DNA of 64,000 nt, from positions 2,852,001 to 2,916,000 of the forward strand of contig NZ_CP042997.1 of assembly GCF_008087625.1 (NCBI RefSeq), in the 5' to 3' direction. How positions within the stretch are numbered: the first letter of the stretch is position 1; each line of letters starts with the position of its first letter. Under the pieces are notes generated by a model that was not told where the DNA came from, did no database searches, and worked only from the letters and a program-made list of their open reading frames with translations. Below, one piece after another: positions 1-64,000 of the stretch. A program made the position numbers and the translations under genes. The DNA is from Aquisphaera giovannonii. GTDB taxonomy: Bacteria; Planctomycetota; Planctomycetia; Isosphaerales; Isosphaeraceae.

Positions 1-2
1 AG

Positions 3-626
3 AGGGGCGACGCGGCCGACCGGACCCTGGCCAAGGACGTCCTCGCCGCGGCGGAGGCCCGCCTCAACCGGGAGCGGCTGGCGAGGCTCGGGAGCGGCTA
101 CGGGCACGAGACCGACCTCCTCGCCCTCCACGGTGTCATCGGCAGGTGGCACGTCGTCGGCCCCTTCGACCTGGGCGAGAAGAACGAGGGCTGGGCCAGG
201 GACTACATCTCCGAGCCGGACGTCAACGTCGTCGCGCGGTACATGGCCGGCAAGGTCCGGCGACAGTGGAAACCGCTGACGACCCAGGACCCACACGGCA
301 AGATCGACCTCCGCGCCAACCTCGCCGACCGCGACAAGTGCATCGGCTACGCCTACGCCGAGATCGAGGTGGACAGGCCCACCGACGCGGTCCTCCTCCT
401 CGGCGTGGACGACGGCGAGAAGGTCTGGGTCAACGGCAAGAAGGTCTTCGAGCTCTTCGAGGCCCGCGGCCTGACCGTGGACCAGGACAAGATCCCGATC
501 CGCCTCATCGCCGGCACCAATAAGATCCTGCTGAAGATCTACCAGAACACCCTCGGCTGGGAATTCTGCGCCAGGGTCGCCACCCCCGACGGCCAGCCCA
601 TCCCCATCAGGCAGAGGGCCGACTGA
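3..626 (+). CDS. C-terminal part of a large protein with a galactose-binding-like beta-sandwich (5' truncated)
   Basis: The frame is already open at the left edge of the window and ends at TGA 624-626, so only about 207 C-terminal residues are visible. The first ~40 residues are charged and helical. They are followed by a block beginning WHVVGPFDLGEKNEGW and containing DDGEKVWVNGKKVFE. Planctomycete exported proteins often carry this kind of jelly-roll module after a catalytic or HEAT/TPR part; the VWVNGKKV strand is typical of GH2-like sugar-binding or PA14-like folds. The upstream catalytic part, if any, is outside the window, so I do not assign a function. No terminator-like hairpin follows; the next gene is the repressor blaI about 180 bases downstream. 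Confidence 0.6.
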   Translation, partial: RGDAADRTLAKDVLAAAEARLNRERLARLGSGYGHETDLLALHGVIGRWHVVGPFDLGEKNEGWARDYISEPDVNVVARYMAGKVRRQWKPLTTQDPHGKIDLRANLADRDKCIGYAYAEIEVDRPTDAVLLLGVDDGEKVWVNGKKVFELFEARGLTVDQDKIPIRLIAGTNKILLKIYQNTLGWEFCARVATPDGQPIPIRQRAD

Positions 627-697
627 ACGAGGCGCCCACACGCCGAGGGCGGGGAGCCGCGCCGGAGTCGGCCCCCGCCTTCCTCCTTGCGCCGGCC

Positions 698-775
698 TGC
701 TAAATTTTCAGCATAGACCACTTGTGCGCGGAGGCCAGAGTGCTAATATTTTAGCCGAGTGCAGATTTTTCAACA
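698..775. promoter_or_regulatory. Three AT-rich repeated boxes upstream of blaI (putative BlaI operators)
   Basis: Three similar AT-rich elements stand out in GC-rich DNA: TGCTAAATTTTCAGCA at 698-713, TGCTAATATTTTAGCC at 741-756 and a weaker TGCAGATTTTTCAACA at 760-775. The first is a near palindrome with TGCT/AGCA ends. The second contains a perfect inverted repeat, GCTAA-4-TTAGC (742-755). BlaI/MecI repressors bind dyad operators as dimers and usually repress their own operon, so autoregulatory operators are the natural reading. This is inferred from position and symmetry only. Confidence 0.45.
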
Positions 776-809
776 TGCCGCTCGTGCCAGAATTCGGGGG
801 GATCCGTCG

Positions 810-1199
810 ATGTCAAGGCCTGCGGGCGAGGAGCTGAGCCGCCGCGAGCGGCAGATGATGGACGTGGTCTATCGGCTCGGCCGGGCGACGGCGGCGGACG
901 TTCAGCAGGCCATCCCGGATCCGCCCAGCTATTCTGCGGTGCGGGCCATCCTGCGAATCCTGGAAGAGAAAGGGCACCTGAAGCACGAGCAGGACGGCCC
1001 CCGCTACGTCTTCCTGCCGAAGGTCTCTCGCGAGAGGGCCCGCCGCTCCGCGCTGCGGCAGCTCGTGCAGACTTTCTTCGAGGGCTCGACGGCCCAGGCG
1101 GTGGCCGCACTGCTGGGGGAACCCGACGCGAAGCTGTCCGATGAGGAGATCGGGCGGCTGGCGATACTCATCGCGCAGGCCCGGAAGGAGGATCGTTGA
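810..1199 (+). CDS. blaI: BlaI/MecI/CopY family transcriptional repressor
   Basis: This 129-residue winged-helix repressor matches the family length. The N-terminal helix-turn-helix is visible as LSRRERQMMDVVYRLGRATA followed by SYSAVRAILRILEEKGHLKH. A C-terminal helical dimerisation part contains RSALRQLVQTFFEGS. I chose ATG 810 over an ATG further upstream (759) because a GGGGGGA ribosome-binding stretch lies about 8 bases before it and the protein then begins like the family. It is followed after two bases by the M56 peptidase gene, and the AAGGAGGA site for that gene lies inside the blaI 3' end. In the classical system the membrane peptidase triggers cleavage of BlaI and derepression. In planctomycetes such pairs are common and rarely linked to beta-lactamase, so the signal here is unknown. 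Confidence 0.9.
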   Translation: MSRPAGEELSRRERQMMDVVYRLGRATAADVQQAIPDPPSYSAVRAILRILEEKGHLKHEQDGPRYVFLPKVSRERARRSALRQLVQTFFEGSTAQAVAALLGEPDAKLSDEEIGRLAILIAQARKEDR

Positions 1200-1201
1200 C
1201 G

Positions 1202-1858
1202 ATGGACACTCCCCTCGAACGCATCGCCTCTGCATTGGCGGCCTCCATCTCCGACGCGACCGCGAGGGCGACGGTCGTCTTGCTGATCGCCGGCATCGTC
1301 GCGGCGGTGCTCGGCCGATCCTCGGCCTCCCTCCGCCATGCGATCTGGACGGTGGCGCTGGCCGCCGCCGTCGCGATGCCCGCGCTCCTCGTGTTGCTCC
1401 CGGGATGGCGGATTGGCATCCCGCTCGCCGCTCGGATCCGGGAGGCGGCTTCAACCCCGTCCTCTTCCTTCGCGATTCCTGAGCCTGAACCGGAGAAGGA
1501 CTCGCCGATGGCGGGAGCCATCCGGCCGCATCCGTCACGGCCCGTCTCGGAGGCTCCGATCTCCGCTCCGCCCCCGGTGCCGGGTCGCGGGATCACGGCG
1601 GGCCTGGCGCTGATCGGGGTCTGGATGGCGGGCGCGACGGCGGCCCTACTTCCCACGCTCGCGGCCAGGATGCGGCTGACGCGGATCCGGAGGCATGGCG
1701 CGATCCCGGCGGGGAGCCGCGTCCGCGACATCGCCCAGCATCTCCAGGGGGCCCTGCGTGTCTCCGGCCACGTCACACTCCTCCTCGGCAAGGGGGGCGG
1801 CTCGCCCATGACGTGGGGGATCTTGAGGCCGGTCATCCTCCTGCCCGCGGACTCCTAG
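1202..1858 (+). CDS. M56 (BlaR1-like) sensor peptidase, N-terminal membrane fragment ending at an in-frame TAG
   Basis: This segment carries the membrane part of a BlaR1/M56 protein: a hydrophobic helix around ATVVLLIAGIVAAVLG, a second around AIWTVALAAAVAMPALLVLL, a Pro/Ser-rich linker, and a third around ITAGLALIGVWMAGATAALL. After these comes the family sequence leading to the peptidase motif (WGILRPVILLPADS). ATG 1202 is preceded by AAGGAGGA (1185-1192) at good spacing and follows blaI by two bases; a TTG at 1196 overlapping the blaI stop is the alternative start. Translation stops at TAG 1856-1858, only 12 codons before the zinc motif. The protein made from this segment alone would lack the catalytic site. 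The frame stays open on the far side of the stop. Confidence 0.75.
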   Translation: MDTPLERIASALAASISDATARATVVLLIAGIVAAVLGRSSASLRHAIWTVALAAAVAMPALLVLLPGWRIGIPLAARIREAASTPSSSFAIPEPEPEKDSPMAGAIRPHPSRPVSEAPISAPPPVPGRGITAGLALIGVWMAGATAALLPTLAARMRLTRIRRHGAIPAGSRVRDIAQHLQGALRVSGHVTLLLGKGGGSPMTWGILRPVILLPADS

Positions 1859-1885
1859 GGTTGGCCCGCCGGTCGCCTCCGCCTG

Positions 1886-3796
1886 GTGCTGCTGCACGAG
1901 CTGGCGCACATCCTCAGGCGAGACTGCCTCACCCAGCTTGTCGGCCGCCTCGCATGTGCCGCCTACTGGTTCCACCCATTGGCCTGGATGGCGGCCCAAC
2001 GCCAGCGGGCCGAGAGCGAGCGGGCCTGCGACGATCTCGTGCTGCGAGCCGGATCGCGGGCCTCGGATTACGCAGACTGCCTGCTGACTCTCGCGCGGGC
2101 CTCGCGCGGGCAAGCCGGGCTCGTCGCCGCAGCCGTCCCCATGGCCCGGCCGTCGCAGCTGGAAAGTCGGGTGCTGGCGATCCTGGACGGCTCGCGGACT
2201 CGTCGTTGCCTGACCGGGCGGGGCAAGATCGCGATCGCGGCCGCAACGGCCGGGCTGCTCCTGCCGCTGGCCACCGCCCGACTGGCGATCACCACCGCAA
2301 GGGCGGAGGCCGACGGATCCGGCTCGAATTCGCGGGCGATCGTCTCGGGCCGCGTGCTCGATGCCGACGGCAATCCGGTGCCCGGCGCGAAGGTCGCGAT
2401 CATCGGACGCCGGCGGCTCTCGACCCTGACGGCACGGACGGAGACGCAGGAGGCCCTCATCGGGCGGGCCGAGTCGGATGCCCGGGGTGGGTACCGCCTG
2501 GAGATCCCGCGGCCGACGTCCTTGTCCCATTACGAAGTGCACGCCATGGCCGTCGCGCCGGGCCTCGGGGCCGGCTGGACCGAGATCGTTCGCGACGACC
2601 CCGCCCCGATGGCCGACGTCCGGCTGAGCAGAGGGCGGACCGCGGAAGGCCGACTGGTCGATGCCCAGGGGAGGCCCGTCAGGGGCGTCGTGCTCCGAGT
2701 GGCCCGCCTGGGCGTCCCCAGGCCGGAGGGGAGGGGGGTGGACGGCGTCGGCTTCTCGGAGGCGGCTCCCCGCGAGCTGGAGGACATGTGGCCCGGCGGG
2801 GCAACTTCGGGTGCCGATGGATCGTTCCGAATCGCGGGCATCGGCCGGGGCACCACCGTGTGGCTCTCGATCGATGAACCTCGTTTCGCCGAACGGCACG
2901 TCTCCCTCAAGGACGACGGCAAGCGTGAGCGGCCGCCAGAGACATTCGTCCTGCATCCCGGAATGAGCGTGTCCGGGAGGGTGACGCTGGCCGACACGGG
3001 CGAGCCGATGAAGGATGCGATCGTCGAGGTCCGAGCCGGGGCTGACGTCTTCAACGCGGCGCGCGTCAGGACGCGTACCGACGCCAACGGCCGCTTCGAG
3101 TCGGGCCCGCCCCCCGGCAGCCATGTGGCCGTCTGTGTCTATCCTCCGAGCGGCTCGCCCCATGTCGTGTTCGAGAGGAACGTCGAGAACCACGACCCCA
3201 GGAAGCCCTGCGTCATGGACGTCGCGGTGCCTCGCGGAGTGCTCATCCAGGGGACGGTCACCGAGCGGGGAAGCGGGAGGCCGCTGCCCGGCGCGAGCGT
3301 CTATTACGAGAACGGCGGGGGCAACGTGGTGAGCGGGCAGGGTGCCATACCAGGCTGGATGTCGGCCGTTTCCGCCGACGCCCGGGGCCGATACGCCATC
3401 GCCGTCACTCCCGGCAAGGGGCACCTGCTCTGCTACGGCCCGACGGCCGAGTTCGTCTACGAGACGAGGAGTGACAGGGAGCTCCGAGGGGGCACGGAAG
3501 AGGGTCGGCGCAACTACGCACACGCGTTCCGCGCTTACGAGGTCAAGCTGGCAGACGGTCGGGCTGACATGGACGTCGCCCTGACGCCCGGGCTGACGAT
3601 CTGGGGCAAAGTCGTCGGCCCCGACGGGCAGCCCGTTGCGAAGGCTGAGATCATCTCCACCCTCTACATCTCCCCGTTCCACACGACCTGGCGTGGCGAC
3701 TTCACCATCCCTGTCAGGGACGGCCGCTTCGAGATCCATGGCTTCCCGCCGGACCGCAATGTGAAGGCTTCCATCCTGGACGCCGAAAGAGGGTGA
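1886..3796 (+). CDS. M56 peptidase catalytic part plus carboxypeptidase regulatory-like repeats (central fragment)
   Basis: Same frame as the upstream membrane fragment. The first in-frame start after the TAG is GTG 1886, with no clear ribosome site, so independent translation is doubtful. It begins VLLHELAHILRRDC; HELAH (1895-1909) is the HExxH zinc motif of M56. Further on, YWFHPLAWMA and ESERACDDLVL match the family's following helix and third-ligand region. One more membrane helix lies near IAIAAATAGLLLPLATA. The remainder is a chain of beta-sandwich repeats of the carboxypeptidase regulatory type, each starting like VSGRVLDADGNPVPGAKV, AEGRLVDAQGRPVRGVVL, VSGRVTLADTGEPMKDAI, IQGTVTERGSGRPLPGAS or IWGKVVGPDGQPVAKAEI. 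These would be periplasmic sensor or adhesion modules. The fragment ends at an in-frame TGA (3794-3796), after which the repeats continue in the same frame. Confidence 0.7.
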   Translation: MLLHELAHILRRDCLTQLVGRLACAAYWFHPLAWMAAQRQRAESERACDDLVLRAGSRASDYADCLLTLARASRGQAGLVAAAVPMARPSQLESRVLAILDGSRTRRCLTGRGKIAIAAATAGLLLPLATARLAITTARAEADGSGSNSRAIVSGRVLDADGNPVPGAKVAIIGRRRLSTLTARTETQEALIGRAESDARGGYRLEIPRPTSLSHYEVHAMAVAPGLGAGWTEIVRDDPAPMADVRLSRGRTAEGRLVDAQGRPVRGVVLRVARLGVPRPEGRGVDGVGFSEAAPRELEDMWPGGATSGADGSFRIAGIGRGTTVWLSIDEPRFAERHVSLKDDGKRERPPETFVLHPGMSVSGRVTLADTGEPMKDAIVEVRAGADVFNAARVRTRTDANGRFESGPPPGSHVAVCVYPPSGSPHVVFERNVENHDPRKPCVMDVAVPRGVLIQGTVTERGSGRPLPGASVYYENGGGNVVSGQGAIPGWMSAVSADARGRYAIAVTPGKGHLLCYGPTAEFVYETRSDRELRGGTEEGRRNYAHAFRAYEVKLADGRADMDVALTPGLTIWGKVVGPDGQPVAKAEIISTLYISPFHTTWRGDFTIPVRDGRFEIHGFPPDRNVKASILDAERG

Positions 3797-3823
3797 GGCG
3801 CGACGGTCAACCTGGCTCCCGCG

Positions 3824-4243
3824 ATGGCGAAGGAGCCCCCTATCCTGACGCTCCAGCCGGGCGGGACCGCCGCGGCGCGGATCGTGGATGCGAGCGGGCG
3901 AGCCGTCGAGGGCGACGCGGCCAGGATCAACATCGTCTCCACGCCGGGGCATGGCATGGACTACTACGGCAGGTCGCTCAATGGGAAGGAGCGCGGGGGG
4001 CTCATGGCCGATGAGGACCTGTATGCGAACGTCGATCGGACGAACTACTGGGATGGCCCGCGATCGGATCGCAACGGACGGATCACGATGTCCAGGCTGA
4101 TCCCGGGTGCGACTTACCGGGTCTATGAACTCTCGGAGACGCTCGAGGGGCCGCCTCTCTACCGGTGGAGGGACTTCACCGTGCAGCCGGGCGGGGTCAC
4201 CGATCTTGGGGAGATCCGCAGCGGGCGCAAACCGGCCGGTTGA
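3824..4243 (+). pseudogene. C-terminal remnant of the interrupted M56/carboxypeptidase-repeat protein
   Basis: This segment is in the same frame as the preceding fragment, separated from it only by TGA 3794-3796 and ten codons. It starts at ATG 3824 inside a beta-sandwich repeat and contains another repeat start (AAARIVDASGRAVEGDAAR), then FTVQPGGVTDLGEIRSGRK, a normal end for such a repeat array. It has no signal peptide and no convincing ribosome site. I read it as the natural C-terminus of the 1202-4243 gene, cut off by a nonsense codon, rather than a separate gene. Sequencing error at the stop is the main alternative. Confidence 0.6.
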
Positions 4244-4275
4244 GCCGGGGAACGATGCTCGGCCGGTTGCGGACA

Positions 4276-4315
4276 GACCGCCCAGGTCCGTCTCGTCGCA
4301 CGGTCCTGGGCGGTC
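4276..4315. terminator. Bidirectional hairpin between convergent genes
   Basis: Perfect 11-bp stem GACCGCCCAGG / CCTGGGCGGTC (4276-4286 and 4305-4315), extended inward by a further CCG/CGG pairing after one mismatch. It lies between the M56 remnant (+) and the RdgC-like gene (-), whose 3' ends face each other. There is no T-run. Confidence 0.5.
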
Positions 4316-4336
4316 GAGATGCCCGGCCGTCCCGCA

Positions 4337-5488
4337 TCACGCGGCCGCGAGCCACTTCTTGATGCGGCTGACTTCCTTGGACCAGTTCGACCCGTTTCGG
4401 CGGCGGAGGTAGGCCTCGTACAGGAGGTCGATGGTCTGGGAGAGGTGGCGGAGGCTGTCCACCCTGGCGGAGCGGATGTCCTCGGAGGAGAGGCCCTGCT
4501 CCTCGGGCTTCGGGAAGGCGGCGCCGGAAACGGCCATGCTCTCGGCCTGGAGGGTCAGCTCGTACTGGATGCCGTGGCGGACGAGGATCAGGCCGACCTT
4601 TCGCGGCAGCTTGCCGGACTGGAGGGCGCGGAAGGCCTCCGGCAGCCGAGTCGGGGAGTCGTCGGTGAGGCTGTCCCGACCGGTCTCGCCGAGCGGGCAG
4701 TCGAGCGTCAGCGTCTTGGCCACCATCACGGCCACGTCCGAGCTGTCGGACAGCGGGATGGTGTCGCTGACGTTCTGGATCGTGTGCCAGAGCCAGACGA
4801 GGAACTCGTTGCCGAGCTGATCCATGACGTTGGGGGCATTCTCGGCCCACGCGACGGCCGCGAGCTCGGACTGCTCCCCCCCGAAGAGATTCAGCGTGGC
4901 GGCTCCGATCGCGTCCGCGTCGCCCTCGGCCGCGGCCAGGGTGCCGGCGGAGATGGGCTCCAGGGTCCGGTCGAACGTCTCGCGGAAGAGGGAGAGCAGC
5001 CGCTCGCGGGCGGTGTTGCTCGCCGTCCCGGCGTAGAGGATCCCGTTCTGCCCGTCCCAGAGGACGGGGAAGTGGCTCATGCGGCGGAACCGGCCGTCGG
5101 CCGCATCCGCCTGGGCGCGGGCGAGCGCCGCCTCCTTCGCCTCCTGGCGCTGGGCCTTGGTCGGCCGGCCGCTCGGGTTGTTCTTGGCGATCCCGGCGAG
5201 CTCGATCTGGGTGTAGGCCTTCAGCAGGGTGCCGGGGATCTTGTCGGTGTCCGTCCGCATCGCCAGGTGGAGCGAATCGTTGACGAGGTTCTTGGCGAGG
5301 TCGAAGGACACGTCCAGGACATGGTCCCCACCGGACCACCCCACGCTGATGCCGTCGGCGGCGGCGATCCCGCCCTTGCCGATCGCGTGCTTGCCCACGA
5401 GCTCGAGCAATTCCTCGCTGAACGGCAGCGGCGAATCGCCGCCGACTCGATACCGGGTGAAGGTGACGCGTCCGTTCAGGAAGCCCAT
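4337..5488 (-). CDS. RdgC-like (recombination-associated, DNA-binding) protein
   Basis: A 383-residue soluble protein starting MGFLNGRVTFTRYRV, with AGGAGG a few bases upstream of its ATG. The layout resembles RdgC: an N-terminal strand-rich part, a central charged helical segment (NPSGRPTKAQRQEAKEAALA) followed by a strand block HFPVLWDGQNGILYAGT, and then LLSLFRETFDRTLEP. In RdgC the matching parts are a Lys/Glu-rich helix, a 'WID..NGLI.VD' strand and a helix leading to the C-terminal half. RdgC forms a ring around DNA and modulates RecA. This protein is longer than the ~300-residue proteobacterial form because of a C-terminal extension ending WSKEVSRIKKWLAAA. The family assignment rests on layout and a few short matches, so it is moderate. 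It is the last gene of a minus-strand series beginning with thrS. Confidence 0.55.
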   Translation of the reverse strand: MGFLNGRVTFTRYRVGGDSPLPFSEELLELVGKHAIGKGGIAAADGISVGWSGGDHVLDVSFDLAKNLVNDSLHLAMRTDTDKIPGTLLKAYTQIELAGIAKNNPSGRPTKAQRQEAKEAALARAQADAADGRFRRMSHFPVLWDGQNGILYAGTASNTARERLLSLFRETFDRTLEPISAGTLAAAEGDADAIGAATLNLFGGEQSELAAVAWAENAPNVMDQLGNEFLVWLWHTIQNVSDTIPLSDSSDVAVMVAKTLTLDCPLGETGRDSLTDDSPTRLPEAFRALQSGKLPRKVGLILVRHGIQYELTLQAESMAVSGAAFPKPEEQGLSSEDIRSARVDSLRHLSQTIDLLYEAYLRRRNGSNWSKEVSRIKKWLAAA

Positions 5489-5647
5489 TTCCGTTCCTCC
5501 TAGGGGCCGCCCGACGCCGGGGGCGCGGGCACGGCGGATGTCCGTAGTGCCGTCTGGTCACCTTTACATCGGCGGCCGGGGGAGAGGACTGGAGCGTACC
5601 GACGGCCGCGGGGGCCCCGACCGTGCGCGTGGGCCGATTGGTTCCGG

Positions 5648-6145
5648 TCAGGTCAAGTTGACAAACTGGAGGGGGTATTCCGGCCCGTGCTCCTTGAGGT
5701 AGGCGATCACGGCCTGGAGCTCATCGAGCTTCTTCCCGGTAACCCGGACCTTGTCCTCCATGATCTGGGCCTGCACCTTGAGCTTGAGCTGCTTGATGTC
5801 CTTGACGATCTTCCGGGCGTCCTCCGTGTCGACCCCGGTGTGGAGCTTGAGGACCTCGCGGACGGTGTCGTGCGACGCGTCCTCCACCTTGCCCCGGATG
5901 AGAGCCTTCACGGGCACACCTCGCTTGGCCATCTTCTCCTTGAGGACCTGGAGGACCGTGTCGAGCTGGCCCTTGTGGTTGGCCAGGACCGTGATGGCAT
6001 TCTCCTTCTTGTCGAACTCGAGCGACGCCTTCGTCCCCTTGAAGTCGTAGCGGACCGCGATCTCCCTCTGGGCCTGGTCGATCGCGTTGTGCATCTCGAC
6101 GTGGTTGATCTCGCTGACGACGTCGAACGAATGGTTGTCGGCCAT
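5648..6145 (-). CDS. yajQ: YajQ family nucleotide-binding protein
   Basis: The 165-residue product matches YajQ (UPF0234) along its whole length. It starts MADNHSFDVVSEINHVEMHN and contains the family signatures AIDQAQREIAVRYDFKGTKA and IVKDIKQLKLKVQAQIMED, ending LKEHGPEYPLQFVN. YajQ proteins have two RRM-like/ferredoxin folds and bind nucleotides; some proteobacterial members bind cyclic di-GMP. ATG 6145 has GGGAGGAAG upstream. A longer in-frame reading upstream gives basic, non-family sequence and was not used. The gene follows the DcuC-like gene by 77 bases in the same direction. Confidence 0.93.
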   Translation of the reverse strand: MADNHSFDVVSEINHVEMHNAIDQAQREIAVRYDFKGTKASLEFDKKENAITVLANHKGQLDTVLQVLKEKMAKRGVPVKALIRGKVEDASHDTVREVLKLHTGVDTEDARKIVKDIKQLKLKVQAQIMEDKVRVTGKKLDELQAVIAYLKEHGPEYPLQFVNLT

Positions 6146-6222
6146 GGGGACTTCCTCCCGGGGGATGGGTCGTGGTGCGCGCGATCGGACCGTGCGCGGC
6201 GATCGCGTCCAGGATACCCGCT

Positions 6223-7518
6223 TCAGGCCACCTTCAGCAGCGCGGCGGCGATCATGATCAGGCCCCCCGCGGCGAGCGGCCCGGCGACCAGCCGGATCAT
6301 CCTCGAGGCCGACGCGCCGGAGAGCGTGGCGCACATGGCGACCACCGCGGCGGCGGGACTCATGGTCCGCCCGAAGTGGGCCCCCAGCGATGCGAGGGTG
6401 CCCAGCCGCACCGGGTCGATTCCCATGGACGAGGAGACGGGGACGAAGAACTCCATCACCGAGACGGCCGGCGCGATCCCGGTGCCGGACGCGACCGCGA
6501 GCGCCCAGGGGGCGACGGCGGCGACCGCGATCGTCAGGCCGGGCGAGCCGACCAGGCCACGGATGATCAGGCCGATGAGGCCGCTCAGTCGGATCCCCTC
6601 GGCGAAGGTGGAGGCGGCGACGATGAGCGAGATGACGTGGGTGTAAGCATAGCCGGCGCCGTCGAAGAACGCCGTGCCGAAGCGGCGGATCGCCCGGGGC
6701 GACGTCAGCCCGGCGAGGACGATCCCGATGAGCATCGCCGCGAGGATCCGCGCCGGGTCCCGGAAGTCGTGGATCGGCGAGTAGCCCGCGAGCAGCGGGT
6801 CGGCGAAGAGGATCAGCAGCGGCACCACCGGGACGACGGCCTTGAGGAGGTTCACGCGCTCTTCGGGCACGTCCGCGATTGTCCGGCCTTCGGCCTCGTC
6901 CTGCGCCGCGTCGCGTCGCGGGGCCGACAGCCAGAAGGCGAGCAGCGCGGAGCCGCAGGCGAGGAGGTTGAGCCGGGCCGACCGCAGGACCGCCTCGTGC
7001 CCGGACAGCCCCGTCAGCTCGGCGAGCTTGCGCATCTCCACGGCGCCGGGGTTGAAGAGCTCCCCGCCCATCGAGGAGCCGAGCAGCAGCACGGCGCCGG
7101 CCACCTCGGGGCCGAGGCCGCTCGCCAGCAGGAGCGGGACTAGGATGGGCCCGAGGACGGCGGCGGTGCCCGTCTGGCTGACGATCGTCGAGTTGATCAC
7201 GTAACCCGCCGCGATCCCGCCCGGCACGAGCAGCCAGCGGACCCTGCGGAGCGGCTTCAGGAGCAGCCGGACCAACTGCTGGTCGCAGCCGGTCAGCTTG
7301 AGGACGTGGGCGAATCCGAGGGCCGAGCAGATCGGGACGACGGTGGCCGCGTTGGCCATCTCCGCCACGACCTTGTCGAGCATCGGCACCATGCCGCCGG
7401 TGAGCGCGAAGAGGGGCACCGAAGCCGCCAGCAGCACGAGCCGGACCTCCACGCCGCGGACGATGAGCGCGGTCGCGGCGAGCAGGACGAGGATCGCGAT
7501 CGCGATGGTCGGGTTCAT
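6223..7518 (-). CDS. DcuC-like C4-dicarboxylate/anion carrier
   Basis: A 431-residue polytopic membrane protein with about 10-12 hydrophobic helices. It carries DcuC-type signatures: AAGYVINSTIVSQTGTAAVL in the first half, LLLGSSMGGELFNPGAVEM, and in the second half ASGTGIAPAVSVMEFFVPVS. The repeated small-residue loops in each half are typical of the ion-transporter superfamily to which DcuC belongs. The substrate cannot be read from sequence; dicarboxylates such as succinate or fumarate are the family norm. It lies 27 bases after the PLP enzyme gene, so the two are probably co-transcribed. Confidence 0.85.
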   Translation of the reverse strand: MNPTIAIAILVLLAATALIVRGVEVRLVLLAASVPLFALTGGMVPMLDKVVAEMANAATVVPICSALGFAHVLKLTGCDQQLVRLLLKPLRRVRWLLVPGGIAAGYVINSTIVSQTGTAAVLGPILVPLLLASGLGPEVAGAVLLLGSSMGGELFNPGAVEMRKLAELTGLSGHEAVLRSARLNLLACGSALLAFWLSAPRRDAAQDEAEGRTIADVPEERVNLLKAVVPVVPLLILFADPLLAGYSPIHDFRDPARILAAMLIGIVLAGLTSPRAIRRFGTAFFDGAGYAYTHVISLIVAASTFAEGIRLSGLIGLIIRGLVGSPGLTIAVAAVAPWALAVASGTGIAPAVSVMEFFVPVSSSMGIDPVRLGTLASLGAHFGRTMSPAAAVVAMCATLSGASASRMIRLVAGPLAAGGLIMIAAALLKVA

Positions 7519-7545
7519 GCGGCCGCCCCGGGCGGGGGCCGGGCC

Positions 7546-8535
7546 TCAGTGCCGCTTCGAAAGGAGATCGAAGAACGGCCCGACGTCCACGTTCCCGCCG
7601 CTGAGGATGATACCCACCCGCTCGCCCGGAACCGAGAGACCACCCCGGAGCAGGGGGGCGACGACCACGGCGCTGGACGGCTCGATGACGATCTTGAGCC
7701 GCTCCCAGACGAAGCGGGTCGCCTCGATCAGCTCGTCGTCGGTGGCCGTGACGATCTCGTCGACGTGTCGGGAGATGACGGCGAAGGTCCTCGCCCCCAG
7801 CGAGGTCCGCAGGCCGTCGGCGATCGTCCTGGGGTCGCCGGACGGCTGGATCGATCCGGTCTCGAGCGATCGCCTTGCGTCGTCCGCGGCGGCGGGCTCG
7901 GCGCCGATGACGTGGATGGCCGGCGCCCGCCCCTTGGCCACGATGGCCGTGCCCGAGGCCAGGCCGCCCCCGCCCACGGGGACGATGACCGCGTCGAGCC
8001 GCCCGACCTGGTCGAGCAGCTCAAGCGCCGCGGTCCCCTGGCCGGCGATGACGTCCCAGTCGTTGTAAGGGTGGATCAGGGAGAGATGATGCTCTCGCAT
8101 CTCGGCGGCCACGGCGGCCTCGCGGGCGGCCAGGGTCGGCTCGCAGAAGACGATCCGGGCGCCGTAGCCCTCGGTCGCCGCCATCTTCACGGCCGGGGCG
8201 GTCCTGGGCATGACGATCGTCACCGGCACCCCGAGGAGCCTGCCGGCGAGGGCGAGCGCCTGCGCGTGGTTCCCCGAGGAATGGGTCACCACGCCGTGGA
8301 AGCGTCTCTCCTCGTCGAGCTGGAGGAGCGCATTCATGGCGCCGCGGAACTTGAAGGCCCCGACGCGCTGGAAGTTCTCGCACTTCAGGTAGACGTCGAG
8401 GCCCGACCGCTCGTTCAGGGTCGTCGACGTCAGCACGGGGGTGCGGTGGGCCCAGGGCGCGAGCCGCGTCGCCGCGGCCTCGACGTCGGCCAGGCCGATC
8501 TCCACGGGGATCGTCTCGTGGGAGCGGAGCGACAT
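7546..8535 (-). CDS. PLP-dependent threonine/serine dehydratase or serine racemase (fold type II)
   Basis: A 329-residue enzyme of the short catabolic threonine dehydratase/serine racemase type; it lacks the C-terminal ACT-like regulatory domain of biosynthetic IlvA. The PLP lysine is Lys61 in GAFKFRGAMNAL. SSGNHAQALA (85-94) contacts the substrate carboxylate, and PVGGGGLASG is the phosphate-binding glycine loop. IILSGGNVD at the C-terminus matches the PLP ring pocket. ATG 8535 is chosen because upstream sequence is a shadow of thrS and the family begins here. It sits 26 bases after thrS. Dehydratase, racemase and hydroxyaspartate dehydratase activities cannot be separated by eye. Confidence 0.88.
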   Translation of the reverse strand: MSLRSHETIPVEIGLADVEAAATRLAPWAHRTPVLTSTTLNERSGLDVYLKCENFQRVGAFKFRGAMNALLQLDEERRFHGVVTHSSGNHAQALALAGRLLGVPVTIVMPRTAPAVKMAATEGYGARIVFCEPTLAAREAAVAAEMREHHLSLIHPYNDWDVIAGQGTAALELLDQVGRLDAVIVPVGGGGLASGTAIVAKGRAPAIHVIGAEPAAADDARRSLETGSIQPSGDPRTIADGLRTSLGARTFAVISRHVDEIVTATDDELIEATRFVWERLKIVIEPSSAVVVAPLLRGGLSVPGERVGIILSGGNVDVGPFFDLLSKRH

Positions 8536-8561
8536 GGGGAGTGACCTCGAGCGGCCGTCGA

Positions 8562-10790
8562 TCAATACTCGTGCCCCTCGGCCTTCTCCTCGGCCTCGGC
8601 CGCGGCGGCGAGCGGGGCTACCTGGGGCATCGTCCGCTCCTCGACCTCGCGCTGGATCCGGGCGATGGCCTGAGCCAGCGGCATCGCGCCCAGGTCGCCG
8701 GCGGTCCGGTCGCGGTAGGCGACGGCTTCCTGCTCCGCCTCCTTGGCGCCGACGACGAGCATGACCGGGATCTTCTCGAGCTGTGCGTAGCGGATCTTGG
8801 CGTTGATCTTCTCCGGTCGGTGGTCGAGCGTGGCCCGGAAGCCCGCGGCCAGGAGCCTGTGCAGCACGTCCCCCGCGTAGTCCGCGACCTTGTCCGAGAT
8901 CGGCAGGACGCGGACCTGCTCCGGCGCCAGCCAGAGCGGGAAGGCGCCGGCGAAGTGCTCGATGAGGATGCCGAAGAACCGCTCCAGGCTGCCGAAGGGG
9001 GCGCGGTGGATCATGACGGGGCGGTGCAGGTGATTGTCCTGGCCGATGTACTCGAGCTTGAAACGCTCCGGCAGGACGTAGTCGAGCTGGACCGTCCCGA
9101 GCTGCCACTCGCGACCGAGGCAGTCCCGGACGATGAAATCGACCTTCGGGCCGTAGAAGGCGGCCTCGCCGGTGCCCACGAAGTACGGCAGCTTCATCTC
9201 GTCCAGCACGGCCGCGATCTCGTCCTCGGCCCGTCGCCAGATGTCGCCGTCCACGCCCTGGAACTTGGGGTCGCTCGGGTCGTGCTTGGAGAGCCGGATC
9301 TTGTAGTCGCCCAGGCCGAGGGAGCTCAGGACGAACTGGGTCAACTCCATCGTGGACTTGAACTCATCCTTCACCTGGTCGTGGGTGCAGAAGAGGTGGG
9401 CGTCGTCCTGGGTGAATCCCCGGACGCGGGTGAGGCCGGACAGCTCGCCCGACTGCTCGTAGCGGTACACCGTCCCGAACTCCGCCAGCCGGAGCGGCAG
9501 GTCGCGGTAGCTCCGCGGCTCGGCGGCATAGATCTGGATGTGGTGCGGGCAGTTCATCGGCTTGAGGAGGTATTCCTCGTAGTCGCAGTTCGCCTCGAGA
9601 TAGGCGATCTTCTCCCCGTCGGTCATCTCGAAGAAGGACTTCGAGTAGGCGCGCGGGGACTCCCCGTCGAGCGGCTTCTCGGGGAGCCGCTCGGGGATGC
9701 CGGCGCGGGCCAGCAGCGTGCGCTGGGCTGCCTCGTCGACGGTGCCCGCGTGGAGGCCGTCGAGCAGCTCCTTCGCGGCGTCGTCGGTGAGCATCTTGAG
9801 GGGCGGGAACTGGGCGTCGCGGTACTTCGGGTAGTGTCCGCTGCACTGGTAGAGGTCGATCTTGCCGATGTGGGGCGTGTAGACCGGCTGATAGCCCCGC
9901 TTGAGGAGCTCGGCCTTCATGAACGTCTCGAGGAGGCCGCGGACCGTGGCGCCCTTCGGCATCCAGAGGATCAGGCCCTTCCCGACGAGCGGGGAGATCG
10001 TGAACAGCCCGAGCTCCTTTCCGATCTTCCGATGGTCACGCCTGCGGGCCTCCTCGACCTGGGCGAGGTAGGCGTCGAGCTCCTTCTTGTCGAAGAACGC
10101 CGTGCCGTAGACCCGCTGGAGCATCTTCCGGTCGGTCCGACCCTTCCAGTAGGCACCGGCGATGGAGAGGAGCTTGAACGCGCCCACCTTGCCGGCGTTG
10201 GGGATGTGCGGGCCCCGGCAGAGGTCCACGAACTCACCCTGGCGATAGAAGGAGAGGATGCCGTACTTGTGCAGCTCGCCGTCGATGTGCTCGACCTTCA
10301 GGTCCTGCCCGAGGTCCGCGACGAACTGGCGGGCGTCCTCGACGGGGAGGCTGAAGCGCTCGAAAGGCTCCGCGTCCTTGACGATCTTCGCCATCTCGTC
10401 CTCGATCGCGGCGAAGTCGGATTCGGAGAGGCTGCGGCCGTCGACCTCCACGTCGTAATAGAATCCGTTGGCCGTGGTGGGGCCGAAGGCGAGGCGCACG
10501 CCGGGGAACAGCCGCATGATGGCGCGGGCCATGATGTGGGCCGTCGAATGCCGGAGGACGTCGAGCGCCTCGCGATCGCGGGGCGTCAGGATGCGCATCT
10601 CGACGGCGTCGGTCGTCCCGTTCTCGAGCGGCCGGTCGAGGTCCACGATCGTCCCGTCGGCCACCGCGGCGACGGCGGCGTCGGCGAGCCGCTTGCCGAT
10701 GCCGGCCGCCACGTCCCTCGGGCGGATCCCGTCCGGGAACTCCTTGATCGAACCATCCGGCAGCTTGATCTGGACCATCGTCGGGGGCAT
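8562..10790 (-). CDS. thrS: Threonyl-tRNA synthetase with an enlarged catalytic domain
   Basis: Class II synthetase that charges tRNA-Thr. From the N-terminus: a TGS domain ([17 protein letters not shown]), the editing and second additional domain ([20 protein letters not shown]), the catalytic core and the C-terminal anticodon domain ([20 protein letters not shown]). Zinc ligands are visible in [19 protein letters not shown] and [10 protein letters not shown]; motif 2 is [14 protein letters not shown]. The 742-residue length exceeds the usual ~640, mainly because of about 70 extra residues (roughly 330-407) just before MNCPHH, plus a short acidic tail. Start ATG 10790 gives [14 protein letters not shown] lies immediately before it, so ATG 10778 (MVQIKL) is an equally good start. 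First gene of a minus-strand series with the PLP enzyme and DcuC-like genes. Confidence 0.95.
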
Positions 10791-11256
10791 CTCCGATCTC
10801 TCTGGGCCGCATGGAGATCCGGGGACCCTGTGGCGCAGCTTCCCCGCGCCGTCGCGCTCCCGCGGCCCAAATCTTCCGGCGTCCAGATTAACCGAAGGTG
10901 CGGCCACATGCCACTGGCGTGGAAAGCCGCGAGGAGGCGGCCTGAATGCCCCCGCCGCGTCGGATGCAATCGTCACCCGTGGAATCGAAGGGCCGACGCT
11001 CCGACGGATCGGGCGAGACTTCTCGTCCCGGTTGTCCTATCATCCGAGGGAACAGCCAGCTCGCCGGCATCCGTCGAGGGATGGTCGGCGGCGGGGATCG
11101 ACGCGACGACCGCGTATGGCGAGGGCCGGCGACGAGAGGCCCTCCTGAGGCCGCCACGACGACCCGGCAGCGACCGGGATTGCCCGCGTCCATCGCATCC
11201 GCCGGGGGGCGGTGGCGTGCGGCTCCAGCACCGATGTTCGCAACAGGAACGACCCC
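10791..11256. other. Intergenic region between divergent thrS and the nitronate monooxygenase gene
   Basis: About 466 bases with no supported gene. Small open frames here have no ribosome site and no protein-like features. It must hold the thrS promoter and that of the plus-strand flavoenzyme. I see no T-box-like structure, riboswitch or repeat. Confidence 0.5.
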
Positions 11257-12477
11257 ATGATGGACACGAGTTTTCGTCCGCTGCGCATCAAGGGCAAGGA
11301 GTTGATCCCGATCGTCCAGGGAGGCATGGGAGTTGGAATCTCCGCGCACCGGCTGGCGGGGAATGTTGCACGGCTCGGGGCCGTCGGGACGATCGCGGCC
11401 GTGGACCTCCGGCAGCACCACCCCGACCTGCTGGAGCGCACGCGCCGATGTCGGGACAGGGCGGCGATCGGCGAGGCCAACCGGGTCGCCCTCGATCGCG
11501 AGATCCGGGCCGCGAAGGAGATCGCCGGCGGGCGCGGCATGGTCGCGGTGAACGTCATGAGGGCGGTGAGCGATTACGCCACGTTCGTCCGCCAGTCTTG
11601 CGAGAGCGGGGCGGATGCCATCGTCATGGGCGCCGGCCTGCCGCTCGACCTCCCGGACCTCGCGGCCGATTTCCCGGACGTCGCCCTGATCCCGATCCTC
11701 TCCGACGTCCGCGGCATCAGCGTCGTCCTGAAGAAGTGGGCACGCAAGGAACGCCTGCCGGATGCCATCGTCATCGAGCACCCGTTCTTCGCGGGCGGGC
11801 ACCTCGGGGCGACCAGGCTCGAGGACCTGGACGAGCCCCGCTTCGACTTCGAGCAGGTCATACCGGCGACGATGCAGGTCTTCGAGTCGATGGGCCTGGA
11901 GCCGGGGCGAATCCCCCTGATCGTGGCCGGCGGGATCAACAGCCATGAGCGGGTCCGGCAGGCCCTCTCCCTGGGGGCCTCGGCCGTGCAGGTCGGGACT
12001 GCCTTCGCCGTGACCGCGGAAGGCGACGCCCATCTGAATTTCAAGCGAGTCCTCGCCGAAGCCCGACCCGAGGACATCGTCACTTTCATGAGTGACGCCG
12101 GCCTGCCCGCGCGAGCGGTGCGCACGCCCTGGCTCGGCCGCTACCTCGACCGCGTGGATGAGCTGCAGGCGAAGGCCCATCCGCGGGAATGTCGCGTCGG
12201 CTCGGATTGCCTCCTGGCCTGCGGGCTCAGGGACGGTAATCCGAAGGCCGGGCAATTCTGCATCGCCTACCACCTGGTCGCGGCCCTCCGCGGTGACGTG
12301 GAGCACGGCCTCTTCTTCCGGGGCGGCGAGCCGCTCCCGTTCGGCGACGCGATCGTCCCCGTGGCGGACCTCATCGAGTACTTCCTGGCCGGCCGCAGGC
12401 CGGCCGCATCGGCCGCGACGACGAGCCACGCGGCCTCGGGCAGGGTCGAGCCGGCCATCCCGGCGGCGGCCTGTTGA
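11257..12477 (+). CDS. NAD(P)H-dependent flavin oxidoreductase / nitronate monooxygenase family
   Basis: A 406-residue FMN TIM-barrel enzyme of the 2-nitropropane dioxygenase family. Signatures are IPIVQGGMGVGISAHRLA at the N-terminus, GADAIVMGAGLPLDLPD, the phosphate-binding IPLIVAGGINSHERVRQALS and the following GASAVQVGTAFAVTAE. The C-terminal part has extra cysteines (HPRECRVGSDCLLACGLRDG) and is longer than in simple NMOs, as in the subgroup related to the enoyl reductase PfaD. Two adjacent ATGs (11257 and 11260) follow an AGGAA site. It may oxidise nitronates or act as an enoyl reductase; no lipid-synthesis gene is nearby to decide. It stands alone on the plus strand and converges on pdxH. 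Confidence 0.82.
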   Translation: MMDTSFRPLRIKGKELIPIVQGGMGVGISAHRLAGNVARLGAVGTIAAVDLRQHHPDLLERTRRCRDRAAIGEANRVALDREIRAAKEIAGGRGMVAVNVMRAVSDYATFVRQSCESGADAIVMGAGLPLDLPDLAADFPDVALIPILSDVRGISVVLKKWARKERLPDAIVIEHPFFAGGHLGATRLEDLDEPRFDFEQVIPATMQVFESMGLEPGRIPLIVAGGINSHERVRQALSLGASAVQVGTAFAVTAEGDAHLNFKRVLAEARPEDIVTFMSDAGLPARAVRTPWLGRYLDRVDELQAKAHPRECRVGSDCLLACGLRDGNPKAGQFCIAYHLVAALRGDVEHGLFFRGGEPLPFGDAIVPVADLIEYFLAGRRPAASAATTSHAASGRVEPAIPAAAC

Positions 12478-12501
12478 AGACCGCCGTGCCCCGGGCCGAC
12501 A

Positions 12502-13137
12502 TCAAGGCGCGAGCCGCTCGATCCGCCAGGCCGAGCCGGCTCGCGCGTATCTCAGCCGGTCGTGGAGCCGGCTCGGGCGGCCCTGCCAGAACTCGATCGA
12601 GGCAGGGACGACGCGATAGCCGCCCCAGTTGTCCGGCCGGGGGATCTGCCCGTCCGGATGACGCGCCTCGAGCTCCCGGGTCCGCTGCTCCAGGTATTCG
12701 CGGCCGGGGATCACGGCGCTCTGGGGTGAAGCCCAGGCCCCGAGGCGCGAGCCCGCCGGGCGGCTGGCGAAGTAGGCGTCGGATTCCTCCGCCGAGACAC
12801 GCTCCACGGCCCCCTCGACCCGGACCTGACGCTCGAGCTCGTGCCAGAGGAAGACGAGCGCGGCCCGGGGATTGGCAGCGAGCTCCGCCCCCTTGCGGCT
12901 CTCATAATTCGTGAAGAAGGTGAAGCCGCGGCCGTCGCAGCCGCGGAGCAGGACGACCCTCGCGGAGGGGACGCCGTCGGGAGTCGCGGTGGCCAGGGTG
13001 AACGCGTTCGGGTCGGGGATCTCGGCGCGCTCGGCGTCCTCGTACCACTTGCGGAACTGGTTGATCGGGTCGGGATCCAGGCTCGACTCGGAGAGGGTGG
13101 CTCGCTGGAACTCGCGGCGAAGGTCATTCAGGCCCAC
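12502..13137 (-). CDS. pdxH: Pyridoxamine 5'-phosphate oxidase
   Basis: A 211-residue FMN enzyme that oxidises pyridoxine or pyridoxamine phosphate to PLP. The full family pattern is present: [80 protein letters not shown], the dimer and product-site stretch [11 protein letters not shown], and the C-terminal signature [13 protein letters not shown]. The start is GTG 13137, preceded by AGGGGAC. It lies 15 bases after the epimerase gene and is probably co-transcribed with it, although the two have no obvious metabolic link. Confidence 0.96.
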
Positions 13138-13152
13138 TTTGGGTCCCCTGGG

Positions 13153-14496
13153 TCAATGGCCGGGCGGAGGATTGCGGAGCGTGCGGACGACGTTCATCAG
13201 CGCCCGCGATGTGTGGTAATTGGCCTTCCAGGGGTTCGCCTTCGCCCCGTCCCCGCGGAGCTTGCCGTCGCTCTCGGTCTCCGAGAACCAGCCGTCGTAG
13301 CGGGGGTCGATCAGGCACGACCGGATGAAGTCCCATTGCTTCAGGAAGGCCCGGTGGTAGCGGTCGGTCTCGCGGCCGTACTTCCCGTCCAGCAGCAGCA
13401 GCGCATTGAGCCCCTCGGCCTGCGTCCACCAGACCTTGGTCAGGTCGAACGCATGGTTGGTCGCGACGTCGCCCTTGTCGTAGAAGCCCCCGTGCCGGTC
13501 GTCCCACCCCCCGGCGAGTGCGTGGTCGACGAGCGAGCGGGCGACCTTCCACGTGGCCCCGTCCGACGGCATCCCGAGCACGTCGGCCGCCTCGACGAGG
13601 AGATACGCCGTCTCGACGTCGTGGCCGTACGAGTCGTGCGAGGGGATGATTTTCCATTCCCTCGTCAGCTCGAGATTCAGCAGGCCGGGCTCGGCCGCGA
13701 TCCGGTCGCGGACCAGGTGGAAGACCTCGTCGAGCCGCTGCTTCACGACGGGCCGGTCGTCGACCCTGGCGAGCTCCGCGAACGCTTCCAGCAGGTGGAT
13801 ATGCGAGTTCATCGTCTTCCGGCCGTAGGCGATGCCGAGGCGGTCCTTGTCCCGGCCCGGTGAGCCGGGCTGTGCCGTCAGGATGGGCGTGCCGTCGCGT
13901 TTCAGGGCCTCGAAGTAGCCGCCATGGTCGCGGTCGTGCGCGTGCGCCTCGAGCCAGTCGAAGGCGTCGCGGGCGACCTTCAGGGCCCGCTCGTCTCCCC
14001 CCACGGACCGGACCTTGCTCGCGGCGTAGATGACGAACGACATGCCGTAGGCGTGCTTCTCATCCCCGAGGCCAGGATCGAGATTCCCGCGAGCATCGAC
14101 GATCCAGTGGAAGCCGCCGTGCTCGCGGTCGCGCATCGCCTCGTCGAGGAAGGCGAGGCCGTGGCGGGCGTAGCCCAGGTACTCGTCGCGGCGGGAGTGG
14201 TCGTGGTCCGCGAAGGCCGCGGCGGTCCACGTCATCCGGGCCTGATAGACCTGGGACTTGCTCACCCCGGCCCGGATGGACCAGTCGCGGGCCATCTCCT
14301 CGTGGAATCCGCCATGCCGGCGATCGACCGCGTGCGGATACCAGTGCGCGGAGAGCTCGCCGCGGAGCTGCGACTCCATCGCGGCGGCGAGGTCTTCGGC
14401 GGACCTGGTCTCCTGGCCCGTGGCCTCATGCCGGAGGGCCGCGAGGTTCAGGAGAAGGACCGGGACGAGAAGACGCACGGGACGGCGGGACCGCAT
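13153..14496 (-). CDS. Exported AGE (N-acylglucosamine 2-epimerase / cellobiose 2-epimerase) family protein
   Basis: A 447-residue (alpha/alpha)6-barrel protein. Repeated HGGF/HGGY motifs (RRHGGFHEEM, REHGGFHWIV, RDHGGYFEAL, DRHGGFYDKG) and EKHAYGMSFVIYAAS match the cellobiose/mannose epimerase group. RKTMNSHIHLLEAFAEL and SYGHDVETAYLLVEA carry conserved barrel histidines. From ATG 14496 the N-terminus reads as a signal peptide (RRPVRLLVPVLLLNLAALR), so it should act outside the cytoplasm, which is unusual for the classical intracellular epimerases. The upstream extension to 14589 is ignored because it precedes the signal peptide. Substrate is inferred only at sugar level. Confidence 0.85.
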   Translation of the reverse strand: MRSRRPVRLLVPVLLLNLAALRHEATGQETRSAEDLAAAMESQLRGELSAHWYPHAVDRRHGGFHEEMARDWSIRAGVSKSQVYQARMTWTAAAFADHDHSRRDEYLGYARHGLAFLDEAMRDREHGGFHWIVDARGNLDPGLGDEKHAYGMSFVIYAASKVRSVGGDERALKVARDAFDWLEAHAHDRDHGGYFEALKRDGTPILTAQPGSPGRDKDRLGIAYGRKTMNSHIHLLEAFAELARVDDRPVVKQRLDEVFHLVRDRIAAEPGLLNLELTREWKIIPSHDSYGHDVETAYLLVEAADVLGMPSDGATWKVARSLVDHALAGGWDDRHGGFYDKGDVATNHAFDLTKVWWTQAEGLNALLLLDGKYGRETDRYHRAFLKQWDFIRSCLIDPRYDGWFSETESDGKLRGDGAKANPWKANYHTSRALMNVVRTLRNPPPGH

Positions 14497-14592
14497 AGCA
14501 GGGCCTCGGCGGGATGGTGTTCCGGAGACCCCGTGGATTATCCCCGGAAGTCGCCGCGGCCACAACCGCGCCGGGGCCGCCGTCCTCACCGA

Positions 14593-16020
14593 TCAGAATG
14601 AGACCGTGTCGATCCAGTCGAGGTCGTCGACGACGGCGAGAACGGCGGGATGGAGCCGCGTCGCATTGAGATGGGTGGCGACTTCCTGGAAATAGTCGCG
14701 ATTCTCGCGGAGCATCTCGGCCGCGAGGAAGGCCAGCTCGGAGGACTGGACGCCGTAAATCAAGGCCTTGAAATGCCCCATCGCGGCGTAGCGGTTCAGG
14801 ACGACGGCCGCGATCAGGATCGCCCGGAGGGCGGCGACCTTGATCTCCGCCGAATCGGACGCCTGGAAGACGGCCCTCATCCGCGCGACGACCAGGTCGG
14901 CATAATCGAAGGGGCGTCGGCCGGCCGCGTGCTCCAGGGCCCTGGCGAAGGCTCCCAGCGCCCGCACGAAGGCGGGATCGCCACGCTCGCCCAGCTCGAC
15001 GAGGAGCCGCCTGGGGAGCCGGTCGATGGCCTCGAGCACGACGGCGGGCGGCTCGCCCTGGAGCCTGAGCAGGGCGTGGAGGATTTCGCGACGAACCGCC
15101 TCCGGATCGTCCCCGCCCTGGTGGCGGGCCACTAGGACTTCGAGGATGTCGGAGGGGCTGCCGGCGAGCCGGGAGGGCGCGTTCCACCGGCATGCGTCGA
15201 TCGCGTCCAGGAGCGAGGCGACGTCGGGATAACGTTCGTCGGGGCGTTGTGCGACGGCGCGGAGGATGATGTGGGAGAGCGCGGGCGGCAGGGCCGTCGC
15301 CTCGATCACGGCCGGGAGCTTGCCCGTGACGAGCTGGTAGAGCATCTTGCCGAGCTGGAAGACATCCGTCCGGGCGTCCGCCGTCCGACTACCGCCGGGC
15401 AGCAACTGCTCCGGCGCGAGATAGCAGAGCGTGCCCAGGATGGCGCAGGTGCGGGTCAGGATCGTGGAATCCCGCGGCTCCCGCTTGGCCGTCCCGAGAT
15501 CGGCCACCACGTACCGCCCGTCCTCGAGTCGGAGCACGTTGGCCGGCTTCAGGTCGCGGTGGGTGACACCGGCCCAGTGCAGGGCCTGCACGCCCATGCA
15601 GACCTGCCGGAGGACGGACAGGGACCAGGCGATCCCGCCCCGCCTCCGGGCGCGGATGTCCTCCTCGAGCGTGCCGGCGGCGAGCGGCATGACGAAGTAC
15701 GGGGGCTCCTGGTCGAGCCTCGCGTCGAGGACCGGGAGCAGGTGCGGATGCCGCAGCGATCCGAGGATCTTCGCCTCGCGCACCAGGCGCTTCCCCCTCA
15801 GCGAGCTGCCTTCGCAGTATTTCAGCGCGAGGCGCCGCCCGTCGTCCAGCCGCTCCACCTCGACCACCCACCCCATGCCGCCGCGGCCGACGGGCCGGAT
15901 CACCTCATAACGCCCGTCGACCAGGGCGCCTACGTTGAACAACCTCTCGGCCGGAGACCACGACGCGTCCGCCCCGGAGCGATGGCCCAGCTCTCTCGTC
16001 TCTGCGGATCCGTGCGACAT
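14593..16020 (-). CDS. Serine/threonine protein kinase with a helical C-terminal domain
   Basis: A 475-residue Hanks-type kinase. It has the Gly-loop VGRGGMGWV (44-52), ATP lysine Lys67 (LALKYCEG), Glu82 (REAKIL), catalytic loop THRDLKPANVL with Asp156, ADLGTAK (DLG in place of DFG, Asp174) and LAPEQLL. The kinase domain ends near residue 280. The remaining ~190 residues are a helical, TPR/HEAT-like region of no recognised family (RRLLVELGERGDPAFVRALG). No membrane segment is seen, so it is probably cytosolic. ATG 16020 has GTGGAG upstream. The gene is divergent from the ECF sigma factor/kinase operon, which makes a shared regulatory circuit plausible. Confidence 0.9.
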   Translation of the reverse strand: MSHGSAETRELGHRSGADASWSPAERLFNVGALVDGRYEVIRPVGRGGMGWVVEVERLDDGRRLALKYCEGSSLRGKRLVREAKILGSLRHPHLLPVLDARLDQEPPYFVMPLAAGTLEEDIRARRRGGIAWSLSVLRQVCMGVQALHWAGVTHRDLKPANVLRLEDGRYVVADLGTAKREPRDSTILTRTCAILGTLCYLAPEQLLPGGSRTADARTDVFQLGKMLYQLVTGKLPAVIEATALPPALSHIILRAVAQRPDERYPDVASLLDAIDACRWNAPSRLAGSPSDILEVLVARHQGGDDPEAVRREILHALLRLQGEPPAVVLEAIDRLPRRLLVELGERGDPAFVRALGAFARALEHAAGRRPFDYADLVVARMRAVFQASDSAEIKVAALRAILIAAVVLNRYAAMGHFKALIYGVQSSELAFLAAEMLRENRDYFQEVATHLNATRLHPAVLAVVDDLDWIDTVSF

Positions 16021-16328
16021 GAGGAGGCTCTCCACGAGGAATCGCGGCCGGCGGTGATCGTCCTGGCCATCCGCCCGCCCCTGCCGGAACGATGGTATCC
16101 TGAAAGTGTAAATCTGTCCAGTAATAAATGGCCGACTGCCCTCCCGACCTCGTCGGGCGGTAAGTCGACGATGGCGAGGCCAGGTAGGTCCGACGGCTTG
16201 GCAAGGGCCGCGGGGCTGGGTTAGGCTAATGGCTGCGTCGGGTCCGGCTTGCGGCGTGGCCGGCGCATCAAGGATGAGTCGACGGCCGGGGGGCGCGCCC
16301 CATTCGGCCGAGGGCGAGGAGGCGATCC
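16021..16328. other. Divergent promoter region between a kinase and the ECF sigma operon
   Basis: About 308 bases without a gene. It includes a short AT-rich stretch near 16096-16135 (AAAGTGTAAATCTGTCCAGT followed by AATAAATG) suited to a promoter. AGGAGG for the sigma gene lies near its right end. No repeat or hairpin strong enough to call was seen. Confidence 0.4.
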
Positions 16329-16937
16329 ATGTCCGCCGGTCATGGTCCGCAGCATGCTGACGGAGAGCTCTCGAGCTTCCTGGCGCGGATCCAGGCGGGC
16401 GACGGGAATGCCGCCAGGGAGTTGCTCCAGCGATACGAGTCCGAGGTCCGGCTGGTCGTCCGCCGCCAGCTCCCCAGGCTCTTGCGCTCCCGATTCGACT
16501 CGCTGGATTTCCTCCAGAGCGTCTGGGGGAGCTTCTTCCGGAGGATGCGGGAGGCGCCGACGGCGTTCGAAGATTCGCGGCATCTTGTCGCGTTCCTGGC
16601 CCGGGCTGCGAAGAACAAGGTGATCGACGAATATCGGCGGGCGGCCAGCCAGAAGCAGGACATGCACCGGGAGGAGCCGCTCTGGAGCGAAGGCGACCGG
16701 CCGAGGGAGGTGCCCGACCGCGTGGATTCGCCGAGCGAGGTGGCCCAGGCACGCGAGGTCTTCGGGATGCTCCGCGACCTGCTGCCGGAGGAGCGGCGGA
16801 CGATCCTCGAGATGAAGGCCGAAGGCTTGTCGAGCCGCGACATCGGGGAGAAGCTGGGGATCAGCGAGCGGACGGTGCAGAGGGTCCTGGAAGACCTGCG
16901 ACGCCGGGTCGAGTCCGAGTGGGAGTCTCGGGGATGA
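16329..16937 (+). CDS. ECF RNA polymerase sigma factor (planctomycete kinase-associated type)
   Basis: A 202-residue two-domain sigma factor. Region 2 covers SRFDSLDFLQSVWGSFFRRM and RHLVAFLARAAKNKVIDEYR. A charged linker follows, then region 4 with the helix-turn-helix GLSSRDIGEKLGISERTVQR. The LVRRQL...DSLDFLQSVW form of region 2 is typical of planctomycete ECF factors encoded beside Ser/Thr kinases. ATG 16329 has AGGAGG at 7-base spacing. Its stop codon overlaps the ATG of the kinase-TPR gene (ATGA), so the pair is translationally coupled. There is no anti-sigma factor gene; phosphorylation by the partner kinase is the presumed control. Confidence 0.92.
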   Translation: MSAGHGPQHADGELSSFLARIQAGDGNAARELLQRYESEVRLVVRRQLPRLLRSRFDSLDFLQSVWGSFFRRMREAPTAFEDSRHLVAFLARAAKNKVIDEYRRAASQKQDMHREEPLWSEGDRPREVPDRVDSPSEVAQAREVFGMLRDLLPEERRTILEMKAEGLSSRDIGEKLGISERTVQRVLEDLRRRVESEWESRG

Positions 16938-19900
16938 ACGCGGCCGCCTCTGGACGGACGTGGGACGACGCGTCCTCGCCCGCCGCGGTCCGCCTGGCCA
17001 GGCGTTACGAGGAGGCCTGGCAGGCGGCCGACCGGGGCGGGAGGAGACTCGACCCGCGGGGGTATCTCGCCGACGCGCAGGACGAAGCCGGGGCCACGCT
17101 CGCGATCCTGCGGGCCGACCTCTCCCTGCGATGGGAAGCCGGCGATCGGGCCGGGGCCGCCTGGTATCTCGAGCGGTTCAAGGACCTCGGCGAGGACAGC
17201 GTCGTGGCGCTGCTCTACGAGGAATTCTGCCTGCGCGAGGAGGACGGCGAGAGGCCCGACCCGGCCTCCTATCTCGCCCGCTATCCGGCGCTGGCGGAGC
17301 CGCTCCGTCGCGTGCTCGACATCCACGAGCTGATCGGCTCTGCGACCGCCACGAACTCGATCCTCGGGGCGCCCTCGATGGCGGGCCCGGGCGGTCGCTC
17401 GGCGACGGATGAACCGCCCTATCCGGAGGCGGGCCAGACGATCGCGGGCTTCTATCTCGTGGAGGAGCTGGGACGCGGCTCGTTCGCGCGGGTCTTCCTG
17501 GCGAGGGAGCGGGAGCTCGCCGACAGGCCGGTGGCCCTGAAGGTCGCCCGCCGCGGCTCGCGGGAGCCCCAGGCCCTGGCCAGGCTCCAGCATACGCACA
17601 TCGTCCCGGTCCATTCGGTCCGCGAGGACAGGGCCACGGGCCTGCATCTCCTCTGCATGCCCTTCTTCGGCCGGGTCACGCTCAGCCGGCTCCTCCAGGA
17701 AGTCCGCGGCGCGCCGTCGCCCTCGGGCCGGGCGATCGTCGAGGCGCTGGACAGGCTGTCGGGGGGCGACGACGCCCCGCCGACGCACGCCCGTTCCGCC
17801 TGCCGGGACGCGCTCGCGTCGCGGACCTACGCGCAGGCGATCGCATGGTGGGGGGCACGGCTGGCCGAGGCGTTGGACCACGCTCACGACCGCGGCATCC
17901 TCCACCGCGACGTCAAGCCGAGCAACGTCCTGGTGAACGACGACGGCATGCCGATGCTGCTGGACTTCAACCTCGCCCGGGACGGCCGGCCGGGGGACGG
18001 CGGCCACGGGGCCGAGGTGGCGTTCGGCGGCACGCTCGATTACATGGCCCCCGAGCACCTCGAAGCCCTGGCCGACGAGGCCTCGGAAGGGGTGGATTCC
18101 CGCTCAGACATCTTCAGCCTGGGCGTGCTCCTCTACGAGGCGGTCGCGGGCGTGAAGCCGTATGCCCCGCCGCGGAAGAACCTCCCGATCTACGACTCCC
18201 TGCTGCGGGCGGCCTCCGATCGCCGCAAGGAGTGCCCCGTGCGATTCCCCGAGGGCCTGCCGTCGCCGGTGCCGGCGTCGCTCGCCGCGGTGATTCGCCG
18301 TTGCCTGGAGCCCGAGCCCGCCGATCGCTACCGGGGCGCCGGGGAGCTTGCCGCCGACCTGCGGGCGGTCGCCGATGACCTGCCATTGCCCCACGCGCGC
18401 GAGCCGTTCCTCAGCCGGCTGGGGGGACGCCTGCGGCGGCATCGGCGGGTGATCTTCGTCGCGGCCGGGGTGGCCCTCGCCTTCGGGGGCCTGCTCGGCG
18501 TCTACACGATGTATCAGGTGGACCGGCAGGACCGCTACGACAACGCGAGGGCCTATTACCTGAAGGGATGCGTCGCGATCGACGAGGGGCGTTTCGAGGA
18601 CGCCCACAACTGGCTCGAGGCGGCCGGCGACGCCGCGCGGTTCAACTGGCGGGACACGATCCGGGGCAAGCTCCGTTGGGGGACCTTCTCGACATTCGGC
18701 GGCCAGCTCCGGAAGCGGCTCGAGAATCTCTGGGCCGGCCCGTCGATGGACGACCTGGAACTCAACATCGAGTACAAGGCCAGGATGGCGGACCTGATCG
18801 GCAGCACGCGGAGGGACGCCGACTCGCTCCACGCGGCGACGGAGAACCTGCGATTCCGACTCATCGGCCTCGGCGACGACAAGCCCGCGGCCATCCGCGA
18901 CCTGAAGGGCCTGATGGAGCCGTTCCGGGTCCTCGATTGCCGCGAGCCCGGCGTCACCTACGAGCGGCAGATGGCCCTCCTGGATGAGGACCATCAGCGG
19001 CGGCTCACGGGCGACGTGAACGAGCTGCTCTTCCTCTGGATGGTGGGCGTGGAGGAGGCCTTCCGCCGGTCATCCGCGGGGCCGGAGCCCGCGGCGGCGG
19101 CGGACCTGGACCGTCTCGAGGACGCCCTGGCGGTCTGCGATCGGGCCCTCACGTTCGCGGAGCCGCGGGAGCCCTGGCTGTCCCTACGGGACCTGCTGGC
19201 GCAGCATGCGACGCCCCGGACCGGGATGGACGCCCCGGGCGGCGGCGGCGATCCCCGGCTGCCCGGTGAGCCGCGGGACATCGCGAGCGTCCAGTCCCCG
19301 AATGCCTGCTTCCAGTGGGGACTCCTCAACTCCAGCGAGGGGAGGCGGGCCAGGGCCGTGGAGTGGCTCCAGCAGGCGGTCCGCCTGGACTGGTCTTCTT
19401 ACTGGTACCACTTCTACCTGGGCTACCTGGCCAACAATGAAGGGCTGATCGAGGACGCCCTCGGCCACTTCAGCAACGCGGTCGCCTGTCGCCCCGGCTC
19501 CGCCTGGGTCCGGTTCAATCGCGCCCGCCTCCTCCGCGCCAAGGGGCGGTGGGGGCCGGCCCTGGACGATTTCCTCGAGGCCCGCAAGGCCTGGAGCGGG
19601 ACGCCCAACGCCTTCCGCGTGTCGCTGGAGCTGGGGGTCCTCCACACCCAGCTCGGGGACTTTGCCGAGGCCGCCGGCCAGTATCGCGAGATCCTGGCCG
19701 GGGCGCCGGGCACGGAGCTCGCCCGGGCCGCGCGGCTGAACCTGGCGAACCTCGACGCCGAGTCGGGCCGCGAGGAGGCCGCCCTCGCGACCTACGACTC
19801 CCTCCTCGAGCACGACCCGGCCGATCACTCGGCGAGGCTCAGCCGGGCCTACCTCCGCCTGCGGATGGGCCGACCCGCCGAGGCGATCGGCGACCTGGAC

Positions 19901-20887
19901 CTGCTGGTCCGCGCGGGCCCGCCCGATGCGTCGGCGGGCGAGCTGATGGCGTCGCGAGCCACGGGCATGCTCCTGCTCAGGCGGAGGGACGAGGCGCTCG
20001 AGGATGCCGCCGCCGCCAGGCGGCTCAGGCCTTGCCCGGCCGCCGATCGTCTGTACGAGCGGGCGCTGCTCGCCGCCGGGCGATTCGGCCAGGTCGAGCT
20101 GGGGAGGGTCGAGGAGGTGCGGCTGCTGCCCGTCGGCGGGAGCTGGCTCCGGTCCGACCTGCAGAAGGCCGCGGTCGCCCTCGAGGCCGAGGGCCGGGCC
20201 GCCGGACCGGGGGCACCCCGCGCGGCGAGGAGCCGGGCGATCATCCTCTCGGCCCTGGGCGAGCACGCCGAGGCCATCTCCGCCGCGCGGCAGCACGTCG
20301 AGGTGGAGGGTCGTTCGCCGGAAGCCCACCTCATCCTGGCGAGGGTCCTCCTGAATGCGGGCCGGGCGAGGCAGGCCCTCCAGCGGGCGGATGCCGGACT
20401 CCTCCTGCAGCCCAGGGATCCGGAGATGCTCGAAGTCCGAGGAGTCGCGCTGGCGCGCCTCGGGAGGCTGGAGGAGGCCCTCGAATCGCTCGGCCAGGTC
20501 ATCGCGACGACCCCGAGCGCCTACGCCCGCGCACGGCATGCCGAGGTCCTTCAGGTCTCGGGACGCCACGAGCAGGCCGTGGGCGAATGGACGAATGTCC
20601 TGAGGGCGGATCCCGAATTCGATGAGGCCTACCTGGGACGAGCGCGGGCCTGGGTATCCCTCCGCTCCTGGGACCGGGCGATCGCCGATCTCGAGACGGC
20701 CGCGACGTGGTCGCACGGCCATCTCGAGCAGGAGACCAAGGTCCTGGTCGCCTACGCGGCCTGCCTCCGCGAGCGGCCGGGGCACTCCGAACGCTGGCTC
20801 GCGCTGCTGCAGCGGACGGCGAAGGGATGGCTCCGAGGCGGGACCGCCGCATGGAGGCCCACGGTGGTGGCGGCGACGAAGAGATGA
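16934..20887 (+). CDS. Membrane serine/threonine kinase with a large TPR domain, coupled to ECF sigma
   Basis: A 1317-residue protein. Residues 1-160 are a helical N-terminal region common in planctomycete kinases. The kinase domain (about 173-490) has ELGRGSFARVFLARE, Lys203 (VALKVARRG), a long insert between the hinge (CMPFFGRVTLSRLLQEV) and the catalytic helix, ILHRDVKPSNVLV (Asp326), and LDFNLARD with DFN in place of DFG. MAPEHLEAL follows. A membrane helix at about 506-530 (VIFVAAGVALAFGGLLGVY) leads to about 780 residues of TPR repeats, for example WVRFNRARLLRAKGRWGPAL. The start ATG 16934 overlaps the sigma factor stop; a GTG at 16919 is the alternative. The kinase would be cytosolic with TPRs on the other face of the membrane. 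Confidence 0.93.
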   Translation: MNAAASGRTWDDASSPAAVRLARRYEEAWQAADRGGRRLDPRGYLADAQDEAGATLAILRADLSLRWEAGDRAGAAWYLERFKDLGEDSVVALLYEEFCLREEDGERPDPASYLARYPALAEPLRRVLDIHELIGSATATNSILGAPSMAGPGGRSATDEPPYPEAGQTIAGFYLVEELGRGSFARVFLARERELADRPVALKVARRGSREPQALARLQHTHIVPVHSVREDRATGLHLLCMPFFGRVTLSRLLQEVRGAPSPSGRAIVEALDRLSGGDDAPPTHARSACRDALASRTYAQAIAWWGARLAEALDHAHDRGILHRDVKPSNVLVNDDGMPMLLDFNLARDGRPGDGGHGAEVAFGGTLDYMAPEHLEALADEASEGVDSRSDIFSLGVLLYEAVAGVKPYAPPRKNLPIYDSLLRAASDRRKECPVRFPEGLPSPVPASLAAVIRRCLEPEPADRYRGAGELAADLRAVADDLPLPHAREPFLSRLGGRLRRHRRVIFVAAGVALAFGGLLGVYTMYQVDRQDRYDNARAYYLKGCVAIDEGRFEDAHNWLEAAGDAARFNWRDTIRGKLRWGTFSTFGGQLRKRLENLWAGPSMDDLELNIEYKARMADLIGSTRRDADSLHAATENLRFRLIGLGDDKPAAIRDLKGLMEPFRVLDCREPGVTYERQMALLDEDHQRRLTGDVNELLFLWMVGVEEAFRRSSAGPEPAAAADLDRLEDALAVCDRALTFAEPREPWLSLRDLLAQHATPRTGMDAPGGGGDPRLPGEPRDIASVQSPNACFQWGLLNSSEGRRARAVEWLQQAVRLDWSSYWYHFYLGYLANNEGLIEDALGHFSNAVACRPGSAWVRFNRARLLRAKGRWGPALDDFLEARKAWSGTPNAFRVSLELGVLHTQLGDFAEAAGQYREILAGAPGTELARAARLNLANLDAESGREEAALATYDSLLEHDPADHSARLSRAYLRLRMGRPAEAIGDLDLLVRAGPPDASAGELMASRATGMLLLRRRDEALEDAAAARRLRPCPAADRLYERALLAAGRFGQVELGRVEEVRLLPVGGSWLRSDLQKAAVALEAEGRAAGPGAPRAARSRAIILSALGEHAEAISAARQHVEVEGRSPEAHLILARVLLNAGRARQALQRADAGLLLQPRDPEMLEVRGVALARLGRLEEALESLGQVIATTPSAYARARHAEVLQVSGRHEQAVGEWTNVLRADPEFDEAYLGRARAWVSLRSWDRAIADLETAATWSHGHLEQETKVLVAYAACLRERPGHSERWLALLQRTAKGWLRGGTAAWRPTVVAATKR

Positions 20888-20921
20888 GGACGGGGCGCAA
20901 GTCGACCGTGGGTTGAGACTC

Positions 20922-20936
20922 GACGGACGCTCCGTC
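20922..20936. terminator. Small hairpin between convergent genes
   Basis: GACGGA-CGC-TCCGTC, a 6-bp stem with a 3-base loop, in the 58 bases between the kinase stop and the end of the minus-strand LEPR-XLL-like gene. There is no T-run, so this is a weak call. Confidence 0.3.
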
Positions 20937-20945
20937 CCGGTGATG

Positions 20946-22649
20946 TCACCTCGGGCGTCGCTTGCCCCGGCCGCCGCGGGCCGCGACCCGGGCGATGCGC
21001 GTCATCCTGAACCGGAGCCGTCCCATGAGGTCAGGATAATGGGGCGTGCTCGCCAGGGTGACACCCAGTGCGATGCCCCAGAGGGCCGCCCACAATCCGA
21101 GCTTCTTTTCACGCCTATGCGGGGGAGCCTGAGCATCTCGGCACGCCTGGATCGGCGAGTCGTCGCCTTCGGTCATGCGGGGGTGGCCGGCCGACTCCGG
21201 GAGGGTCGCGATCAGCTCGGACGGGTCGCCGGGATCGCCCGTGCCCGCCGCCGAGGAAGCGAGCAGCGGCAGCCCTCCCGGGCCGCGGAGTAGTTCGATA
21301 CCCTCCCGAACTCGCCCTCGGCGTGCCGGATGCGCGGCGGATCGGCCCGCGGGCCATCCGTCGGCGGTCGGCGTGGTGGCCTCGCGCATCGCGACGCCGT
21401 CTCCCGCCGTCGCGGAAGGCCACGAGGCGAGGTCGAATGCCCCTCCTCGACGATCGACGGGCGTCGTCTCTTCGTCCTGCGTCGTGGCCAGGGCGGGGCC
21501 CACCGCCGACGAGCCTCGAGAGACGAGGGGGCCGACCGAGACTCCCAGCGCGTCCTCGTTGGAAGGGGACGACTCGGATGCGAGGTTCGTCGCGGGCGGA
21601 TCCGATGCCCAATTCGACGCGGCCTCGTCGCGCGAGCCAAGCGATGGGGTCGGGGAGCGCGCGGCCGGCGTGCCCATCAATCCGGGGGGCGAATTCAACG
21701 GAAACACCAGGTTGACGGGCGAGAAGAACGCGTCCGTCAAGGCCTGGGTCGGCAGGGGGAGCAGGCCGATGGCCTCGGTCCGCCTCAGGTCCATGGTGAA
21801 GGTCAAGTCCCCCGCCGAACCGTCGCTCGGCGGGGCGGATGGGCCGGGGGACACGGGGGCCTGGATGATCCGGATGATGAGATCCGCGCCCCTCGGGATG
21901 TGGCTCAGGGCGACGGTCATCTCCGACGGTGCGTCGAGCCATTTCTCATAGGCGCCCAGGATGACGGCGAGGATCTGCCCGCGGGCATCGGTCAGCAGGA
22001 TATCCTCGACGGCGGGTCGGGAGCTTCCCGGGCTGCCCGGATCGGATGCGAGCTTGATCTTCACGTTCTGGGTGGTCGGCCCCACGGCCATCCGGAACGT
22101 CGCCTTCATCTGGTCCGGCCCCAGGGTCCCCGAGAGGTGGACCTCCGACCCCTCCGTAAGCTCCGGGACGGCGAGTATCTCCCCGCGGCTCATCGGCGCG
22201 GGAAGTCCCAGGTTCGCGGGGTCGTCGACCTCGAGCGGCACGTCGTCGTTCGGGAGAGTCCAGGGACTCGACAGCAGGATCGCGGGCCCGACGGCGGAGG
22301 AGTCGCCTTCCGGGGCGAGCACGATCTCCGGGGCCGGAGCGGGCTGTGAGACGCGAACGGTCGTGATGGAGGGCGGGTGCGACGTCGTCTTCACGACGCT
22401 CACGGAGCCGACGGACTCCCACTGAAACGGCAACGCCGGGACCGGGCCGTCGACGTCCGGCGATTGCAGGCCGACCGAGACGTGCACCGAGGGGACGGGC
22501 AGCCCGGCGAGGGAAGTCGCCAGCAGCATGCGGCACTCGAGCCCCTCGACGCCCGGCAGGATGCGCCGACGTCCCCGATCACGGCGGCGAGGTTCATCGC
22601 GCCGAGACGGATGGCGAGGCCCAGTACGCCCCTCATCCAAAGGCGTCAC
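20946..22649 (-). CDS. LEPR-XLL-like planctomycete protein with a C-terminal membrane anchor (function unknown)
   Basis: A 567-residue protein. The basic N-terminus leads into GVEGLECRMLLATSLAG, which resembles the LEPR-XLL sorting motif (LEPRxLLS) that planctomycetes place at the N-terminus of exported proteins. Here Pro is replaced by Cys. The body is rich in Ser, Pro, Asp and Gly and includes a possible beta-sandwich region (EVHLSGTLGPDQMKATFRMA, then VKIKLASDPGSP), similar in outline to pre-peptidase or Calx-beta-like modules. A hydrophobic stretch LWAALWGIALGVTLAS sits near the C-terminus, followed by a very basic tail (RMTRIARVAARGGRGKRRPR), as for a membrane anchor. I cannot assign an activity. 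Start 22649 is the only one that keeps the motif near the N-terminus. Confidence 0.65.
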   Translation of the reverse strand: MTPLDEGRTGPRHPSRRDEPRRRDRGRRRILPGVEGLECRMLLATSLAGLPVPSVHVSVGLQSPDVDGPVPALPFQWESVGSVSVVKTTSHPPSITTVRVSQPAPAPEIVLAPEGDSSAVGPAILLSSPWTLPNDDVPLEVDDPANLGLPAPMSRGEILAVPELTEGSEVHLSGTLGPDQMKATFRMAVGPTTQNVKIKLASDPGSPGSSRPAVEDILLTDARGQILAVILGAYEKWLDAPSEMTVALSHIPRGADLIIRIIQAPVSPGPSAPPSDGSAGDLTFTMDLRRTEAIGLLPLPTQALTDAFFSPVNLVFPLNSPPGLMGTPAARSPTPSLGSRDEAASNWASDPPATNLASESSPSNEDALGVSVGPLVSRGSSAVGPALATTQDEETTPVDRRGGAFDLASWPSATAGDGVAMREATTPTADGWPAGRSAAHPARRGRVREGIELLRGPGGLPLLASSAAGTGDPGDPSELIATLPESAGHPRMTEGDDSPIQACRDAQAPPHRREKKLGLWAALWGIALGVTLASTPHYPDLMGRLRFRMTRIARVAARGGRGKRRPR

Positions 22650-23179
22650 CGTCGGTCTCCATCTCCCTGGTGACGGCTCATCCGGGAGCCGCTAGTGCTG
22701 CAACCGCTGGGCCGCTGTGGATCAACCCTCGATGGAGGATAGGCCCCACGCGACGTCTATCGAAGTCGGGCACCCGTACGCGACACGGGACTGAGATTTT
22801 TCTCTGCCGGACGGAGCAGGGACGTACTCCGGGGCCTCATGCCGCGGCATCCCCACTCGGGAGGGCCCTCGAATCGGATCGCCCTCCGCATCGACTCGAG
22901 CCCATCAACGGGAATAGTATCAGGGCAGGCGCGAAATTGCACTAAGAAAAGAGGAGTGCCCGCGTCTTATCCATGGGCCCGGTCGCGGCGCCTTCGGCGT
23001 GGGGGCCGATGCCACGATCGGGAACCGGCGGGGGCCGGCCCGCATCAAACAGACCGGTCGTGCGAAGACTCGAGCGCGGCGACGCCTCCCGGCCCTACGC
23101 CCGAGGCAGCCCGGGCATACCACCTCAGTCGAGATGCCCGACGGGCCGACGGTGCCTCTTTCCATCGGAGTACAGCCCC
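22650..23179. other. Divergent intergenic region before the giant A2M gene
   Basis: About 530 bases with promoters for the LEPR-XLL-like gene (left) and the A2M fusion (right). Although the A2M frame is open upstream to 22973, that stretch is Pro/Arg/Gly-rich and precedes the signal peptide, so I treat it as non-coding. No hairpin, repeat or RNA gene was seen. Confidence 0.45.
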
Positions 23180-26100
23180 ATGATGCGGCGATCCAGCGGG
23201 ATGGTTGCGGCAGAGTCCACCTTCGCCGCGCGACACGGGCGCCCCGCGGCCCGGGTCTTCGCGATCGTCGCGAGTGCCCTGTCGGCCGCCTCCCTGGCCG
23301 GCGCGGCCGATCCTCCCGCACGCGGGCCGGAGGCGATCCGGGACGCGGCGGCGATCCAGCCGGCCGCGCCGGTCGTGCCCGGCGATGTCGTCGCGGCCAT
23401 GCAGGAAGGCAAGTACGACGCCGCCGAGGGGTTGCTCGCGACGCTCGCGGCGAAGGCGGACGCGGCCGACGATCGCGCCTACCTCAACTACTTGCGGGCG
23501 GTCGCCCAACGGCTCGCGGGCCGGAGGAAGGAGGCCATCGAGACGCTCCAATCCGCGATGAAGGCGAGCCCCGGCGGGAGCTGGGTGCCCAAGATCCGGT
23601 ACGAGCTCGCCGGCCTGGAGATGGCGGCGGGCAACCTCGCGGCGGCCGAGGAGCTCTCGCGCAACGAGGCCATCCGGCTCCTCGCGGACGATCGCAAGGA
23701 CAGGCTGGCCGAGGTCTACCATGCGCACGCCAGGCACCTCCTCCAGCCCGACGACCCGATCCTCCAGCCGGATCCGAACGGCGCGTGGGAGCTCCTGAAC
23801 CAGGCACGCGACCTCGCGAAGAGCCCGACGCTCCGCGCGCAGCTCCTGTTCTCCATGGGGAAGGCGAGCCAGCAGGCCGGCAACGATCCGCGGGCCATCG
23901 AGAACTTCCAGGCATACCTCCGCGAGTATCCCGGGGGCGCGGATCGCTTCGCCGCGAAGTATCGCCTCGGCGAGGTCCAGAGGCATACCAATGCCCTGCT
24001 GCCGGCACGATTGACGTGGACGGACCTGGCCCGCGAGATCGAGAAACTGCCGCCCCAGCAGCGCACCCGCGATGCGGATTCGATCCGGGCCGATGCGCTC
24101 GCCGGCATCCCGTCCACGTACGGAATCCCGACGCCGCAGGACGACGCGAACCTCAGCCTCGGCGTCGCGGCGCTCCGGCGGTGTCTCGCCGCCTACCCAT
24201 CTCATCGCGGAGCCGTCCGGGCCGCGTACGAGGTCGGTGCCTCCTACCTCGCCCGCGGCAAGAGCGACGCGGCCCTCGAGGCGTTCCGGCAATTCCTGAA
24301 GGGCGATGAGTTCCGCGTCGAGTCCGACGAGGCGCGTCGCGATCAGGCCGAGCTGCTCATGACGGCCACCTTCCAGTCCGCCCAGATCCTCCAGGGCCAG
24401 CAGAAATACGCCGAGGCCATCGCCGGCTGGCGGGGATACCTGGGCAAGTTCCCCAACGGCCCGCAGAGCGCAGACGCCCAGCGGGCCATCCTGGACACGG
24501 AACTCCTGGTCGCGGCCGATCACCTCGCCCGCGAGCGGTATGCGGAGGCGAGGGCCGCGTGGAATGCGTTCGTCGCCGGCAATCCGCTCGATCCCCGCGT
24601 GCCGGAGCTCCTCTTCCAGGTCGGGGAGTCGTTCGCGAAGGAGAAGAAGTATGACGAGGCCATCGCCTCGTGGGGGCCGCTGACGACCAAGTTCCCGGCC
24701 AGCGAGCCGGCGGCACACGCCCAGTTCCTCACGGCCTCCCTGTTCGAGAGCGAGAAGGCGGATCCCGCCGGCGCGATCGAGCGATTCCGGAAGATCGCCG
24801 TCGAGCCCTGGAAGTCCCAGGCCCTCCAGCACGTCGCGGTCATGGAGAGCCTGGCCCTGGCCGTGATGACGCCCCGCGCCTTCCGCACCGGGGAGACTCC
24901 CGGCCTGAAGATCACGAGCCGGAACCTGGAGAAGCTCACGTTCACGGCCTATCGGCTCAACGCCGAGGCCTACTTCCGCAAGAAGCACGGGCTGGGGAAC
25001 GTCGAGTCCCTGGACATCGGCCTGGTCGCCCCCGATGCCGAGTGGACGTCCGAGGTCCCGGGCTATGCGAAGTACCGTCCCGTCGAGGCGACCTATGAGC
25101 TCAAGTCGCTGGAGCGGCCGGCCGTCTACGTCGTCAAGGTCACCGACCAGAAGCATCTGCAGGCGACCACGCTCGTCGTCTCCAGCGACATCGAGGCCGT
25201 GCTCAAGACGTCGCGGGATCAGGTCCTCGTCTTCGCCCAGGACATGAAGACGGGGAAGGGACGGCCGAGGGCGAAGGTCCTCCTCTCCGATGGCGGCCAG
25301 GTCGTCCTCGAGGCGGAGACGGGAGCCGATGGCGTCCTGATCCACGACTGGTCGCCCGCCAGGCCGGGGAGCTCGCACCTCGCATACCTGATCCTCGACG
25401 GCGGCAACGTGGCCGGGTCTGGCCTCGCCGTCCCGGAGAAGGTTTCGCAAGGCCTCTCGCCCCGGGCTTACATCTACGCCGATCGCCCGGCGTATCGGCC
25501 CGGCCAGACGGTGGCGGTCCGGGGCGTGGTCCGCGAGGTCCAGAACGGCCAGTACGCGAATGTTCCCGGAGCCTTGTATCGCTTCGAGGTGACCGACAGC
25601 CGCGGCAGGCAGCTCGTCTCTCGGAACGTGACCCTGTCCGAATTCGGCACGTTCCGCGAGTCGTTCCCCATCGACCGCGGGGCGCCCGTGGGGACCTATC
25701 GCATCAGGGCCTATCAGCCGGGCAAGAGCGAGTTCTCGGGCGCCTTCGAGGTGCAGTCCTATCAGCTCGAGCCCATCGAGCTCGCCTTCGACCTGAAGAA
25801 GTCGATCTACTATCGCGGCGAGGCCGTGGAGACCGACGTGGTCGCGAAATATCAGTATGGCGCCCCGGTCGCCGGTAGACCGATCGAGGTCAACCTCCCG
25901 GACGGCCGCATCCTCCACGGGGAGACCGACAACGCGGGCAAGTTCCACCTCGGTTTCTCGACCGACGCGTTCGCCGAGGATGCCTCGCTGCGAATCGTGG
26001 CAAGGCTCACCCAGGACAACGTCGAGGCCGGCGCCGTGGTCATGCTCGCGACGCGCGGATTCGACATCGGGCTCAGGACGCGTCGAGACGTCTTCCTGGA

Positions 26101-29100
26101 TGGAGAATCGTTCCCCGTCACCGCGACCACGACCGATGCGAAGGGCGCGCCGATCGGCCAGTCGCTCAGCCTATCGGTCATCAAGATGGTCACGCAGGCG
26201 GGCCGGGTGACCGAGCGCGAGGTCGAGCGGAAGACGGTGGCGACGGATGCGAAGACAGGGACCGCCAGCCTGACCTTCCGGGTCGATGACAAGGACGGCG
26301 GAAGTTTCCGGCTGCGGGCCGCCGGCTCCGACCAGTTCGGCAACCCGATCGTGACGGACCACGCCATCTACATCTCGGGCAAGAAGGACGAGAACCACCT
26401 GCGGATCCTCGCGGATCGCCAGCAATTCAAGCTGGGCGAGCAGGCTGAGGTTAACCTCCACAGCAGGGGCCGGGCCGGCACCGCGCTGCTGACCTGGGAA
26501 GCCGACAAGATCCTCTCCTACAAGCTCGTCACCCTGAAGGAGGGTGACAATCCGCTGGCATGGCCGGTCGACGGGCCGCAGTTTCCCAATTTCACCCTCA
26601 CGGCGTCGCGGATGTGGGAGAACACGTTCGACCAGGCGAAGCTCGATGTCCAGGTCGAGCGGGAGCTGACGGTCACCGTGAAGCCCGTCAGGCCGACGGT
26701 CGGGCCCGGCGAGGAGGTCGAGCTCGAGGTCACGGCCGCGGACCAGCTCGGCCGGCCCGCCGCCGCCGAGCTGTCGATCGCCATGATCGACCGGGCGCTG
26801 CTGCGGCTCCACCCCGATCGCATGCCGGCCATCGCCTCCTTCTTCTACGATCAGACCAGGACGGGCGCCTTCTCGACCGAGTCGTCGAACACGTTCCGCT
26901 ACGTGCCCGCGACCGTCCCGGTCGCCCGCGCCGTCGTCGATGAGGCCGAGAGGATCGCCGCCGTCGCGGCGAACGCGGCGGACCGCAAGGACGTTCAGCA
27001 GGCGGCCCAGAGTCAGGTCGCCCTGTCCCTGCCGGCGCCCTCGGCGCCTGGGGATCCGGATCGCCTGCAAGCCAAAGGCGCGATGATGGGCGGCTATGGC
27101 GGGGCGGGCGGTGCGCCAGCAGAGGCGGCCGGACGGCGTGAGCTCGCGTCCAAGAGGCGTTCGGCCGGGGCACGCGACAAGCGCAAGGCCGACGTCTCGA
27201 AGGACGCGGAAGGCTCAGGATATTTCCAGCAATTGCGCGGCGAAGCAGGGGAAGCGTCGGCGGAGGATTTCGACGACCGCGTCGCGCTCGGAGATGCACC
27301 CTCCAATCAGCCCGGCTCGCCTCGTCAGCGGTTCGTGGAGACGGCCTACTGGAACCCGAGCGTGGTGACCGGAAAGGACGGCAAGGGCCGGGTCGCTTTC
27401 AAGGCCCCGGGATCGCTGTCCGACTACCTCATCACGGCGCGGGGTGTGACCGGGGGAGACACGCTGGTCGGACAGACCACGACGTCGCTCACGATCCGCA
27501 AGGACTTCTTCGTGGACCTGAAGGCGCCGGGGGCCCTGACTCAAGGGGACAGGCCGCGGGTGATCGCCCGGGTCCATCACGTCGGCGTCATCGGCACGGT
27601 GGACCTGCGACTGACGGTCTACGGCGGCGGCCGGGAGGAGGTCTTCCCCAAGGCCCTGGAAATCAAGGGCGACGGGGTGGACGAGGTACTCATGGATGGC
27701 TTCGAGACCCCCGACACCGACTCGGTCCGGCTGACGCTGGCCGGCACGCTGGGCGCCTCCCGCGATGAGGTGACGGCCGAGATCCCGGTCCGGCCGTGGG
27801 GCGTCCAGGCCTATGCCTCGGAATCGGGTACGACCAGCGACGGCACGGCCGTCTTCGTGGGCCTGCCGAAGGGGAGGGCGTACGAGAGCCCCGAGATGGT
27901 CGTCCTGATCTCGCCGACGCTCCGACGCATGCTGATCGAGCTGGCCATGGGCCGCGAGTCCCGCGTCGACTCGCCCGGGCTGAGCTGCCGGATCGCCCCG
28001 CCGCCCGCGAACACCACGGCCGATCGGGCGGCGGACCTGCTGGCCGCGACGTCGGCCCTCGCGTACCTCCGCGCGACGCGGTCGGCCGGCTCGCCTGACG
28101 TGCAGAGGATCACGTCCCGAATCCAGGGGCTCGTCGCCGAATTGACCGCCGCGCAGAATGAGGACGGCGGATGGCCCTGGGTCGCCGCCGGCCCGATCCC
28201 GAGGCAGAACGAGAAGGCCCCGGCCGCCGTGGGCAGCGAGCGGCTGACCTCGGCCGCGGTCTTCTGGTCGCTGTCCGCGGCGGAGCAGGCCGGGCTGGTC
28301 CCGGATGCGAAGGTCCTGGACAAGGCCGCCGGATGGCTGACCCAGGCGGTCACGGCGGGCACCAGCTCCCGCGACCTGGACGCCCGCGCCACGATCCTCC
28401 ACGCCCTCAGCACCCGTCACGCGGCGACCTTCGAGATGGCGAACAGCCTCAATCGGGAGCGGCAGGTGCTGTCGAACGCCGCGCTGGCCTACCTCGCCCT
28501 CACCTTCGCCAACCTCAGTCGTCCCGAGCTGGGCGGGGAGCTGGCCGCGATCCTCGTCCCCCGCGCCAAGGTCGAGCCGACCGCGCCGGGCCGGCCGTCG
28601 CGGCTCTACTGGGAGGGCTCCGGCCAGTCGGCGAACGCGAGGGGGTCGGTGGAGACGACGGCGCTCGTGTCCCTGGCCCTGGCGAGGGTCCGCCCCAACG
28701 GCAATGAGCTCGATCGGGCCGCCGAGTGGCTCCACGCCCATCGCTTCGGCTACGGCTGGAATCCCCACCGCGCCAAGGGAGCGGCGGTCGCGGCGCTCGC
28801 CCTCTATCACGGCCGCTCGAAGGGGGCCGAGGACCGCTATCGCCTGACGGTCACCGTCAACGACGCGAAGGTCGCCGAGCTCGACGTCGCGGGTGCCGGC
28901 GAGAGCCGGGAGATCCGCGTGCCCACGAAGGCCCTCAAGGCGGGCGATGCCAATCGCGTCGGCCTGGCGATGGAAGGCCGCGGCACGTTCAGCTACTCGG
29001 TGACCATGACCGGCTTCAGCCGCGACTTCGGGCCGGACCAGGACCGCACGAATCGACCCGCCTGGGTGGATCGCCGCGTCTACTGGCCCGCGCCCCGCGA

Positions 29101-31426
29101 GCTCGACGGCAAGGTGCTCCCCTCCAATTTCAGCGTGGCCGTCAATCCCAGCACCTGGGAGAACACGATCAGCCAGGTGCCCCTGGGGGGCAAGAGCCGC
29201 GTCGGGCTGGTCGTCTGGAGGAACGTCCCGGATACCACGCCCGAGTGGGAGCGCGACTTCCTCGTCGTCGAGGAGCAGCTCCCCGCCGGGACGACGCTGA
29301 TCGCGGGATCGGTCATCACCTCCGCCAGCTCCTACACGCTGGCCGACGGCGTCCTGACCTTCTACTTCGCCCCGGACCAGAATCCCGGCGGCATCCAGTA
29401 CGACGTCTACGGCTACCTCCCCGGCCAGTACCGCGCCCTGCCGACCTCGGTCCGCAGCGCCTATGATCCGGGGCGTTCGCACCTCGGCCAGCCGAGCGAC
29501 TTCAAGGTCCTGTCGCCGGGGGAGAAGAACACGGACGAATACCGGGTCACGCCGGACGAGCTCTACGCCGCCGGCAAGATCCACTTCGACGCCGGCCGCT
29601 ACGCCGAGGCCGCCGCGTCCCTCGAGCCGCTCTTCGCGGCCTACACGCTCCGGGAGGACGTGCTCAAGGACGCCGCCCGGATGCTGCTCCTCATCAACAT
29701 CGCCCCGTACGACGCCCGCAAGGTGGTCCAGTACTTCGAGGTCGTCAAGGAGAAGGCCCCCGAGCTGATCCTGGACTTCGACAAGCTCCTCGTGATCGGC
29801 AAGGCGTATCGGGACATCAACGAGTACGAGCGGGCGACGATCGTCTGGCGGGGCCTCATCGAGGCGAGCTACCTCGAGGACGCCCGCGTCGGCGAGCTGC
29901 TCCGACAGCGGGGCAAGACGCTCGAGGCGACCGCGTACCTGATCGGCCTCTGGCGCACGTATCCGAACACGCCCTCGATCGAGAGCGACTTCTTCGGCCT
30001 CTCGCAAATCCTGGCCAAGGGCGCCGCGGAGGCCTTCACCGAGCCCAGGCTGCGGGCGGAGCTGGCGGCCGCCGGCGTCACGCGGTCGCAACTCCTCCTC
30101 CAGACCATTCGCATGGTCCAGGTCTTCCTCTCCCAGTCGCCGACCAATCCGATGGCCGACGAGGCGAGCCTGGCCCTCGTGAACGCGTTCATCGAGCTGG
30201 AGGACTATGAGGGGGTCGTCAAGCTCGCGGGCCGCTTCGCCGCGACCTATCCCAGGAGCTCGTACCTGGACGCCTTCCAGTACAGCGAGGCCCTCGCCAA
30301 CTTCCACCTGGGCCGGTATGACCGGGCGGTCGAGGTGGCGGAGAAGATCTCCAGGGCCGTCTACAAGGACGCATCCGGCGTGGACCAGCCGAGCCCCAAC
30401 AAGTGGCAGGCGATCTACATCCTCGGCCAGATCTTCGACGCCCGCCGGGTGCCGGCGAAGGCGGTCGACTACTACAAGCAGGTTGCCGATCGGTTCACCG
30501 ACGCGGCCTCCGCGATCCAGTTCTACACCAGGAAGGAGCTCAGGGTCCCGGAGGTCTCCATCGTCAGGCCCCAGCCGCGGCCCGCGGTCGCCGGCGCGGA
30601 GGGGCCCGGCCCCCGGCCGCCGACCGGGCTCCGCGCGGTCGGGCTGGAGCCGGCGGGCGCGGGCGTGGAGGGCCTGTCGAAGCCCGGCATCAAGCTGGAA
30701 TACCGCAACATCGCGAAGGCCGAGGTCACGGCGTACCCGGTTGACCTGATGCAGCTCTACCTCGCCAGGAGGAACCTCAACGCCATCGCCGGCATCGACC
30801 TGGCGGGCATCACGCCCCTCGTCGAGAAGAGCGTCGTGCTCGGCTCGGGCTCCGACTACGAGGACTCGTCGAAGGTCGTCGACCTGCCGCTCACGAAGGA
30901 GGGGGCGTACCTGGTGATGATCCGCGGCGACAACCTCTACGCGTCGGGCATCGTGCTCGTCTCGCCGATCGACGTGGAGACACTCGAGGAGCCCGCGGCC
31001 GGCCGGGTCCGGGTGACCGTCCGGGATGCCAGGACCAGGGCCGCGTTGCCGAAGGTCCAGGTGAAGGTGATCGGCACGAACAACGGCGACTTCTTCTCCG
31101 GCGAGACCGACCTGCGGGGGGTATTCGTGGCGGAGGGCGTCCAGGGGCACGTCACCGCCGTCGCCCGCAAGGACGCGTCGCAGTACGCCTTCTATCGGGG
31201 CACGAATTACGTCGGCTCCCCGCCGGTCCCCGCCACGCCCCCGCCGGCGGCAAACGGCCAGCCCGCCGCGGGGGCGGCGGACTCGCCGATCAACCAGGCG
31301 CTCGACGTGAACCTGAAGATTCAGAACTCGAGCAACTACATGAGGCAGATTCAGCGGCTGGAGAATCGCTACAATACCGCGGAGCCGGGCAAGCCCCGCG
31401 GTGCCGCCGCGGGCGGATTCCGCTGA
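23180..31426 (+). CDS. Giant exported TPR / alpha-2-macroglobulin-like / TPR fusion protein
   Basis: A 2748-residue protein. ATG 23180 has CGGAG at 9-base spacing and leads into a signal peptide (ARVFAIVASALSAASLAGAA). Residues ~60-570 are TPR repeats of the outer-membrane assembly type (YDEAIASWGPLTTKFPASEP). From ~600 macroglobulin domains follow: an MG2-like strand PAYRPGQTVAVRGVVRE near 770, and an A2M-family segment TAYWNPSVVTGKDGKGRVAF near 1390. The thioester domain is recognisable (AQNEDGGWPWVAA), but where A2Ms have CxEQ this one reads LSCRIAPPPANTT, so no thioester can form. A C-terminal macroglobulin-like part (WERDFLVVEEQLPAGTTLI) is followed by more TPRs from ~2125 (DAGRYAEAAASLEPLF) and a final carboxypeptidase-like beta-domain. 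A2Ms trap proteases; the TPR flanks suggest a large envelope-bound scaffold. Confidence 0.88.
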   Translation: MMRRSSGMVAAESTFAARHGRPAARVFAIVASALSAASLAGAADPPARGPEAIRDAAAIQPAAPVVPGDVVAAMQEGKYDAAEGLLATLAAKADAADDRAYLNYLRAVAQRLAGRRKEAIETLQSAMKASPGGSWVPKIRYELAGLEMAAGNLAAAEELSRNEAIRLLADDRKDRLAEVYHAHARHLLQPDDPILQPDPNGAWELLNQARDLAKSPTLRAQLLFSMGKASQQAGNDPRAIENFQAYLREYPGGADRFAAKYRLGEVQRHTNALLPARLTWTDLAREIEKLPPQQRTRDADSIRADALAGIPSTYGIPTPQDDANLSLGVAALRRCLAAYPSHRGAVRAAYEVGASYLARGKSDAALEAFRQFLKGDEFRVESDEARRDQAELLMTATFQSAQILQGQQKYAEAIAGWRGYLGKFPNGPQSADAQRAILDTELLVAADHLARERYAEARAAWNAFVAGNPLDPRVPELLFQVGESFAKEKKYDEAIASWGPLTTKFPASEPAAHAQFLTASLFESEKADPAGAIERFRKIAVEPWKSQALQHVAVMESLALAVMTPRAFRTGETPGLKITSRNLEKLTFTAYRLNAEAYFRKKHGLGNVESLDIGLVAPDAEWTSEVPGYAKYRPVEATYELKSLERPAVYVVKVTDQKHLQATTLVVSSDIEAVLKTSRDQVLVFAQDMKTGKGRPRAKVLLSDGGQVVLEAETGADGVLIHDWSPARPGSSHLAYLILDGGNVAGSGLAVPEKVSQGLSPRAYIYADRPAYRPGQTVAVRGVVREVQNGQYANVPGALYRFEVTDSRGRQLVSRNVTLSEFGTFRESFPIDRGAPVGTYRIRAYQPGKSEFSGAFEVQSYQLEPIELAFDLKKSIYYRGEAVETDVVAKYQYGAPVAGRPIEVNLPDGRILHGETDNAGKFHLGFSTDAFAEDASLRIVARLTQDNVEAGAVVMLATRGFDIGLRTRRDVFLDGESFPVTATTTDAKGAPIGQSLSLSVIKMVTQAGRVTEREVERKTVATDAKTGTASLTFRVDDKDGGSFRLRAAGSDQFGNPIVTDHAIYISGKKDENHLRILADRQQFKLGEQAEVNLHSRGRAGTALLTWEADKILSYKLVTLKEGDNPLAWPVDGPQFPNFTLTASRMWENTFDQAKLDVQVERELTVTVKPVRPTVGPGEEVELEVTAADQLGRPAAAELSIAMIDRALLRLHPDRMPAIASFFYDQTRTGAFSTESSNTFRYVPATVPVARAVVDEAERIAAVAANAADRKDVQQAAQSQVALSLPAPSAPGDPDRLQAKGAMMGGYGGAGGAPAEAAGRRELASKRRSAGARDKRKADVSKDAEGSGYFQQLRGEAGEASAEDFDDRVALGDAPSNQPGSPRQRFVETAYWNPSVVTGKDGKGRVAFKAPGSLSDYLITARGVTGGDTLVGQTTTSLTIRKDFFVDLKAPGALTQGDRPRVIARVHHVGVIGTVDLRLTVYGGGREEVFPKALEIKGDGVDEVLMDGFETPDTDSVRLTLAGTLGASRDEVTAEIPVRPWGVQAYASESGTTSDGTAVFVGLPKGRAYESPEMVVLISPTLRRMLIELAMGRESRVDSPGLSCRIAPPPANTTADRAADLLAATSALAYLRATRSAGSPDVQRITSRIQGLVAELTAAQNEDGGWPWVAAGPIPRQNEKAPAAVGSERLTSAAVFWSLSAAEQAGLVPDAKVLDKAAGWLTQAVTAGTSSRDLDARATILHALSTRHAATFEMANSLNRERQVLSNAALAYLALTFANLSRPELGGELAAILVPRAKVEPTAPGRPSRLYWEGSGQSANARGSVETTALVSLALARVRPNGNELDRAAEWLHAHRFGYGWNPHRAKGAAVAALALYHGRSKGAEDRYRLTVTVNDAKVAELDVAGAGESREIRVPTKALKAGDANRVGLAMEGRGTFSYSVTMTGFSRDFGPDQDRTNRPAWVDRRVYWPAPRELDGKVLPSNFSVAVNPSTWENTISQVPLGGKSRVGLVVWRNVPDTTPEWERDFLVVEEQLPAGTTLIAGSVITSASSYTLADGVLTFYFAPDQNPGGIQYDVYGYLPGQYRALPTSVRSAYDPGRSHLGQPSDFKVLSPGEKNTDEYRVTPDELYAAGKIHFDAGRYAEAAASLEPLFAAYTLREDVLKDAARMLLLINIAPYDARKVVQYFEVVKEKAPELILDFDKLLVIGKAYRDINEYERATIVWRGLIEASYLEDARVGELLRQRGKTLEATAYLIGLWRTYPNTPSIESDFFGLSQILAKGAAEAFTEPRLRAELAAAGVTRSQLLLQTIRMVQVFLSQSPTNPMADEASLALVNAFIELEDYEGVVKLAGRFAATYPRSSYLDAFQYSEALANFHLGRYDRAVEVAEKISRAVYKDASGVDQPSPNKWQAIYILGQIFDARRVPAKAVDYYKQVADRFTDAASAIQFYTRKELRVPEVSIVRPQPRPAVAGAEGPGPRPPTGLRAVGLEPAGAGVEGLSKPGIKLEYRNIAKAEVTAYPVDLMQLYLARRNLNAIAGIDLAGITPLVEKSVVLGSGSDYEDSSKVVDLPLTKEGAYLVMIRGDNLYASGIVLVSPIDVETLEEPAAGRVRVTVRDARTRAALPKVQVKVIGTNNGDFFSGETDLRGVFVAEGVQGHVTAVARKDASQYAFYRGTNYVGSPPVPATPPPAANGQPAAGAADSPINQALDVNLKIQNSSNYMRQIQRLENRYNTAEPGKPRGAAAGGFR

Positions 31427-31458
31427 GAGTGTCGATCACCTGATGGGGCGACGCTTCC

Positions 31459-31482
31459 GGGGCGGGCCATCGGGCCCGCCCC
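31459..31482. terminator. Bidirectional GC hairpin between convergent genes
   Basis: Perfect 10-bp stem GGGGCGGGCC / GGCCCGCCCC with loop ATCG. It lies midway between the end of the A2M gene (+) and the end of the HD-GYP gene (-). There is no T-run on either side. Confidence 0.55.
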
Positions 31483-31516
31483 TCCTCCATTCGGTTCGAT
31501 CCCTCGCCGCCGAGGG

Positions 31517-33154
31517 TCAGTGGCGGCCGAGGGTGTGGTCGACCGCGCCGACGAGGCTCTCCCCCAGGCCCTTCTGGCGGATCGCCTCCACGTCCATGCG
31601 GCAGGCAAAGAGCGCGTCCACGACGCGGGCGTCCCATTGCTTGCCCCGGCCTTTCTTCAGGACCTCGTCGATCTGCCCGGGGGTGAGCCGCTTCCGGTAC
31701 GGTCGATTGCTCGACATCGCGTCGAACGAGTCCGCGACGGCCAGGATCCGCGCCTCCAGGGGGATGTCCTCGCCGCTGAGGTGATCCGGGTATCCCGAGC
31801 CGTCGAGGCTCTCGTGGTGGTGCCGGACGCCGGGCAGGATGTGATGCAGCGTCTTCAGGTCCCTCAGGATGGTGACCCCGATCTCCACGTGGGCCTGGAT
31901 CTTCCGGTACTCCTCCGGGGACAGCGGCCCTTCCTTCTTGAGGACGACGTCGTCCACGCCGATCTTGCCGATGTCGTGCAGCAGTCCGGCCAGATAGAGG
32001 TCGCTCCGCTTGTCCGGCGGGAAGCCCAGCTCCTCCGCCAGCCGCATGGCGATCCTGGCCACGCGCTCGGAATGCCCCGAGGTGTAAGGATCCTTCGCGT
32101 CGATGGCCGTCGACAGGGCGAGGATGATGCCGAAGACCAGCTCCTTCAGCTCGGCGTGGATCCTCGCGTTGCTGGACTGCGTGGAGATCAGCGACGCGAC
32201 GAATTGCATCCGATCCACGTCGTACGCGTCGAACAGGCGATCGTCGAGCGGGTTCATGGCGATCAGCCAGCCGGCCGACCCGGCGGGCATGCAGGCGTAG
32301 CGCCCCAGTGCGCCCGCCCCGCGGCCCGGATGAGGGCCCGGGGCATCGTTGAAGAGATAGCCGGCATCGCGTCCCGCCTGGGCTGCGATCCGCCTCAACG
32401 CGCCGTCGTGGAGCCCTTCGATGCTCCCGCTGACGACGCCTTGCCCGTCCCTCTCGGCGGGCAGCCAGGCGACGGCCGCGACTCGGAGCGAGGAGCGGAG
32501 CACGTTGGTCGCCAGCGACTGGAAGCGGGCCGGCGGGTCGGAGACTCGCATCCGACGGATGAGACGGCTGATCACGGCCCGATCGGGCTGCTCGTCGTCC
32601 GGGGCGGCCGGGCCCGACTGCTGGGAGGCGGGGTGATACGGGGTCCCCTTCAGGCGTGCGAGGAATTCCTGCCCCCAAGCCCTGAGCGCCGGCTCCGGAC
32701 AGGCCGGCCCCCACGCGAGCTCGTCGCGGCGCAGCGAGGTCGCCCCCGGGTCGCCCGGGGAGGCGGCAAGCTCGGCCGCCCGCGAGCTCCGGAATCCCGC
32801 GAAGAGGACGACCTCCGACCCTTCGTGCGCGGAGAGTGGCAGCAGCAGCCAGGCCCGCCCGGGGTCGTCCTCCGGATGCCACACCGACGCCCTGCCTTGA
32901 CGCAACGCCGGTGCATCGAGGGCGTCCAGGAGTTCGGGCCGGACCTCCGGCAGATCATAATCCCTGACTCCCAGGGCGAGCAGCCATCTCCTCCTTCCCC
33001 GGTCGAAGATCCCGACCGCCGCGCCGAATTCGCGGGCCGCCAGCTCGGCGATCCCCGACGCCCAATCGCTCCGGCCGCCGCACGCTCGGCGTGCGGGCAC
33101 TTCCTCCATCAGCGGGCGGTTCGTGATCCTGGACAACCCCTCGAGCGACATCAT
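31517..33154 (-). CDS. GAF-like and HD-GYP domain protein (putative cyclic di-GMP phosphodiesterase)
   Basis: A 545-residue protein without membrane helices. Residues ~20-170 and ~195-335 look like two GAF-like sensor domains. A C-terminal HD-GYP domain follows: SGHSERVARIAMRLAEELG (His361), LLHDIGKIGVDDVVLKKEG (His393-Asp394), HHHESLDGSGYPDHLSG with HHE near 446-448 and GYP at 454-456, and DSFDAMSSNRPYRK. All metal ligands of active HD-GYP enzymes seem present, so hydrolysis of cyclic di-GMP is likely. Two tandem ATGs (33154 and 33151) follow GAGGT; the second has the better spacing. No GGDEF gene is in the window. The kinase-TPR gene is divergent, across ~390 bases. Confidence 0.92.
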   Translation of the reverse strand: MMSLEGLSRITNRPLMEEVPARRACGGRSDWASGIAELAAREFGAAVGIFDRGRRRWLLALGVRDYDLPEVRPELLDALDAPALRQGRASVWHPEDDPGRAWLLLPLSAHEGSEVVLFAGFRSSRAAELAASPGDPGATSLRRDELAWGPACPEPALRAWGQEFLARLKGTPYHPASQQSGPAAPDDEQPDRAVISRLIRRMRVSDPPARFQSLATNVLRSSLRVAAVAWLPAERDGQGVVSGSIEGLHDGALRRIAAQAGRDAGYLFNDAPGPHPGRGAGALGRYACMPAGSAGWLIAMNPLDDRLFDAYDVDRMQFVASLISTQSSNARIHAELKELVFGIILALSTAIDAKDPYTSGHSERVARIAMRLAEELGFPPDKRSDLYLAGLLHDIGKIGVDDVVLKKEGPLSPEEYRKIQAHVEIGVTILRDLKTLHHILPGVRHHHESLDGSGYPDHLSGEDIPLEARILAVADSFDAMSSNRPYRKRLTPGQIDEVLKKGRGKQWDARVVDALFACRMDVEAIRQKGLGESLVGAVDHTLGRH

Positions 33155-33546
33155 ACGACCTCGTCAGGATGAGCCTGGCCAGAGGGACCGCCACGATTGC
33201 GTATCGCCGACCACCGTTGCGACGGCTGCCCTAATCCGTGCGACGAGCGAGATTCTACCCCTCCACAAGCGCGGCGAGTCCGAATTGCGAAGGTTCCAGT
33301 CAACCCTAGGACATCTTTCCCGCCTTGTGCGGAACTCCCGTTCGTACCGGGATGGATTCTCGAATCATGATGCTTGTGAGACATCCGCCACGACGAAGCC
33401 TAGGTTTCAAACATGGGAGCATCGTTCACCCTGGATGGCCGCCCTCGCCCGTGCACGAGGCATCGCACGCCAGGGGCCCGGCCGATGGGCCGTCCACTCG
33501 AGAACATGTCATGCCCGGACGACGCCACGGCGATGAGAGTTCCTCG
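33155..33546. other. Divergent promoter region between HD-GYP and kinase genes
   Basis: About 390 bases, less GC-rich than neighbouring coding DNA. The plus-strand kinase frame is open through part of it (from 33325), but codons there do not look like a protein domain and no good ribosome site precedes the early ATGs. No strong repeat or hairpin was seen. Confidence 0.4.
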
Positions 33547-36500
33547 ATGGACCTGAAGGACCGCACCAATGCCCGCAAGCCGGGTGGCGGGCCGGAGGGA
33601 GGCGGGCCGCGGCCCGTCGGTCCGAGGAGGTATGAGTCGGACGCGGGGCCGCTGCCCTGGGATGCCTGGAACCTGCCCGCCGAGTCCGCCGAGAGCCTGT
33701 CGAACTCCGCGGAATCCACGGTGCTGAGGTCACCCTTCTCCCCGCGTTGCTTACGCCGCTCCGACCTGCCGCATTCTCCACAGCATCCGCAGATCAAAGG
33801 AAGCGACGCCGCATCGTCCGCGTCTGCCGGCGAACCCCCCGCGGGCTCGAACGGCGTGAGGCTCGGCCGCGGACGGCTCCCCTCCGTCGGCGACGAGATC
33901 GGCGGCTTCCGGCTGGTCCTGGAGCTCGGGCGAGGGGCGTTCGCGAGGGTCTTCCTCGCCGAGGAGGCCAGGCTGGCGGGGCGGCTGGTCGCGGTCAAGA
34001 TCTCCCGGGCCGAGGGGGACGAGCCCCGGATGCTGGCCCGCCTCCACCACGCCAACATCATGCCCGTCCATTCGGTCCACGATGACCCCGCCACGGGCCT
34101 GCGCGTCCTCTGCATGCCCTATTTCGGCGGCGCGAACCTGGCCCAGGTGCTGAACCATTCCTGGGGATTCGCCCAGCCCCGGCCGAGCGGCAAGGGCCTG
34201 GTGGAGGCGATCGACGAGCTCAGCCATCGGATCCCGGAGGAGCTCCGTGCCGATGCGTCCTTCTCGCGGCGATGTCGGTCCCGGACGTCGCCGTCCTCGC
34301 GAGCGGGCGGTGCGTTACAACCGTCGATGAGGGCCCACGCCTGCGCCAACCCGGCCGAGCCGGTCCGGGCGTCCGAACGGTTCCCTTCCGGCTTCCGATC
34401 GCTGGTCGGCCGCCTGGTCGGCGGCGGGCAGTCAAGCCCGTTGCCCGCGGAAGCGGAGAAGGAAGCCTTCGTCCCGTCGCGGATGTTCCTCCGGAACGCC
34501 GACGGGCTTCACGCGGCGGTCTGGATCGCCGCCAGGCTCGCCGAGGGGCTGGATCACGCCCATTCACACGGCCTCCTCCATCGGGACCTGAAGCCCGCCA
34601 ACATCCTCATCGCCGCCGACGGCACCCCCATGCTCCTCGACTTCAACCTCGCCGCGGTGCGTGACGAGGACGGTCGGGACGGCGACGGGGCGAGCCGGGC
34701 GGCACTCGGCGGCACCATCCCATACATGAGCCCGGAGCACCTCGATGCCCTGGACGCCGCCGGCACGACCACGCCCGACCAGGTCGACGAGCGGTCCGAC
34801 CTCTACTCCCTGGGGCTGATCCTCTTCGAGATGATCGCCGGCGTGCATCCGTTCCTTGAGATCCTCCCGGGGGCCGGCCGCGAAACCGTCGTGGTGATCC
34901 GCCAGATGATCCAGGAGCGCAGCCGCACTCCGGTGCCGTCGCTCCGCGCGGCCTGCCCGAACGTCCCATGGTCCCTCGACGCACTCGTCGCCAAGTGCCT
35001 GGATCCCGATCCCGGACGGCGATACCAGTCCGCTCACGACCTGGGGGAGGACCTCCGCCGCTTCCTGGACAACCTGCCCATGAAGCACTGCCCGGAGCCC
35101 AGCGTCCGGGAGCGGGCCGCGAAATGGGCGAGGCGCCATCCGACGCTCGCCAGCTCCACGTCGATCGCCTGCCTCTGCGTCGCCCTGGTCGTCGTCCTGG
35201 GCGGGATCGGGTGGAAGGCCTACGACACCATGCTCGGGCTGTCGGCCCGGATGAAGCTGAGGGCCTTCGAGTCCGCCTCCATCGAGGCCCAGTTCCTCCT
35301 CAGCGTCGGCTCCGAGGCCTCGATGATGATCCGCGGCATGGAGAAGTCCCGGGCGTTGCTCGAATCGCTCGGGATCCCAGGGCCTGACCTGGAAGCGCCC
35401 ATGGGGGGCCATCAGGCCCCGCCCCGCGGCTCGACCGACGAGCGGGGCCGGGTCGTCCGTCTCCCGGACTGGGTCGAACGACTCACGCCGGAGGAGGCGG
35501 GACGGGTGCGACAGAGGGCCGCCAGCCTGCTGATCCTGCATGCCAGGGCGGGCGTGACATGGACGGCCCTGAGGGGATCGGCCGAGGACCGCCGTCTCGC
35601 ACTTTCGAGAGGGGTCGAGCTGCTGGAGATGGCACGGACACTGGACCCCGAGCTGGCGTTCCCCGTCGACCGAGACCGGGCCCGGTTCGAAGCCGCCCTC
35701 GAGGGGCGTCACGACGAGGGGACGCGCGAGGGAGAGCAGCCAGGAAGGAGGCCGACATCGCCCGAGGCGTGGGCGCTGCTCGCTTCGTCGCTCCTGGCGG
35801 ATGGGGAGGTGGCGGCGGCGGAGGCCGCCATCCGAGAGGCTCTCGCACAGGACGTGACCTCGCTCTGGGCTTGGTTCGCCCTTGGCCATTGCTACCACGA
35901 GCAGCGTCGCTATCTCGAGGCTGCGGGCTGCTTCAGCGCGTGCGTGGCACTCGGACCCGGATATCCGATCTGTCACTTCAATCGGGGCCTTTCCCTCGCC
36001 AGGGGAGGCCGTCTCCTCGAGGCCGTGGCGGCGTACGACCATGCCGTCCGGCTCGACCCGTCGCTCGTCGAGGCCCGGGCGAATCGCGCCCTCGTGGAGC
36101 TGGAGCTGGACCGCGTCGAGGACGCCTTGGCCGACCTCCGCGTCGCGGAGCGGGCCGGCTGTCGCGAGCCGGCCGTGCTGGCGGCCCTGGGAGAGTCGCT
36201 GGCCCGGCTGGGCCGCCCGGACGAGGCGGAGGCGTGGTTCAGCGACCTCCTGCGGAGCAACCCCGCCGATGCGGTCGTGCGGATCGCCCGCGGGATGTCC
36301 CGGCTCTCGGCTGACCCGCAAGGCGCGATGGCCGACTTCACGGCGGTCCTCGCCCGGGATCCGCGTAGCCCGCTGGCCCATTATGGGGCCGCACGCGTGC
36401 TCCGCCGCCACGACCACCGGGGGGCGATCTCGCACCTGAACGCGGCGATCGAGGCGGATCCCGACCTGATCGACGCGATCGAGCTCCGCGCCCTGGAGAG

Positions 36501-36798
36501 GGGGCACGTCGGCGAGCGGTCCGCGCTCGAGGACGTGGACCGCCTCACCCATGCGGCGACGCCCCGTCGGCTCTACAATGCCGCCTGCGCGCTCGCCCTC
36601 TACGGGAATGCATCGGGCGATGCGGTCAGCCTGGACCGGGCGATCGAGATCCTGTCCGAGGCGATCCGAGCGGGATTCCCACCCGCCCAGGCGGCCCGGG
36701 ATCCCGACCTGGCCGCCATCCGGGATCGGCCGGAGTTCGCCCGAATGACGGGACGACCGGCAGCGGGGAAGCCTCGGTCCGGGCCTCCCCGCGCCTGA
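33547..36798 (+). CDS. Membrane serine/threonine kinase with C-terminal TPR repeats
   Basis: About 1083 residues from ATG 33547 (MDLKDRTNARKPGG, with GAGAG upstream); ATG 33511 is a possible alternative. The first ~110 residues are low-complexity. The kinase domain has LELGRGAFARVFLAEEARL, VAVKISRAEGDEP, a long hinge-side insert rich in Arg/Ser (about 220-320), LLHRDLKPANILI (His345), LDFNLAAV (DFN, Asp365) and YMSPEHLDAL. A membrane helix near 535-555 (IACLCVALVVVLGGIGW) leads to TPR repeats (ALGHCYHEQRRYLEAAGCFS). Close sequence likeness to the kinase at 16934-20887 (HTHIVPVHSV/HANIMPVHSV, MLLDFNLA) shows they are paralogues, but this one has no sigma-factor partner. Its substrate is unknown. 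Confidence 0.9.
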   Translation: MDLKDRTNARKPGGGPEGGGPRPVGPRRYESDAGPLPWDAWNLPAESAESLSNSAESTVLRSPFSPRCLRRSDLPHSPQHPQIKGSDAASSASAGEPPAGSNGVRLGRGRLPSVGDEIGGFRLVLELGRGAFARVFLAEEARLAGRLVAVKISRAEGDEPRMLARLHHANIMPVHSVHDDPATGLRVLCMPYFGGANLAQVLNHSWGFAQPRPSGKGLVEAIDELSHRIPEELRADASFSRRCRSRTSPSSRAGGALQPSMRAHACANPAEPVRASERFPSGFRSLVGRLVGGGQSSPLPAEAEKEAFVPSRMFLRNADGLHAAVWIAARLAEGLDHAHSHGLLHRDLKPANILIAADGTPMLLDFNLAAVRDEDGRDGDGASRAALGGTIPYMSPEHLDALDAAGTTTPDQVDERSDLYSLGLILFEMIAGVHPFLEILPGAGRETVVVIRQMIQERSRTPVPSLRAACPNVPWSLDALVAKCLDPDPGRRYQSAHDLGEDLRRFLDNLPMKHCPEPSVRERAAKWARRHPTLASSTSIACLCVALVVVLGGIGWKAYDTMLGLSARMKLRAFESASIEAQFLLSVGSEASMMIRGMEKSRALLESLGIPGPDLEAPMGGHQAPPRGSTDERGRVVRLPDWVERLTPEEAGRVRQRAASLLILHARAGVTWTALRGSAEDRRLALSRGVELLEMARTLDPELAFPVDRDRARFEAALEGRHDEGTREGEQPGRRPTSPEAWALLASSLLADGEVAAAEAAIREALAQDVTSLWAWFALGHCYHEQRRYLEAAGCFSACVALGPGYPICHFNRGLSLARGGRLLEAVAAYDHAVRLDPSLVEARANRALVELELDRVEDALADLRVAERAGCREPAVLAALGESLARLGRPDEAEAWFSDLLRSNPADAVVRIARGMSRLSADPQGAMADFTAVLARDPRSPLAHYGAARVLRRHDHRGAISHLNAAIEADPDLIDAIELRALERGHVGERSALEDVDRLTHAATPRRLYNAACALALYGNASGDAVSLDRAIEILSEAIRAGFPPAQAARDPDLAAIRDRPEFARMTGRPAAGKPRSGPPRA

Positions 36799-36810
36799 GG
36801 TCGCGGGCGG

Positions 36811-38193
36811 TCAGCGGGGACGTTCGTCCGCGGGGACGGCTTCCGGTCCGGAGGAGCGAGCCGAGGACCGCCGAGGCTCGTCGGTCGCGGCCGGCGTCCC
36901 CCCCGCGCCCGCGGCGACCTGCGGCCCGGGCGTGTACGGGTAGAATGGCGTCCGGTCGAAGAGGTTCCTCGGGCGAAGGTCGTACCCGCTCCACATGACG
37001 AGCGCGGAACCTTCCCACGCGTCGTCGCCCGGCCAGAACTTCGGGCCGCTGCCGGGCTTCCCGTCCTCGTCGCGCGGCTCGTGGTGCGCGGAGGACGTCG
37101 CCCAGAGCACGATGTCGGCCAGCTCGATCGTCTCCTCATCCTTCACCATGTTGGGGAGGTTCGAGAAGATGTTCTCCAGCGGCCTTTCCGGGTGGGCCCG
37201 CGTGACCCAGAAGTCGTGGCGGGTGAATTCCTCCTTGTGCCGCGATGAGCCCATTCGGAGGGGATGCAGGTCGTAGGCGATGGTGTCGCCCCGGCCGTTC
37301 TTGCGGTCGCTCGCGATCCGGACCATGGTGAATTCGCGAGGGTCCCAGTCGATGCCCCCCTCGAACCCTCGGTTGAACGGCTCCTCGAGATCCTCCGCGC
37401 CCGGGCCGGCCGGATCCTCGACATGCCTCATGACCATGGCGGAGTTGCGGCGGCCGTCGATCAGGTCCATGTCGATCCGCCAGTGCGTATTGTGCATGTG
37501 GGCCTCGCCGCGGTGCCCCGGCAGGTTCTGCCCGGTCGAGCCAAGTCGGAGGCTTACGGCCCCGTCGTCATGGAACCCGTACGACATCAGATACATGTAG
37601 TTCCCGGCCTCGAGCGCGCCCCAGATCACGAGCTCTCGGCCGCGGCGGACGCCGTGCGCGTAGTCCTTCCAGACGACGCCGCGGTCGCGGACCTCGCGGA
37701 CGACCGTGGGGTAGGAATCCCCCGGGAAAGGGGGCAGGAGCATGCCGGTCGCCCCCGCGTCCTCTTCTCGGACCTGCGCCATCGGGAACGAGAAGCCCGT
37801 GAGGTCGAAGTAGCGGATGTAGGACGAATGGTGATACGGGACGAACAGCTCGGCCACGCGGACCTCGCCCAGGATCTTGATCCAATCCTCTTCGAGATTC
37901 CGCCTGTACCAGGCGCCCGTGATGTAGAGCCCCTTGTGCAGTCCCCGGGCATAGTGGACCTTCCACGCCGTGCCCTTCCGGGGCTCCAGGCCGCCCGACT
38001 CGCCGACCGGGAACTCGGCGATCGTCTCCTGCGACGCGGGATCGGCCCGGGCCGTCCGGGAGAAGGTGATCTGCGCCTCGGCCCGCGGCGAGGCCGCGGC
38101 GACCGTCCCGATCCCCGCGGCGACCACGAGCGGGAGCATGACGCGTGCGAGGATGGGGCGCGACGCCCCGGTCGGCCGGGAGTGCCTGTGCAT
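36811..38193 (-). CDS. Exported short copper amine oxidase catalytic-domain protein
   Basis: A 460-residue protein with a signal peptide (LARVMLPLVVAAGIGTVAAA). The catalytic beta-sandwich of copper amine oxidases can be followed. VPYHHSSYIRYFDLTGFSF places Asp130 where the catalytic base lies. WGALEAGNYMYLMSYGF puts Tyr199 at the topaquinone precursor, although the usual Asp/Glu after it is Met200. AHMHNTHWRIDMDL gives His232 and His234, and SSAHHEPRDED gives the third copper ligand near His371. DFWVTRAHPERP also matches. These enzymes deaminate primary amines to aldehydes with hydrogen peroxide. The N2/N3 domains of normal ~650-residue enzymes are missing, and the gene just upstream seems to encode an N3-like domain. 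The C-terminal ~50 residues are low-complexity. An ordinary cofactor is likely but not certain. Confidence 0.75.
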   Translation of the reverse strand: MHRHSRPTGASRPILARVMLPLVVAAGIGTVAAASPRAEAQITFSRTARADPASQETIAEFPVGESGGLEPRKGTAWKVHYARGLHKGLYITGAWYRRNLEEDWIKILGEVRVAELFVPYHHSSYIRYFDLTGFSFPMAQVREEDAGATGMLLPPFPGDSYPTVVREVRDRGVVWKDYAHGVRRGRELVIWGALEAGNYMYLMSYGFHDDGAVSLRLGSTGQNLPGHRGEAHMHNTHWRIDMDLIDGRRNSAMVMRHVEDPAGPGAEDLEEPFNRGFEGGIDWDPREFTMVRIASDRKNGRGDTIAYDLHPLRMGSSRHKEEFTRHDFWVTRAHPERPLENIFSNLPNMVKDEETIELADIVLWATSSAHHEPRDEDGKPGSGPKFWPGDDAWEGSALVMWSGYDLRPRNLFDRTPFYPYTPGPQVAAGAGGTPAATDEPRRSSARSSGPEAVPADERPR

Positions 38194-38212
38194 CTGGCTC
38201 GTCCTCTCGAAG

Positions 38213-38977
38213 CTAGCGGGGCTTCCGCGGCTGGGGGAATTCTTCCGGAGCGGCGGTCGTCACCTCTCGCGTGGTGAGGTCGATCCGGGGCCGGGGATAG
38301 CTGAGGTCCTTGGTCCCCACCCGGTACGTCAGGTAGACGACGCGGTGGATCCTCGGGTCGTCTCCCACGGTGAACTGGCTGAACTGGGGGTAGACCGAAA
38401 GCTTGTTTCCGAACTTCTCGAAGAGGGCCTTCACAGGATCGCTGCGCTCCCGAGCGAGGGCCTGCGCATCCTCGTATTCTTCATCCGAGAGAGCCGATCG
38501 CAGGTGGGCGGCCTCCTCCATCCTCACGACCTTCCCGGTCGCGACGTCCACCGTGGCGAAGATGGTGACGTCGTCCCGGTAGCGATACGTCGTGACGAGG
38601 GCCAGGATACCGCCGCGCGGGGCGGCCGGCGCCGATGGCCTGGCCTCGGCCTCCCCCTCCTCGCGATCCGCGTCGCGAGGCGGCGACGCGGACGCCTCGG
38701 CGGGCCCCGGGGCCGGCGGCTGCTTGAGATCGACGACCTCGACGCCGACGACATACTGCCGCCGATCGACGTCTCGCCGCTCCGGCTCGTCATCCTTCTT
38801 GCGGGACTGCTCGATCGCCTCTCGGGCCGATCGGACGGCCCCCTGGACCTGCTGCGGGCTCAGGCCGGCACGCGGGGCCGGCGTCCCCTGGGCCCCGACC
38901 GAGGCGGGCGCGAGGAAGGCCGCCGCGACGACGAGCGGGCGGATGCGCCTCCATGGGAGGCATCGCGTTGAGAGCAT
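38213..38977 (-). CDS. Small exported protein resembling the N-terminal (N3) domain of copper amine oxidase
   Basis: A 254-residue protein with a signal peptide (IRPLVVAAAFLAPASVGAQ), a Pro/Ala/Glu-rich linker and a compact alpha/beta domain from about residue 125. That domain contains VTIFATVDVATGKVVRMEEA, then LSDEEYEDAQALARERSDPV and YLTYRVGTKDLSYPRPRIDL. In copper amine oxidases the N3 domain has the same order: a strand pair ending 'V..vvdv', a helix with 'eE...a..l...dp.v', then 'YarP...gl...vDl...eV'. Its stop is 19 bases before the short amine oxidase gene in the same direction, so the two products may assemble into one enzyme. Alternatively it is a PepSY-like inhibitor-type domain. 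Its TAG stop shows that TAG works as a stop in this genome. Confidence 0.6.
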   Translation of the reverse strand: MLSTRCLPWRRIRPLVVAAAFLAPASVGAQGTPAPRAGLSPQQVQGAVRSAREAIEQSRKKDDEPERRDVDRRQYVVGVEVVDLKQPPAPGPAEASASPPRDADREEGEAEARPSAPAAPRGGILALVTTYRYRDDVTIFATVDVATGKVVRMEEAAHLRSALSDEEYEDAQALARERSDPVKALFEKFGNKLSVYPQFSQFTVGDDPRIHRVVYLTYRVGTKDLSYPRPRIDLTTREVTTAAPEEFPQPRKPR

Positions 38978-39070
38978 CGGGATGTTTCCTGGGCAATCAG
39001 GCCGCCGCGGACCGACACGCAGGCCGGTCCGCGGCGGATCGAATCGACAGTCCCGTCACGCCGGGGGCGA

Positions 39071-42016
39071 TCACGGCTCCTTGATGTCGAGGTTGGCCTC
39101 CAGGACCTTGGCGATCCGGTGCCGGCACTCCTCGAGGTGGGCCTTGCTCGTGTCGTCGAGCGAGCCGGCCTTCGTGTCCATGACCGTGCCGATCTTCTGG
39201 CCCACCTCCCTGAGGTGGAGCCGGGCGAGGGCACGGGCGTCGGCGGGTACGTTCCGCCCGCCGCCGCTCAGGAAGACGACGAAGGTGTAGGAGTCGCTGG
39301 CCGAGCCGGGCCGGTCGCCCAGGACCATGTTGCTCAGCCGCCGCAGGTGCTCGCGCTGGAGGTTGCGGCGGACGGTGGAGAGGACGACCTTCGGCGCCTT
39401 CGCGTCCTTCGGATCGGGCACCTTGTCGATGTCCGACCAGATGCCCTCGGTGAGGGAGCGGAAGACTTCCTCCATCCGGAGCGGGTCGCTCCCCGCGTCG
39501 GCCTGGAGCTGCTGGTTCTGGATGCGAGCCAGGACGCCGCCGCTGAGGCAGTGGGCCAGGACGATCTTCTGGATCCCGAGGATCCGCTCGAAGACGGAGA
39601 TGTCCACGGCCGGCCCGTAGCCGTTCTCATCGCCCCAGTGCATCCAGCGCTCGACTCCCAGGCGGCGGAGCAGGGCCGGGGAGAACTGGAAGGCCTTGTC
39701 GCTGAGCACGTTGTCGCTCAGGAACTTGAGGCATTCGCGCTGCTTGGCCCCCGACACGGGGACGATCGGGTCGCGGGCGTCCTTGTCCGCCTTGTGGTCG
39801 CGAGAGACCGACTGCCCGCCGATGAACTGCGAGGCGAGCGTGGCGCCGTCGCCCCACTGGCTGAGCAGGATGCCGAAGGCCTTGCGGGTGCGCGCCCAGG
39901 ACTCGCCGTCCTTCACCACGCGTGCGTCGAGGTCCTTGAGGAGGTCGGACGCGAGCTGGATGCGATCCCGGCCATAGGCGCAGGGGTCGCTCCCCATGTC
40001 CCAGCGGTTCACGTAAGGGTCATCGTTGAGCGCCGCGTCCTCGTCGGTGGCGTAGACGAGGTCGTGCTCCGGGGCCCGGGACGCGATCTTCTTCAGCTCG
40101 GACGCCTCGTCGCCGTCGGCCGGCTTGTAGGCGTACTCGATCGCCCAGTAGTCGTAGGGCCCGAGGGTCGTCGGATAGTAGTCGCCCTGCTTCTTGCCCT
40201 TGGGGGCGATGTTCACCGGGCAGTAGTCCATGACGCTGCCCACCAGCCCGCGGGCGTGGGTCAGGTTCGTGTCGTGGAGCTGGTCCTCGTTGAGCATCGT
40301 GCTCGCCTTGAAGTTGTGCCTCAGGCCCAGCGAGTGGCCGACCTCGTGCATCGTGATGTACTTGATCGCCTGGGCCAGGAACTCCTCCGGCAGTTCCGGC
40401 TTCGTCTCGGGCTTCTTGGCGGCCTTGTCCTTGTCCTTATCTTTGTCCTTGTCCTTCTCGATCGGCGGGGCAGACGGCTTCGGCGGATCGGCCAGGGCCA
40501 CGGCGGCGAAGCCGAGGTCGTTCTGGAAACCGGTCTGGAGCTGGCACAGGCCGCGACGCGAGAAGGCGTTCTTGCTGGCGAGCTGCCACTGGAGGAAGTT
40601 CTGCTCGGCGGGGACGACGTCGCCGACCATCTGGCCGGGCTTCGCGTCGAGGGCCGCGACGCCGGGGAGCCTGCCGCCCCCGGGCTGGCCGAACCCCATC
40701 TTCGAAGCCAGGATCGGGCTGATGACCTCGCCGAAGGCGAGCGGCGTCACGTGGGGATCACCCCCCGCCGCGGCCGTGCTGCCGATCAGCAGCGCGTAGT
40801 TCTCCTTCCAGTAGCGGACGAAGCTGGCGTCGAAGACGACGTCGCCATCGATCATCTCCCCGGTGATCGGGTTGGAGCGGAGGCAGGACATCGCGTAGCT
40901 CGTGTCGCTGGTGATCCAGCGGAACGTGCAGTAGTTCGTGTCCTCCGGATCGAAGACGTCCCGGTCGGACTCCTGCCAGCGGACCGCGATGGCGTTCTTG
41001 AAGCCGATCTTCTCGAACGCCTTGTTCCACTCGCTGATGCCTTCCTCGACGTAAGGCCGGTACTCCAGGGGGACGGTGTCCTCGACGTACCAGATGATCT
41101 GCTTCTTGGGCGGCGACAGCTTGGCCCGCGGGTCGGACTTCTCGAGCCGCCAGCGATTGATGTACCGGACGAAGTTCGAATCCGGGCTGGTGACGCCGAA
41201 GTCCTTGGTGGCGTTCAGGAAGTGGCCAACCCGGTCGTCGGCCGCGCGGGGCCGGTAGCCCATCTCGTTGGCCTTGATGACGCTGAAGTGCAGGACCAGC
41301 GTGACGCCCCGCGGATCGGCGACCTCGCCGCCGCCGGACATCCGCGAGCGGAAGCCGCCGCCGTAGGTCGCCTCCAGCTCCAGCTCCACGTTGCCCGGGA
41401 AGCCCTTGGCCTTCGTCCAGTGGCTCCGGCTCCGGTCCGGCATCCCGAGGCCGACGTTCGCGAAATCGCTCATGAAAACCTCGGTGAGGTCGATGAGCGC
41501 CGCGTTGCCCCGCATCGGATTCTGCGTGACGATGGGGACCGCCATGAGGATGGAGTCGGTGTAATTCTGCTTGACCGCCTTCTCCAGCGGCGAGCCGGCC
41601 GGCGCCTTGAAGAAGATGTTGCGGCGGACGATCTGGACGCGGTCGCCGACCCTGCGGAGGACCAGCACGCGCTCGTCGTCGCCCACGGGGATGCCGGCCT
41701 GGGCCATGCCCCGGGCGATCGTCGTGGGCGTGAGGAGGGGCTGGTTATACTGGTCGGGGCGGATCTCCATGTAGAGGTGATCGCCCGTCAGGTACAGGTT
41801 GAACAGGCCCTCGATCTTCTCCGCGCCCTGCGTCACCTCGTTGAAGTCCCGGAAGTTGTTCCGCGGGCCGCGGTTCGCGGAGGCCTGGCGCGGGACCACG
41901 ACCTCGAAGTTGAGGGGCGCCTGGGCCTCTTGCGCCATGCCCGTACCTTGCGAACCCCCGGCGAGAAGCGCCCCGGCCAGTAGGCCGGACCATCTCCATC
42001 CCCTGCTGCGAATCAT
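39071..42016 (-). CDS. Exported zinc-dependent metalloprotease (HExxHxxGxxH type)
   Basis: A 981-residue protein with a signal peptide (RWSGLLAGALLAGGSQGTG). The zinc motif lies near residue 555: TMHEVGHSLGLRHNFKAS, the HExxHxxGxxH form of metzincins, followed by SVMDYCPVN, which supplies the Met-turn. Large flanking regions (EKIEGLFNLYLTGDHLYMEI; HFSVIKANEMGYRPR; EYRPYVEEGISEWNKAFEKI) match the bacterial family in which the protease is framed by DUF5117/DUF5118-type domains. Just before the zinc helix lies a Lys-Asp repeat. It is first of three same-strand exported genes (93 bases before the N3-like gene) and probably leads that operon. A role in degrading extracellular protein or maturing its neighbours is inference. 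Confidence 0.9.
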   Translation of the reverse strand: MIRSRGWRWSGLLAGALLAGGSQGTGMAQEAQAPLNFEVVVPRQASANRGPRNNFRDFNEVTQGAEKIEGLFNLYLTGDHLYMEIRPDQYNQPLLTPTTIARGMAQAGIPVGDDERVLVLRRVGDRVQIVRRNIFFKAPAGSPLEKAVKQNYTDSILMAVPIVTQNPMRGNAALIDLTEVFMSDFANVGLGMPDRSRSHWTKAKGFPGNVELELEATYGGGFRSRMSGGGEVADPRGVTLVLHFSVIKANEMGYRPRAADDRVGHFLNATKDFGVTSPDSNFVRYINRWRLEKSDPRAKLSPPKKQIIWYVEDTVPLEYRPYVEEGISEWNKAFEKIGFKNAIAVRWQESDRDVFDPEDTNYCTFRWITSDTSYAMSCLRSNPITGEMIDGDVVFDASFVRYWKENYALLIGSTAAAGGDPHVTPLAFGEVISPILASKMGFGQPGGGRLPGVAALDAKPGQMVGDVVPAEQNFLQWQLASKNAFSRRGLCQLQTGFQNDLGFAAVALADPPKPSAPPIEKDKDKDKDKDKAAKKPETKPELPEEFLAQAIKYITMHEVGHSLGLRHNFKASTMLNEDQLHDTNLTHARGLVGSVMDYCPVNIAPKGKKQGDYYPTTLGPYDYWAIEYAYKPADGDEASELKKIASRAPEHDLVYATDEDAALNDDPYVNRWDMGSDPCAYGRDRIQLASDLLKDLDARVVKDGESWARTRKAFGILLSQWGDGATLASQFIGGQSVSRDHKADKDARDPIVPVSGAKQRECLKFLSDNVLSDKAFQFSPALLRRLGVERWMHWGDENGYGPAVDISVFERILGIQKIVLAHCLSGGVLARIQNQQLQADAGSDPLRMEEVFRSLTEGIWSDIDKVPDPKDAKAPKVVLSTVRRNLQREHLRRLSNMVLGDRPGSASDSYTFVVFLSGGGRNVPADARALARLHLREVGQKIGTVMDTKAGSLDDTSKAHLEECRHRIAKVLEANLDIKEP
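40424..40456 (-). repeat. Hexanucleotide array encoding (Lys-Asp)5-Lys in the metalloprotease
   Basis: Five CTTGTC-type units (two of them variants, CTTATC and TTTGTC) plus half a unit. On the coding strand they give five Lys-Asp pairs and a Lys. The variant codons suggest an array kept by selection or old enough to have drifted. Confidence 0.8.
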
Positions 42017-42282
42017 GAAGGTCTCCCGAGAGATGTTGCCGGACGCGGTAGGCTCCGGCGTGTGGTCGCCTCACCGCGGGGTCCGGCTGCCTGGGCGATC
42101 GGAGGGGTGGCCTGGGGAGAGGCCCGTGCCCTGACCTCGATCGAGTTGCCGAATGTCCATCGTGCCGAAAGGAGTCCGGCTTTGCAAGCGACGGCGATGA
42201 CGATTGGCGAGGCGGCGAAGACTCCCTCGTCATTAGCGATTTTTCCGCGCGGACCGGCCCCCGCCATCCAGGAGGAATCGGC

Positions 42283-45200
42283 TCATCGCCTCGCCGCGGC
42301 CTGCGGCACCGACCCCTGCAAGGAAAGCCGCAGCACGGCACCGTGCCAGGGGCCGATCCGGGCCGCGAGCGCCCGCAGGAGTCGGCTGTAGGTCCGCATC
42401 ACGGCGAGATGGAAATCCGGAGAGATCGCGGCCCCGCGATTCAACCCCCGGATTCGAACCCGGGCATCGCGCGCGGCCCGCCGGCGGCCTCCCGAGTCCA
42501 CGTCCCCCGCCGCGAGCATCGTCTCCGCGGCGATGTTGGCCAGGGCGTGCAGGTAGGCCGCCGTCCGATCGAGGCCTTCGCCGTCGATCGTCGCGAGGAC
42601 CCGTCGGGCCTCGTCCAGGGCCCCTCGGATGAGGTCGTCGACGACGAGCCAGAGCTGGTGATGCGGGTTCCGTCCCTCCGGCGAGATCGAGACGGAATGG
42701 CGACCGACGCGGGCAGCCTCCGCGACCTGCCCGAGCGAGCGATGCGCGATGACCGCGTTGAGCAGCATCCAGGGCTCGGCGTCCTCCCTCTCCGGCCAGT
42801 CGGCGAGCCATCGAGCGGCCGCGCGGTGACGGCCGGCCCGGATCAGGGCATACCCCGCCGTCCCCCATGAGGACGTCCGGCTACGAAGGCGTTCCCCGTG
42901 CCTTCGGATGCATCTAGAAGTCCGGAGCACGCTCCAGCAGTCCCCGAGCCCGCTGAGGTACGCGGTGAGGGCCTCGTGTGCGGCGTCTCCCCCGCAGTCG
43001 AGGATCGATTCGAGCTGGCGTCTGCGCCGCCACTGCCTCCTGCCGATCCAGCGATTCGCCCAGAGCCTGCCCACCACCCGCGCCAGGTCCGGCCGGTGCA
43101 GGCCCTCGAAGTACACGGCGTCCGCTGCGTCCGCCCAGCCGGCCTTGACGACGGCCTGGTCCGCGGCCTCCCAGGGCCAGTCGCCCTCCGGCGCCGTGGT
43201 CCTTATGAGCCGGGACAGGCCGGCCATGGCCGCGGACCGATCGTTCCGCGCCGCGTTCAACTGGACTTCCCGGGAGAGGATGAAAGGGTCCGCCTCCTCG
43301 CCGTTGCCCTTGAGCCGTTCGAGCGTCTCGCTCGCGCCGGCGAAATCACGCTCCGCCAGCTCGATGTCGAAGAGCTCCATTCGGGCGAATTGATACCCCG
43401 GGGCGAGCTCGAGAGCCTTCCGGAGGCTCGCCTTCGCCCCGGCGCGATCGCCGTTGCGGGCCCGGGCCTCCCCGCAGTATCCCAGCGCCACGGGCCATTC
43501 CGGTGCCGCCCGGGCCGCCCCCTCCGCGGCCCGCAGGTATTCCTCGTCCGTACCGACCTGTCGGGTCCATTCGGAGAGCCGCAGCCATCCCCAGCCGTAG
43601 TCCGCGTTGTGTGAGACAACCTCACGCATCTCGGCGATGGCGGCCCGGAGGTCGCCCCTCGCCGCCGTGACCCAGGCCGACCGGCCGCGAAGCAGGTGGG
43701 GCGGGCGGTCGCCCAGCGCCGCCGGCATGCACGCGGCCTTCGCCTCGTCGAACCGGCCCGCCCCGGCCAGCAGCTCCGCCTTGAGGTCGTAGGCCTCGAC
43801 GGCCAGCGGCTGGATGCGGGTGGCGGTCTCCAGGGCCTCGAGCCGCTCGTCGAGGGCCTCGGGCCCATCGAGCACGCGGGCCAGGGCCAGCCAGGCGCGG
43901 CGATCGCCGGGCCGCTGTTGAGTCAGCTCCCGGGCCAACGCCTCGACGGCGGTGGACCGCCCCAGCTCGCGCGTCCAGTCCTCCATCGTGGACCAGGCCC
44001 AGTCGTAGCCGGGGTCGAGCCTCAGCGCGTTGGCGATCCGCTCGACCGCCATGTCCTTCTCGCCGAGATGCCAGAGCGTGTCGGCGAGGAAGCCGTGGTT
44101 GTAGGCGTCCAGGGGCGACGAGGCGAGCGCCCTCTCCAGGACGGGGCGCGATTCGTCGTACTTCCCCTCCCGCTCCAGGCTGGCGGCCAGGGTGCGCGCG
44201 GCCTCGCCCCAGCCCGGACTGATCCGCAAGGCGTGCCGGATCGCGTCCCGTTCGGCCTCCGCGTCCCCGCGGGCCGCGTGGGCCGCCGCCGCGTCCAGCC
44301 AGATCTTCGGTAGCAGGGGGAAGCGTGCCGTCGCCCTCGCCACCAGGTCCAGGGCCTCCCCGGCCTCGTCCCGCTCGATCCGCTCCCGAATCAGAGCCGA
44401 CCACGCCTGCCAGAGGTCCGGCCGGGCGTCGAGCGCCCGCGTGAGGAATTCGAGGATGGAATAGCCATCGAGCGTCCCGCGGGCGCGACGCGCGAAGGCG
44501 AGGAGCCCGTCGCCGAAGGTGACCTGCCGCTCGAGCTCGCGGCCGACGAATTCGAGGTCCTCGCGGCGTTCGGCCTGGGTGCCGGCGGATTCCAGGAGCC
44601 AGTCGATCGCCCAGTCGTTGTCCACGTCCCGGCGGATGGCCTCGCGATACGCGTCGCGTGCTTCCTCGGTGCGGCCCGCGCGGGAGAGCAAGGCCCCGCG
44701 GACCGACGCCTCGTTGGTGCTCGACGGTTCGAGGGCCCTCGCCGTCTCCAGGGCCTCCATCGCCTCGTCGTGCCGATCCTGCCGGCCGAGCGCGAGGGCC
44801 AGCTCCCGGAAACCCCAGCCGTCGGCCGGGTGGACGTGCAGGAGTTGCCGGATCGCGGCCTCGGCCTCCGCCGGAGCCTCGTCCCGCATCCAGCCGATCC
44901 GCAACCGATGCAGCGCGCAACTGAACGGGAAGGCCTGGCAGGCCGCCGCGAGCTGTGCGAGGGCGGCGGGACGTCCCTCCGTCTCGGCCAGGAGCTGCGC
45001 GACCGAGCCGTTCGCGTCGGTCGCGAGGGGCTCGACCTGGAGGACCTCGCGCCAGAGAGAGAGGGCGGCGGCGAGGTCGCCCCGGCTCCAGGCCAGTCCC
45101 GCCGACGCGTGCAGCCAGTCCGTCCGTCGGCAGTTCCCCCGGGCCCGCTCGAGCCGCTCGGCGGCCCGGTCCGCCTCGCCGATCGAGGCGTCGTGCTCCG

Positions 45201-47334
45201 CGGCATACAGCAGCAGGTCGCCGTCATTCGGCCGGGCCGCGATCGCGGCCTCGACCACGCCGCGCGCCTCCTCCTCGCGGCCGAGCTCGACGAGGGCCCG
45301 GTGGAGCGTCCTGGAGGGCAGCGAAGAGAGGGCACCGAGCCGTCGGACCCGGGCCTCGAGCAGCCGGAGCGGCTCATCCTCACGGTGCAGGTGCCGCGCG
45401 GCCTGGAAATACGTGCTCGCCAGGTACTCGTCCTTGTCCTCGAGGCACGACGCGAAGCGAGACAGCTCCAGCGACTCCGGTCGCCGCCGGGCATCCCAGG
45501 CGATGCGGGCCAGGACGTTCAGGATGGACGCATCGGTCCTCCGATTTCGCAACGCTCGACGCGCGAGTCGCCCGGCCAGCTCGTGCTCGCGTGCGTCGGC
45601 GAGCAATTCGCGGGCGTACTCGCGCAGGAGCGTCGGATCGGGGCGATCCCCGGCCGCCGCATCCCGGTAGATCGCCAGCCGGTCGTCTCGGCGGCCGAGC
45701 TCCCGCAGGCAGCCGAGCTGCACGAGGCGGAGGTTCACGTCGTCGGGGAAATCCGCCAGGAGGTCCTCGACGGCCCGGAGCTGGGCCGACGGGTCGCAGT
45801 CGTAGTAGGCCAGCATGCGCCGGGCGTGCCTCGTCAGGCGGTGGGACGGGGCGTCGGCGATGAGCGACTCGAGGATCCGCGACGCGTCCTCGCGATCGTG
45901 GGAGTCCAGCGACGCCTTCAATCGGTGGAGCGAATCGTAGAGCGAGGCCTCGGGGAGATCCAGCCCCTCGAGCAGGCCGGCCCTGTCCATCGGCACCATG
46001 GCCATGCCGCGCGGCCCGACCGAGCGATAGCGTTCGAGGAACGGGTCCGCGAGGGCCTCGCCCTCGTGGGGCAGGCTCGGGTCGCGGATCAGGAGCGTCC
46101 TCCGCACCGCGTCGTAGCCGATCACCGCCTGGAGGTGGGCGCTCTGGACCTCCACCGTGCCGAGGGTGAACGGCACGCCCCGGTCGAGCAGGGCGACCGC
46201 CGCGTCCCAGGTGACCGTGAACTCGCGCACGGCCCAGCCGTTGGATTCCGCCCACCCTCGCTCGCGATGATCGGGCGTGCCGTCGTAGCAAATCTCCCCG
46301 GCCACGTCGAGGTGGCTCGCTTCCTTGCCCCAGAACGCGGAGAGCGCGGTCAGCGTCGCCGGCGCACAGGTCTGATGATGCTGACGCACGAAGCCGACGG
46401 GCAGGCGGACCTCGCGGGCCGCGATGCTCTCGTCCGCGATGCGGGCCGCCACGGCGACGAAGAACGGCTCGCCGCTCTCCCGGGCGGCCGCGGCCGCCGC
46501 GACGCGATCGCCCAGCCGGTAGGCCACGTCCGAGCGGCGGCCGGCGAGCCACTTGCGACCCGGCTTCTCGATCAAGGGGGCGAGGGCCTCATAGCGATCC
46601 AGGCTGCGGCGGGCGTCGTCGAATCGGCCGCTCTCGTACTCGAGGGCGGACAGCATGGCCGCGACGACGCAGCTCTCCACCCGCTCCACGGCCCCGGCGA
46701 GGAATGCCAGGGCCTCCTCCTGCCGGCCCGTGATCTGGAGCATGTGCGACCTGGAGAAGATCGCGGGCACGTACCCGGGGCAGAGCCCCAGCGCCCGGTC
46801 CGCCGCGGCGAGCGCCTCGCCGTATCGATCTTCCATCTCCAGCAGGCTGCACCGCTCGATCAGGAGCCATGGCCTCTCCGGGGTCAGTCGTTCCGCCCGC
46901 TCCAGGTGGGCCTCGGCGGAATCGAAGTCGCGGAGAGAGCCCAGCGTGAAGCCGTGCAGGGCGAGCCAGTCGGCCCGGACGTCCTCGGCGGCGTGGTCCA
47001 GGGGGCCGACACGCCGGAGGAACTCCCAGGTCGGCAGCGGCCCGCGGCTGGTGAGCAGCCGCCTCGCCATGTAATAGCAGGCCTCGGGGTGGCCCGGATC
47101 GTCGCGGTACGCGCGCAGGTGCAGCAGCGTGCCGAGTCGGGAGCCGCCGAGGTGATGGGCCAGCCGCCCCCCCAGGAGTCGGGCCTCGGTGCCTCCCCAG
47201 ACCTCGATCGGCCCGATGGCCCTCGCGGCCTCGTATGCCTTCAGGAACTGACCGGCCCGATAGTGTGCTCGGACCGCGGTCAGCTCCGTCTCGTCGACCG
47301 CGAGCTTGCCCTTCCTCTCGCCCGTCGCAACCAT
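42283..47334 (-). CDS. Large TPR protein with an internal C39-like cysteine peptidase domain
   Basis: A 1683-residue protein without signal peptide or membrane helix. ATG 47334 has GGAAGAGG 6 bases upstream; a longer reading upstream lacks protein-like sequence. Residues ~20-300 are TPRs. At ~315-445 lies a papain-like C39 domain: VGFVRQHHQTCAPATLTALS with Cys323, SAHLQAVIGYD with His400, and LLIRDPSLPHEGEAL with Asp418, forming a complete triad. The rest, ~450-1680, is almost entirely TPR-like helical repeats (AIFSRSHMLQITGRQEEALA is an example from the first block). C39 peptidases normally cut double-glycine leaders in ABC exporters; here there is no transporter domain and no precursor gene nearby. 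A stand-alone regulatory or processing peptidase on a TPR scaffold is the inference. Confidence 0.85.
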   Translation of the reverse strand: MVATGERKGKLAVDETELTAVRAHYRAGQFLKAYEAARAIGPIEVWGGTEARLLGGRLAHHLGGSRLGTLLHLRAYRDDPGHPEACYYMARRLLTSRGPLPTWEFLRRVGPLDHAAEDVRADWLALHGFTLGSLRDFDSAEAHLERAERLTPERPWLLIERCSLLEMEDRYGEALAAADRALGLCPGYVPAIFSRSHMLQITGRQEEALAFLAGAVERVESCVVAAMLSALEYESGRFDDARRSLDRYEALAPLIEKPGRKWLAGRRSDVAYRLGDRVAAAAAARESGEPFFVAVAARIADESIAAREVRLPVGFVRQHHQTCAPATLTALSAFWGKEASHLDVAGEICYDGTPDHRERGWAESNGWAVREFTVTWDAAVALLDRGVPFTLGTVEVQSAHLQAVIGYDAVRRTLLIRDPSLPHEGEALADPFLERYRSVGPRGMAMVPMDRAGLLEGLDLPEASLYDSLHRLKASLDSHDREDASRILESLIADAPSHRLTRHARRMLAYYDCDPSAQLRAVEDLLADFPDDVNLRLVQLGCLRELGRRDDRLAIYRDAAAGDRPDPTLLREYARELLADAREHELAGRLARRALRNRRTDASILNVLARIAWDARRRPESLELSRFASCLEDKDEYLASTYFQAARHLHREDEPLRLLEARVRRLGALSSLPSRTLHRALVELGREEEARGVVEAAIAARPNDGDLLLYAAEHDASIGEADRAAERLERARGNCRRTDWLHASAGLAWSRGDLAAALSLWREVLQVEPLATDANGSVAQLLAETEGRPAALAQLAAACQAFPFSCALHRLRIGWMRDEAPAEAEAAIRQLLHVHPADGWGFRELALALGRQDRHDEAMEALETARALEPSSTNEASVRGALLSRAGRTEEARDAYREAIRRDVDNDWAIDWLLESAGTQAERREDLEFVGRELERQVTFGDGLLAFARRARGTLDGYSILEFLTRALDARPDLWQAWSALIRERIERDEAGEALDLVARATARFPLLPKIWLDAAAAHAARGDAEAERDAIRHALRISPGWGEAARTLAASLEREGKYDESRPVLERALASSPLDAYNHGFLADTLWHLGEKDMAVERIANALRLDPGYDWAWSTMEDWTRELGRSTAVEALARELTQQRPGDRRAWLALARVLDGPEALDERLEALETATRIQPLAVEAYDLKAELLAGAGRFDEAKAACMPAALGDRPPHLLRGRSAWVTAARGDLRAAIAEMREVVSHNADYGWGWLRLSEWTRQVGTDEEYLRAAEGAARAAPEWPVALGYCGEARARNGDRAGAKASLRKALELAPGYQFARMELFDIELAERDFAGASETLERLKGNGEEADPFILSREVQLNAARNDRSAAMAGLSRLIRTTAPEGDWPWEAADQAVVKAGWADAADAVYFEGLHRPDLARVVGRLWANRWIGRRQWRRRRQLESILDCGGDAAHEALTAYLSGLGDCWSVLRTSRCIRRHGERLRSRTSSWGTAGYALIRAGRHRAAARWLADWPEREDAEPWMLLNAVIAHRSLGQVAEAARVGRHSVSISPEGRNPHHQLWLVVDDLIRGALDEARRVLATIDGEGLDRTAAYLHALANIAAETMLAAGDVDSGGRRRAARDARVRIRGLNRGAAISPDFHLAVMRTYSRLLRALAARIGPWHGAVLRLSLQGSVPQAAARR

Positions 47335-47570
47335 CGTCGCCTCTTCCGAGATGCCGTGCGGGCCGGCCCGCGGGGACCGTGCCCCTGCGACGGCCGCATG
47401 AATCCGCCAATCCTCGGACACGTAATTGTAAAGGTTGGTTCCCGTCCGCGTGGAAGCTTCCGGCTCGCAAGCGGGGTGGGGCCTTGCCCCGGACGGCCGC
47501 TCCGCCTCTATTGAAACGTGCGAACGCCGGCCTCGACGCCCCCGACCCATCCCGCCGAAAGGAGCCGCCC

Positions 47571-48905
47571 ATGCAACGCCGAGGACTTCCCGGCGCAACC
47601 CCGGCCGTGACAACCTGGCTTCTCGGGATGACGCTGCTCATCGGCCTCGCGGCGAGGGTCTCGGCGGATGAGCCGTGGCTCGGCCCGTACTCCGGGCCGA
47701 GCCGAGATGACGTCGACGCCTCCACGCTGGACGGCAAGGTCCTCTGCGGATACCAGGGGTGGTTCAACACCCCGGGTGACGGATGGGGATCCGGATTCGT
47801 CCATTGGGGGCGCGGCCTCGAGAGCCCCGATCGGCGCCACTTCACCGTGGACCTGTGGCCGGACGTGTCCGAGTATGCCCCGGAAGACCTGTGCGACATC
47901 CCGGGGCTGAAGATGCCCGACGGGTCGCCGGCCCGCCTCTACAGTGCCTTCCGCAAGGGGCCGGTCCTGACCCACTTCCGGTGGATGCGCGAGTACGGCA
48001 TCGACGGCGTGTTCCTGAGCCGATTCGCGGGCGAGGCGGCCGACAAGAACCGCGCGCGGCATGTCAACCAGGTGCTCGCCAATGTCCGCGAAGGATGCCA
48101 CCGCGAGGGGCGGGTGTGGGCCATGATGCTGGACCTCTCGGTCGGCCGGGGGCTCCCCACGAAGGCCGTCATGGACGACTGGAAGTTCCTCTGCGATCAG
48201 GTCAGGGTCCGCGAGGATAGTCGCTACCTGCGACACCAGGGTAAGCCCGTCGTCCTGCTGTGGGGACTCGGATTCCAGGACCGGCCGTGGACGCCGGAGC
48301 AGGGCGAAGAGCTCGTCCGCTTCTTCAAGGAGGATACGAAATATGGCGGCGTCTACCTGATCGGCGGGATCGATCCCCATTGGAGGACGCTCAAGGGGGC
48401 CTCGCGCCGGGACCCGGCGTGGTCGGCCATCTATCGGTCCTTCGACGCGATCAGCCCCTGGGACGCGGGCCGGTATCGGGATGACGCTTCCATGGACCGG
48501 CTTCGGAAGGACGTCTGGGAGGGGGATATCGCCGAACTGAAGCCGCTGGGCAAGGGCTACATGCCGACGGCCTTCCCGGGATTCTCCTGGGACAACCTGA
48601 TGCGGAAGAAGCGCGGCACGACGCGGATCCCGCGACGCGAGGGCGAGTTCTTCTGGCGGCAGTTCGCCATCTTCCGAGACCTGGGCGTCCGGACCGTCTT
48701 CGTCGGCATGTTCGACGAGGTGGACGAGGGGACCGCGATCTACAAGGTCACGAACAGTCCGCCCGTCGGCCCCTACTTCCTCACCTACGAAGGCATGCCG
48801 CCGGACTGGTACCTGCGGCTCACCGGGGCGGCCACGCGGATGATCCGCGGCGAGATCGCGGCCTCGCCGAAGATCCCGGCGGACCTTCGTTCGACGCTCC
48901 CCTGA
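47571..48905 (+). CDS. Exported glycoside hydrolase of the GH71/GH99-like group
   Basis: A 444-residue protein. ATG 47571 has AAGGAG at 8-base spacing and opens a signal peptide (TTWLLGMTLLIGLAARVSA). The mature part begins VLCGYQGWFNTPGDGWGSGF, the typical opening of the 'xylosidase/arabinosidase' proteins related to GH71/GH99. It has a (beta/alpha)8-like course: THFRWMREYGIDGVFLSRFA, GRVWAMMLDLSV, KPVVLLWGLGFQDRPW, GVYLIGGIDPHWR and VRTVFVGMFDEVDEGTAIYK. The acidic residues in MFDEVDE are candidates for catalysis. The substrate may be an alpha-mannan or similar polysaccharide. It precedes the S41-like gene by 36 bases on the same strand. Confidence 0.8.
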   Translation: MQRRGLPGATPAVTTWLLGMTLLIGLAARVSADEPWLGPYSGPSRDDVDASTLDGKVLCGYQGWFNTPGDGWGSGFVHWGRGLESPDRRHFTVDLWPDVSEYAPEDLCDIPGLKMPDGSPARLYSAFRKGPVLTHFRWMREYGIDGVFLSRFAGEAADKNRARHVNQVLANVREGCHREGRVWAMMLDLSVGRGLPTKAVMDDWKFLCDQVRVREDSRYLRHQGKPVVLLWGLGFQDRPWTPEQGEELVRFFKEDTKYGGVYLIGGIDPHWRTLKGASRRDPAWSAIYRSFDAISPWDAGRYRDDASMDRLRKDVWEGDIAELKPLGKGYMPTAFPGFSWDNLMRKKRGTTRIPRREGEFFWRQFAIFRDLGVRTVFVGMFDEVDEGTAIYKVTNSPPVGPYFLTYEGMPPDWYLRLTGAATRMIRGEIAASPKIPADLRSTLP

Positions 48906-48941
48906 GTTCCCCACGCCGTCCTATTGGAGCGAGGAAGACAG

Positions 48942-50144
48942 ATGACCGCCGCCGGTTGTCGCCCGCATACGTCGATCGCGTCTCGCATGGCCCTGCTCGG
49001 GATGCTCGCGTGGGGCACGCTCGCCGGCCCCCTCCGGGCCGACGACTGGCAGGCGATGGAGAGCCGGCTCGTCGCGGTCGTCCGCGCCCGGTTCTACGAC
49101 AAGAGACGGGCCGATGATTGGGCCCAATCGAACGCACATTTCTCCCGCGACGTGCGCGACGCGGCCGGCTATGACGAAGCCGCCCGCGCGGCCGTCGGCC
49201 GCCTGCGGACTTCGCATACCGCGTATTACACGGCGGATGAGCCGAGGTACCACGGGCTGAGGTCGATCTTCCGGGGCCCGATGGGTCTTTCGCCCAGGGA
49301 CGTCGAGGTCGATTCGATCGGCGTCGACCTGGCTGCCGGAGGCTTCATTCGAGTCATCTTCGCCGGATCGCCGGCCTCCCGTGCGGGGCTGAAGCGAGGA
49401 GACCGGATCGTGCTGGCCGACGGCAAGCCCTTCGAGCCGATCGCGTCCCTTCGCGGGCGGGCGAGGAGCCCGGTCAAGCTCTCGGTGCAGGGGCGTCCCG
49501 GGGGGCCGCTCCGGGAGGTGACCCTCATGCCCCGGAAGATTGACCCCAAGCGGGAATGGCTCGAAGATCAGGAGAAGGGCGCGCGGATTGCCGAGCGGGG
49601 CGGCAAGAAGGTGGCCGTCATGCGCCTCTTTTCGGCGGCGGGGGAGGAGCACGAGGCGGTCCTCCGCAACGCGATCGCGGGCGACTTCGCAGCCGCCGAC
49701 GCCCTGGTCCTGGACCTTCGCGACGGCTGGGGAGGCGCCTCGCCCTCCTTCGTCAACCTCTTCAACCGTACCCCGCCGGTCGTCGAGATGACGGAGAGGG
49801 GCGGGAGCAAGGCGATTCACGATACGCAGTGGCGAAAGCCGCTCGTCCTCCTCGTTAATGAGGGGGCCAAGAGCGGCAAGGAGATCGTCGCCTACGCGGT
49901 CAAGAAGCACAAACTGGGCACGCTCGTCGGCATGAGGACGGGAGGCGCCGTGCTGGCGGGCACACCGATCCCGCTCGGGAATCGGGCCCTCCTTTATCTC
50001 GCCGTCGCCGACGTTCGCGTGGACGGCGAGAGGTTGGAGGGTTTTGGCGTGTCCCCCGACGTCGTCGTCACGGAAGATCTGTCGTACGCGGACGGCAGAG
50101 ACGACCAACTCGATCGGGCCATCGACGTGGCCGCGAAGCCCTGA
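48942..50144 (+). CDS. Exported S41-like (C-terminal processing) peptidase homologue with PDZ domain
   Basis: A 400-residue protein. ATG 48942 with GAGGAAG upstream opens a signal peptide (ALLGMLAWGTLAGPLRA). An N-terminal helical part is followed by a PDZ domain (VIFAGSPASRAGLKRGDRIV) and an S41 fold (ADALVLDLRDGWGGASPSFV). At the nucleophile position NEGAKSGKEIVAYAV keeps Ser311, but the general-base lysine 25 residues later (TFGKG in Tsp/CtpA) is replaced: MRTGGAVLAGTPIPL has Ala336. Some S41 relatives use other residues, so activity is possible but unproven. The C-terminal LEGFGVSPDVVV is standard for the family. It probably shares an operon with the GH71/99-like gene. Confidence 0.82.
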   Translation: MTAAGCRPHTSIASRMALLGMLAWGTLAGPLRADDWQAMESRLVAVVRARFYDKRRADDWAQSNAHFSRDVRDAAGYDEAARAAVGRLRTSHTAYYTADEPRYHGLRSIFRGPMGLSPRDVEVDSIGVDLAAGGFIRVIFAGSPASRAGLKRGDRIVLADGKPFEPIASLRGRARSPVKLSVQGRPGGPLREVTLMPRKIDPKREWLEDQEKGARIAERGGKKVAVMRLFSAAGEEHEAVLRNAIAGDFAAADALVLDLRDGWGGASPSFVNLFNRTPPVVEMTERGGSKAIHDTQWRKPLVLLVNEGAKSGKEIVAYAVKKHKLGTLVGMRTGGAVLAGTPIPLGNRALLYLAVADVRVDGERLEGFGVSPDVVVTEDLSYADGRDDQLDRAIDVAAKP

Positions 50145-50302
50145 GCCGGGACGATCCTCGGCGAGGAACGCAGGTGGTCTCCAAAGAGCAGATTAAAACT
50201 CGCAAACTCCCCGGCTCCCCCTCCTTCGCATGACGAGGTTTCGCTTACGATGTCTGTCTCAGTTTCCCTGGATCCGTCGAGATTAACCAGGCGGAGAGTC
50301 GC

Positions 50303-51088
50303 ATGCATCGGAGTGAGACCCATCTCCGGCTCCGCCCGATCGCCGAGAGCCTGGAATCCCGGTCGTTGATGGCCATGGTCTTCCTCCTGAATGGGAACGG
50401 CTACGCACAGGCGAGCCCTTCCATACAGACTCGGGTCGCGGCCGCCGACCTGGCCCGGCGAGGGCACACCCCGATCCAGGTTTCCTACGCGAGCATGACC
50501 GGCCTCGGTCCTTACCTGGCCCTGGCCAATTCCCTCGTGCGGGCAAGCCAGGGGCAGCCGATCGGCCTGATCGGATTCAGCGCGGGGGGGACCCTGGCCC
50601 TCAGATTGGCGAGTTATCCCGGGTTGCGTGTTTCGAGCGTGCTCAACTTCTACGGTCCGCCCGACCTCGCCGGCTGGCTGTCGTATCACGGCAGGGACAT
50701 GTATGCCCGCCGGATCTCGCAGAACATCGACGGCAGCCGTGCGTTCATCGACGCCATGAGCGGCCCCGGCGACTCATCCGCCCATCTGGTCAGCGTCTTC
50801 GGGGAGCGAGACCGGAACGTGGACGCGGTTTCCAGCGCGTCGAGCTTCCGCCAGGATTTCCGATCGGGCGTGGTCTACACCTACGCCGGGAACCATGGGG
50901 TGACGATCCGGGCGCAACCAACGGCCTATCAGGACTTCCTGAGTCACCTTCCGCCCGTGACGCCCGCCGCGTCTTCATCCCCATGGATGAGTCGGTTCCG
51001 CCTCAACCGAGATCGAGTCGTCAGGCCATCGCTCCCGGCCGCGGACCGCGGCGGACAGATCTGGGTCCTGCCCGGCAAGCCTGCATAG
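50303..51088 (+). CDS. Alpha/beta hydrolase with a LEPR-XLL-like N-terminus
   Basis: A 261-residue protein; GGCGGAGAG precedes ATG 50303. Residues 17-24 read LESRSLMA, resembling the LEPR-XLL motif and so hinting at export. The rest is an alpha/beta hydrolase: VFLLNGNGYAQA for the oxyanion strand, IGLIGFSAGGTLALRLA with nucleophile Ser in GFSAGG, SVLNFYGPPDLAGW, VSVFGERDRNVDAV with a candidate acid, and YAGNHGVTI with the histidine. Dienelactone hydrolase-like or small esterase activities are possible; no substrate is suggested by its neighbours. The sequence after residue 220 is a low-complexity tail. Confidence 0.75.
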   Translation: MHRSETHLRLRPIAESLESRSLMAMVFLLNGNGYAQASPSIQTRVAAADLARRGHTPIQVSYASMTGLGPYLALANSLVRASQGQPIGLIGFSAGGTLALRLASYPGLRVSSVLNFYGPPDLAGWLSYHGRDMYARRISQNIDGSRAFIDAMSGPGDSSAHLVSVFGERDRNVDAVSSASSFRQDFRSGVVYTYAGNHGVTIRAQPTAYQDFLSHLPPVTPAASSSPWMSRFRLNRDRVVRPSLPAADRGGQIWVLPGKPA

Positions 51089-51195
51089 GTGAACCACGCA
51101 CCTGCGAGGACGTGGCCAAGAGGCCCCACCGCTCGATGCGCTGCATGGGATTCGCGGCCGACCGCCGATGGCGAGACGGTGGGACCGATGCGGAA

Positions 51196-51654
51196 TCACC
51201 TCAGCGGCTCGAGCTCGGGCGGCCCATCGTCTCGCATCGCCTGCGCGATGGTACGGAGACGTCCGCGGAGGGCCTCGAGAGGCTCCGGCAAGGAACCGGT
51301 CGGGATCGCATCGAGGATCCGCAGCGCCTGGGCGGGGCGGGATTCGGACTGGATAAGCAGCTGGGCGAGCTTGAGCTGGATCCGCGGGGAAGGGGCCTCG
51401 ACGCCGTTCACGTAGTCTTCCATGACCTGGACGGCATTCTCGCGATCCCCGGCGGCCAGGATGGCCTTGATGAGGTCCATCCAATCCCGCGGGGGCGGGC
51501 TCCATGGACCGAGGCGCTCCCGCGCCTGGCGATAGACGCCGACCGCCGCCTCGACCTCGTCGAGGTCCATGTGGCCGCGAAGCGCGCGGAGGGCGGCGGA
51601 CGACTCGTCCTCGTGGGACCCAGAGCGACCGGGGTTTGCGTCGCCACGCTTCAT
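51196..51654 (-). CDS. Small TPR-like helical protein, function unknown
   Basis: 152 residues, soluble. After a charged N-terminus, helical pairs with TPR-like spacing appear: EAAVGVYRQARERLG, WMDLIKAILAAGDRENAVQV and LKLAQLLIQSESRPAQALRI. Two or three repeats are the most that fit. It starts 19 bases after the CPBP-type protease gene in the same direction and so is very likely co-expressed with it, perhaps as a partner protein. I do not recognise a family. It converges on the alpha/beta hydrolase gene. Confidence 0.6.
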   Translation of the reverse strand: MKRGDANPGRSGSHEDESSAALRALRGHMDLDEVEAAVGVYRQARERLGPWSPPPRDWMDLIKAILAAGDRENAVQVMEDYVNGVEAPSPRIQLKLAQLLIQSESRPAQALRILDAIPTGSLPEPLEALRGRLRTIAQAMRDDGPPELEPLR

Positions 51655-51673
51655 GACCTGCCCTCGCCGGACG

Positions 51674-52408
51674 TCACCAGTAACGCCATTCGCCGGTGCT
51701 CAGCACGTGGATCCCCAGCGCGAGGTTGGCGACCAGGTGGCTGACGAAGCAGGCGAAGAGCGACCTAGTCCGCCAGAGCAATCCCGCCCACAGGAGGCCC
51801 GTCAGGATCGCGGGGAGCCACTCGGGATGGGCGAGCGCGAAGGCGGCCGACGTGATCCCGGCCGCGGCCGGCGTGACCCGTCCGACCGGGACCTCCAGGA
51901 AGTTCGGGTTGATGATCCAGCGCATCAGGAACGACCGCCAGAAGAGTTCCTCGATCAGGGGCACCAGGAGGACCAGGCCGAAGAGCCGGACGGCGATGAA
52001 GGCTTGCCGCCCGCCGGATGGGATCGCCGTGGGGTCGAAGCCCGTCCGCTTGCCGAGGAAGGACAGCGGAGGATAGAGGCCGTCGAGCCGGACCCAGAGG
52101 ACGTACACGATGAGGCCGACGACGACCGCCAGCGTCACGGCGCCAATGCGGGGAAGGGGGCGGAGGTCCGACCAGGCCGCCCGGAAGTAGATCGCGACCA
52201 TCGACACGATCGCCACCTTCGCCGCGTAGGCCAGCGGGTACCACCCCTCCGGCAGGTACGCCTCCAGGCTCGTGAGGGCGAGGAACGCAAACATCGGGGC
52301 GACATACGGCAGCAGGTCGCCGACGCCGGGCTCCGCGGGGTTCGCGGCCCGGCCGGGCCGCGGCTGAGGCGCCCCGGGCTCGTCCTTCGCGGGGGTCTGA
52401 AGATTCAT
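51674..52408 (-). CDS. CPBP/CAAX-type intramembrane metalloprotease, exosortase-associated subgroup
   Basis: A 244-residue membrane protein with about seven helices. Catalytic motifs of the CPBP (Abi/CAAX) family are present: Glu153-Glu154 with Arg158 in LIEELFWRSFLMR, His194 in AAFALAHPEWLPA and His224 with Asn228 in FVSHLVANLALG. The segment EGWYPLAYAAKVAIVSMVAI, then LRPLPRIGAVTLAVVVGL, resembles the 'CAAX prenyl protease-related' proteins encoded with exosortase/PEP-CTERM systems. A PEP-CTERM protein gene lies 2.3 kb away on the same strand. It could process sorted proteins or act in an unrelated membrane pathway; no exosortase gene is in this window. Confidence 0.85.
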   Translation of the reverse strand: MNLQTPAKDEPGAPQPRPGRAANPAEPGVGDLLPYVAPMFAFLALTSLEAYLPEGWYPLAYAAKVAIVSMVAIYFRAAWSDLRPLPRIGAVTLAVVVGLIVYVLWVRLDGLYPPLSFLGKRTGFDPTAIPSGGRQAFIAVRLFGLVLLVPLIEELFWRSFLMRWIINPNFLEVPVGRVTPAAAGITSAAFALAHPEWLPAILTGLLWAGLLWRTRSLFACFVSHLVANLALGIHVLSTGEWRYW

Positions 52409-52464
52409 CCGATCATCTCGCGGGAGGAATGCGACTCGATCGACGGGACGGAAACCGAATCCCG

Positions 52465-53133
52465 TCAGTAATCCCGGCGCAGGAGCGTCCAGAGCGACGG
52501 GTCGTCGAGACGGCGGACGACCAGGTCCGCGGAGTACAGGCCCTCGACGGGGCTGTGCTCGTGGGGGACGGCGACCACGAACGTGCCCGCGTCGCGGGCC
52601 GATGCGACGCCGGCGGGGCTGTCCTCCAGCACCATCACCGACGCCGGGGGGACGCCGAAGCGTCGGACGGCCTTGGCGTAGATTTCCGGATCCGGCTTCC
52701 CCTTCGTCACGTCCTCGGCGGCCAGGATGAAGCGGAAGCGGTCCGCGAGGTGGTGCCCCTCCAGGAGCCTGTCGGCATACGCCCGCCCGGAGGACGTCGC
52801 CACGGCCAGCGGCAGCCCCTCCCGGCGGAGCCGGTCCAGCAGCGCGATCAGGCCGGGGGTCGGGTGGACGGCGGTATCGACCTCGTCATTGAATCGGCGG
52901 CGGACCTCGGTCAGGAGGTCCTCGGCCGGTTCCTCCAGGCCGCTCATGTCCCGGAGCACGTGGCCGACGTCGGCCGCGCGACGGCCGATCATCGCCCCCA
53001 TGATCTCCGGCGTGAACGACTTGCCGCGTGCGGCCAGCATCTCGGAGGAGACGCGGAAGAACAGGGCCTCGGTGTCGAACATCAGGCCGTCCAGATCGAA
53101 GACGACGGCTTGGATCGGCTCGGGGTCGTTCAT
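52465..53133 (-). CDS. HAD-superfamily phosphatase (beta-phosphoglucomutase-like)
   Basis: A 222-residue HAD hydrolase with a type-1 helical cap. Motif I is AVVFDLDGLMFDTE with the nucleophile and acid/base aspartates, motif II is LPLAVATSSGRAYAD, motif III is the lysine in VTKGKPDPEIYAKA, and motif IV is VMVLEDSPAGVASARDAG. The cap includes MIGRRAADVGHVLR. The set matches the subgroup of phosphoglycolate phosphatase, beta-phosphoglucomutase and small sugar-phosphate phosphatases. ATG 53133 (MNDPEPIQ) is preferred; a start at 53178 would add 15 basic residues. Downstream gene order points to transcription with the CPBP protease (56-base gap). Confidence 0.9.
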   Translation of the reverse strand: MNDPEPIQAVVFDLDGLMFDTEALFFRVSSEMLAARGKSFTPEIMGAMIGRRAADVGHVLRDMSGLEEPAEDLLTEVRRRFNDEVDTAVHPTPGLIALLDRLRREGLPLAVATSSGRAYADRLLEGHHLADRFRFILAAEDVTKGKPDPEIYAKAVRRFGVPPASVMVLEDSPAGVASARDAGTFVVAVPHEHSPVEGLYSADLVVRRLDDPSLWTLLRRDY

Positions 53134-53216
53134 GGCTCGGTCGTGACCTCGGTGACGCGTGGAGACGTCCTTGGGCATGGCGATCCGCGGGGGATGACGG
53201 GCCGGCGTGGGCGCCT

Positions 53217-54578
53217 TCACGGCTTGGATCCCACACGCCCGCCGGGCCGGGAGATCGCGAGGCCGGGCCCCGCGCTCTCGCGGGCGGGCCCGCGGGCGCG
53301 GCGGCCCCGTACGCTCTCCGGGAAGAGGAGTTCCTGGCGGACGTTGCCGTCGTCGTCGAGCGGGATCGGCCGGAAATCCGTCTCGAATTCGAGCTCCGGA
53401 TGGGCCTCGACGTCCGGCGCCAAGGGCCGGGTGACCCAGAGGGTCGTCAGCTCCAGCGTGTTCGGGATCATGACGAGACGGCCTTCCTCGCGGCTGGAAC
53501 GCCAGCACGTATCCAGGCACGCCCCCAGCACGTCGCCGTCGGTCGGCAGCGAGAGCGGCACCCTGGCCCTGGTGAGGAAGTTCGTGGTCATGCTGTTCAC
53601 CCTCATCGGCACGGGGTCGATCGAGCGGACCAGGCGGTCGGTCGTCAGGTCGGCCAGGCCGATGCCGAGCGCGTTGCCGAGCGTCTCCTCGGACAGGTCC
53701 AGCACGGCCAGCCGCGTGATCACGGGGCGGGGCAGGTCGGGCATCGTCTCCACGCGCTGGCGGCCGATGACGTTCGGGTCCAGGCCCGTCCCGCTGTAGT
53801 TCTTGCCGAGCTCGCCGACCACCAGGACGTCCATCTGGTCGAACGGCAGCCGGCCCATGAGCTCGCGGGATTCGTCCAGGAGTCGCGGTTCGACCTCCAG
53901 CAGCTCCTCCGGCTCGACCGCGACGACCTTCGCCGTGTGCTCGCTGGCGTTCTCGAGGATCGCGATGCCGAGCGCCACGGGGGTGCGCTTGAGGAGGATG
54001 GCTCCGACCTCCGGGAGCATCGTCTTGAGCCCCGGCAGCCCCAGCTTGTGGACCTGATACGCCCCCTGACGCTTCCCCAGGCCGATCGTCAGCATCTTCA
54101 GCAGGCCGCTCTCGTAGCGGCCGGTGAATGACGTGTGCGGCTTGATCCGATTCAGGAGGATGATGCCGTGGGAGTCGAAGGCGTTCTGGTCGAAATGGAT
54201 CGGCAGCCCGAAGGAGTTCGTGCCGACGACGACCGTTTCCATCTCGCAGCGGACCGGGCATCCCATCGCGACCTCGGTCACGCCGAACTCCGCGAGCATC
54301 GCGCGCTGGCCCTCCGCGGTGCCCCCCCCGTGGGAGCCCATGGCCGCGACGACGAAGGGCTCCAGCCCGAGCGAGCGGACGGCATCGACCGCGGCGCGGA
54401 GGATGCGGTCGATCCCCGCGATTCCGCGGCTCCCGGCCGTGATCGCGACCCGCCCGCCGCGCAGGACGCGGGTGGCGAGCTGGCTCTCGCGGACGGCTCG
54501 GGTCACTTCCGCGGCGACGTCGGCCACCTCGGGCTGGTCGTAACGACGGCGGACTCGGGCGATGGGGGGCAGGTTCAT
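53217..54578 (-). CDS. LarA-like (lactate racemase N-terminal domain, DUF2088) protein
   Basis: A 453-residue cytosolic protein. Features of the LarA-type N-terminal domain are visible: RVAITAGSRGIAGIDRIL, FVVAAMGSHGGGTAEGQRAM, an aspartate/histidine-rich stretch IHFDQNAFDSHGIILLNRIK, and PHTSFTGRYESGLLKMLTIG. LarA racemases use a nickel-pincer cofactor made by LarB, LarC and LarE. None of these is encoded here, and this subgroup, with its extra C-terminal domain, may have another activity. The C-terminal 40 residues are Pro/Arg/Gly-rich and probably disordered. ATG 54578 has only a weak ribosome site. It lies between the PEP-CTERM gene and the HAD phosphatase. Confidence 0.78.
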   Translation of the reverse strand: MNLPPIARVRRRYDQPEVADVAAEVTRAVRESQLATRVLRGGRVAITAGSRGIAGIDRILRAAVDAVRSLGLEPFVVAAMGSHGGGTAEGQRAMLAEFGVTEVAMGCPVRCEMETVVVGTNSFGLPIHFDQNAFDSHGIILLNRIKPHTSFTGRYESGLLKMLTIGLGKRQGAYQVHKLGLPGLKTMLPEVGAILLKRTPVALGIAILENASEHTAKVVAVEPEELLEVEPRLLDESRELMGRLPFDQMDVLVVGELGKNYSGTGLDPNVIGRQRVETMPDLPRPVITRLAVLDLSEETLGNALGIGLADLTTDRLVRSIDPVPMRVNSMTTNFLTRARVPLSLPTDGDVLGACLDTCWRSSREEGRLVMIPNTLELTTLWVTRPLAPDVEAHPELEFETDFRPIPLDDDGNVRQELLFPESVRGRRARGPARESAGPGLAISRPGGRVGSKP

Positions 54579-54677
54579 TGTGGCTCGGGGAATTCGCTGG
54601 ATTACGTGTCGCCGATCGCCGCAGCGGCGATCCGGCCGTCTCGGATGATCATACCGAACCGGCTTCGAAAGCACCAA

Positions 54678-54704
54678 AGCCCCCGTCGATGGACGACGGG
54701 GGCT
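54678..54704 (-). terminator. Hairpin terminator of the PEP-CTERM gene
   Basis: Perfect 11-bp stem AGCCCCCGTCG / CGACGGGGGCT with a 5-base loop, 35 bases after the stop of the minus-strand PEP-CTERM gene. On that strand the stem is followed by TTTGGTGC, a short T-run. This is the best intrinsic-terminator candidate of the window. Confidence 0.65.
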
Positions 54705-54738
54705 CCGGCGGTGGATTGCGGGCCGAAGGCCGTCGCGC

Positions 54739-55545
54739 TCAGGCGGCGGCGCGGGCCTTGCGGGTGCGGCGGACGAGGGCCGCGGCGCCGATCATGCCGG
54801 CCCAGGCGAGCACGGCCGCCGGCTCGGGGACGGGCACCTCGGAGATCTCGCCGCCCTGGGCCGAGTAGGCCGACGGGTAGGCGATCTGGGGGTTGGCGTT
54901 CTGGAGGCTGACCGGCTGGGTCGTGAACGGCTGGTTCGAGAGCACGATCACCGTCGCGCTGTTGCTGCCGGCCGGCAGCGGCCCGGTCCCCTTGGCCGCG
55001 TCGAGGTACTGTAGCGTCAGGGCGCCCGTCTTGCTGCCGGGCATCCAGGCGACCGACGTGGGCGTCTGGATCACGCTGCCCGTCCCGGCCTGGGACAGGT
55101 CGAGGCCGCCGATCTGGCCGTCCTTGCTGACGTACACGGCCGAGGGCGTCGCGCCCGCCGTCAGGGCCGCGGGGACCGGCGTGGCGTTGTACGCGAACGA
55201 GGCGCTGTTGACGGAGGTCGGCTGCCCGTTCACGTCGGAGACGTTGTTCACGGCGATCTGGTAGGCGTAGGCGTACAGGCCCGAGGCCGAGGTGCCGTCC
55301 TTGCCCTTGAACACCTGGGACTCCATCGTCCCGGTGGTCGTCGTGTTCATGAACTGGAACGACGACTTGATCGGGGCGGCGTTGGCGATCGGCGTGAACA
55401 GGCTGTTGAAGGTGGACGCCGAGATCTCGGCGCTCGAGAGCTGCTGGACGACGGTGCCCGTGGTCGAGGAGGCGTGGGCGGACGGGCCGGTCAAGCTCAG
55501 CACAAGACCAGCACCCAGGGCGAGAGCAGACGTGAATTTGTTCAT
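54739..55545 (-). CDS. PEP-CTERM sorting-domain secreted protein
   Basis: A 268-residue protein. ATG 55545 (GGAAGA upstream) opens a signal peptide (SALALGAGLVLSLTGPSAHA). The body is Ser/Thr/Ala-rich and beta-like (SFQFMNTTTTGTMESQVFKG). The C-terminus has the complete sorting signal: VPVPEPAAVLAWAGMIGAAA followed by LVRRTRKARAAA, a PEP motif, a membrane helix and a basic tail. Exosortases recognise such tails and transfer the protein to the cell surface or extracellular matrix. The upstream extension to 55704 precedes the signal peptide and is ignored. The terminator hairpin shows that it is transcribed alone. Its function beyond export is unknown. Confidence 0.9.
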   Translation of the reverse strand: MNKFTSALALGAGLVLSLTGPSAHASSTTGTVVQQLSSAEISASTFNSLFTPIANAAPIKSSFQFMNTTTTGTMESQVFKGKDGTSASGLYAYAYQIAVNNVSDVNGQPTSVNSASFAYNATPVPAALTAGATPSAVYVSKDGQIGGLDLSQAGTGSVIQTPTSVAWMPGSKTGALTLQYLDAAKGTGPLPAGSNSATVIVLSNQPFTTQPVSLQNANPQIAYPSAYSAQGGEISEVPVPEPAAVLAWAGMIGAAALVRRTRKARAAA

Positions 55546-55929
55546 TCGAGCGATCTTCCAGGGTTGATCCGGGAAACTCGCCTGACGCGGCGAGGTCCCC
55601 CGTGCGAGTCGATCCATAACTCGCCGGCCGGAGAACGTCTCCGGACGGGTCCCGCGGGCCATCCACAGGTCGAGCGCGGGCGGATTCGGGAGGGGACGCT
55701 TCAAGGATGCCGAGCGGAGCCGACCTCCCCGATCCCGGTCCCGCCGTCCCGATAAGCGATGCTTCGCGGCGGAAGGACTCGGTGATCCATCGAGACTCGC
55801 TTGCCCGCCCCCGTGAGGGGTTGGCCAAGCCGGCCGGGAAACTATCAGGAACCCCGGAACCGGTCAACACGATTCTCGGCTTTCACTCAACCTTCTTTGG
55901 CGAAGTGCCGAGGGCCCCGTCAACCCGCT
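55546..55929 (-). other. Intergenic region upstream of the PEP-CTERM gene
   Basis: About 384 bases between the PEP-CTERM start and the end of the DedA gene, which lies upstream on the same strand. It must hold the PEP-CTERM promoter. No gene, repeat or strong hairpin was recognised. Confidence 0.4.
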
Positions 55930-56970
55930 TCAGGAACGCCGCCCCGAGCCGGATTCGGGGGGCGACTTCGGCGAAGCCGCGTGAGCGATGGGCTGGTCGC
56001 CGTGGGACGATGCGACCCCGTTGCGCGACGCCGACGCGGGGCCGTTGCTCGTGGCCGAGGCCCCGGGCTCGACTTCGGGCTCTCCCGGTGGGGAGGAAAT
56101 CGGCCCCGACGGGGCCGGGGCGGGCTCCGCGGGAGTTTCGGGCGAGTTCCTCGGGGGCACCGCGGTCGGGGGCGGGCCCGGCGAGGGGGCGGCGCCGATG
56201 GCGCGCCGCCAGCCGCTCGCCGATGGCGACCGGGCCTTCCCGTCGAGCAGCACGTCGACCTCGCGGCCGTTGTCCTCCGGGTAGGTCTTCAGGTCGTCGG
56301 GCGGCAGGGGCGGCTCCTCGCCATAAAGGACGGGCGGGCCGACGGGCAGTCCCGCCCTCTTCTGGCCCTTGTAGTGCCTGTAGGCGAGCCATCCCCCTAT
56401 GGCGACGGCCAGCGCCACGGCGAACCACTGCTGCGCCTCGCGGATGCCGCTCTCGATCTGCTGGGCGAAGACGAAGGCCAGGCCGAACATGACGAACGTG
56501 CTCAGCGATGCCGCCACCAGGTCCGTCAAGAAGAGCTTCAAGGGCGGCAGCTTGATGATCCCGGCCGTCAGGTAGGCCGCGGTCCGGAACCCGACCGCGA
56601 ATCGCCCCAGGATGAGGATCTTGAATCCGTGGCGGTGGAAATAGCCCTTGATCTGCGCCTCGCGCGCCTGGGTCAGCAGGCGACGCGTGAGCTTGAGCTT
56701 GAGGACCTTCTCTCCGTAGTAGTAGCCCAGGCCGTAGACGATGAAGTCGCCCAACAGGACCCCGACCAGGCACGCCGCCAGGGCGAAGGGGACGATCATC
56801 TTCCCGTTGCGGGAGAGGACCCCCGCCAGGATGACCGGGGCTTCCTCCGGGATAGGCAGCCCGAGGCCGCCGAGCACCAGGATCAGCGCGATCCCGACAT
56901 ACCCAAGATGTTCGACGAGATGCTCGGTCAATCCCGGCTCCTGGCTGCCGCTTCGGCCCCGGCCTCGCAT
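55930..56970 (-). CDS. DedA family membrane protein (VTT domain) with a long disordered tail
   Basis: A 346-residue protein. Residues ~15-215 form a DedA/VTT membrane domain: LGGLGLPIPEEAPVILAGVL (the conserved Pro/Glu re-entrant loop), LLGDFIVYGLGYYYGEKVL, FKILILGRFAVGFRTAAYLT (conserved FxxGRF-like arginine) and a final helix AVALAVAIGGWLAYRHY. DedA proteins are half-transporter-like flippases linked to undecaprenyl phosphate recycling and proton-motive-force maintenance. The C-terminal ~130 residues are Pro/Ala/Ser/Gly-rich, unlike the compact E. coli proteins. ATG 56970 is used; a start at 57009 would only add a few residues. Confidence 0.9.
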   Translation of the reverse strand: MRGRGRSGSQEPGLTEHLVEHLGYVGIALILVLGGLGLPIPEEAPVILAGVLSRNGKMIVPFALAACLVGVLLGDFIVYGLGYYYGEKVLKLKLTRRLLTQAREAQIKGYFHRHGFKILILGRFAVGFRTAAYLTAGIIKLPPLKLFLTDLVAASLSTFVMFGLAFVFAQQIESGIREAQQWFAVALAVAIGGWLAYRHYKGQKRAGLPVGPPVLYGEEPPLPPDDLKTYPEDNGREVDVLLDGKARSPSASGWRRAIGAAPSPGPPPTAVPPRNSPETPAEPAPAPSGPISSPPGEPEVEPGASATSNGPASASRNGVASSHGDQPIAHAASPKSPPESGSGRRS

Positions 56971-57759
56971 GGCACCTCGTGCCCCGGCCGGCCCGACATC
57001 ATAGCACAACCGCCCGCCTTAACCCAGGTTGGCCGGCCCCCTGGTACACGCCGAAGATGGACCCGTCGCGGCCGCGCGAGGCGACCCGAGGACGGCATTG
57101 GTCCACCTCGACATCACTCCCGAGGCCGGCAATCAGCCACGGTTTCCAATCTTTATGAAATCTTCGAAGGCTTCAGCCAGGGTGAAATTCCAGAATCTCG
57201 GAGGGGGAACGACTCAAATCCGTAAACATCGCGCCAGTCTCTTATAGGGGATCTTTCCCATGCGGACTTGCAAGGTGGGTGCGACATGGGAAGCAGACTG
57301 GATCGGCGATCGGAATGGGACGGAACCTGTAACCATTGCGGGGTCCATGCGGATCATACAGCGGGCTGCTTTTCCTGACCGGGGCCTGGATGACCCACAC
57401 CATAGGGTCGTCCGAGCGCTTGGCATCGCGTCGAATGACGTCTGCGCTCGCGAAAATCTTGAGCAACCGTAACCGGCAAAGCCGGCGAAATACAGACTTA
57501 AAATGCTTTCTGCCATCGACTTACGAACAGGCGTGCGCGGCGCGCACTCGCGACGACCGAACCCAAGCATGAGCATCGCGTGCACGGCCAATGGAGTCCG
57601 GACGGTGACCACCCGCGATCAGTCCGGAAGGCCAAGATCCTGAAATGATCCACAGTCCCCGGCGAATCTCGCGTGGCCAATGAATCGGAAAAGGCTTAGG
57701 ATTCCCGCCGCTCGCCCGGGCGAGGGTGACTTCGATGGGTCGCAGGGAGTGCGGCGGAA
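56971..57759. other. Long gene-poor region of lower GC
   Basis: About 790 bases between divergent dedA and the LegB-like gene. From about 57130 to 57700 the composition is visibly more AT-rich than anywhere else nearby (for example CTTATAGGGGATCTTTCCC and TACAGACTTAAAATGC). Short open frames exist on both strands, but none reads like a protein family. It could be an old mobile-element or gene remnant, or hold an RNA. I could not identify terminal repeats or a transposase fragment. Confidence 0.5.
57711..57724. promoter_or_regulatory. Perfect 14-bp palindrome upstream of the LegB-like gene
   Basis: CTCGCCCGGGCGAG reads the same on both strands and ends 35 bases before the ATG of the epimerase/dehydratase gene. 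It could be an operator or lie in the 5' untranslated region; at this GC content such a palindrome could also arise by chance. Confidence 0.3.
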
Positions 57760-58743
57760 ATGGGCAAGACGGTCCTGGTGACGGGCGCTGGGGGATTCAT
57801 CGGCAGCCACCTGACGGAACGGCTCGTCCGCGACGGCCACAGGGTGCGCGCCTTCATCCGATACAACGGCCGCGACGATTGGGGCCACCTGGACGACCTT
57901 CCTCCGGACATCCGCTCGGAAATCGAAGTCTTCCGGGGCGACCTGAAGGACCCTGCGGCGGTCGCCCGGGCGGCGGCCGATCGGGCGTGGATCTTCCATC
58001 TGGGGGCGCTCATCGCAATCCCCTACTCCTACGCGAATCCGCATGATTACGTGCAGACGAACGTCGTGGGGACGGCGAACGTGCTGGATGCCTGCCGGGC
58101 CTCCTCGAAACTGGAGCGGGTCGTCCTGACCTCGACGTCGGAGGTGTACGGGACGGCTCGGTACGTGCCCATCGACGAGAAGCATCCGGTGTGCGGACAG
58201 TCGCCCTATTCGGCCACCAAGATCGGCTCCGATGCCCTGGGCGAGAGCTACTTCCGGGCGTTCGGCCTGCCCCTGTGCATCCTCCGGCCGTTCAACACGT
58301 TCGGCCCCCGGCAATCGGCCCGTGCGATCATCCCGACGATCATCAGCCAGGCCCTCACGAGGCCGGTGGTCAAGCTCGGTCGCCTCGACCCGAGGCGGGA
58401 CCTGACGTACGTCAAGGACTCGGCCGCGGGCTTCGCGGCCATCGTGGAGTGCGACGGGGCGCTCGGCAAGGCGGTGAACATCGGCCGCGGCTCGGACGTC
58501 ACGATCGGCGAGCTCGTCGAGCGGATCGGCAGCTTGCTCGGCAAGCCCATCGACGTCGAGACCGAGAGCGAGCGGCTCCGGCCGGCGGCGAGCGAGGTGG
58601 AGAGGCTCCAGGCCGGCACGGCCCTGGCCGAGTCGCTCTGGGGCTGGAAGCCCAGGTACAGCCTGGACGAGGGGCTCGAGGAGACGATCGCCTGGATCCG
58701 CGCCAACCTCCACCGCTTCCGGGCCGACGGATATACGACCTGA
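57760..58743 (+). CDS. NAD-dependent epimerase/4,6-dehydratase, LegB-like (extended SDR)
   Basis: A 327-residue extended short-chain dehydrogenase. The NAD-binding loop is TVLVTGAGGFIGSHLTERLV. The catalytic residues lie in LTSTSEVYGTARYVPIDEKH and in SPYSATKIGSDALGESYFRA (YxxxK). RPFNTFGPRQSARAIIPTII and DLTYVKDSAAGFAAI closely resemble the LegB group, which makes UDP-4-keto-6-deoxy sugars for legionaminic acid-type glycans. Other nucleotide-sugar epimerases are possible since no other glycan genes are adjacent. It is followed by nrnA 128 bases later on the same strand. Confidence 0.88.
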   Translation: MGKTVLVTGAGGFIGSHLTERLVRDGHRVRAFIRYNGRDDWGHLDDLPPDIRSEIEVFRGDLKDPAAVARAAADRAWIFHLGALIAIPYSYANPHDYVQTNVVGTANVLDACRASSKLERVVLTSTSEVYGTARYVPIDEKHPVCGQSPYSATKIGSDALGESYFRAFGLPLCILRPFNTFGPRQSARAIIPTIISQALTRPVVKLGRLDPRRDLTYVKDSAAGFAAIVECDGALGKAVNIGRGSDVTIGELVERIGSLLGKPIDVETESERLRPAASEVERLQAGTALAESLWGWKPRYSLDEGLEETIAWIRANLHRFRADGYTT

Positions 58744-58871
58744 CGGAGGCGGACCATCCGGCGTCGCCATTGCGAGCCCGACGGCCGCTTCGTAGTCTGG
58801 TAGTCGCGATCCCACCGACCGGAACTCGGGTCGGCATGCCCCGTTGTGTCCCCTTCCAGGCTGACCCCGAG

Positions 58872-59882
58872 ATGATCATCAACTGGACGCCGCTGGCCGA
58901 CATCGTCGAGACCCACGACCGCTTCCTGATCACGACCCATGTGAGGCCGGATGGCGACGCCCTCGGCTCCGAGGTCGGCATGGCGGGCCTGCTACGCCAA
59001 AAAGGGAAGGACGTCCGCGTCGTCAACGCGAGCCCGACGCCCCCGCGATACGACTTCCTCGACCCGGACCGGACCTTCTTCGAGCACTACGGCCATCCGA
59101 TCCAGGCGTCGGACCTCGACGACCGCGAGGTGGCCATCATCCTGGACCTCTCGGCCTGGGGGCAGCTCGGCGAGATGGCCGAGTTCATCCGGGGCTTCCG
59201 AGGCGTCCGGGTCGTCATCGACCATCACGTCAGCCAGGACGACATGGGGGCGACGTTCTTCAAGGACTCGACGGCGGAGGCCACCGGCACGCTCGTGCAG
59301 TCCGCGGTCGCGGCGCTCGGGGGCTCGCTCACCAAGGACGTGGCGACCGGCCTGCTGACGGCCATCGCCATGGACACCGGCTGGTTCCGGCATCCCAGCA
59401 CCCGCCCCTCCACGATGCGGGGCGTCGCCGACCTGATGGAAGCCGGCGCGGACGTCGCAGGCATCTACCGCAAGCTCTTCGAGCAGAACACGCAGGGCCG
59501 GCTCCGCTTGATGGGGCGGACCCTGAGCGGCCTTAAGACCGACCTGGGCGGGCGGGTCGCCTGGGCGAACATCTCTCAGGACGACCTGAGGGAGACGGGG
59601 GCGATCCCGCCCGACTCGGAGGACCTCATCGATTTCACGGTGAGCCTGCGAGGGGTGGAGGTGGGGCTCCTGCTCATCGAGCAGGCGAGGGGGGGAGTCA
59701 AGGTCTCGTTCCGGTCCAGGAACGGCCTGGACTGCTCAAGGCTCGCGTCCACGCTCGGCGGGGGCGGCCACAAGGCGGCGGCCGGTGCCACGGTGGGCGG
59801 AACGATGGCCGAGGTGGAGGCCAGGGCCCTCGCGGCGGTCCGCCAGGCCCTTGATTCCGCGACGGTGCCGTCGCAAACATAA
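58872..59882 (+). CDS. nrnA: Bifunctional oligoribonuclease / PAP phosphatase (DHH family)
   Basis: A 336-residue DHH-DHHA1 phosphoesterase. N-terminal metal motifs: FLITTHVRPDGDALGSEVGM, VAIILDLSAWGQL and VRVVIDHHVSQDDMG (the DHH motif). IAMDTGWFRHPSTRP gives the last metal ligand. The C-terminal DHHA1 domain ends with VKVSFRSRNGLDCSRLAS and LGGGGHKAAAGATV. NrnA degrades short oligoribonucleotides (nanoRNA) and dephosphorylates 3'-phosphoadenosine 5'-phosphate. Start ATG 58872 gives the family's usual opening MIINWTPLADIV; ATG 58836 would add 12 residues. Confidence 0.93.
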   Translation: MIINWTPLADIVETHDRFLITTHVRPDGDALGSEVGMAGLLRQKGKDVRVVNASPTPPRYDFLDPDRTFFEHYGHPIQASDLDDREVAIILDLSAWGQLGEMAEFIRGFRGVRVVIDHHVSQDDMGATFFKDSTAEATGTLVQSAVAALGGSLTKDVATGLLTAIAMDTGWFRHPSTRPSTMRGVADLMEAGADVAGIYRKLFEQNTQGRLRLMGRTLSGLKTDLGGRVAWANISQDDLRETGAIPPDSEDLIDFTVSLRGVEVGLLLIEQARGGVKVSFRSRNGLDCSRLASTLGGGGHKAAAGATVGGTMAEVEARALAAVRQALDSATVPSQT

Positions 59883-60039
59883 TGGCGGAAGTCCGCCCTG
59901 CTGCACGCATCCCGGCGACCACGCCATCCCGCCTCTGCCGTCGTCGCCGCACCATCGGGGCCCACGCCGGTCGCCCGACTGCTCGCCCCGATCTGTCGAC
60001 CCTCGTCCCGGGCCTGCGGCCCGCACTGGAGCGTACGGA

Positions 60040-60588
60040 ATGACCCGCCGCGATCTGTATCGCCTCGGAAGTCGAGTTCTCGGTGGGGCCATCAAGCTGG
60101 CCGTCGCCGTCCCGGCCCTGGCGTTCCTCGTCTCCCCCTTGCGAAAGAAGGTCGCCGGGCAGGGGGGGGCCTCGGACTCCGGCGGGTCCATGGAGACCCT
60201 GACGAGCCTCAGCCAGCTCAAGGTCGGCGTGCCCCGCTCGTTCCCCGTCATCCGCGATCGGAACGACGCCTGGGTCACCTACCCGAGCGAGCCCGTCGGC
60301 TCGGTCTGGCTGATCCGCCAGCCGGAGGGGGCCAAGCCGGAGGTGATCGCCTACAGCGCCGAGTGCCCGCACCTCGGGTGCGCCATCAACCTGACGACCG
60401 ACGCCCGGGAATTCCTCTGCCCCTGCCACACCAGCGCGTTCGACTTCGAAGGCAAGCCCAAGAACCAGGTCCCGCCCCGGCCCATGGATCGGCTCGACGT
60501 GGAGCTGACCGCCGAGACCGATCCCAAGGTCCGAGTCAGGTTCCAGAAGTTCCGGACCCTGGCCGAGGAGAAGATCCCCCTTGCGTAA
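60040..60588 (+). CDS. Rieske iron-sulfur protein of a bc-type complex
   Basis: A 182-residue protein with an N-terminal membrane anchor (AIKLAVAVPALAFLVSP, preceded by RRDLYRLGSR, possibly a Tat-like signal). The Rieske cluster motifs are Cys109-Pro-His111 in AECPHLGCAINL and Cys127-Pro-Cys-His130 in LCPCHTSAFDF. Cys114 and Cys129 provide the usual disulfide. ATG 60040 has GGAG upstream. The stop codon overlaps the start of the cytochrome b/c gene, giving a coupled two-gene unit for quinol oxidation at the membrane. Confidence 0.95.
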   Translation: MTRRDLYRLGSRVLGGAIKLAVAVPALAFLVSPLRKKVAGQGGASDSGGSMETLTSLSQLKVGVPRSFPVIRDRNDAWVTYPSEPVGSVWLIRQPEGAKPEVIAYSAECPHLGCAINLTTDAREFLCPCHTSAFDFEGKPKNQVPPRPMDRLDVELTAETDPKVRVRFQKFRTLAEEKIPLA

Positions 60589-62413
60589 TCCACTCGCCGA
60601 CTGGATCAACGAGCGCACCGGATACCGGGCGTTCGCCCGGACGTTCTCCGATCAGGTCATGCCCGGGGGCGCCCGCTGGCGCTACGTGTTCGGCACGACG
60701 CTGGCGACCGTCTTCCTCGTCCAGGCCTTCTCCGGCCTGATGATGATGCTGGCCTACAGCCCCTCGTCGAACAGCGCCTGGGGGAGCGTCTATTACATCA
60801 GCAACGTCATGTGGATGGGCTGGATCATCCGCGGCCTGCACCACTTCGGCGCGCAGACCGTGATGGTGCTGCTGGGCATGCACCTGGTCCAGACGCTGCT
60901 CTCCGGGGCCTACCGGAAGCCTCGCGAGGTGAACTGGTGGCTGGGCCTGGCCCTGTTCGTGCTGGTCGTGGGCTTCGGCCACACCGGCTACCAGCTCCCC
61001 TGGGACCAGAAGGGCTACTGGGCCACGAAGGTCGTCACCAACATCATGGGCGGCGCGCCCGTCGTGGGCCCCTACATCAAGACGATCGTGGTGGGGGGGA
61101 ACGACTACGGCAATCAGACGCTGACGAGGTTCTACGGGCTGCACGTGGGCGTCCTGCCGGTGCTCCTCTTCCTCTGCCTGGCCGCGCACGTCTACCTGGC
61201 CAAGCGGCACGGGCTGACGCCCCCGGCCCATGTCGCGCCGGGCCGGGAGGAGAACTATTACCCCGCCCAGACCTTCCGGAATACGGCCGTCTCCGCGCTC
61301 GTGGTCGCGATCATGATGGGCCTGGTCCTCTACCACGGGGGGGCTCCGCTCGATGCGCCCGCCGACCCGTCGACGCCGGACTATCCGGCGAGGCCGGAAT
61401 GGTTCTTCCTCAGCCTCTTCCAGATGCTCAAGAGCTTCCCGGGCCGGCTGGAATGGGTGGGCTCGATCGTGATCCCCGGCTCGATCCTGACCGTCCTCGC
61501 CCTACTTCCGCTGCTCGAGAAGGTCCTGCCCTGGAAGGTTCTCCACTTCCTGGCCTGCATGTTCCTGTTCGTCCTGGTCGGCGGCGCCGGGTACTTCACG
61601 GCCGCGGCCCTCTGGTCGGACGCCCACGACGAGGGCTTCAAGGAGGCCCGCAGGAAGGCCGACGCGGCCGAGGCGAGGGCCCGCTTCCTCGCCTCGAGCC
61701 CGCAGGCGGGCATCCCGCCCGACGGCGCCGGGTTCCTGCTCCGCCGCGACCCTTTCACCGAGGGCAAGGCGGTCCTCGAGAAGAAGTGCATGAGCTGCCA
61801 CGTCCTGGACGGGCAGGTGGCCGGCGAGCAGTCCGCCGCGGACCTGACCGACTTCGGCTCGCGGGCCTGGATCCGCGGCCTCCTGGAGGAGCCGTCGTCG
61901 GCGAAGTACTACGGCAAGGTCGCGAAGTGCGACGGCATGGCCGAATGGAAGAAGACCTCCAAGCTGACCGCGAAGGAGCTCGACGACGTCGCCGACTTCG
62001 TCGCCAGCTTCGCGAAGATCCCCGCCGACATCACGCCGGACGAGTGGCTGAGCGACGAGACGGTCGTCAAGCACCCCGGGAGCGAGCCCTTCCAGAAGGA
62101 ATGCGGCAAGTGCCACGTGATCGACGGCTACACCGAGGGGGGCGTCCGGGACAGCCCCCGGCTGTTCGCGTGGGGCTCGCCCCAATGGACCGAGCGGATG
62201 ATCCGCAAGCCCGGCGCGCCGGACCTCTACGGGTATCTGGATCCCCAGTTCCAGATGCCGGCCTTCGGCCGCGACCAGCTCACCGAGGACGACCTGAAGG
62301 CGATGATCCGCTACCTCCGCGGCGACTATCCGATGCCGATGGACAGGAGCTCGAAGGCGGCCTCCCCGGAGGCGGCCGGCAACGTCCCCGCGGCGGCCGG
62401 CCACCTGCCCTGA
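60581..62413 (+). CDS. Cytochrome b fused to two c-type cytochrome domains
   Basis: A 610-residue protein. The start is TTG 60581, overlapping the Rieske stop by 8 bases, with GAGGAG inside the Rieske 3' end. The cytochrome b part (1-350) has the four heme ligands with b6-like spacing: His87 and His101 (RGLHHFGAQTVMVLLGMHLV) and His188 and His203 (GLHVG...AAHVYL). GFGHTGYQLPWDQKGYWATK and the Qo-site PEWFFLSLFQML (272-275 PEWF) follow. After the last membrane helix come a Lys/Ala-rich linker and two heme c sites, CMSCH (403-407) and CGKCH (508-512). With the Rieske protein this makes a compact quinol:acceptor oxidoreductase in which the c-type electron carrier is covalently attached. Confidence 0.93.
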   Translation: MRNPLADWINERTGYRAFARTFSDQVMPGGARWRYVFGTTLATVFLVQAFSGLMMMLAYSPSSNSAWGSVYYISNVMWMGWIIRGLHHFGAQTVMVLLGMHLVQTLLSGAYRKPREVNWWLGLALFVLVVGFGHTGYQLPWDQKGYWATKVVTNIMGGAPVVGPYIKTIVVGGNDYGNQTLTRFYGLHVGVLPVLLFLCLAAHVYLAKRHGLTPPAHVAPGREENYYPAQTFRNTAVSALVVAIMMGLVLYHGGAPLDAPADPSTPDYPARPEWFFLSLFQMLKSFPGRLEWVGSIVIPGSILTVLALLPLLEKVLPWKVLHFLACMFLFVLVGGAGYFTAAALWSDAHDEGFKEARRKADAAEARARFLASSPQAGIPPDGAGFLLRRDPFTEGKAVLEKKCMSCHVLDGQVAGEQSAADLTDFGSRAWIRGLLEEPSSAKYYGKVAKCDGMAEWKKTSKLTAKELDDVADFVASFAKIPADITPDEWLSDETVVKHPGSEPFQKECGKCHVIDGYTEGGVRDSPRLFAWGSPQWTERMIRKPGAPDLYGYLDPQFQMPAFGRDQLTEDDLKAMIRYLRGDYPMPMDRSSKAASPEAAGNVPAAAGHLP

Positions 62414-62897
62414 TCGCCGGAAGGGCGCCCCGGGCCCCCGCGGCGCTCCCGCGGCTTCCCACATTGCATCCGCGTCGGGCGCCCGATCATGGGGCCGTGT
62501 TTGTTTGAACAGCATCGCAAACACGGCCGGCCATTCGGTTTCGTAACCCCTCCTTCCCGTCGCCTCCGCGCATCGAAAAACGGCCGAAATTGCGCCGCTT
62601 TCCCTGGAATTTCCTTGAAGGTGCGGATCGCGAAAGAGTAGACTCCCCGACGTCATGAGCGGACCTGAGATCCATCCTAACGAGTCATGATCAGGAATGG
62701 ATTGAAGGCCAAGTGATCCCGCCTGGCGACCGTCTCCGCCCGATGCAGGGGCGGCGGGAGCCGTGGCCCCCGAGCCCTGCGGCCGGGCGGCCACGATGTG
62801 AGCGTGTCTCGGGCCCCGCGGCCCCTCGCGAAGGGGGGCCCACGGCGCCGCTACGAACGGATTTCGCAGAGACCAACCCACGGAAAGGACGCCCACG
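62414..62897. other. Intergenic region after the bc genes
   Basis: About 484 bases before the amidotransferase-like gene. It contains the inverted repeat at 62493-62528 and an AT-richer stretch around 62560-62660 (CATCGAAAAACGGCCGAAAT) that may include the downstream promoter. No gene was recognised. Confidence 0.45.
62493..62528 (+). terminator. Long inverted repeat downstream of the cytochrome gene
   Basis: Perfect 11-bp repeat GGCCGTGTTTG / CAAACACGGCC around a 14-base loop, 79 bases after the cytochrome b/c stop. There is no T-run after it, so it may work as a Rho-assisted stop or mRNA 3'-end stabiliser, or be an operator. Confidence 0.45.
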
Positions 62898-63650
62898 ATG
62901 TCTCATCGCCCCCTCATCGGGATCAACACCGACCTGCGCGTTTCCGCGAAGGGCCGCACCGCCTGCAGCGTCATCCCCAGCGGCTACTACGAGGCGCTGC
63001 TCACCGCCAACGCCCTGCCGGTGATGATCCCGCCCTTGATCCGCGAGAGCGAGCTGATGCCGATCCTGGAGAAGCTCGACGGCGTGGTCCTGACCGGCGG
63101 GGACGACCTGGACCCTCGCAAGATGGGCCTCTCCCCGCACCCGTCGGTGAAGATGATCCCCGAGCGCCGGGAGCTGGCCGACCGGCTCCTCTGCAAGCTC
63201 GTCCAGCAGCAGAAGATCCCGACCCTGGGGATCGGTCTGGGGATGCAGGAGTTGAACGTCGTCTGCGGCGGCGGCCTGTTCGTGCACCTGCCGGAGGACC
63301 TGCCCCGGTGCATCCCCCACTACGACCCGCACGGCGGGGCGCACCGGCACACGGTCGTGATGCAGCCCAAGACCCGCCTCGCCGAGATCTACGGGCCGGG
63401 CGAGATCCGCGTCAACAGCTACCACCACCAGGGCATCCGCAAGCTGGCCCCCAACTTCCGCACCGCGGCGATCGCCCCGGACGGCCTGATCGAGGCCTAC
63501 GAGGGCAAGGAGCCGGGCTGGTGGGTGGTCGGCGTGCAGTGGCACCCCGAGAACGAGGGCCACATCTCGCTGGACATGCAGCTCATCGAGGCGTTCGTCG
63601 CCGCGGCCGCTAAGGCCACCGCCGCGCCGGTGCTGGCGAAGGTCGGCTGA
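62898..63650 (+). CDS. Class I glutamine amidotransferase-like (PuuD/C26 family) protein lacking its catalytic Cys
   Basis: A 250-residue protein of the gamma-glutamyl-gamma-aminobutyrate hydrolase family: HRPLIGINTDLRVS at the N-terminus, LDGVVLTGGDDLDPRKMG, the nucleophile-elbow region, and VVGVQWHPENEGH with the catalytic His/Glu. At the elbow, where the family has GICRGMQ, this protein reads LGIGLGMQELNV: residue 113 is Gly (GGT, 63234-63236) and the following Arg is Leu. Without the Cys it should not hydrolyse gamma-glutamyl amides. HYDPHGGAHRHTVVM and VNSYHHQGIRKLAP retain the family's substrate-site histidines. It may be a binding protein or use another chemistry. ATG 62898 follows AAAGGA. 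Confidence 0.85.
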   Translation: MSHRPLIGINTDLRVSAKGRTACSVIPSGYYEALLTANALPVMIPPLIRESELMPILEKLDGVVLTGGDDLDPRKMGLSPHPSVKMIPERRELADRLLCKLVQQQKIPTLGIGLGMQELNVVCGGGLFVHLPEDLPRCIPHYDPHGGAHRHTVVMQPKTRLAEIYGPGEIRVNSYHHQGIRKLAPNFRTAAIAPDGLIEAYEGKEPGWWVVGVQWHPENEGHISLDMQLIEAFVAAAAKATAAPVLAKVG

Positions 63651-63777
63651 CGCGTCGCGACTCGCGCCGGCCTCGCGGCCCGATGGCGAACGCCTGTTGG
63701 AGCGGGAGGCCACGCGGACTATGATGAGATTGCCCGGCAACAGGCCGGCGATCCGAGCAGTCCGCGGAGCCGCCTCG

Positions 63778-64000
63778 ATGATGTCAAAGGGACGCCGCCA
63801 CCCGGCCTTCCGAACCGCCATGCCCCCCGAACGCATGCGACGGTCCGCTTTCATCCTGCTGCCCCTCATCCTGGTCCCGGCGTCCGGCTGCGGCTCGACG
63901 GCGCAGGGCCAGTCGGGCTCACCGCGGGATGGGGCCGCTGCTTCCGGCGCGATCCACGCCCTGGCGAGGCTCGAGCCAGCCTCCGGGCTCATCACGGTCG
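63778..64000 (+). CDS. HlyD/DevB-like membrane-fusion lipoprotein of an ABC exporter (3' truncated)
   Basis: Only the first ~74 residues are in the window. After a basic N-terminus comes a lipoprotein signal (RRSAFILLPLILVPASGC, lipobox ASGC), then a Ser/Gly-rich linker and IHALARLEPASGLITV. The phrase 'GRLEPxSGxIxV' opens the biotinyl/lipoyl-like domain of DevB/HlyD membrane-fusion proteins that pair with MacB/DevC-type permeases. Start ATG 63778 has GGAG at good spacing, with other in-frame ATGs at 63721, 63781, 63820 and 63835. The permease and ATPase genes would be expected just beyond the window. Confidence 0.7.
   Translation, partial: MMSKGRRHPAFRTAMPPERMRRSAFILLPLILVPASGCGSTAQGQSGSPRDGAAASGAIHALARLEPASGLITV

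Follow-up and report, generated by a model that had tools for sequence, protein, structure and literature searches.

The window, as we call the whole stretch of DNA analysed here, comprises 64,000 nucleotides of the Aquisphaera giovannonii genome and contains two adjacent genes encoding a short copper amine oxidase (CuAO) catalytic chain and a smaller partner protein (Table 1). The two open reading frames lie where originally predicted, both on the minus strand. The host is a member of the Isosphaeraceae; its genome spans 10.5 Mb in three contigs and belongs to the same genus as G002, another genome that carries the pair. It also encodes two ordinary full-length CuAOs (L001 and L002, with frames of 691 and 689 aa and a PF01179 score of 538 bits each), and the split pair is thus an addition to the conventional enzymes and does not replace them.

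Table 1. Features of the amine oxidase locus in the window. Residue numbers refer to the encoded proteins.
Feature	Position	Strand	Description
Catalytic gene	36811..38193	minus	460 aa, exported (predicted); short CuAO catalytic (D4) chain; PF01179, 5e-22
Catalytic chain, regions			Signal-peptide-like N-terminus; D4 at ~60-424; Pro/Ala-rich tail
Catalytic chain, putative sites			Asp130, base; Asn198-Tyr199, Tyr being the cofactor residue; His232/His234/His371, Cu; Tyr120, the canonical VPY Tyr; Phe134
GAGAGGA			Shine-Dalgarno-like sequence directly before the catalytic ATG
Intergenic gap	38194..38212	minus	19 nt, from partner stop to catalytic ATG
Partner gene	38213..38977	minus	254 aa, exported (predicted); upstream of the catalytic gene
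Partner, regions			Signal-peptide-like N-terminus; N2-like unit at ~36-158; N3-like unit at ~159-245
Partner, insert			86-119, low confidence in the predicted model, inside the N2-like unit
Zinc metalloprotease gene (DUF5117/DUF4953 Met-zincin)	39071..42016	minus	981 aa, exported (predicted); PF16313, 1.6e-77

The PF01179 search proposed for the catalytic part returned a clear match (78.8 bits, the cut-off being 27), and the best sequence matches of this chain in the PDB are copper amine oxidases. Profile comparison with an alignment of canonical planctomycete CuAOs (A3) placed residues 76 to 423 on their D4 domain (99.4%, 1.7e-21). A3 and the tree described below use 22 of the 31 canonical CuAO loci fetched, leaving out L002, L053, L062, L064, L066, L067, L070, L074 and L075. 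When the canonical enzymes were divided into domain slices, hhalign matched the catalytic profile to D4 (99.5%, 3.4e-22) and gave 0.2% for N2-N3. Neither N2 (PF02727) nor N3 (PF02728) was found in the catalytic chain by Pfam search or profile comparison, in agreement with the claim that it lacks both.

All five catalytic residues named from the sequence alone, Asp130, Tyr199, His232, His234 and His371, are present and align with the canonical base, the cofactor tyrosine and the three copper ligands. Neither they nor Asn198 vary among the 13 sequences of the catalytic-chain alignment A1, and base, tyrosine and histidines are invariant in all 45 sequences of a wider alignment (23 short and 22 canonical). 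The asparagine before the cofactor tyrosine is found in 43 of these 45, including every short sequence, and is replaced by glutamate in two canonical ones. Tyr120, also invariant in A1, is part of a VPY motif, to which the VPY of canonical enzymes aligns, and corresponds to Tyr284 of the Arthrobacter enzyme, counted along the alignment. The order of the residues is canonical and the distances between them are compressed: 69 residues from Asp to Tyr versus 79 to 85, 33 from Tyr to His versus 50 to 65, and 139 from His to His versus 161 to 162, so that short D4 domains have 54 to 69 fewer residues from the base to the last histidine than the canonical rows. An AlphaFold2 model of the chain, built with 11 sequences, had a pLDDT of 41.

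The partner gave no significant match to any Pfam or NCBIfam family and no significant sequence match in the PDB; its best stray matches were at E 0.11 (window protein) and 0.003 (one other member) in Pfam, and at 0.88 in the PDB. The suggested search with PF02727 and PF02728 failed for all 12 partner members, which, taken singly, gave no match to either family at E up to 10, a range in which the HMMER filters drop most matches above 0.1. The lack of a profile match, which had been named at the outset as an argument against the idea, holds for Pfam hits but not for the comparison of one profile with another: the partner profile A2, built from 12 sequences, matched A3 at 84.5% and E 6.9e-6, and partner residues 124 to 240 aligned colinearly to residues 74 to 204 of L001, the end of N2 plus N3. 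Across 40 column shuffles the best result was 20.4, and the reversed alignment reached 16.5, versus 50.7 for the real one. Against slices of the canonical enzymes, the partner matched N2-N3 (85.2%, 6e-6) and not D4 (0.1%). Compared with single slices it reached 5.2% for N2 and 43.6% for N3; when the partner units were likewise taken one at a time, each against an N2 or an N3 slice, the values were 3 to 26%, with cross-matching. The front of the partner (residues 30 to 85) was placed first at the start of N2, at a score no better than chance (18.1 versus 19.9 for the best shuffle).

We also predicted the structure of the partner with AlphaFold2, without templates and from 11 sequences (mean pLDDT 70.7, pTM 0.45). 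The model consists of an alpha-beta4 unit repeated in tandem. In the first unit, a helix (41-61) is followed by strands at 74-82, 125-132, 137-144 and 149-157, and the low-confidence insert sits between strands one and two; the second unit has helices at 165-178 and 180-192 and strands at 193-203, 210-220, 223-225, 230-233 and 238-241. In a Foldseek search the first 26 PDB matches of this model were CuAOs, with E below 0.001 in one only. VIA-align superimposed residues ~36-247 on the N2-N3 region of the E. coli, Hansenula, Arthrobacter, pea and Pichia enzymes with Z 6 to 9, where values below 8 may reflect a common arrangement. Both comparisons are to be read with the caveat that AlphaFold2 may know CuAO folds from its training. 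Since the rmsd over both units was 11 to 13 Å, their mutual placement differs from that in the crystal structures, though each unit fits. The top VIA-align row was a designed cystatin-fold protein (Z 10.3), matched by the first unit only, with CuAOs following. Taking the N2-N3 profile match, the two alpha-beta4 units and the Foldseek matches together, we conclude that the partner appears to carry both N2 and N3, a cleaner split than first supposed. The original description of the upstream protein as N3-like is upheld by profile and fold comparison, and what had been called its linker is the front of the predicted N2-like unit.

The two genes occur together. Within the order, whose 45 genomes include some incomplete ones, both were found in 11, always adjacent and codirectional, and neither occurred alone in any genome. 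The partner profile matched exactly the 11 genomes with the short catalytic gene; the catalytic query matched the same 11 strongly and, in addition, a canonical CuAO in G040 weakly. Among 99 relatives, the partner was present in 12, each of which also has the catalytic gene. Two Gemmataceae genomes, G076 and G438, likewise carry the pair; the strong score of G076 against A2 is circular, as its own protein is part of that profile, and the window protein alone gave E 2.4e-4. The gap between the genes is 19 to 78 nt in 10 of the 11 order genomes and 207 nt at L047, where we chose the start codon. In all 11 Isosphaeraceae pairs both chains begin, as judged by eye, with a separate signal-peptide-like sequence. 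Ratios of dN/dS in four chosen genome pairs were 0.07 to 0.22 for the catalytic gene and 0.10 to 0.29 for the partner, indicating that purifying selection acts on both genes in the pairs compared. We therefore ruled out a frameshifted or otherwise broken single gene, given this selection and the own start and signal-peptide-like N-terminus of each gene in 11 of 11 pairs. As judged by profile comparison and predicted fold, these data show the D4 and N2-N3-like domains to be housed in two adjacent genes, which genomes of the order either both have or both lack. The central claim of the original prediction, a CuAO split over two exported genes, is supported by profile-profile comparison with controls, fold, adjacency, co-occurrence and by-eye signal-peptide-like N-termini.

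To place the catalytic chain among its relatives, we constructed a tree of 45 D4 domains, in which 23 short domains, including that of the window, separated from 22 canonical ones with 100/100 support; several long branches meet in this tree, its canonical rows are planctomycete only, and its midpoint root serves for drawing. Split pairs are found in each of the two main branches of the short clade, in each case beside chains without a partner. Short D4 chains of Gemmataceae (L080-L083, L085-L089 and L091) belong to the same deep clade, and they share with the window chain the catalytic residues and the absence of Asp or Glu after the cofactor tyrosine. Unlike the window, their five genomes (G420, G450, G393, G447 and G067) yielded no match to partner profile A2, a search that a partner too divergent for A2 would escape. 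Where the window has a separate partner, L091 carries an N-terminal YbjN domain (E 1.4e-7, with PF10722 over its cut-off), the fused form found in G067. YbjN exceeded the Pfam cut-off in L091 and L016 only, with L085 and L086 below it. The tree labels are our own: "ybjn" was assigned to L088 and L089 without a Pfam scan, "alone" includes L081, whose frame is cut by a contig end, and L087, with a presumed late start, and the frame of L086 runs to a contig end. Given a partner that itself resembles N2-N3, the most economical history is a single split of an N2-N3-D4 gene, after which the N-terminal part was lost or replaced, with a certainty limited by the long branches.

Searches for further members covered chiefly planctomycete genomes, with other phyla barely sampled. 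A class-level search matched 41 of 198 genomes, with fragments in G455 (L092, without an A1 match), G466 and G014:C93 standing outside the classification. A profile search of 294 genomes of the phylum gave, besides the window's own, matches in G240, G267 and G360, all canonical by PF01179 score, and in G293, where 71 positions matched within a frame of 1227 aa. PF01179 matched 8 of 392 genomes of the phylum and revealed no further short type among them. Two peptide patterns scanned over genome contigs found 10 loci, all planctomycete, and tblastn against plasmids returned 25 records, which were distant CuAOs of less than 60% identity.

The partnerless relatives bear on the alternative that the catalytic chain works by itself, as a minimal but complete CuAO, and that the partner is a vestigial or regulatory N2-N3 remnant, such as a copper-loading or export chaperone or an anchor. 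The five Gemmataceae genomes without a detected partner have short D4 chains with the full set of residues, in G067 including a YbjN-fused one, and the partner may accordingly be dispensable for catalysis. Against this alternative, the partner is under purifying selection and, across the order's 45 genomes, was not once found without the catalytic gene. Moreover, stretches of it that show no variation among the 11 Isosphaeraceae (QFSQ at 198-201, Ser226 and Pro228-Arg229-Pro230) align with the canonical N3 channel loops; Pro197 and Tyr227 are variable. We consider a remnant partner unlikely.

A different role for the partner is suggested by the neighbouring metalloprotease gene, which lies directly upstream of the pair in 8 of the 11 Isosphaeraceae and is divergent in G076 (L090). 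Here the partner would be a tandem PepSY-, YpeB- or propeptide-like (cystatin-like) inhibitor or foldase of the protease, and the catalytic gene its neighbour by chance. The first unit does resemble the vibriolysin propeptide (3nqy, Z 6.3) and YpeB (5boi, Z 6.5), in addition to the designed cystatin fold, and an alpha-beta4 unit is common to the partner, YpeB and protease propeptides. These proteins match one unit only, however, and no profile link was found between them and the partner, none of whose members matched a PepSY/YpeB family in Pfam; the two-unit match, by both profile and fold, is to CuAO N2-N3. The partner also tracks the CuAO gene (12 of 12), whereas the protease is present in 86 of the 99 relatives, mostly without the pair. 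No metalloprotease was found upstream of the pair at L045 (1.1 kb) and L048 (2.3 kb) or beside it at L084; at L043, which is counted among the 11, the contig ends before a neighbour could be seen. Overall, a protease helper is quite improbable. The metalloprotease was likewise rejected as an essential part of the system, being adjacent in only 8 of 11 cases and widespread without the pair, and was left out of the unit.

The residue after the cofactor tyrosine departs from the canonical pattern. CuAOs have the consensus T-x-x-N-Y-D/E at the topaquinone site according to the available text of PMC3382800, and an acid follows the tyrosine in all 22 canonical planctomycete sequences; the window motif, LEAGN-YMY, does not fit it. 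The replacement of NY[DE] by NYMY was read correctly in the original prediction, and the acid is never present in the short clade, but methionine is not fixed there: the 23 sequences have M in 9, R in 6, T in 4, V in 3 and A in 1. Such a departure has a precedent, in that plant clade I CuAOs lack the T/S-X-X-N-Y-D motif in the portion of PMC12058724 available to us. For want of the consensus acid, we file the catalytic chain as a variant CuAO and not as a standard member, and the change may hinder formation of the cofactor. That the chain is a copper-binding pseudoenzyme that has lost topaquinone chemistry, as the methionine and the long branch of the clade might suggest, is very improbable, since the base, Asn-Tyr (all invariant in 23 of 23 short chains) and Tyr120 (throughout the 13 sequences of A1) are kept alongside the three histidines, which is more than copper binding alone needs.

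CuAOs bind copper, generate their own topaquinone and oxidise primary amines to aldehydes with release of H2O2 and ammonia; they are usually single chains, and their N2 and N3 domains usually form part of the active-site tunnel. We consider it likely that the pair represents a copper/topaquinone amine oxidase in naturally split form. Both chains would be exported and folded, and the apo-D4 chain would take up copper through His232, His234 and His371 and oxidise its own Tyr199 to topaquinone. The partner would then dock at the usual N2-N3 site; because neither of the two mature chains of the window has a cysteine (the one cysteine of the partner lies in its signal peptide), this association would be non-covalent. 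In the Hansenula enzyme, whose base is Asp319, semi-conserved amine-channel positions are 155 (Pro/Ser), 156 (bulky hydrophobic), 305 (Tyr) and 323 (aromatic), as given in the available text of PMC3382800. In our assignment, Tyr120 of the catalytic chain takes the place of 305 and Phe134 (Asp130 + 4) that of 323, and these residues would form one side of the channel. Positions 155 and 156, which we take to be Pro136 and Leu137 of the Arthrobacter enzyme, align by way of Ala151/Trp152 of L001 with Pro197/Phe199 of the partner, and Arthrobacter Trp168, presumably a channel residue, aligns by way of L001 Tyr185 with partner Tyr227. The N3 loops of the partner would thereby help to form the other side, and with its positions spread over both chains the channel should be built from two chains. 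The assembled pair would oxidise an extracytoplasmic primary amine to an aldehyde, H2O2 and ammonia. Given the trimmed D4 and the exoprotease often encoded next door, one may reasonably guess at a substrate amine that is bulky or peptidyl, and this is no more than a guess.

Compared with the known enzymes, namely Arthrobacter phenylethylamine oxidase (1av4/3wa2), the E. coli enzyme (1oac) and L001 and L002, the window pair has the same D4 residues in the same order and, in the partner, the predicted N2-N3 fold. Canonical bacterial CuAOs are single chains of ~640 to 720 aa, whereas the window divides these domains between two genes; its D4 is 54 to 69 residues shorter, lacks Asp or Glu after the tyrosine and is separated from theirs by a long branch. 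Every CuAO structurally characterised by 2012 was a homodimer built from a single 70-80 kDa chain, as stated in the available part of PMC3382800. In the open-licence literature, searched by titles and the beginnings of abstracts, we found no earlier description of a split CuAO among the matches listed, and the available portions of PMC3382800, PMC8672867, PMC12058724 and PMC6769254 do not describe one. We lean slightly towards a broader reading, in which the pair is a heteromeric topaquinone amine oxidase with a channel made of two separately exported gene products, and belongs to a deep Planctomycetia clade whose members can exchange the N-terminal module, having N2-N3 as a separate chain, a fused YbjN domain or no such module, and make the cofactor without an acid after the tyrosine.

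A natural split of this kind would allow the roles of N2-N3 in folding, channel shape and substrate choice to be tested by omitting or swapping a subunit. The short clade as a whole, with its catalytic residues kept, its D4 trimmed and the consensus acid gone, asks what the minimum of a D4 domain is, and would allow natural enzymes, instead of mutants, to be used in testing what the residue that follows the cofactor tyrosine does.

The split amine oxidase, consisting of a catalytic gene and the gene for its exported N2-N3-like partner, often has a DUF5117/DUF4953 Met-zincin gene directly upstream. The Met-zincin of the window gave the only PF16313 match in this genome, and homologues of it were found in 86 of the 99 relatives searched. 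We also observed a C39-like peptidase domain inside the TPR protein of the window.

The protein kinase gene and the catalytic gene converge. In Aquisphaera insulae (L041), a strong homologue of this kinase adjoins the pair; a weak and partial match (2.6e-6) was obtained at L048, and the other Isosphaeraceae loci with the pair gave no match.

In three Gemmataceae loci (L080, L082, and L083), the short copper amine oxidase (CuAO) chains without a detected partner gene occupy frames of 400 to 405 aa. The predicted membrane proteins upstream of them appeared by eye to be related to one another; a Pfam search with that of L082 returned no match. Three further Gemmataceae loci carry the short CuAO domain within long frames, with YbjN matches of differing strength.

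Features neighboring or containing amine oxidase domains, and the TPR protein of the window
Feature	Locus	Coordinates	Strand	Remarks
Serine/threonine protein kinase	window	33553..36798	+	TPRs at C-terminal end; convergent with catalytic gene 36811..38193 (-)
DUF5117/DUF4953 Met-zincin	window	39071..42016	-	PF16313
TPR protein, 1776 aa	window	42283..47613	-	Contains a C39-like peptidase domain at residues 406-512 (PF13529)
Predicted membrane protein upstream of short CuAO chain	L080	8103..9182		
Predicted membrane protein upstream of short CuAO chain	L082	5426..6247		
Predicted membrane protein upstream of short CuAO chain	L083	7661..8479		
Short CuAO domain in long frame	L085	6843..8600		YbjN (PF10722) match below Pfam cut-off
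Short CuAO domain in long frame	L086	6374..8146		YbjN (PF10722) match below Pfam cut-off
Short CuAO domain in long frame	L091	6838..8826		YbjN domain (PF10722) N-terminal to the catalytic domain (D4), above Pfam cut-off
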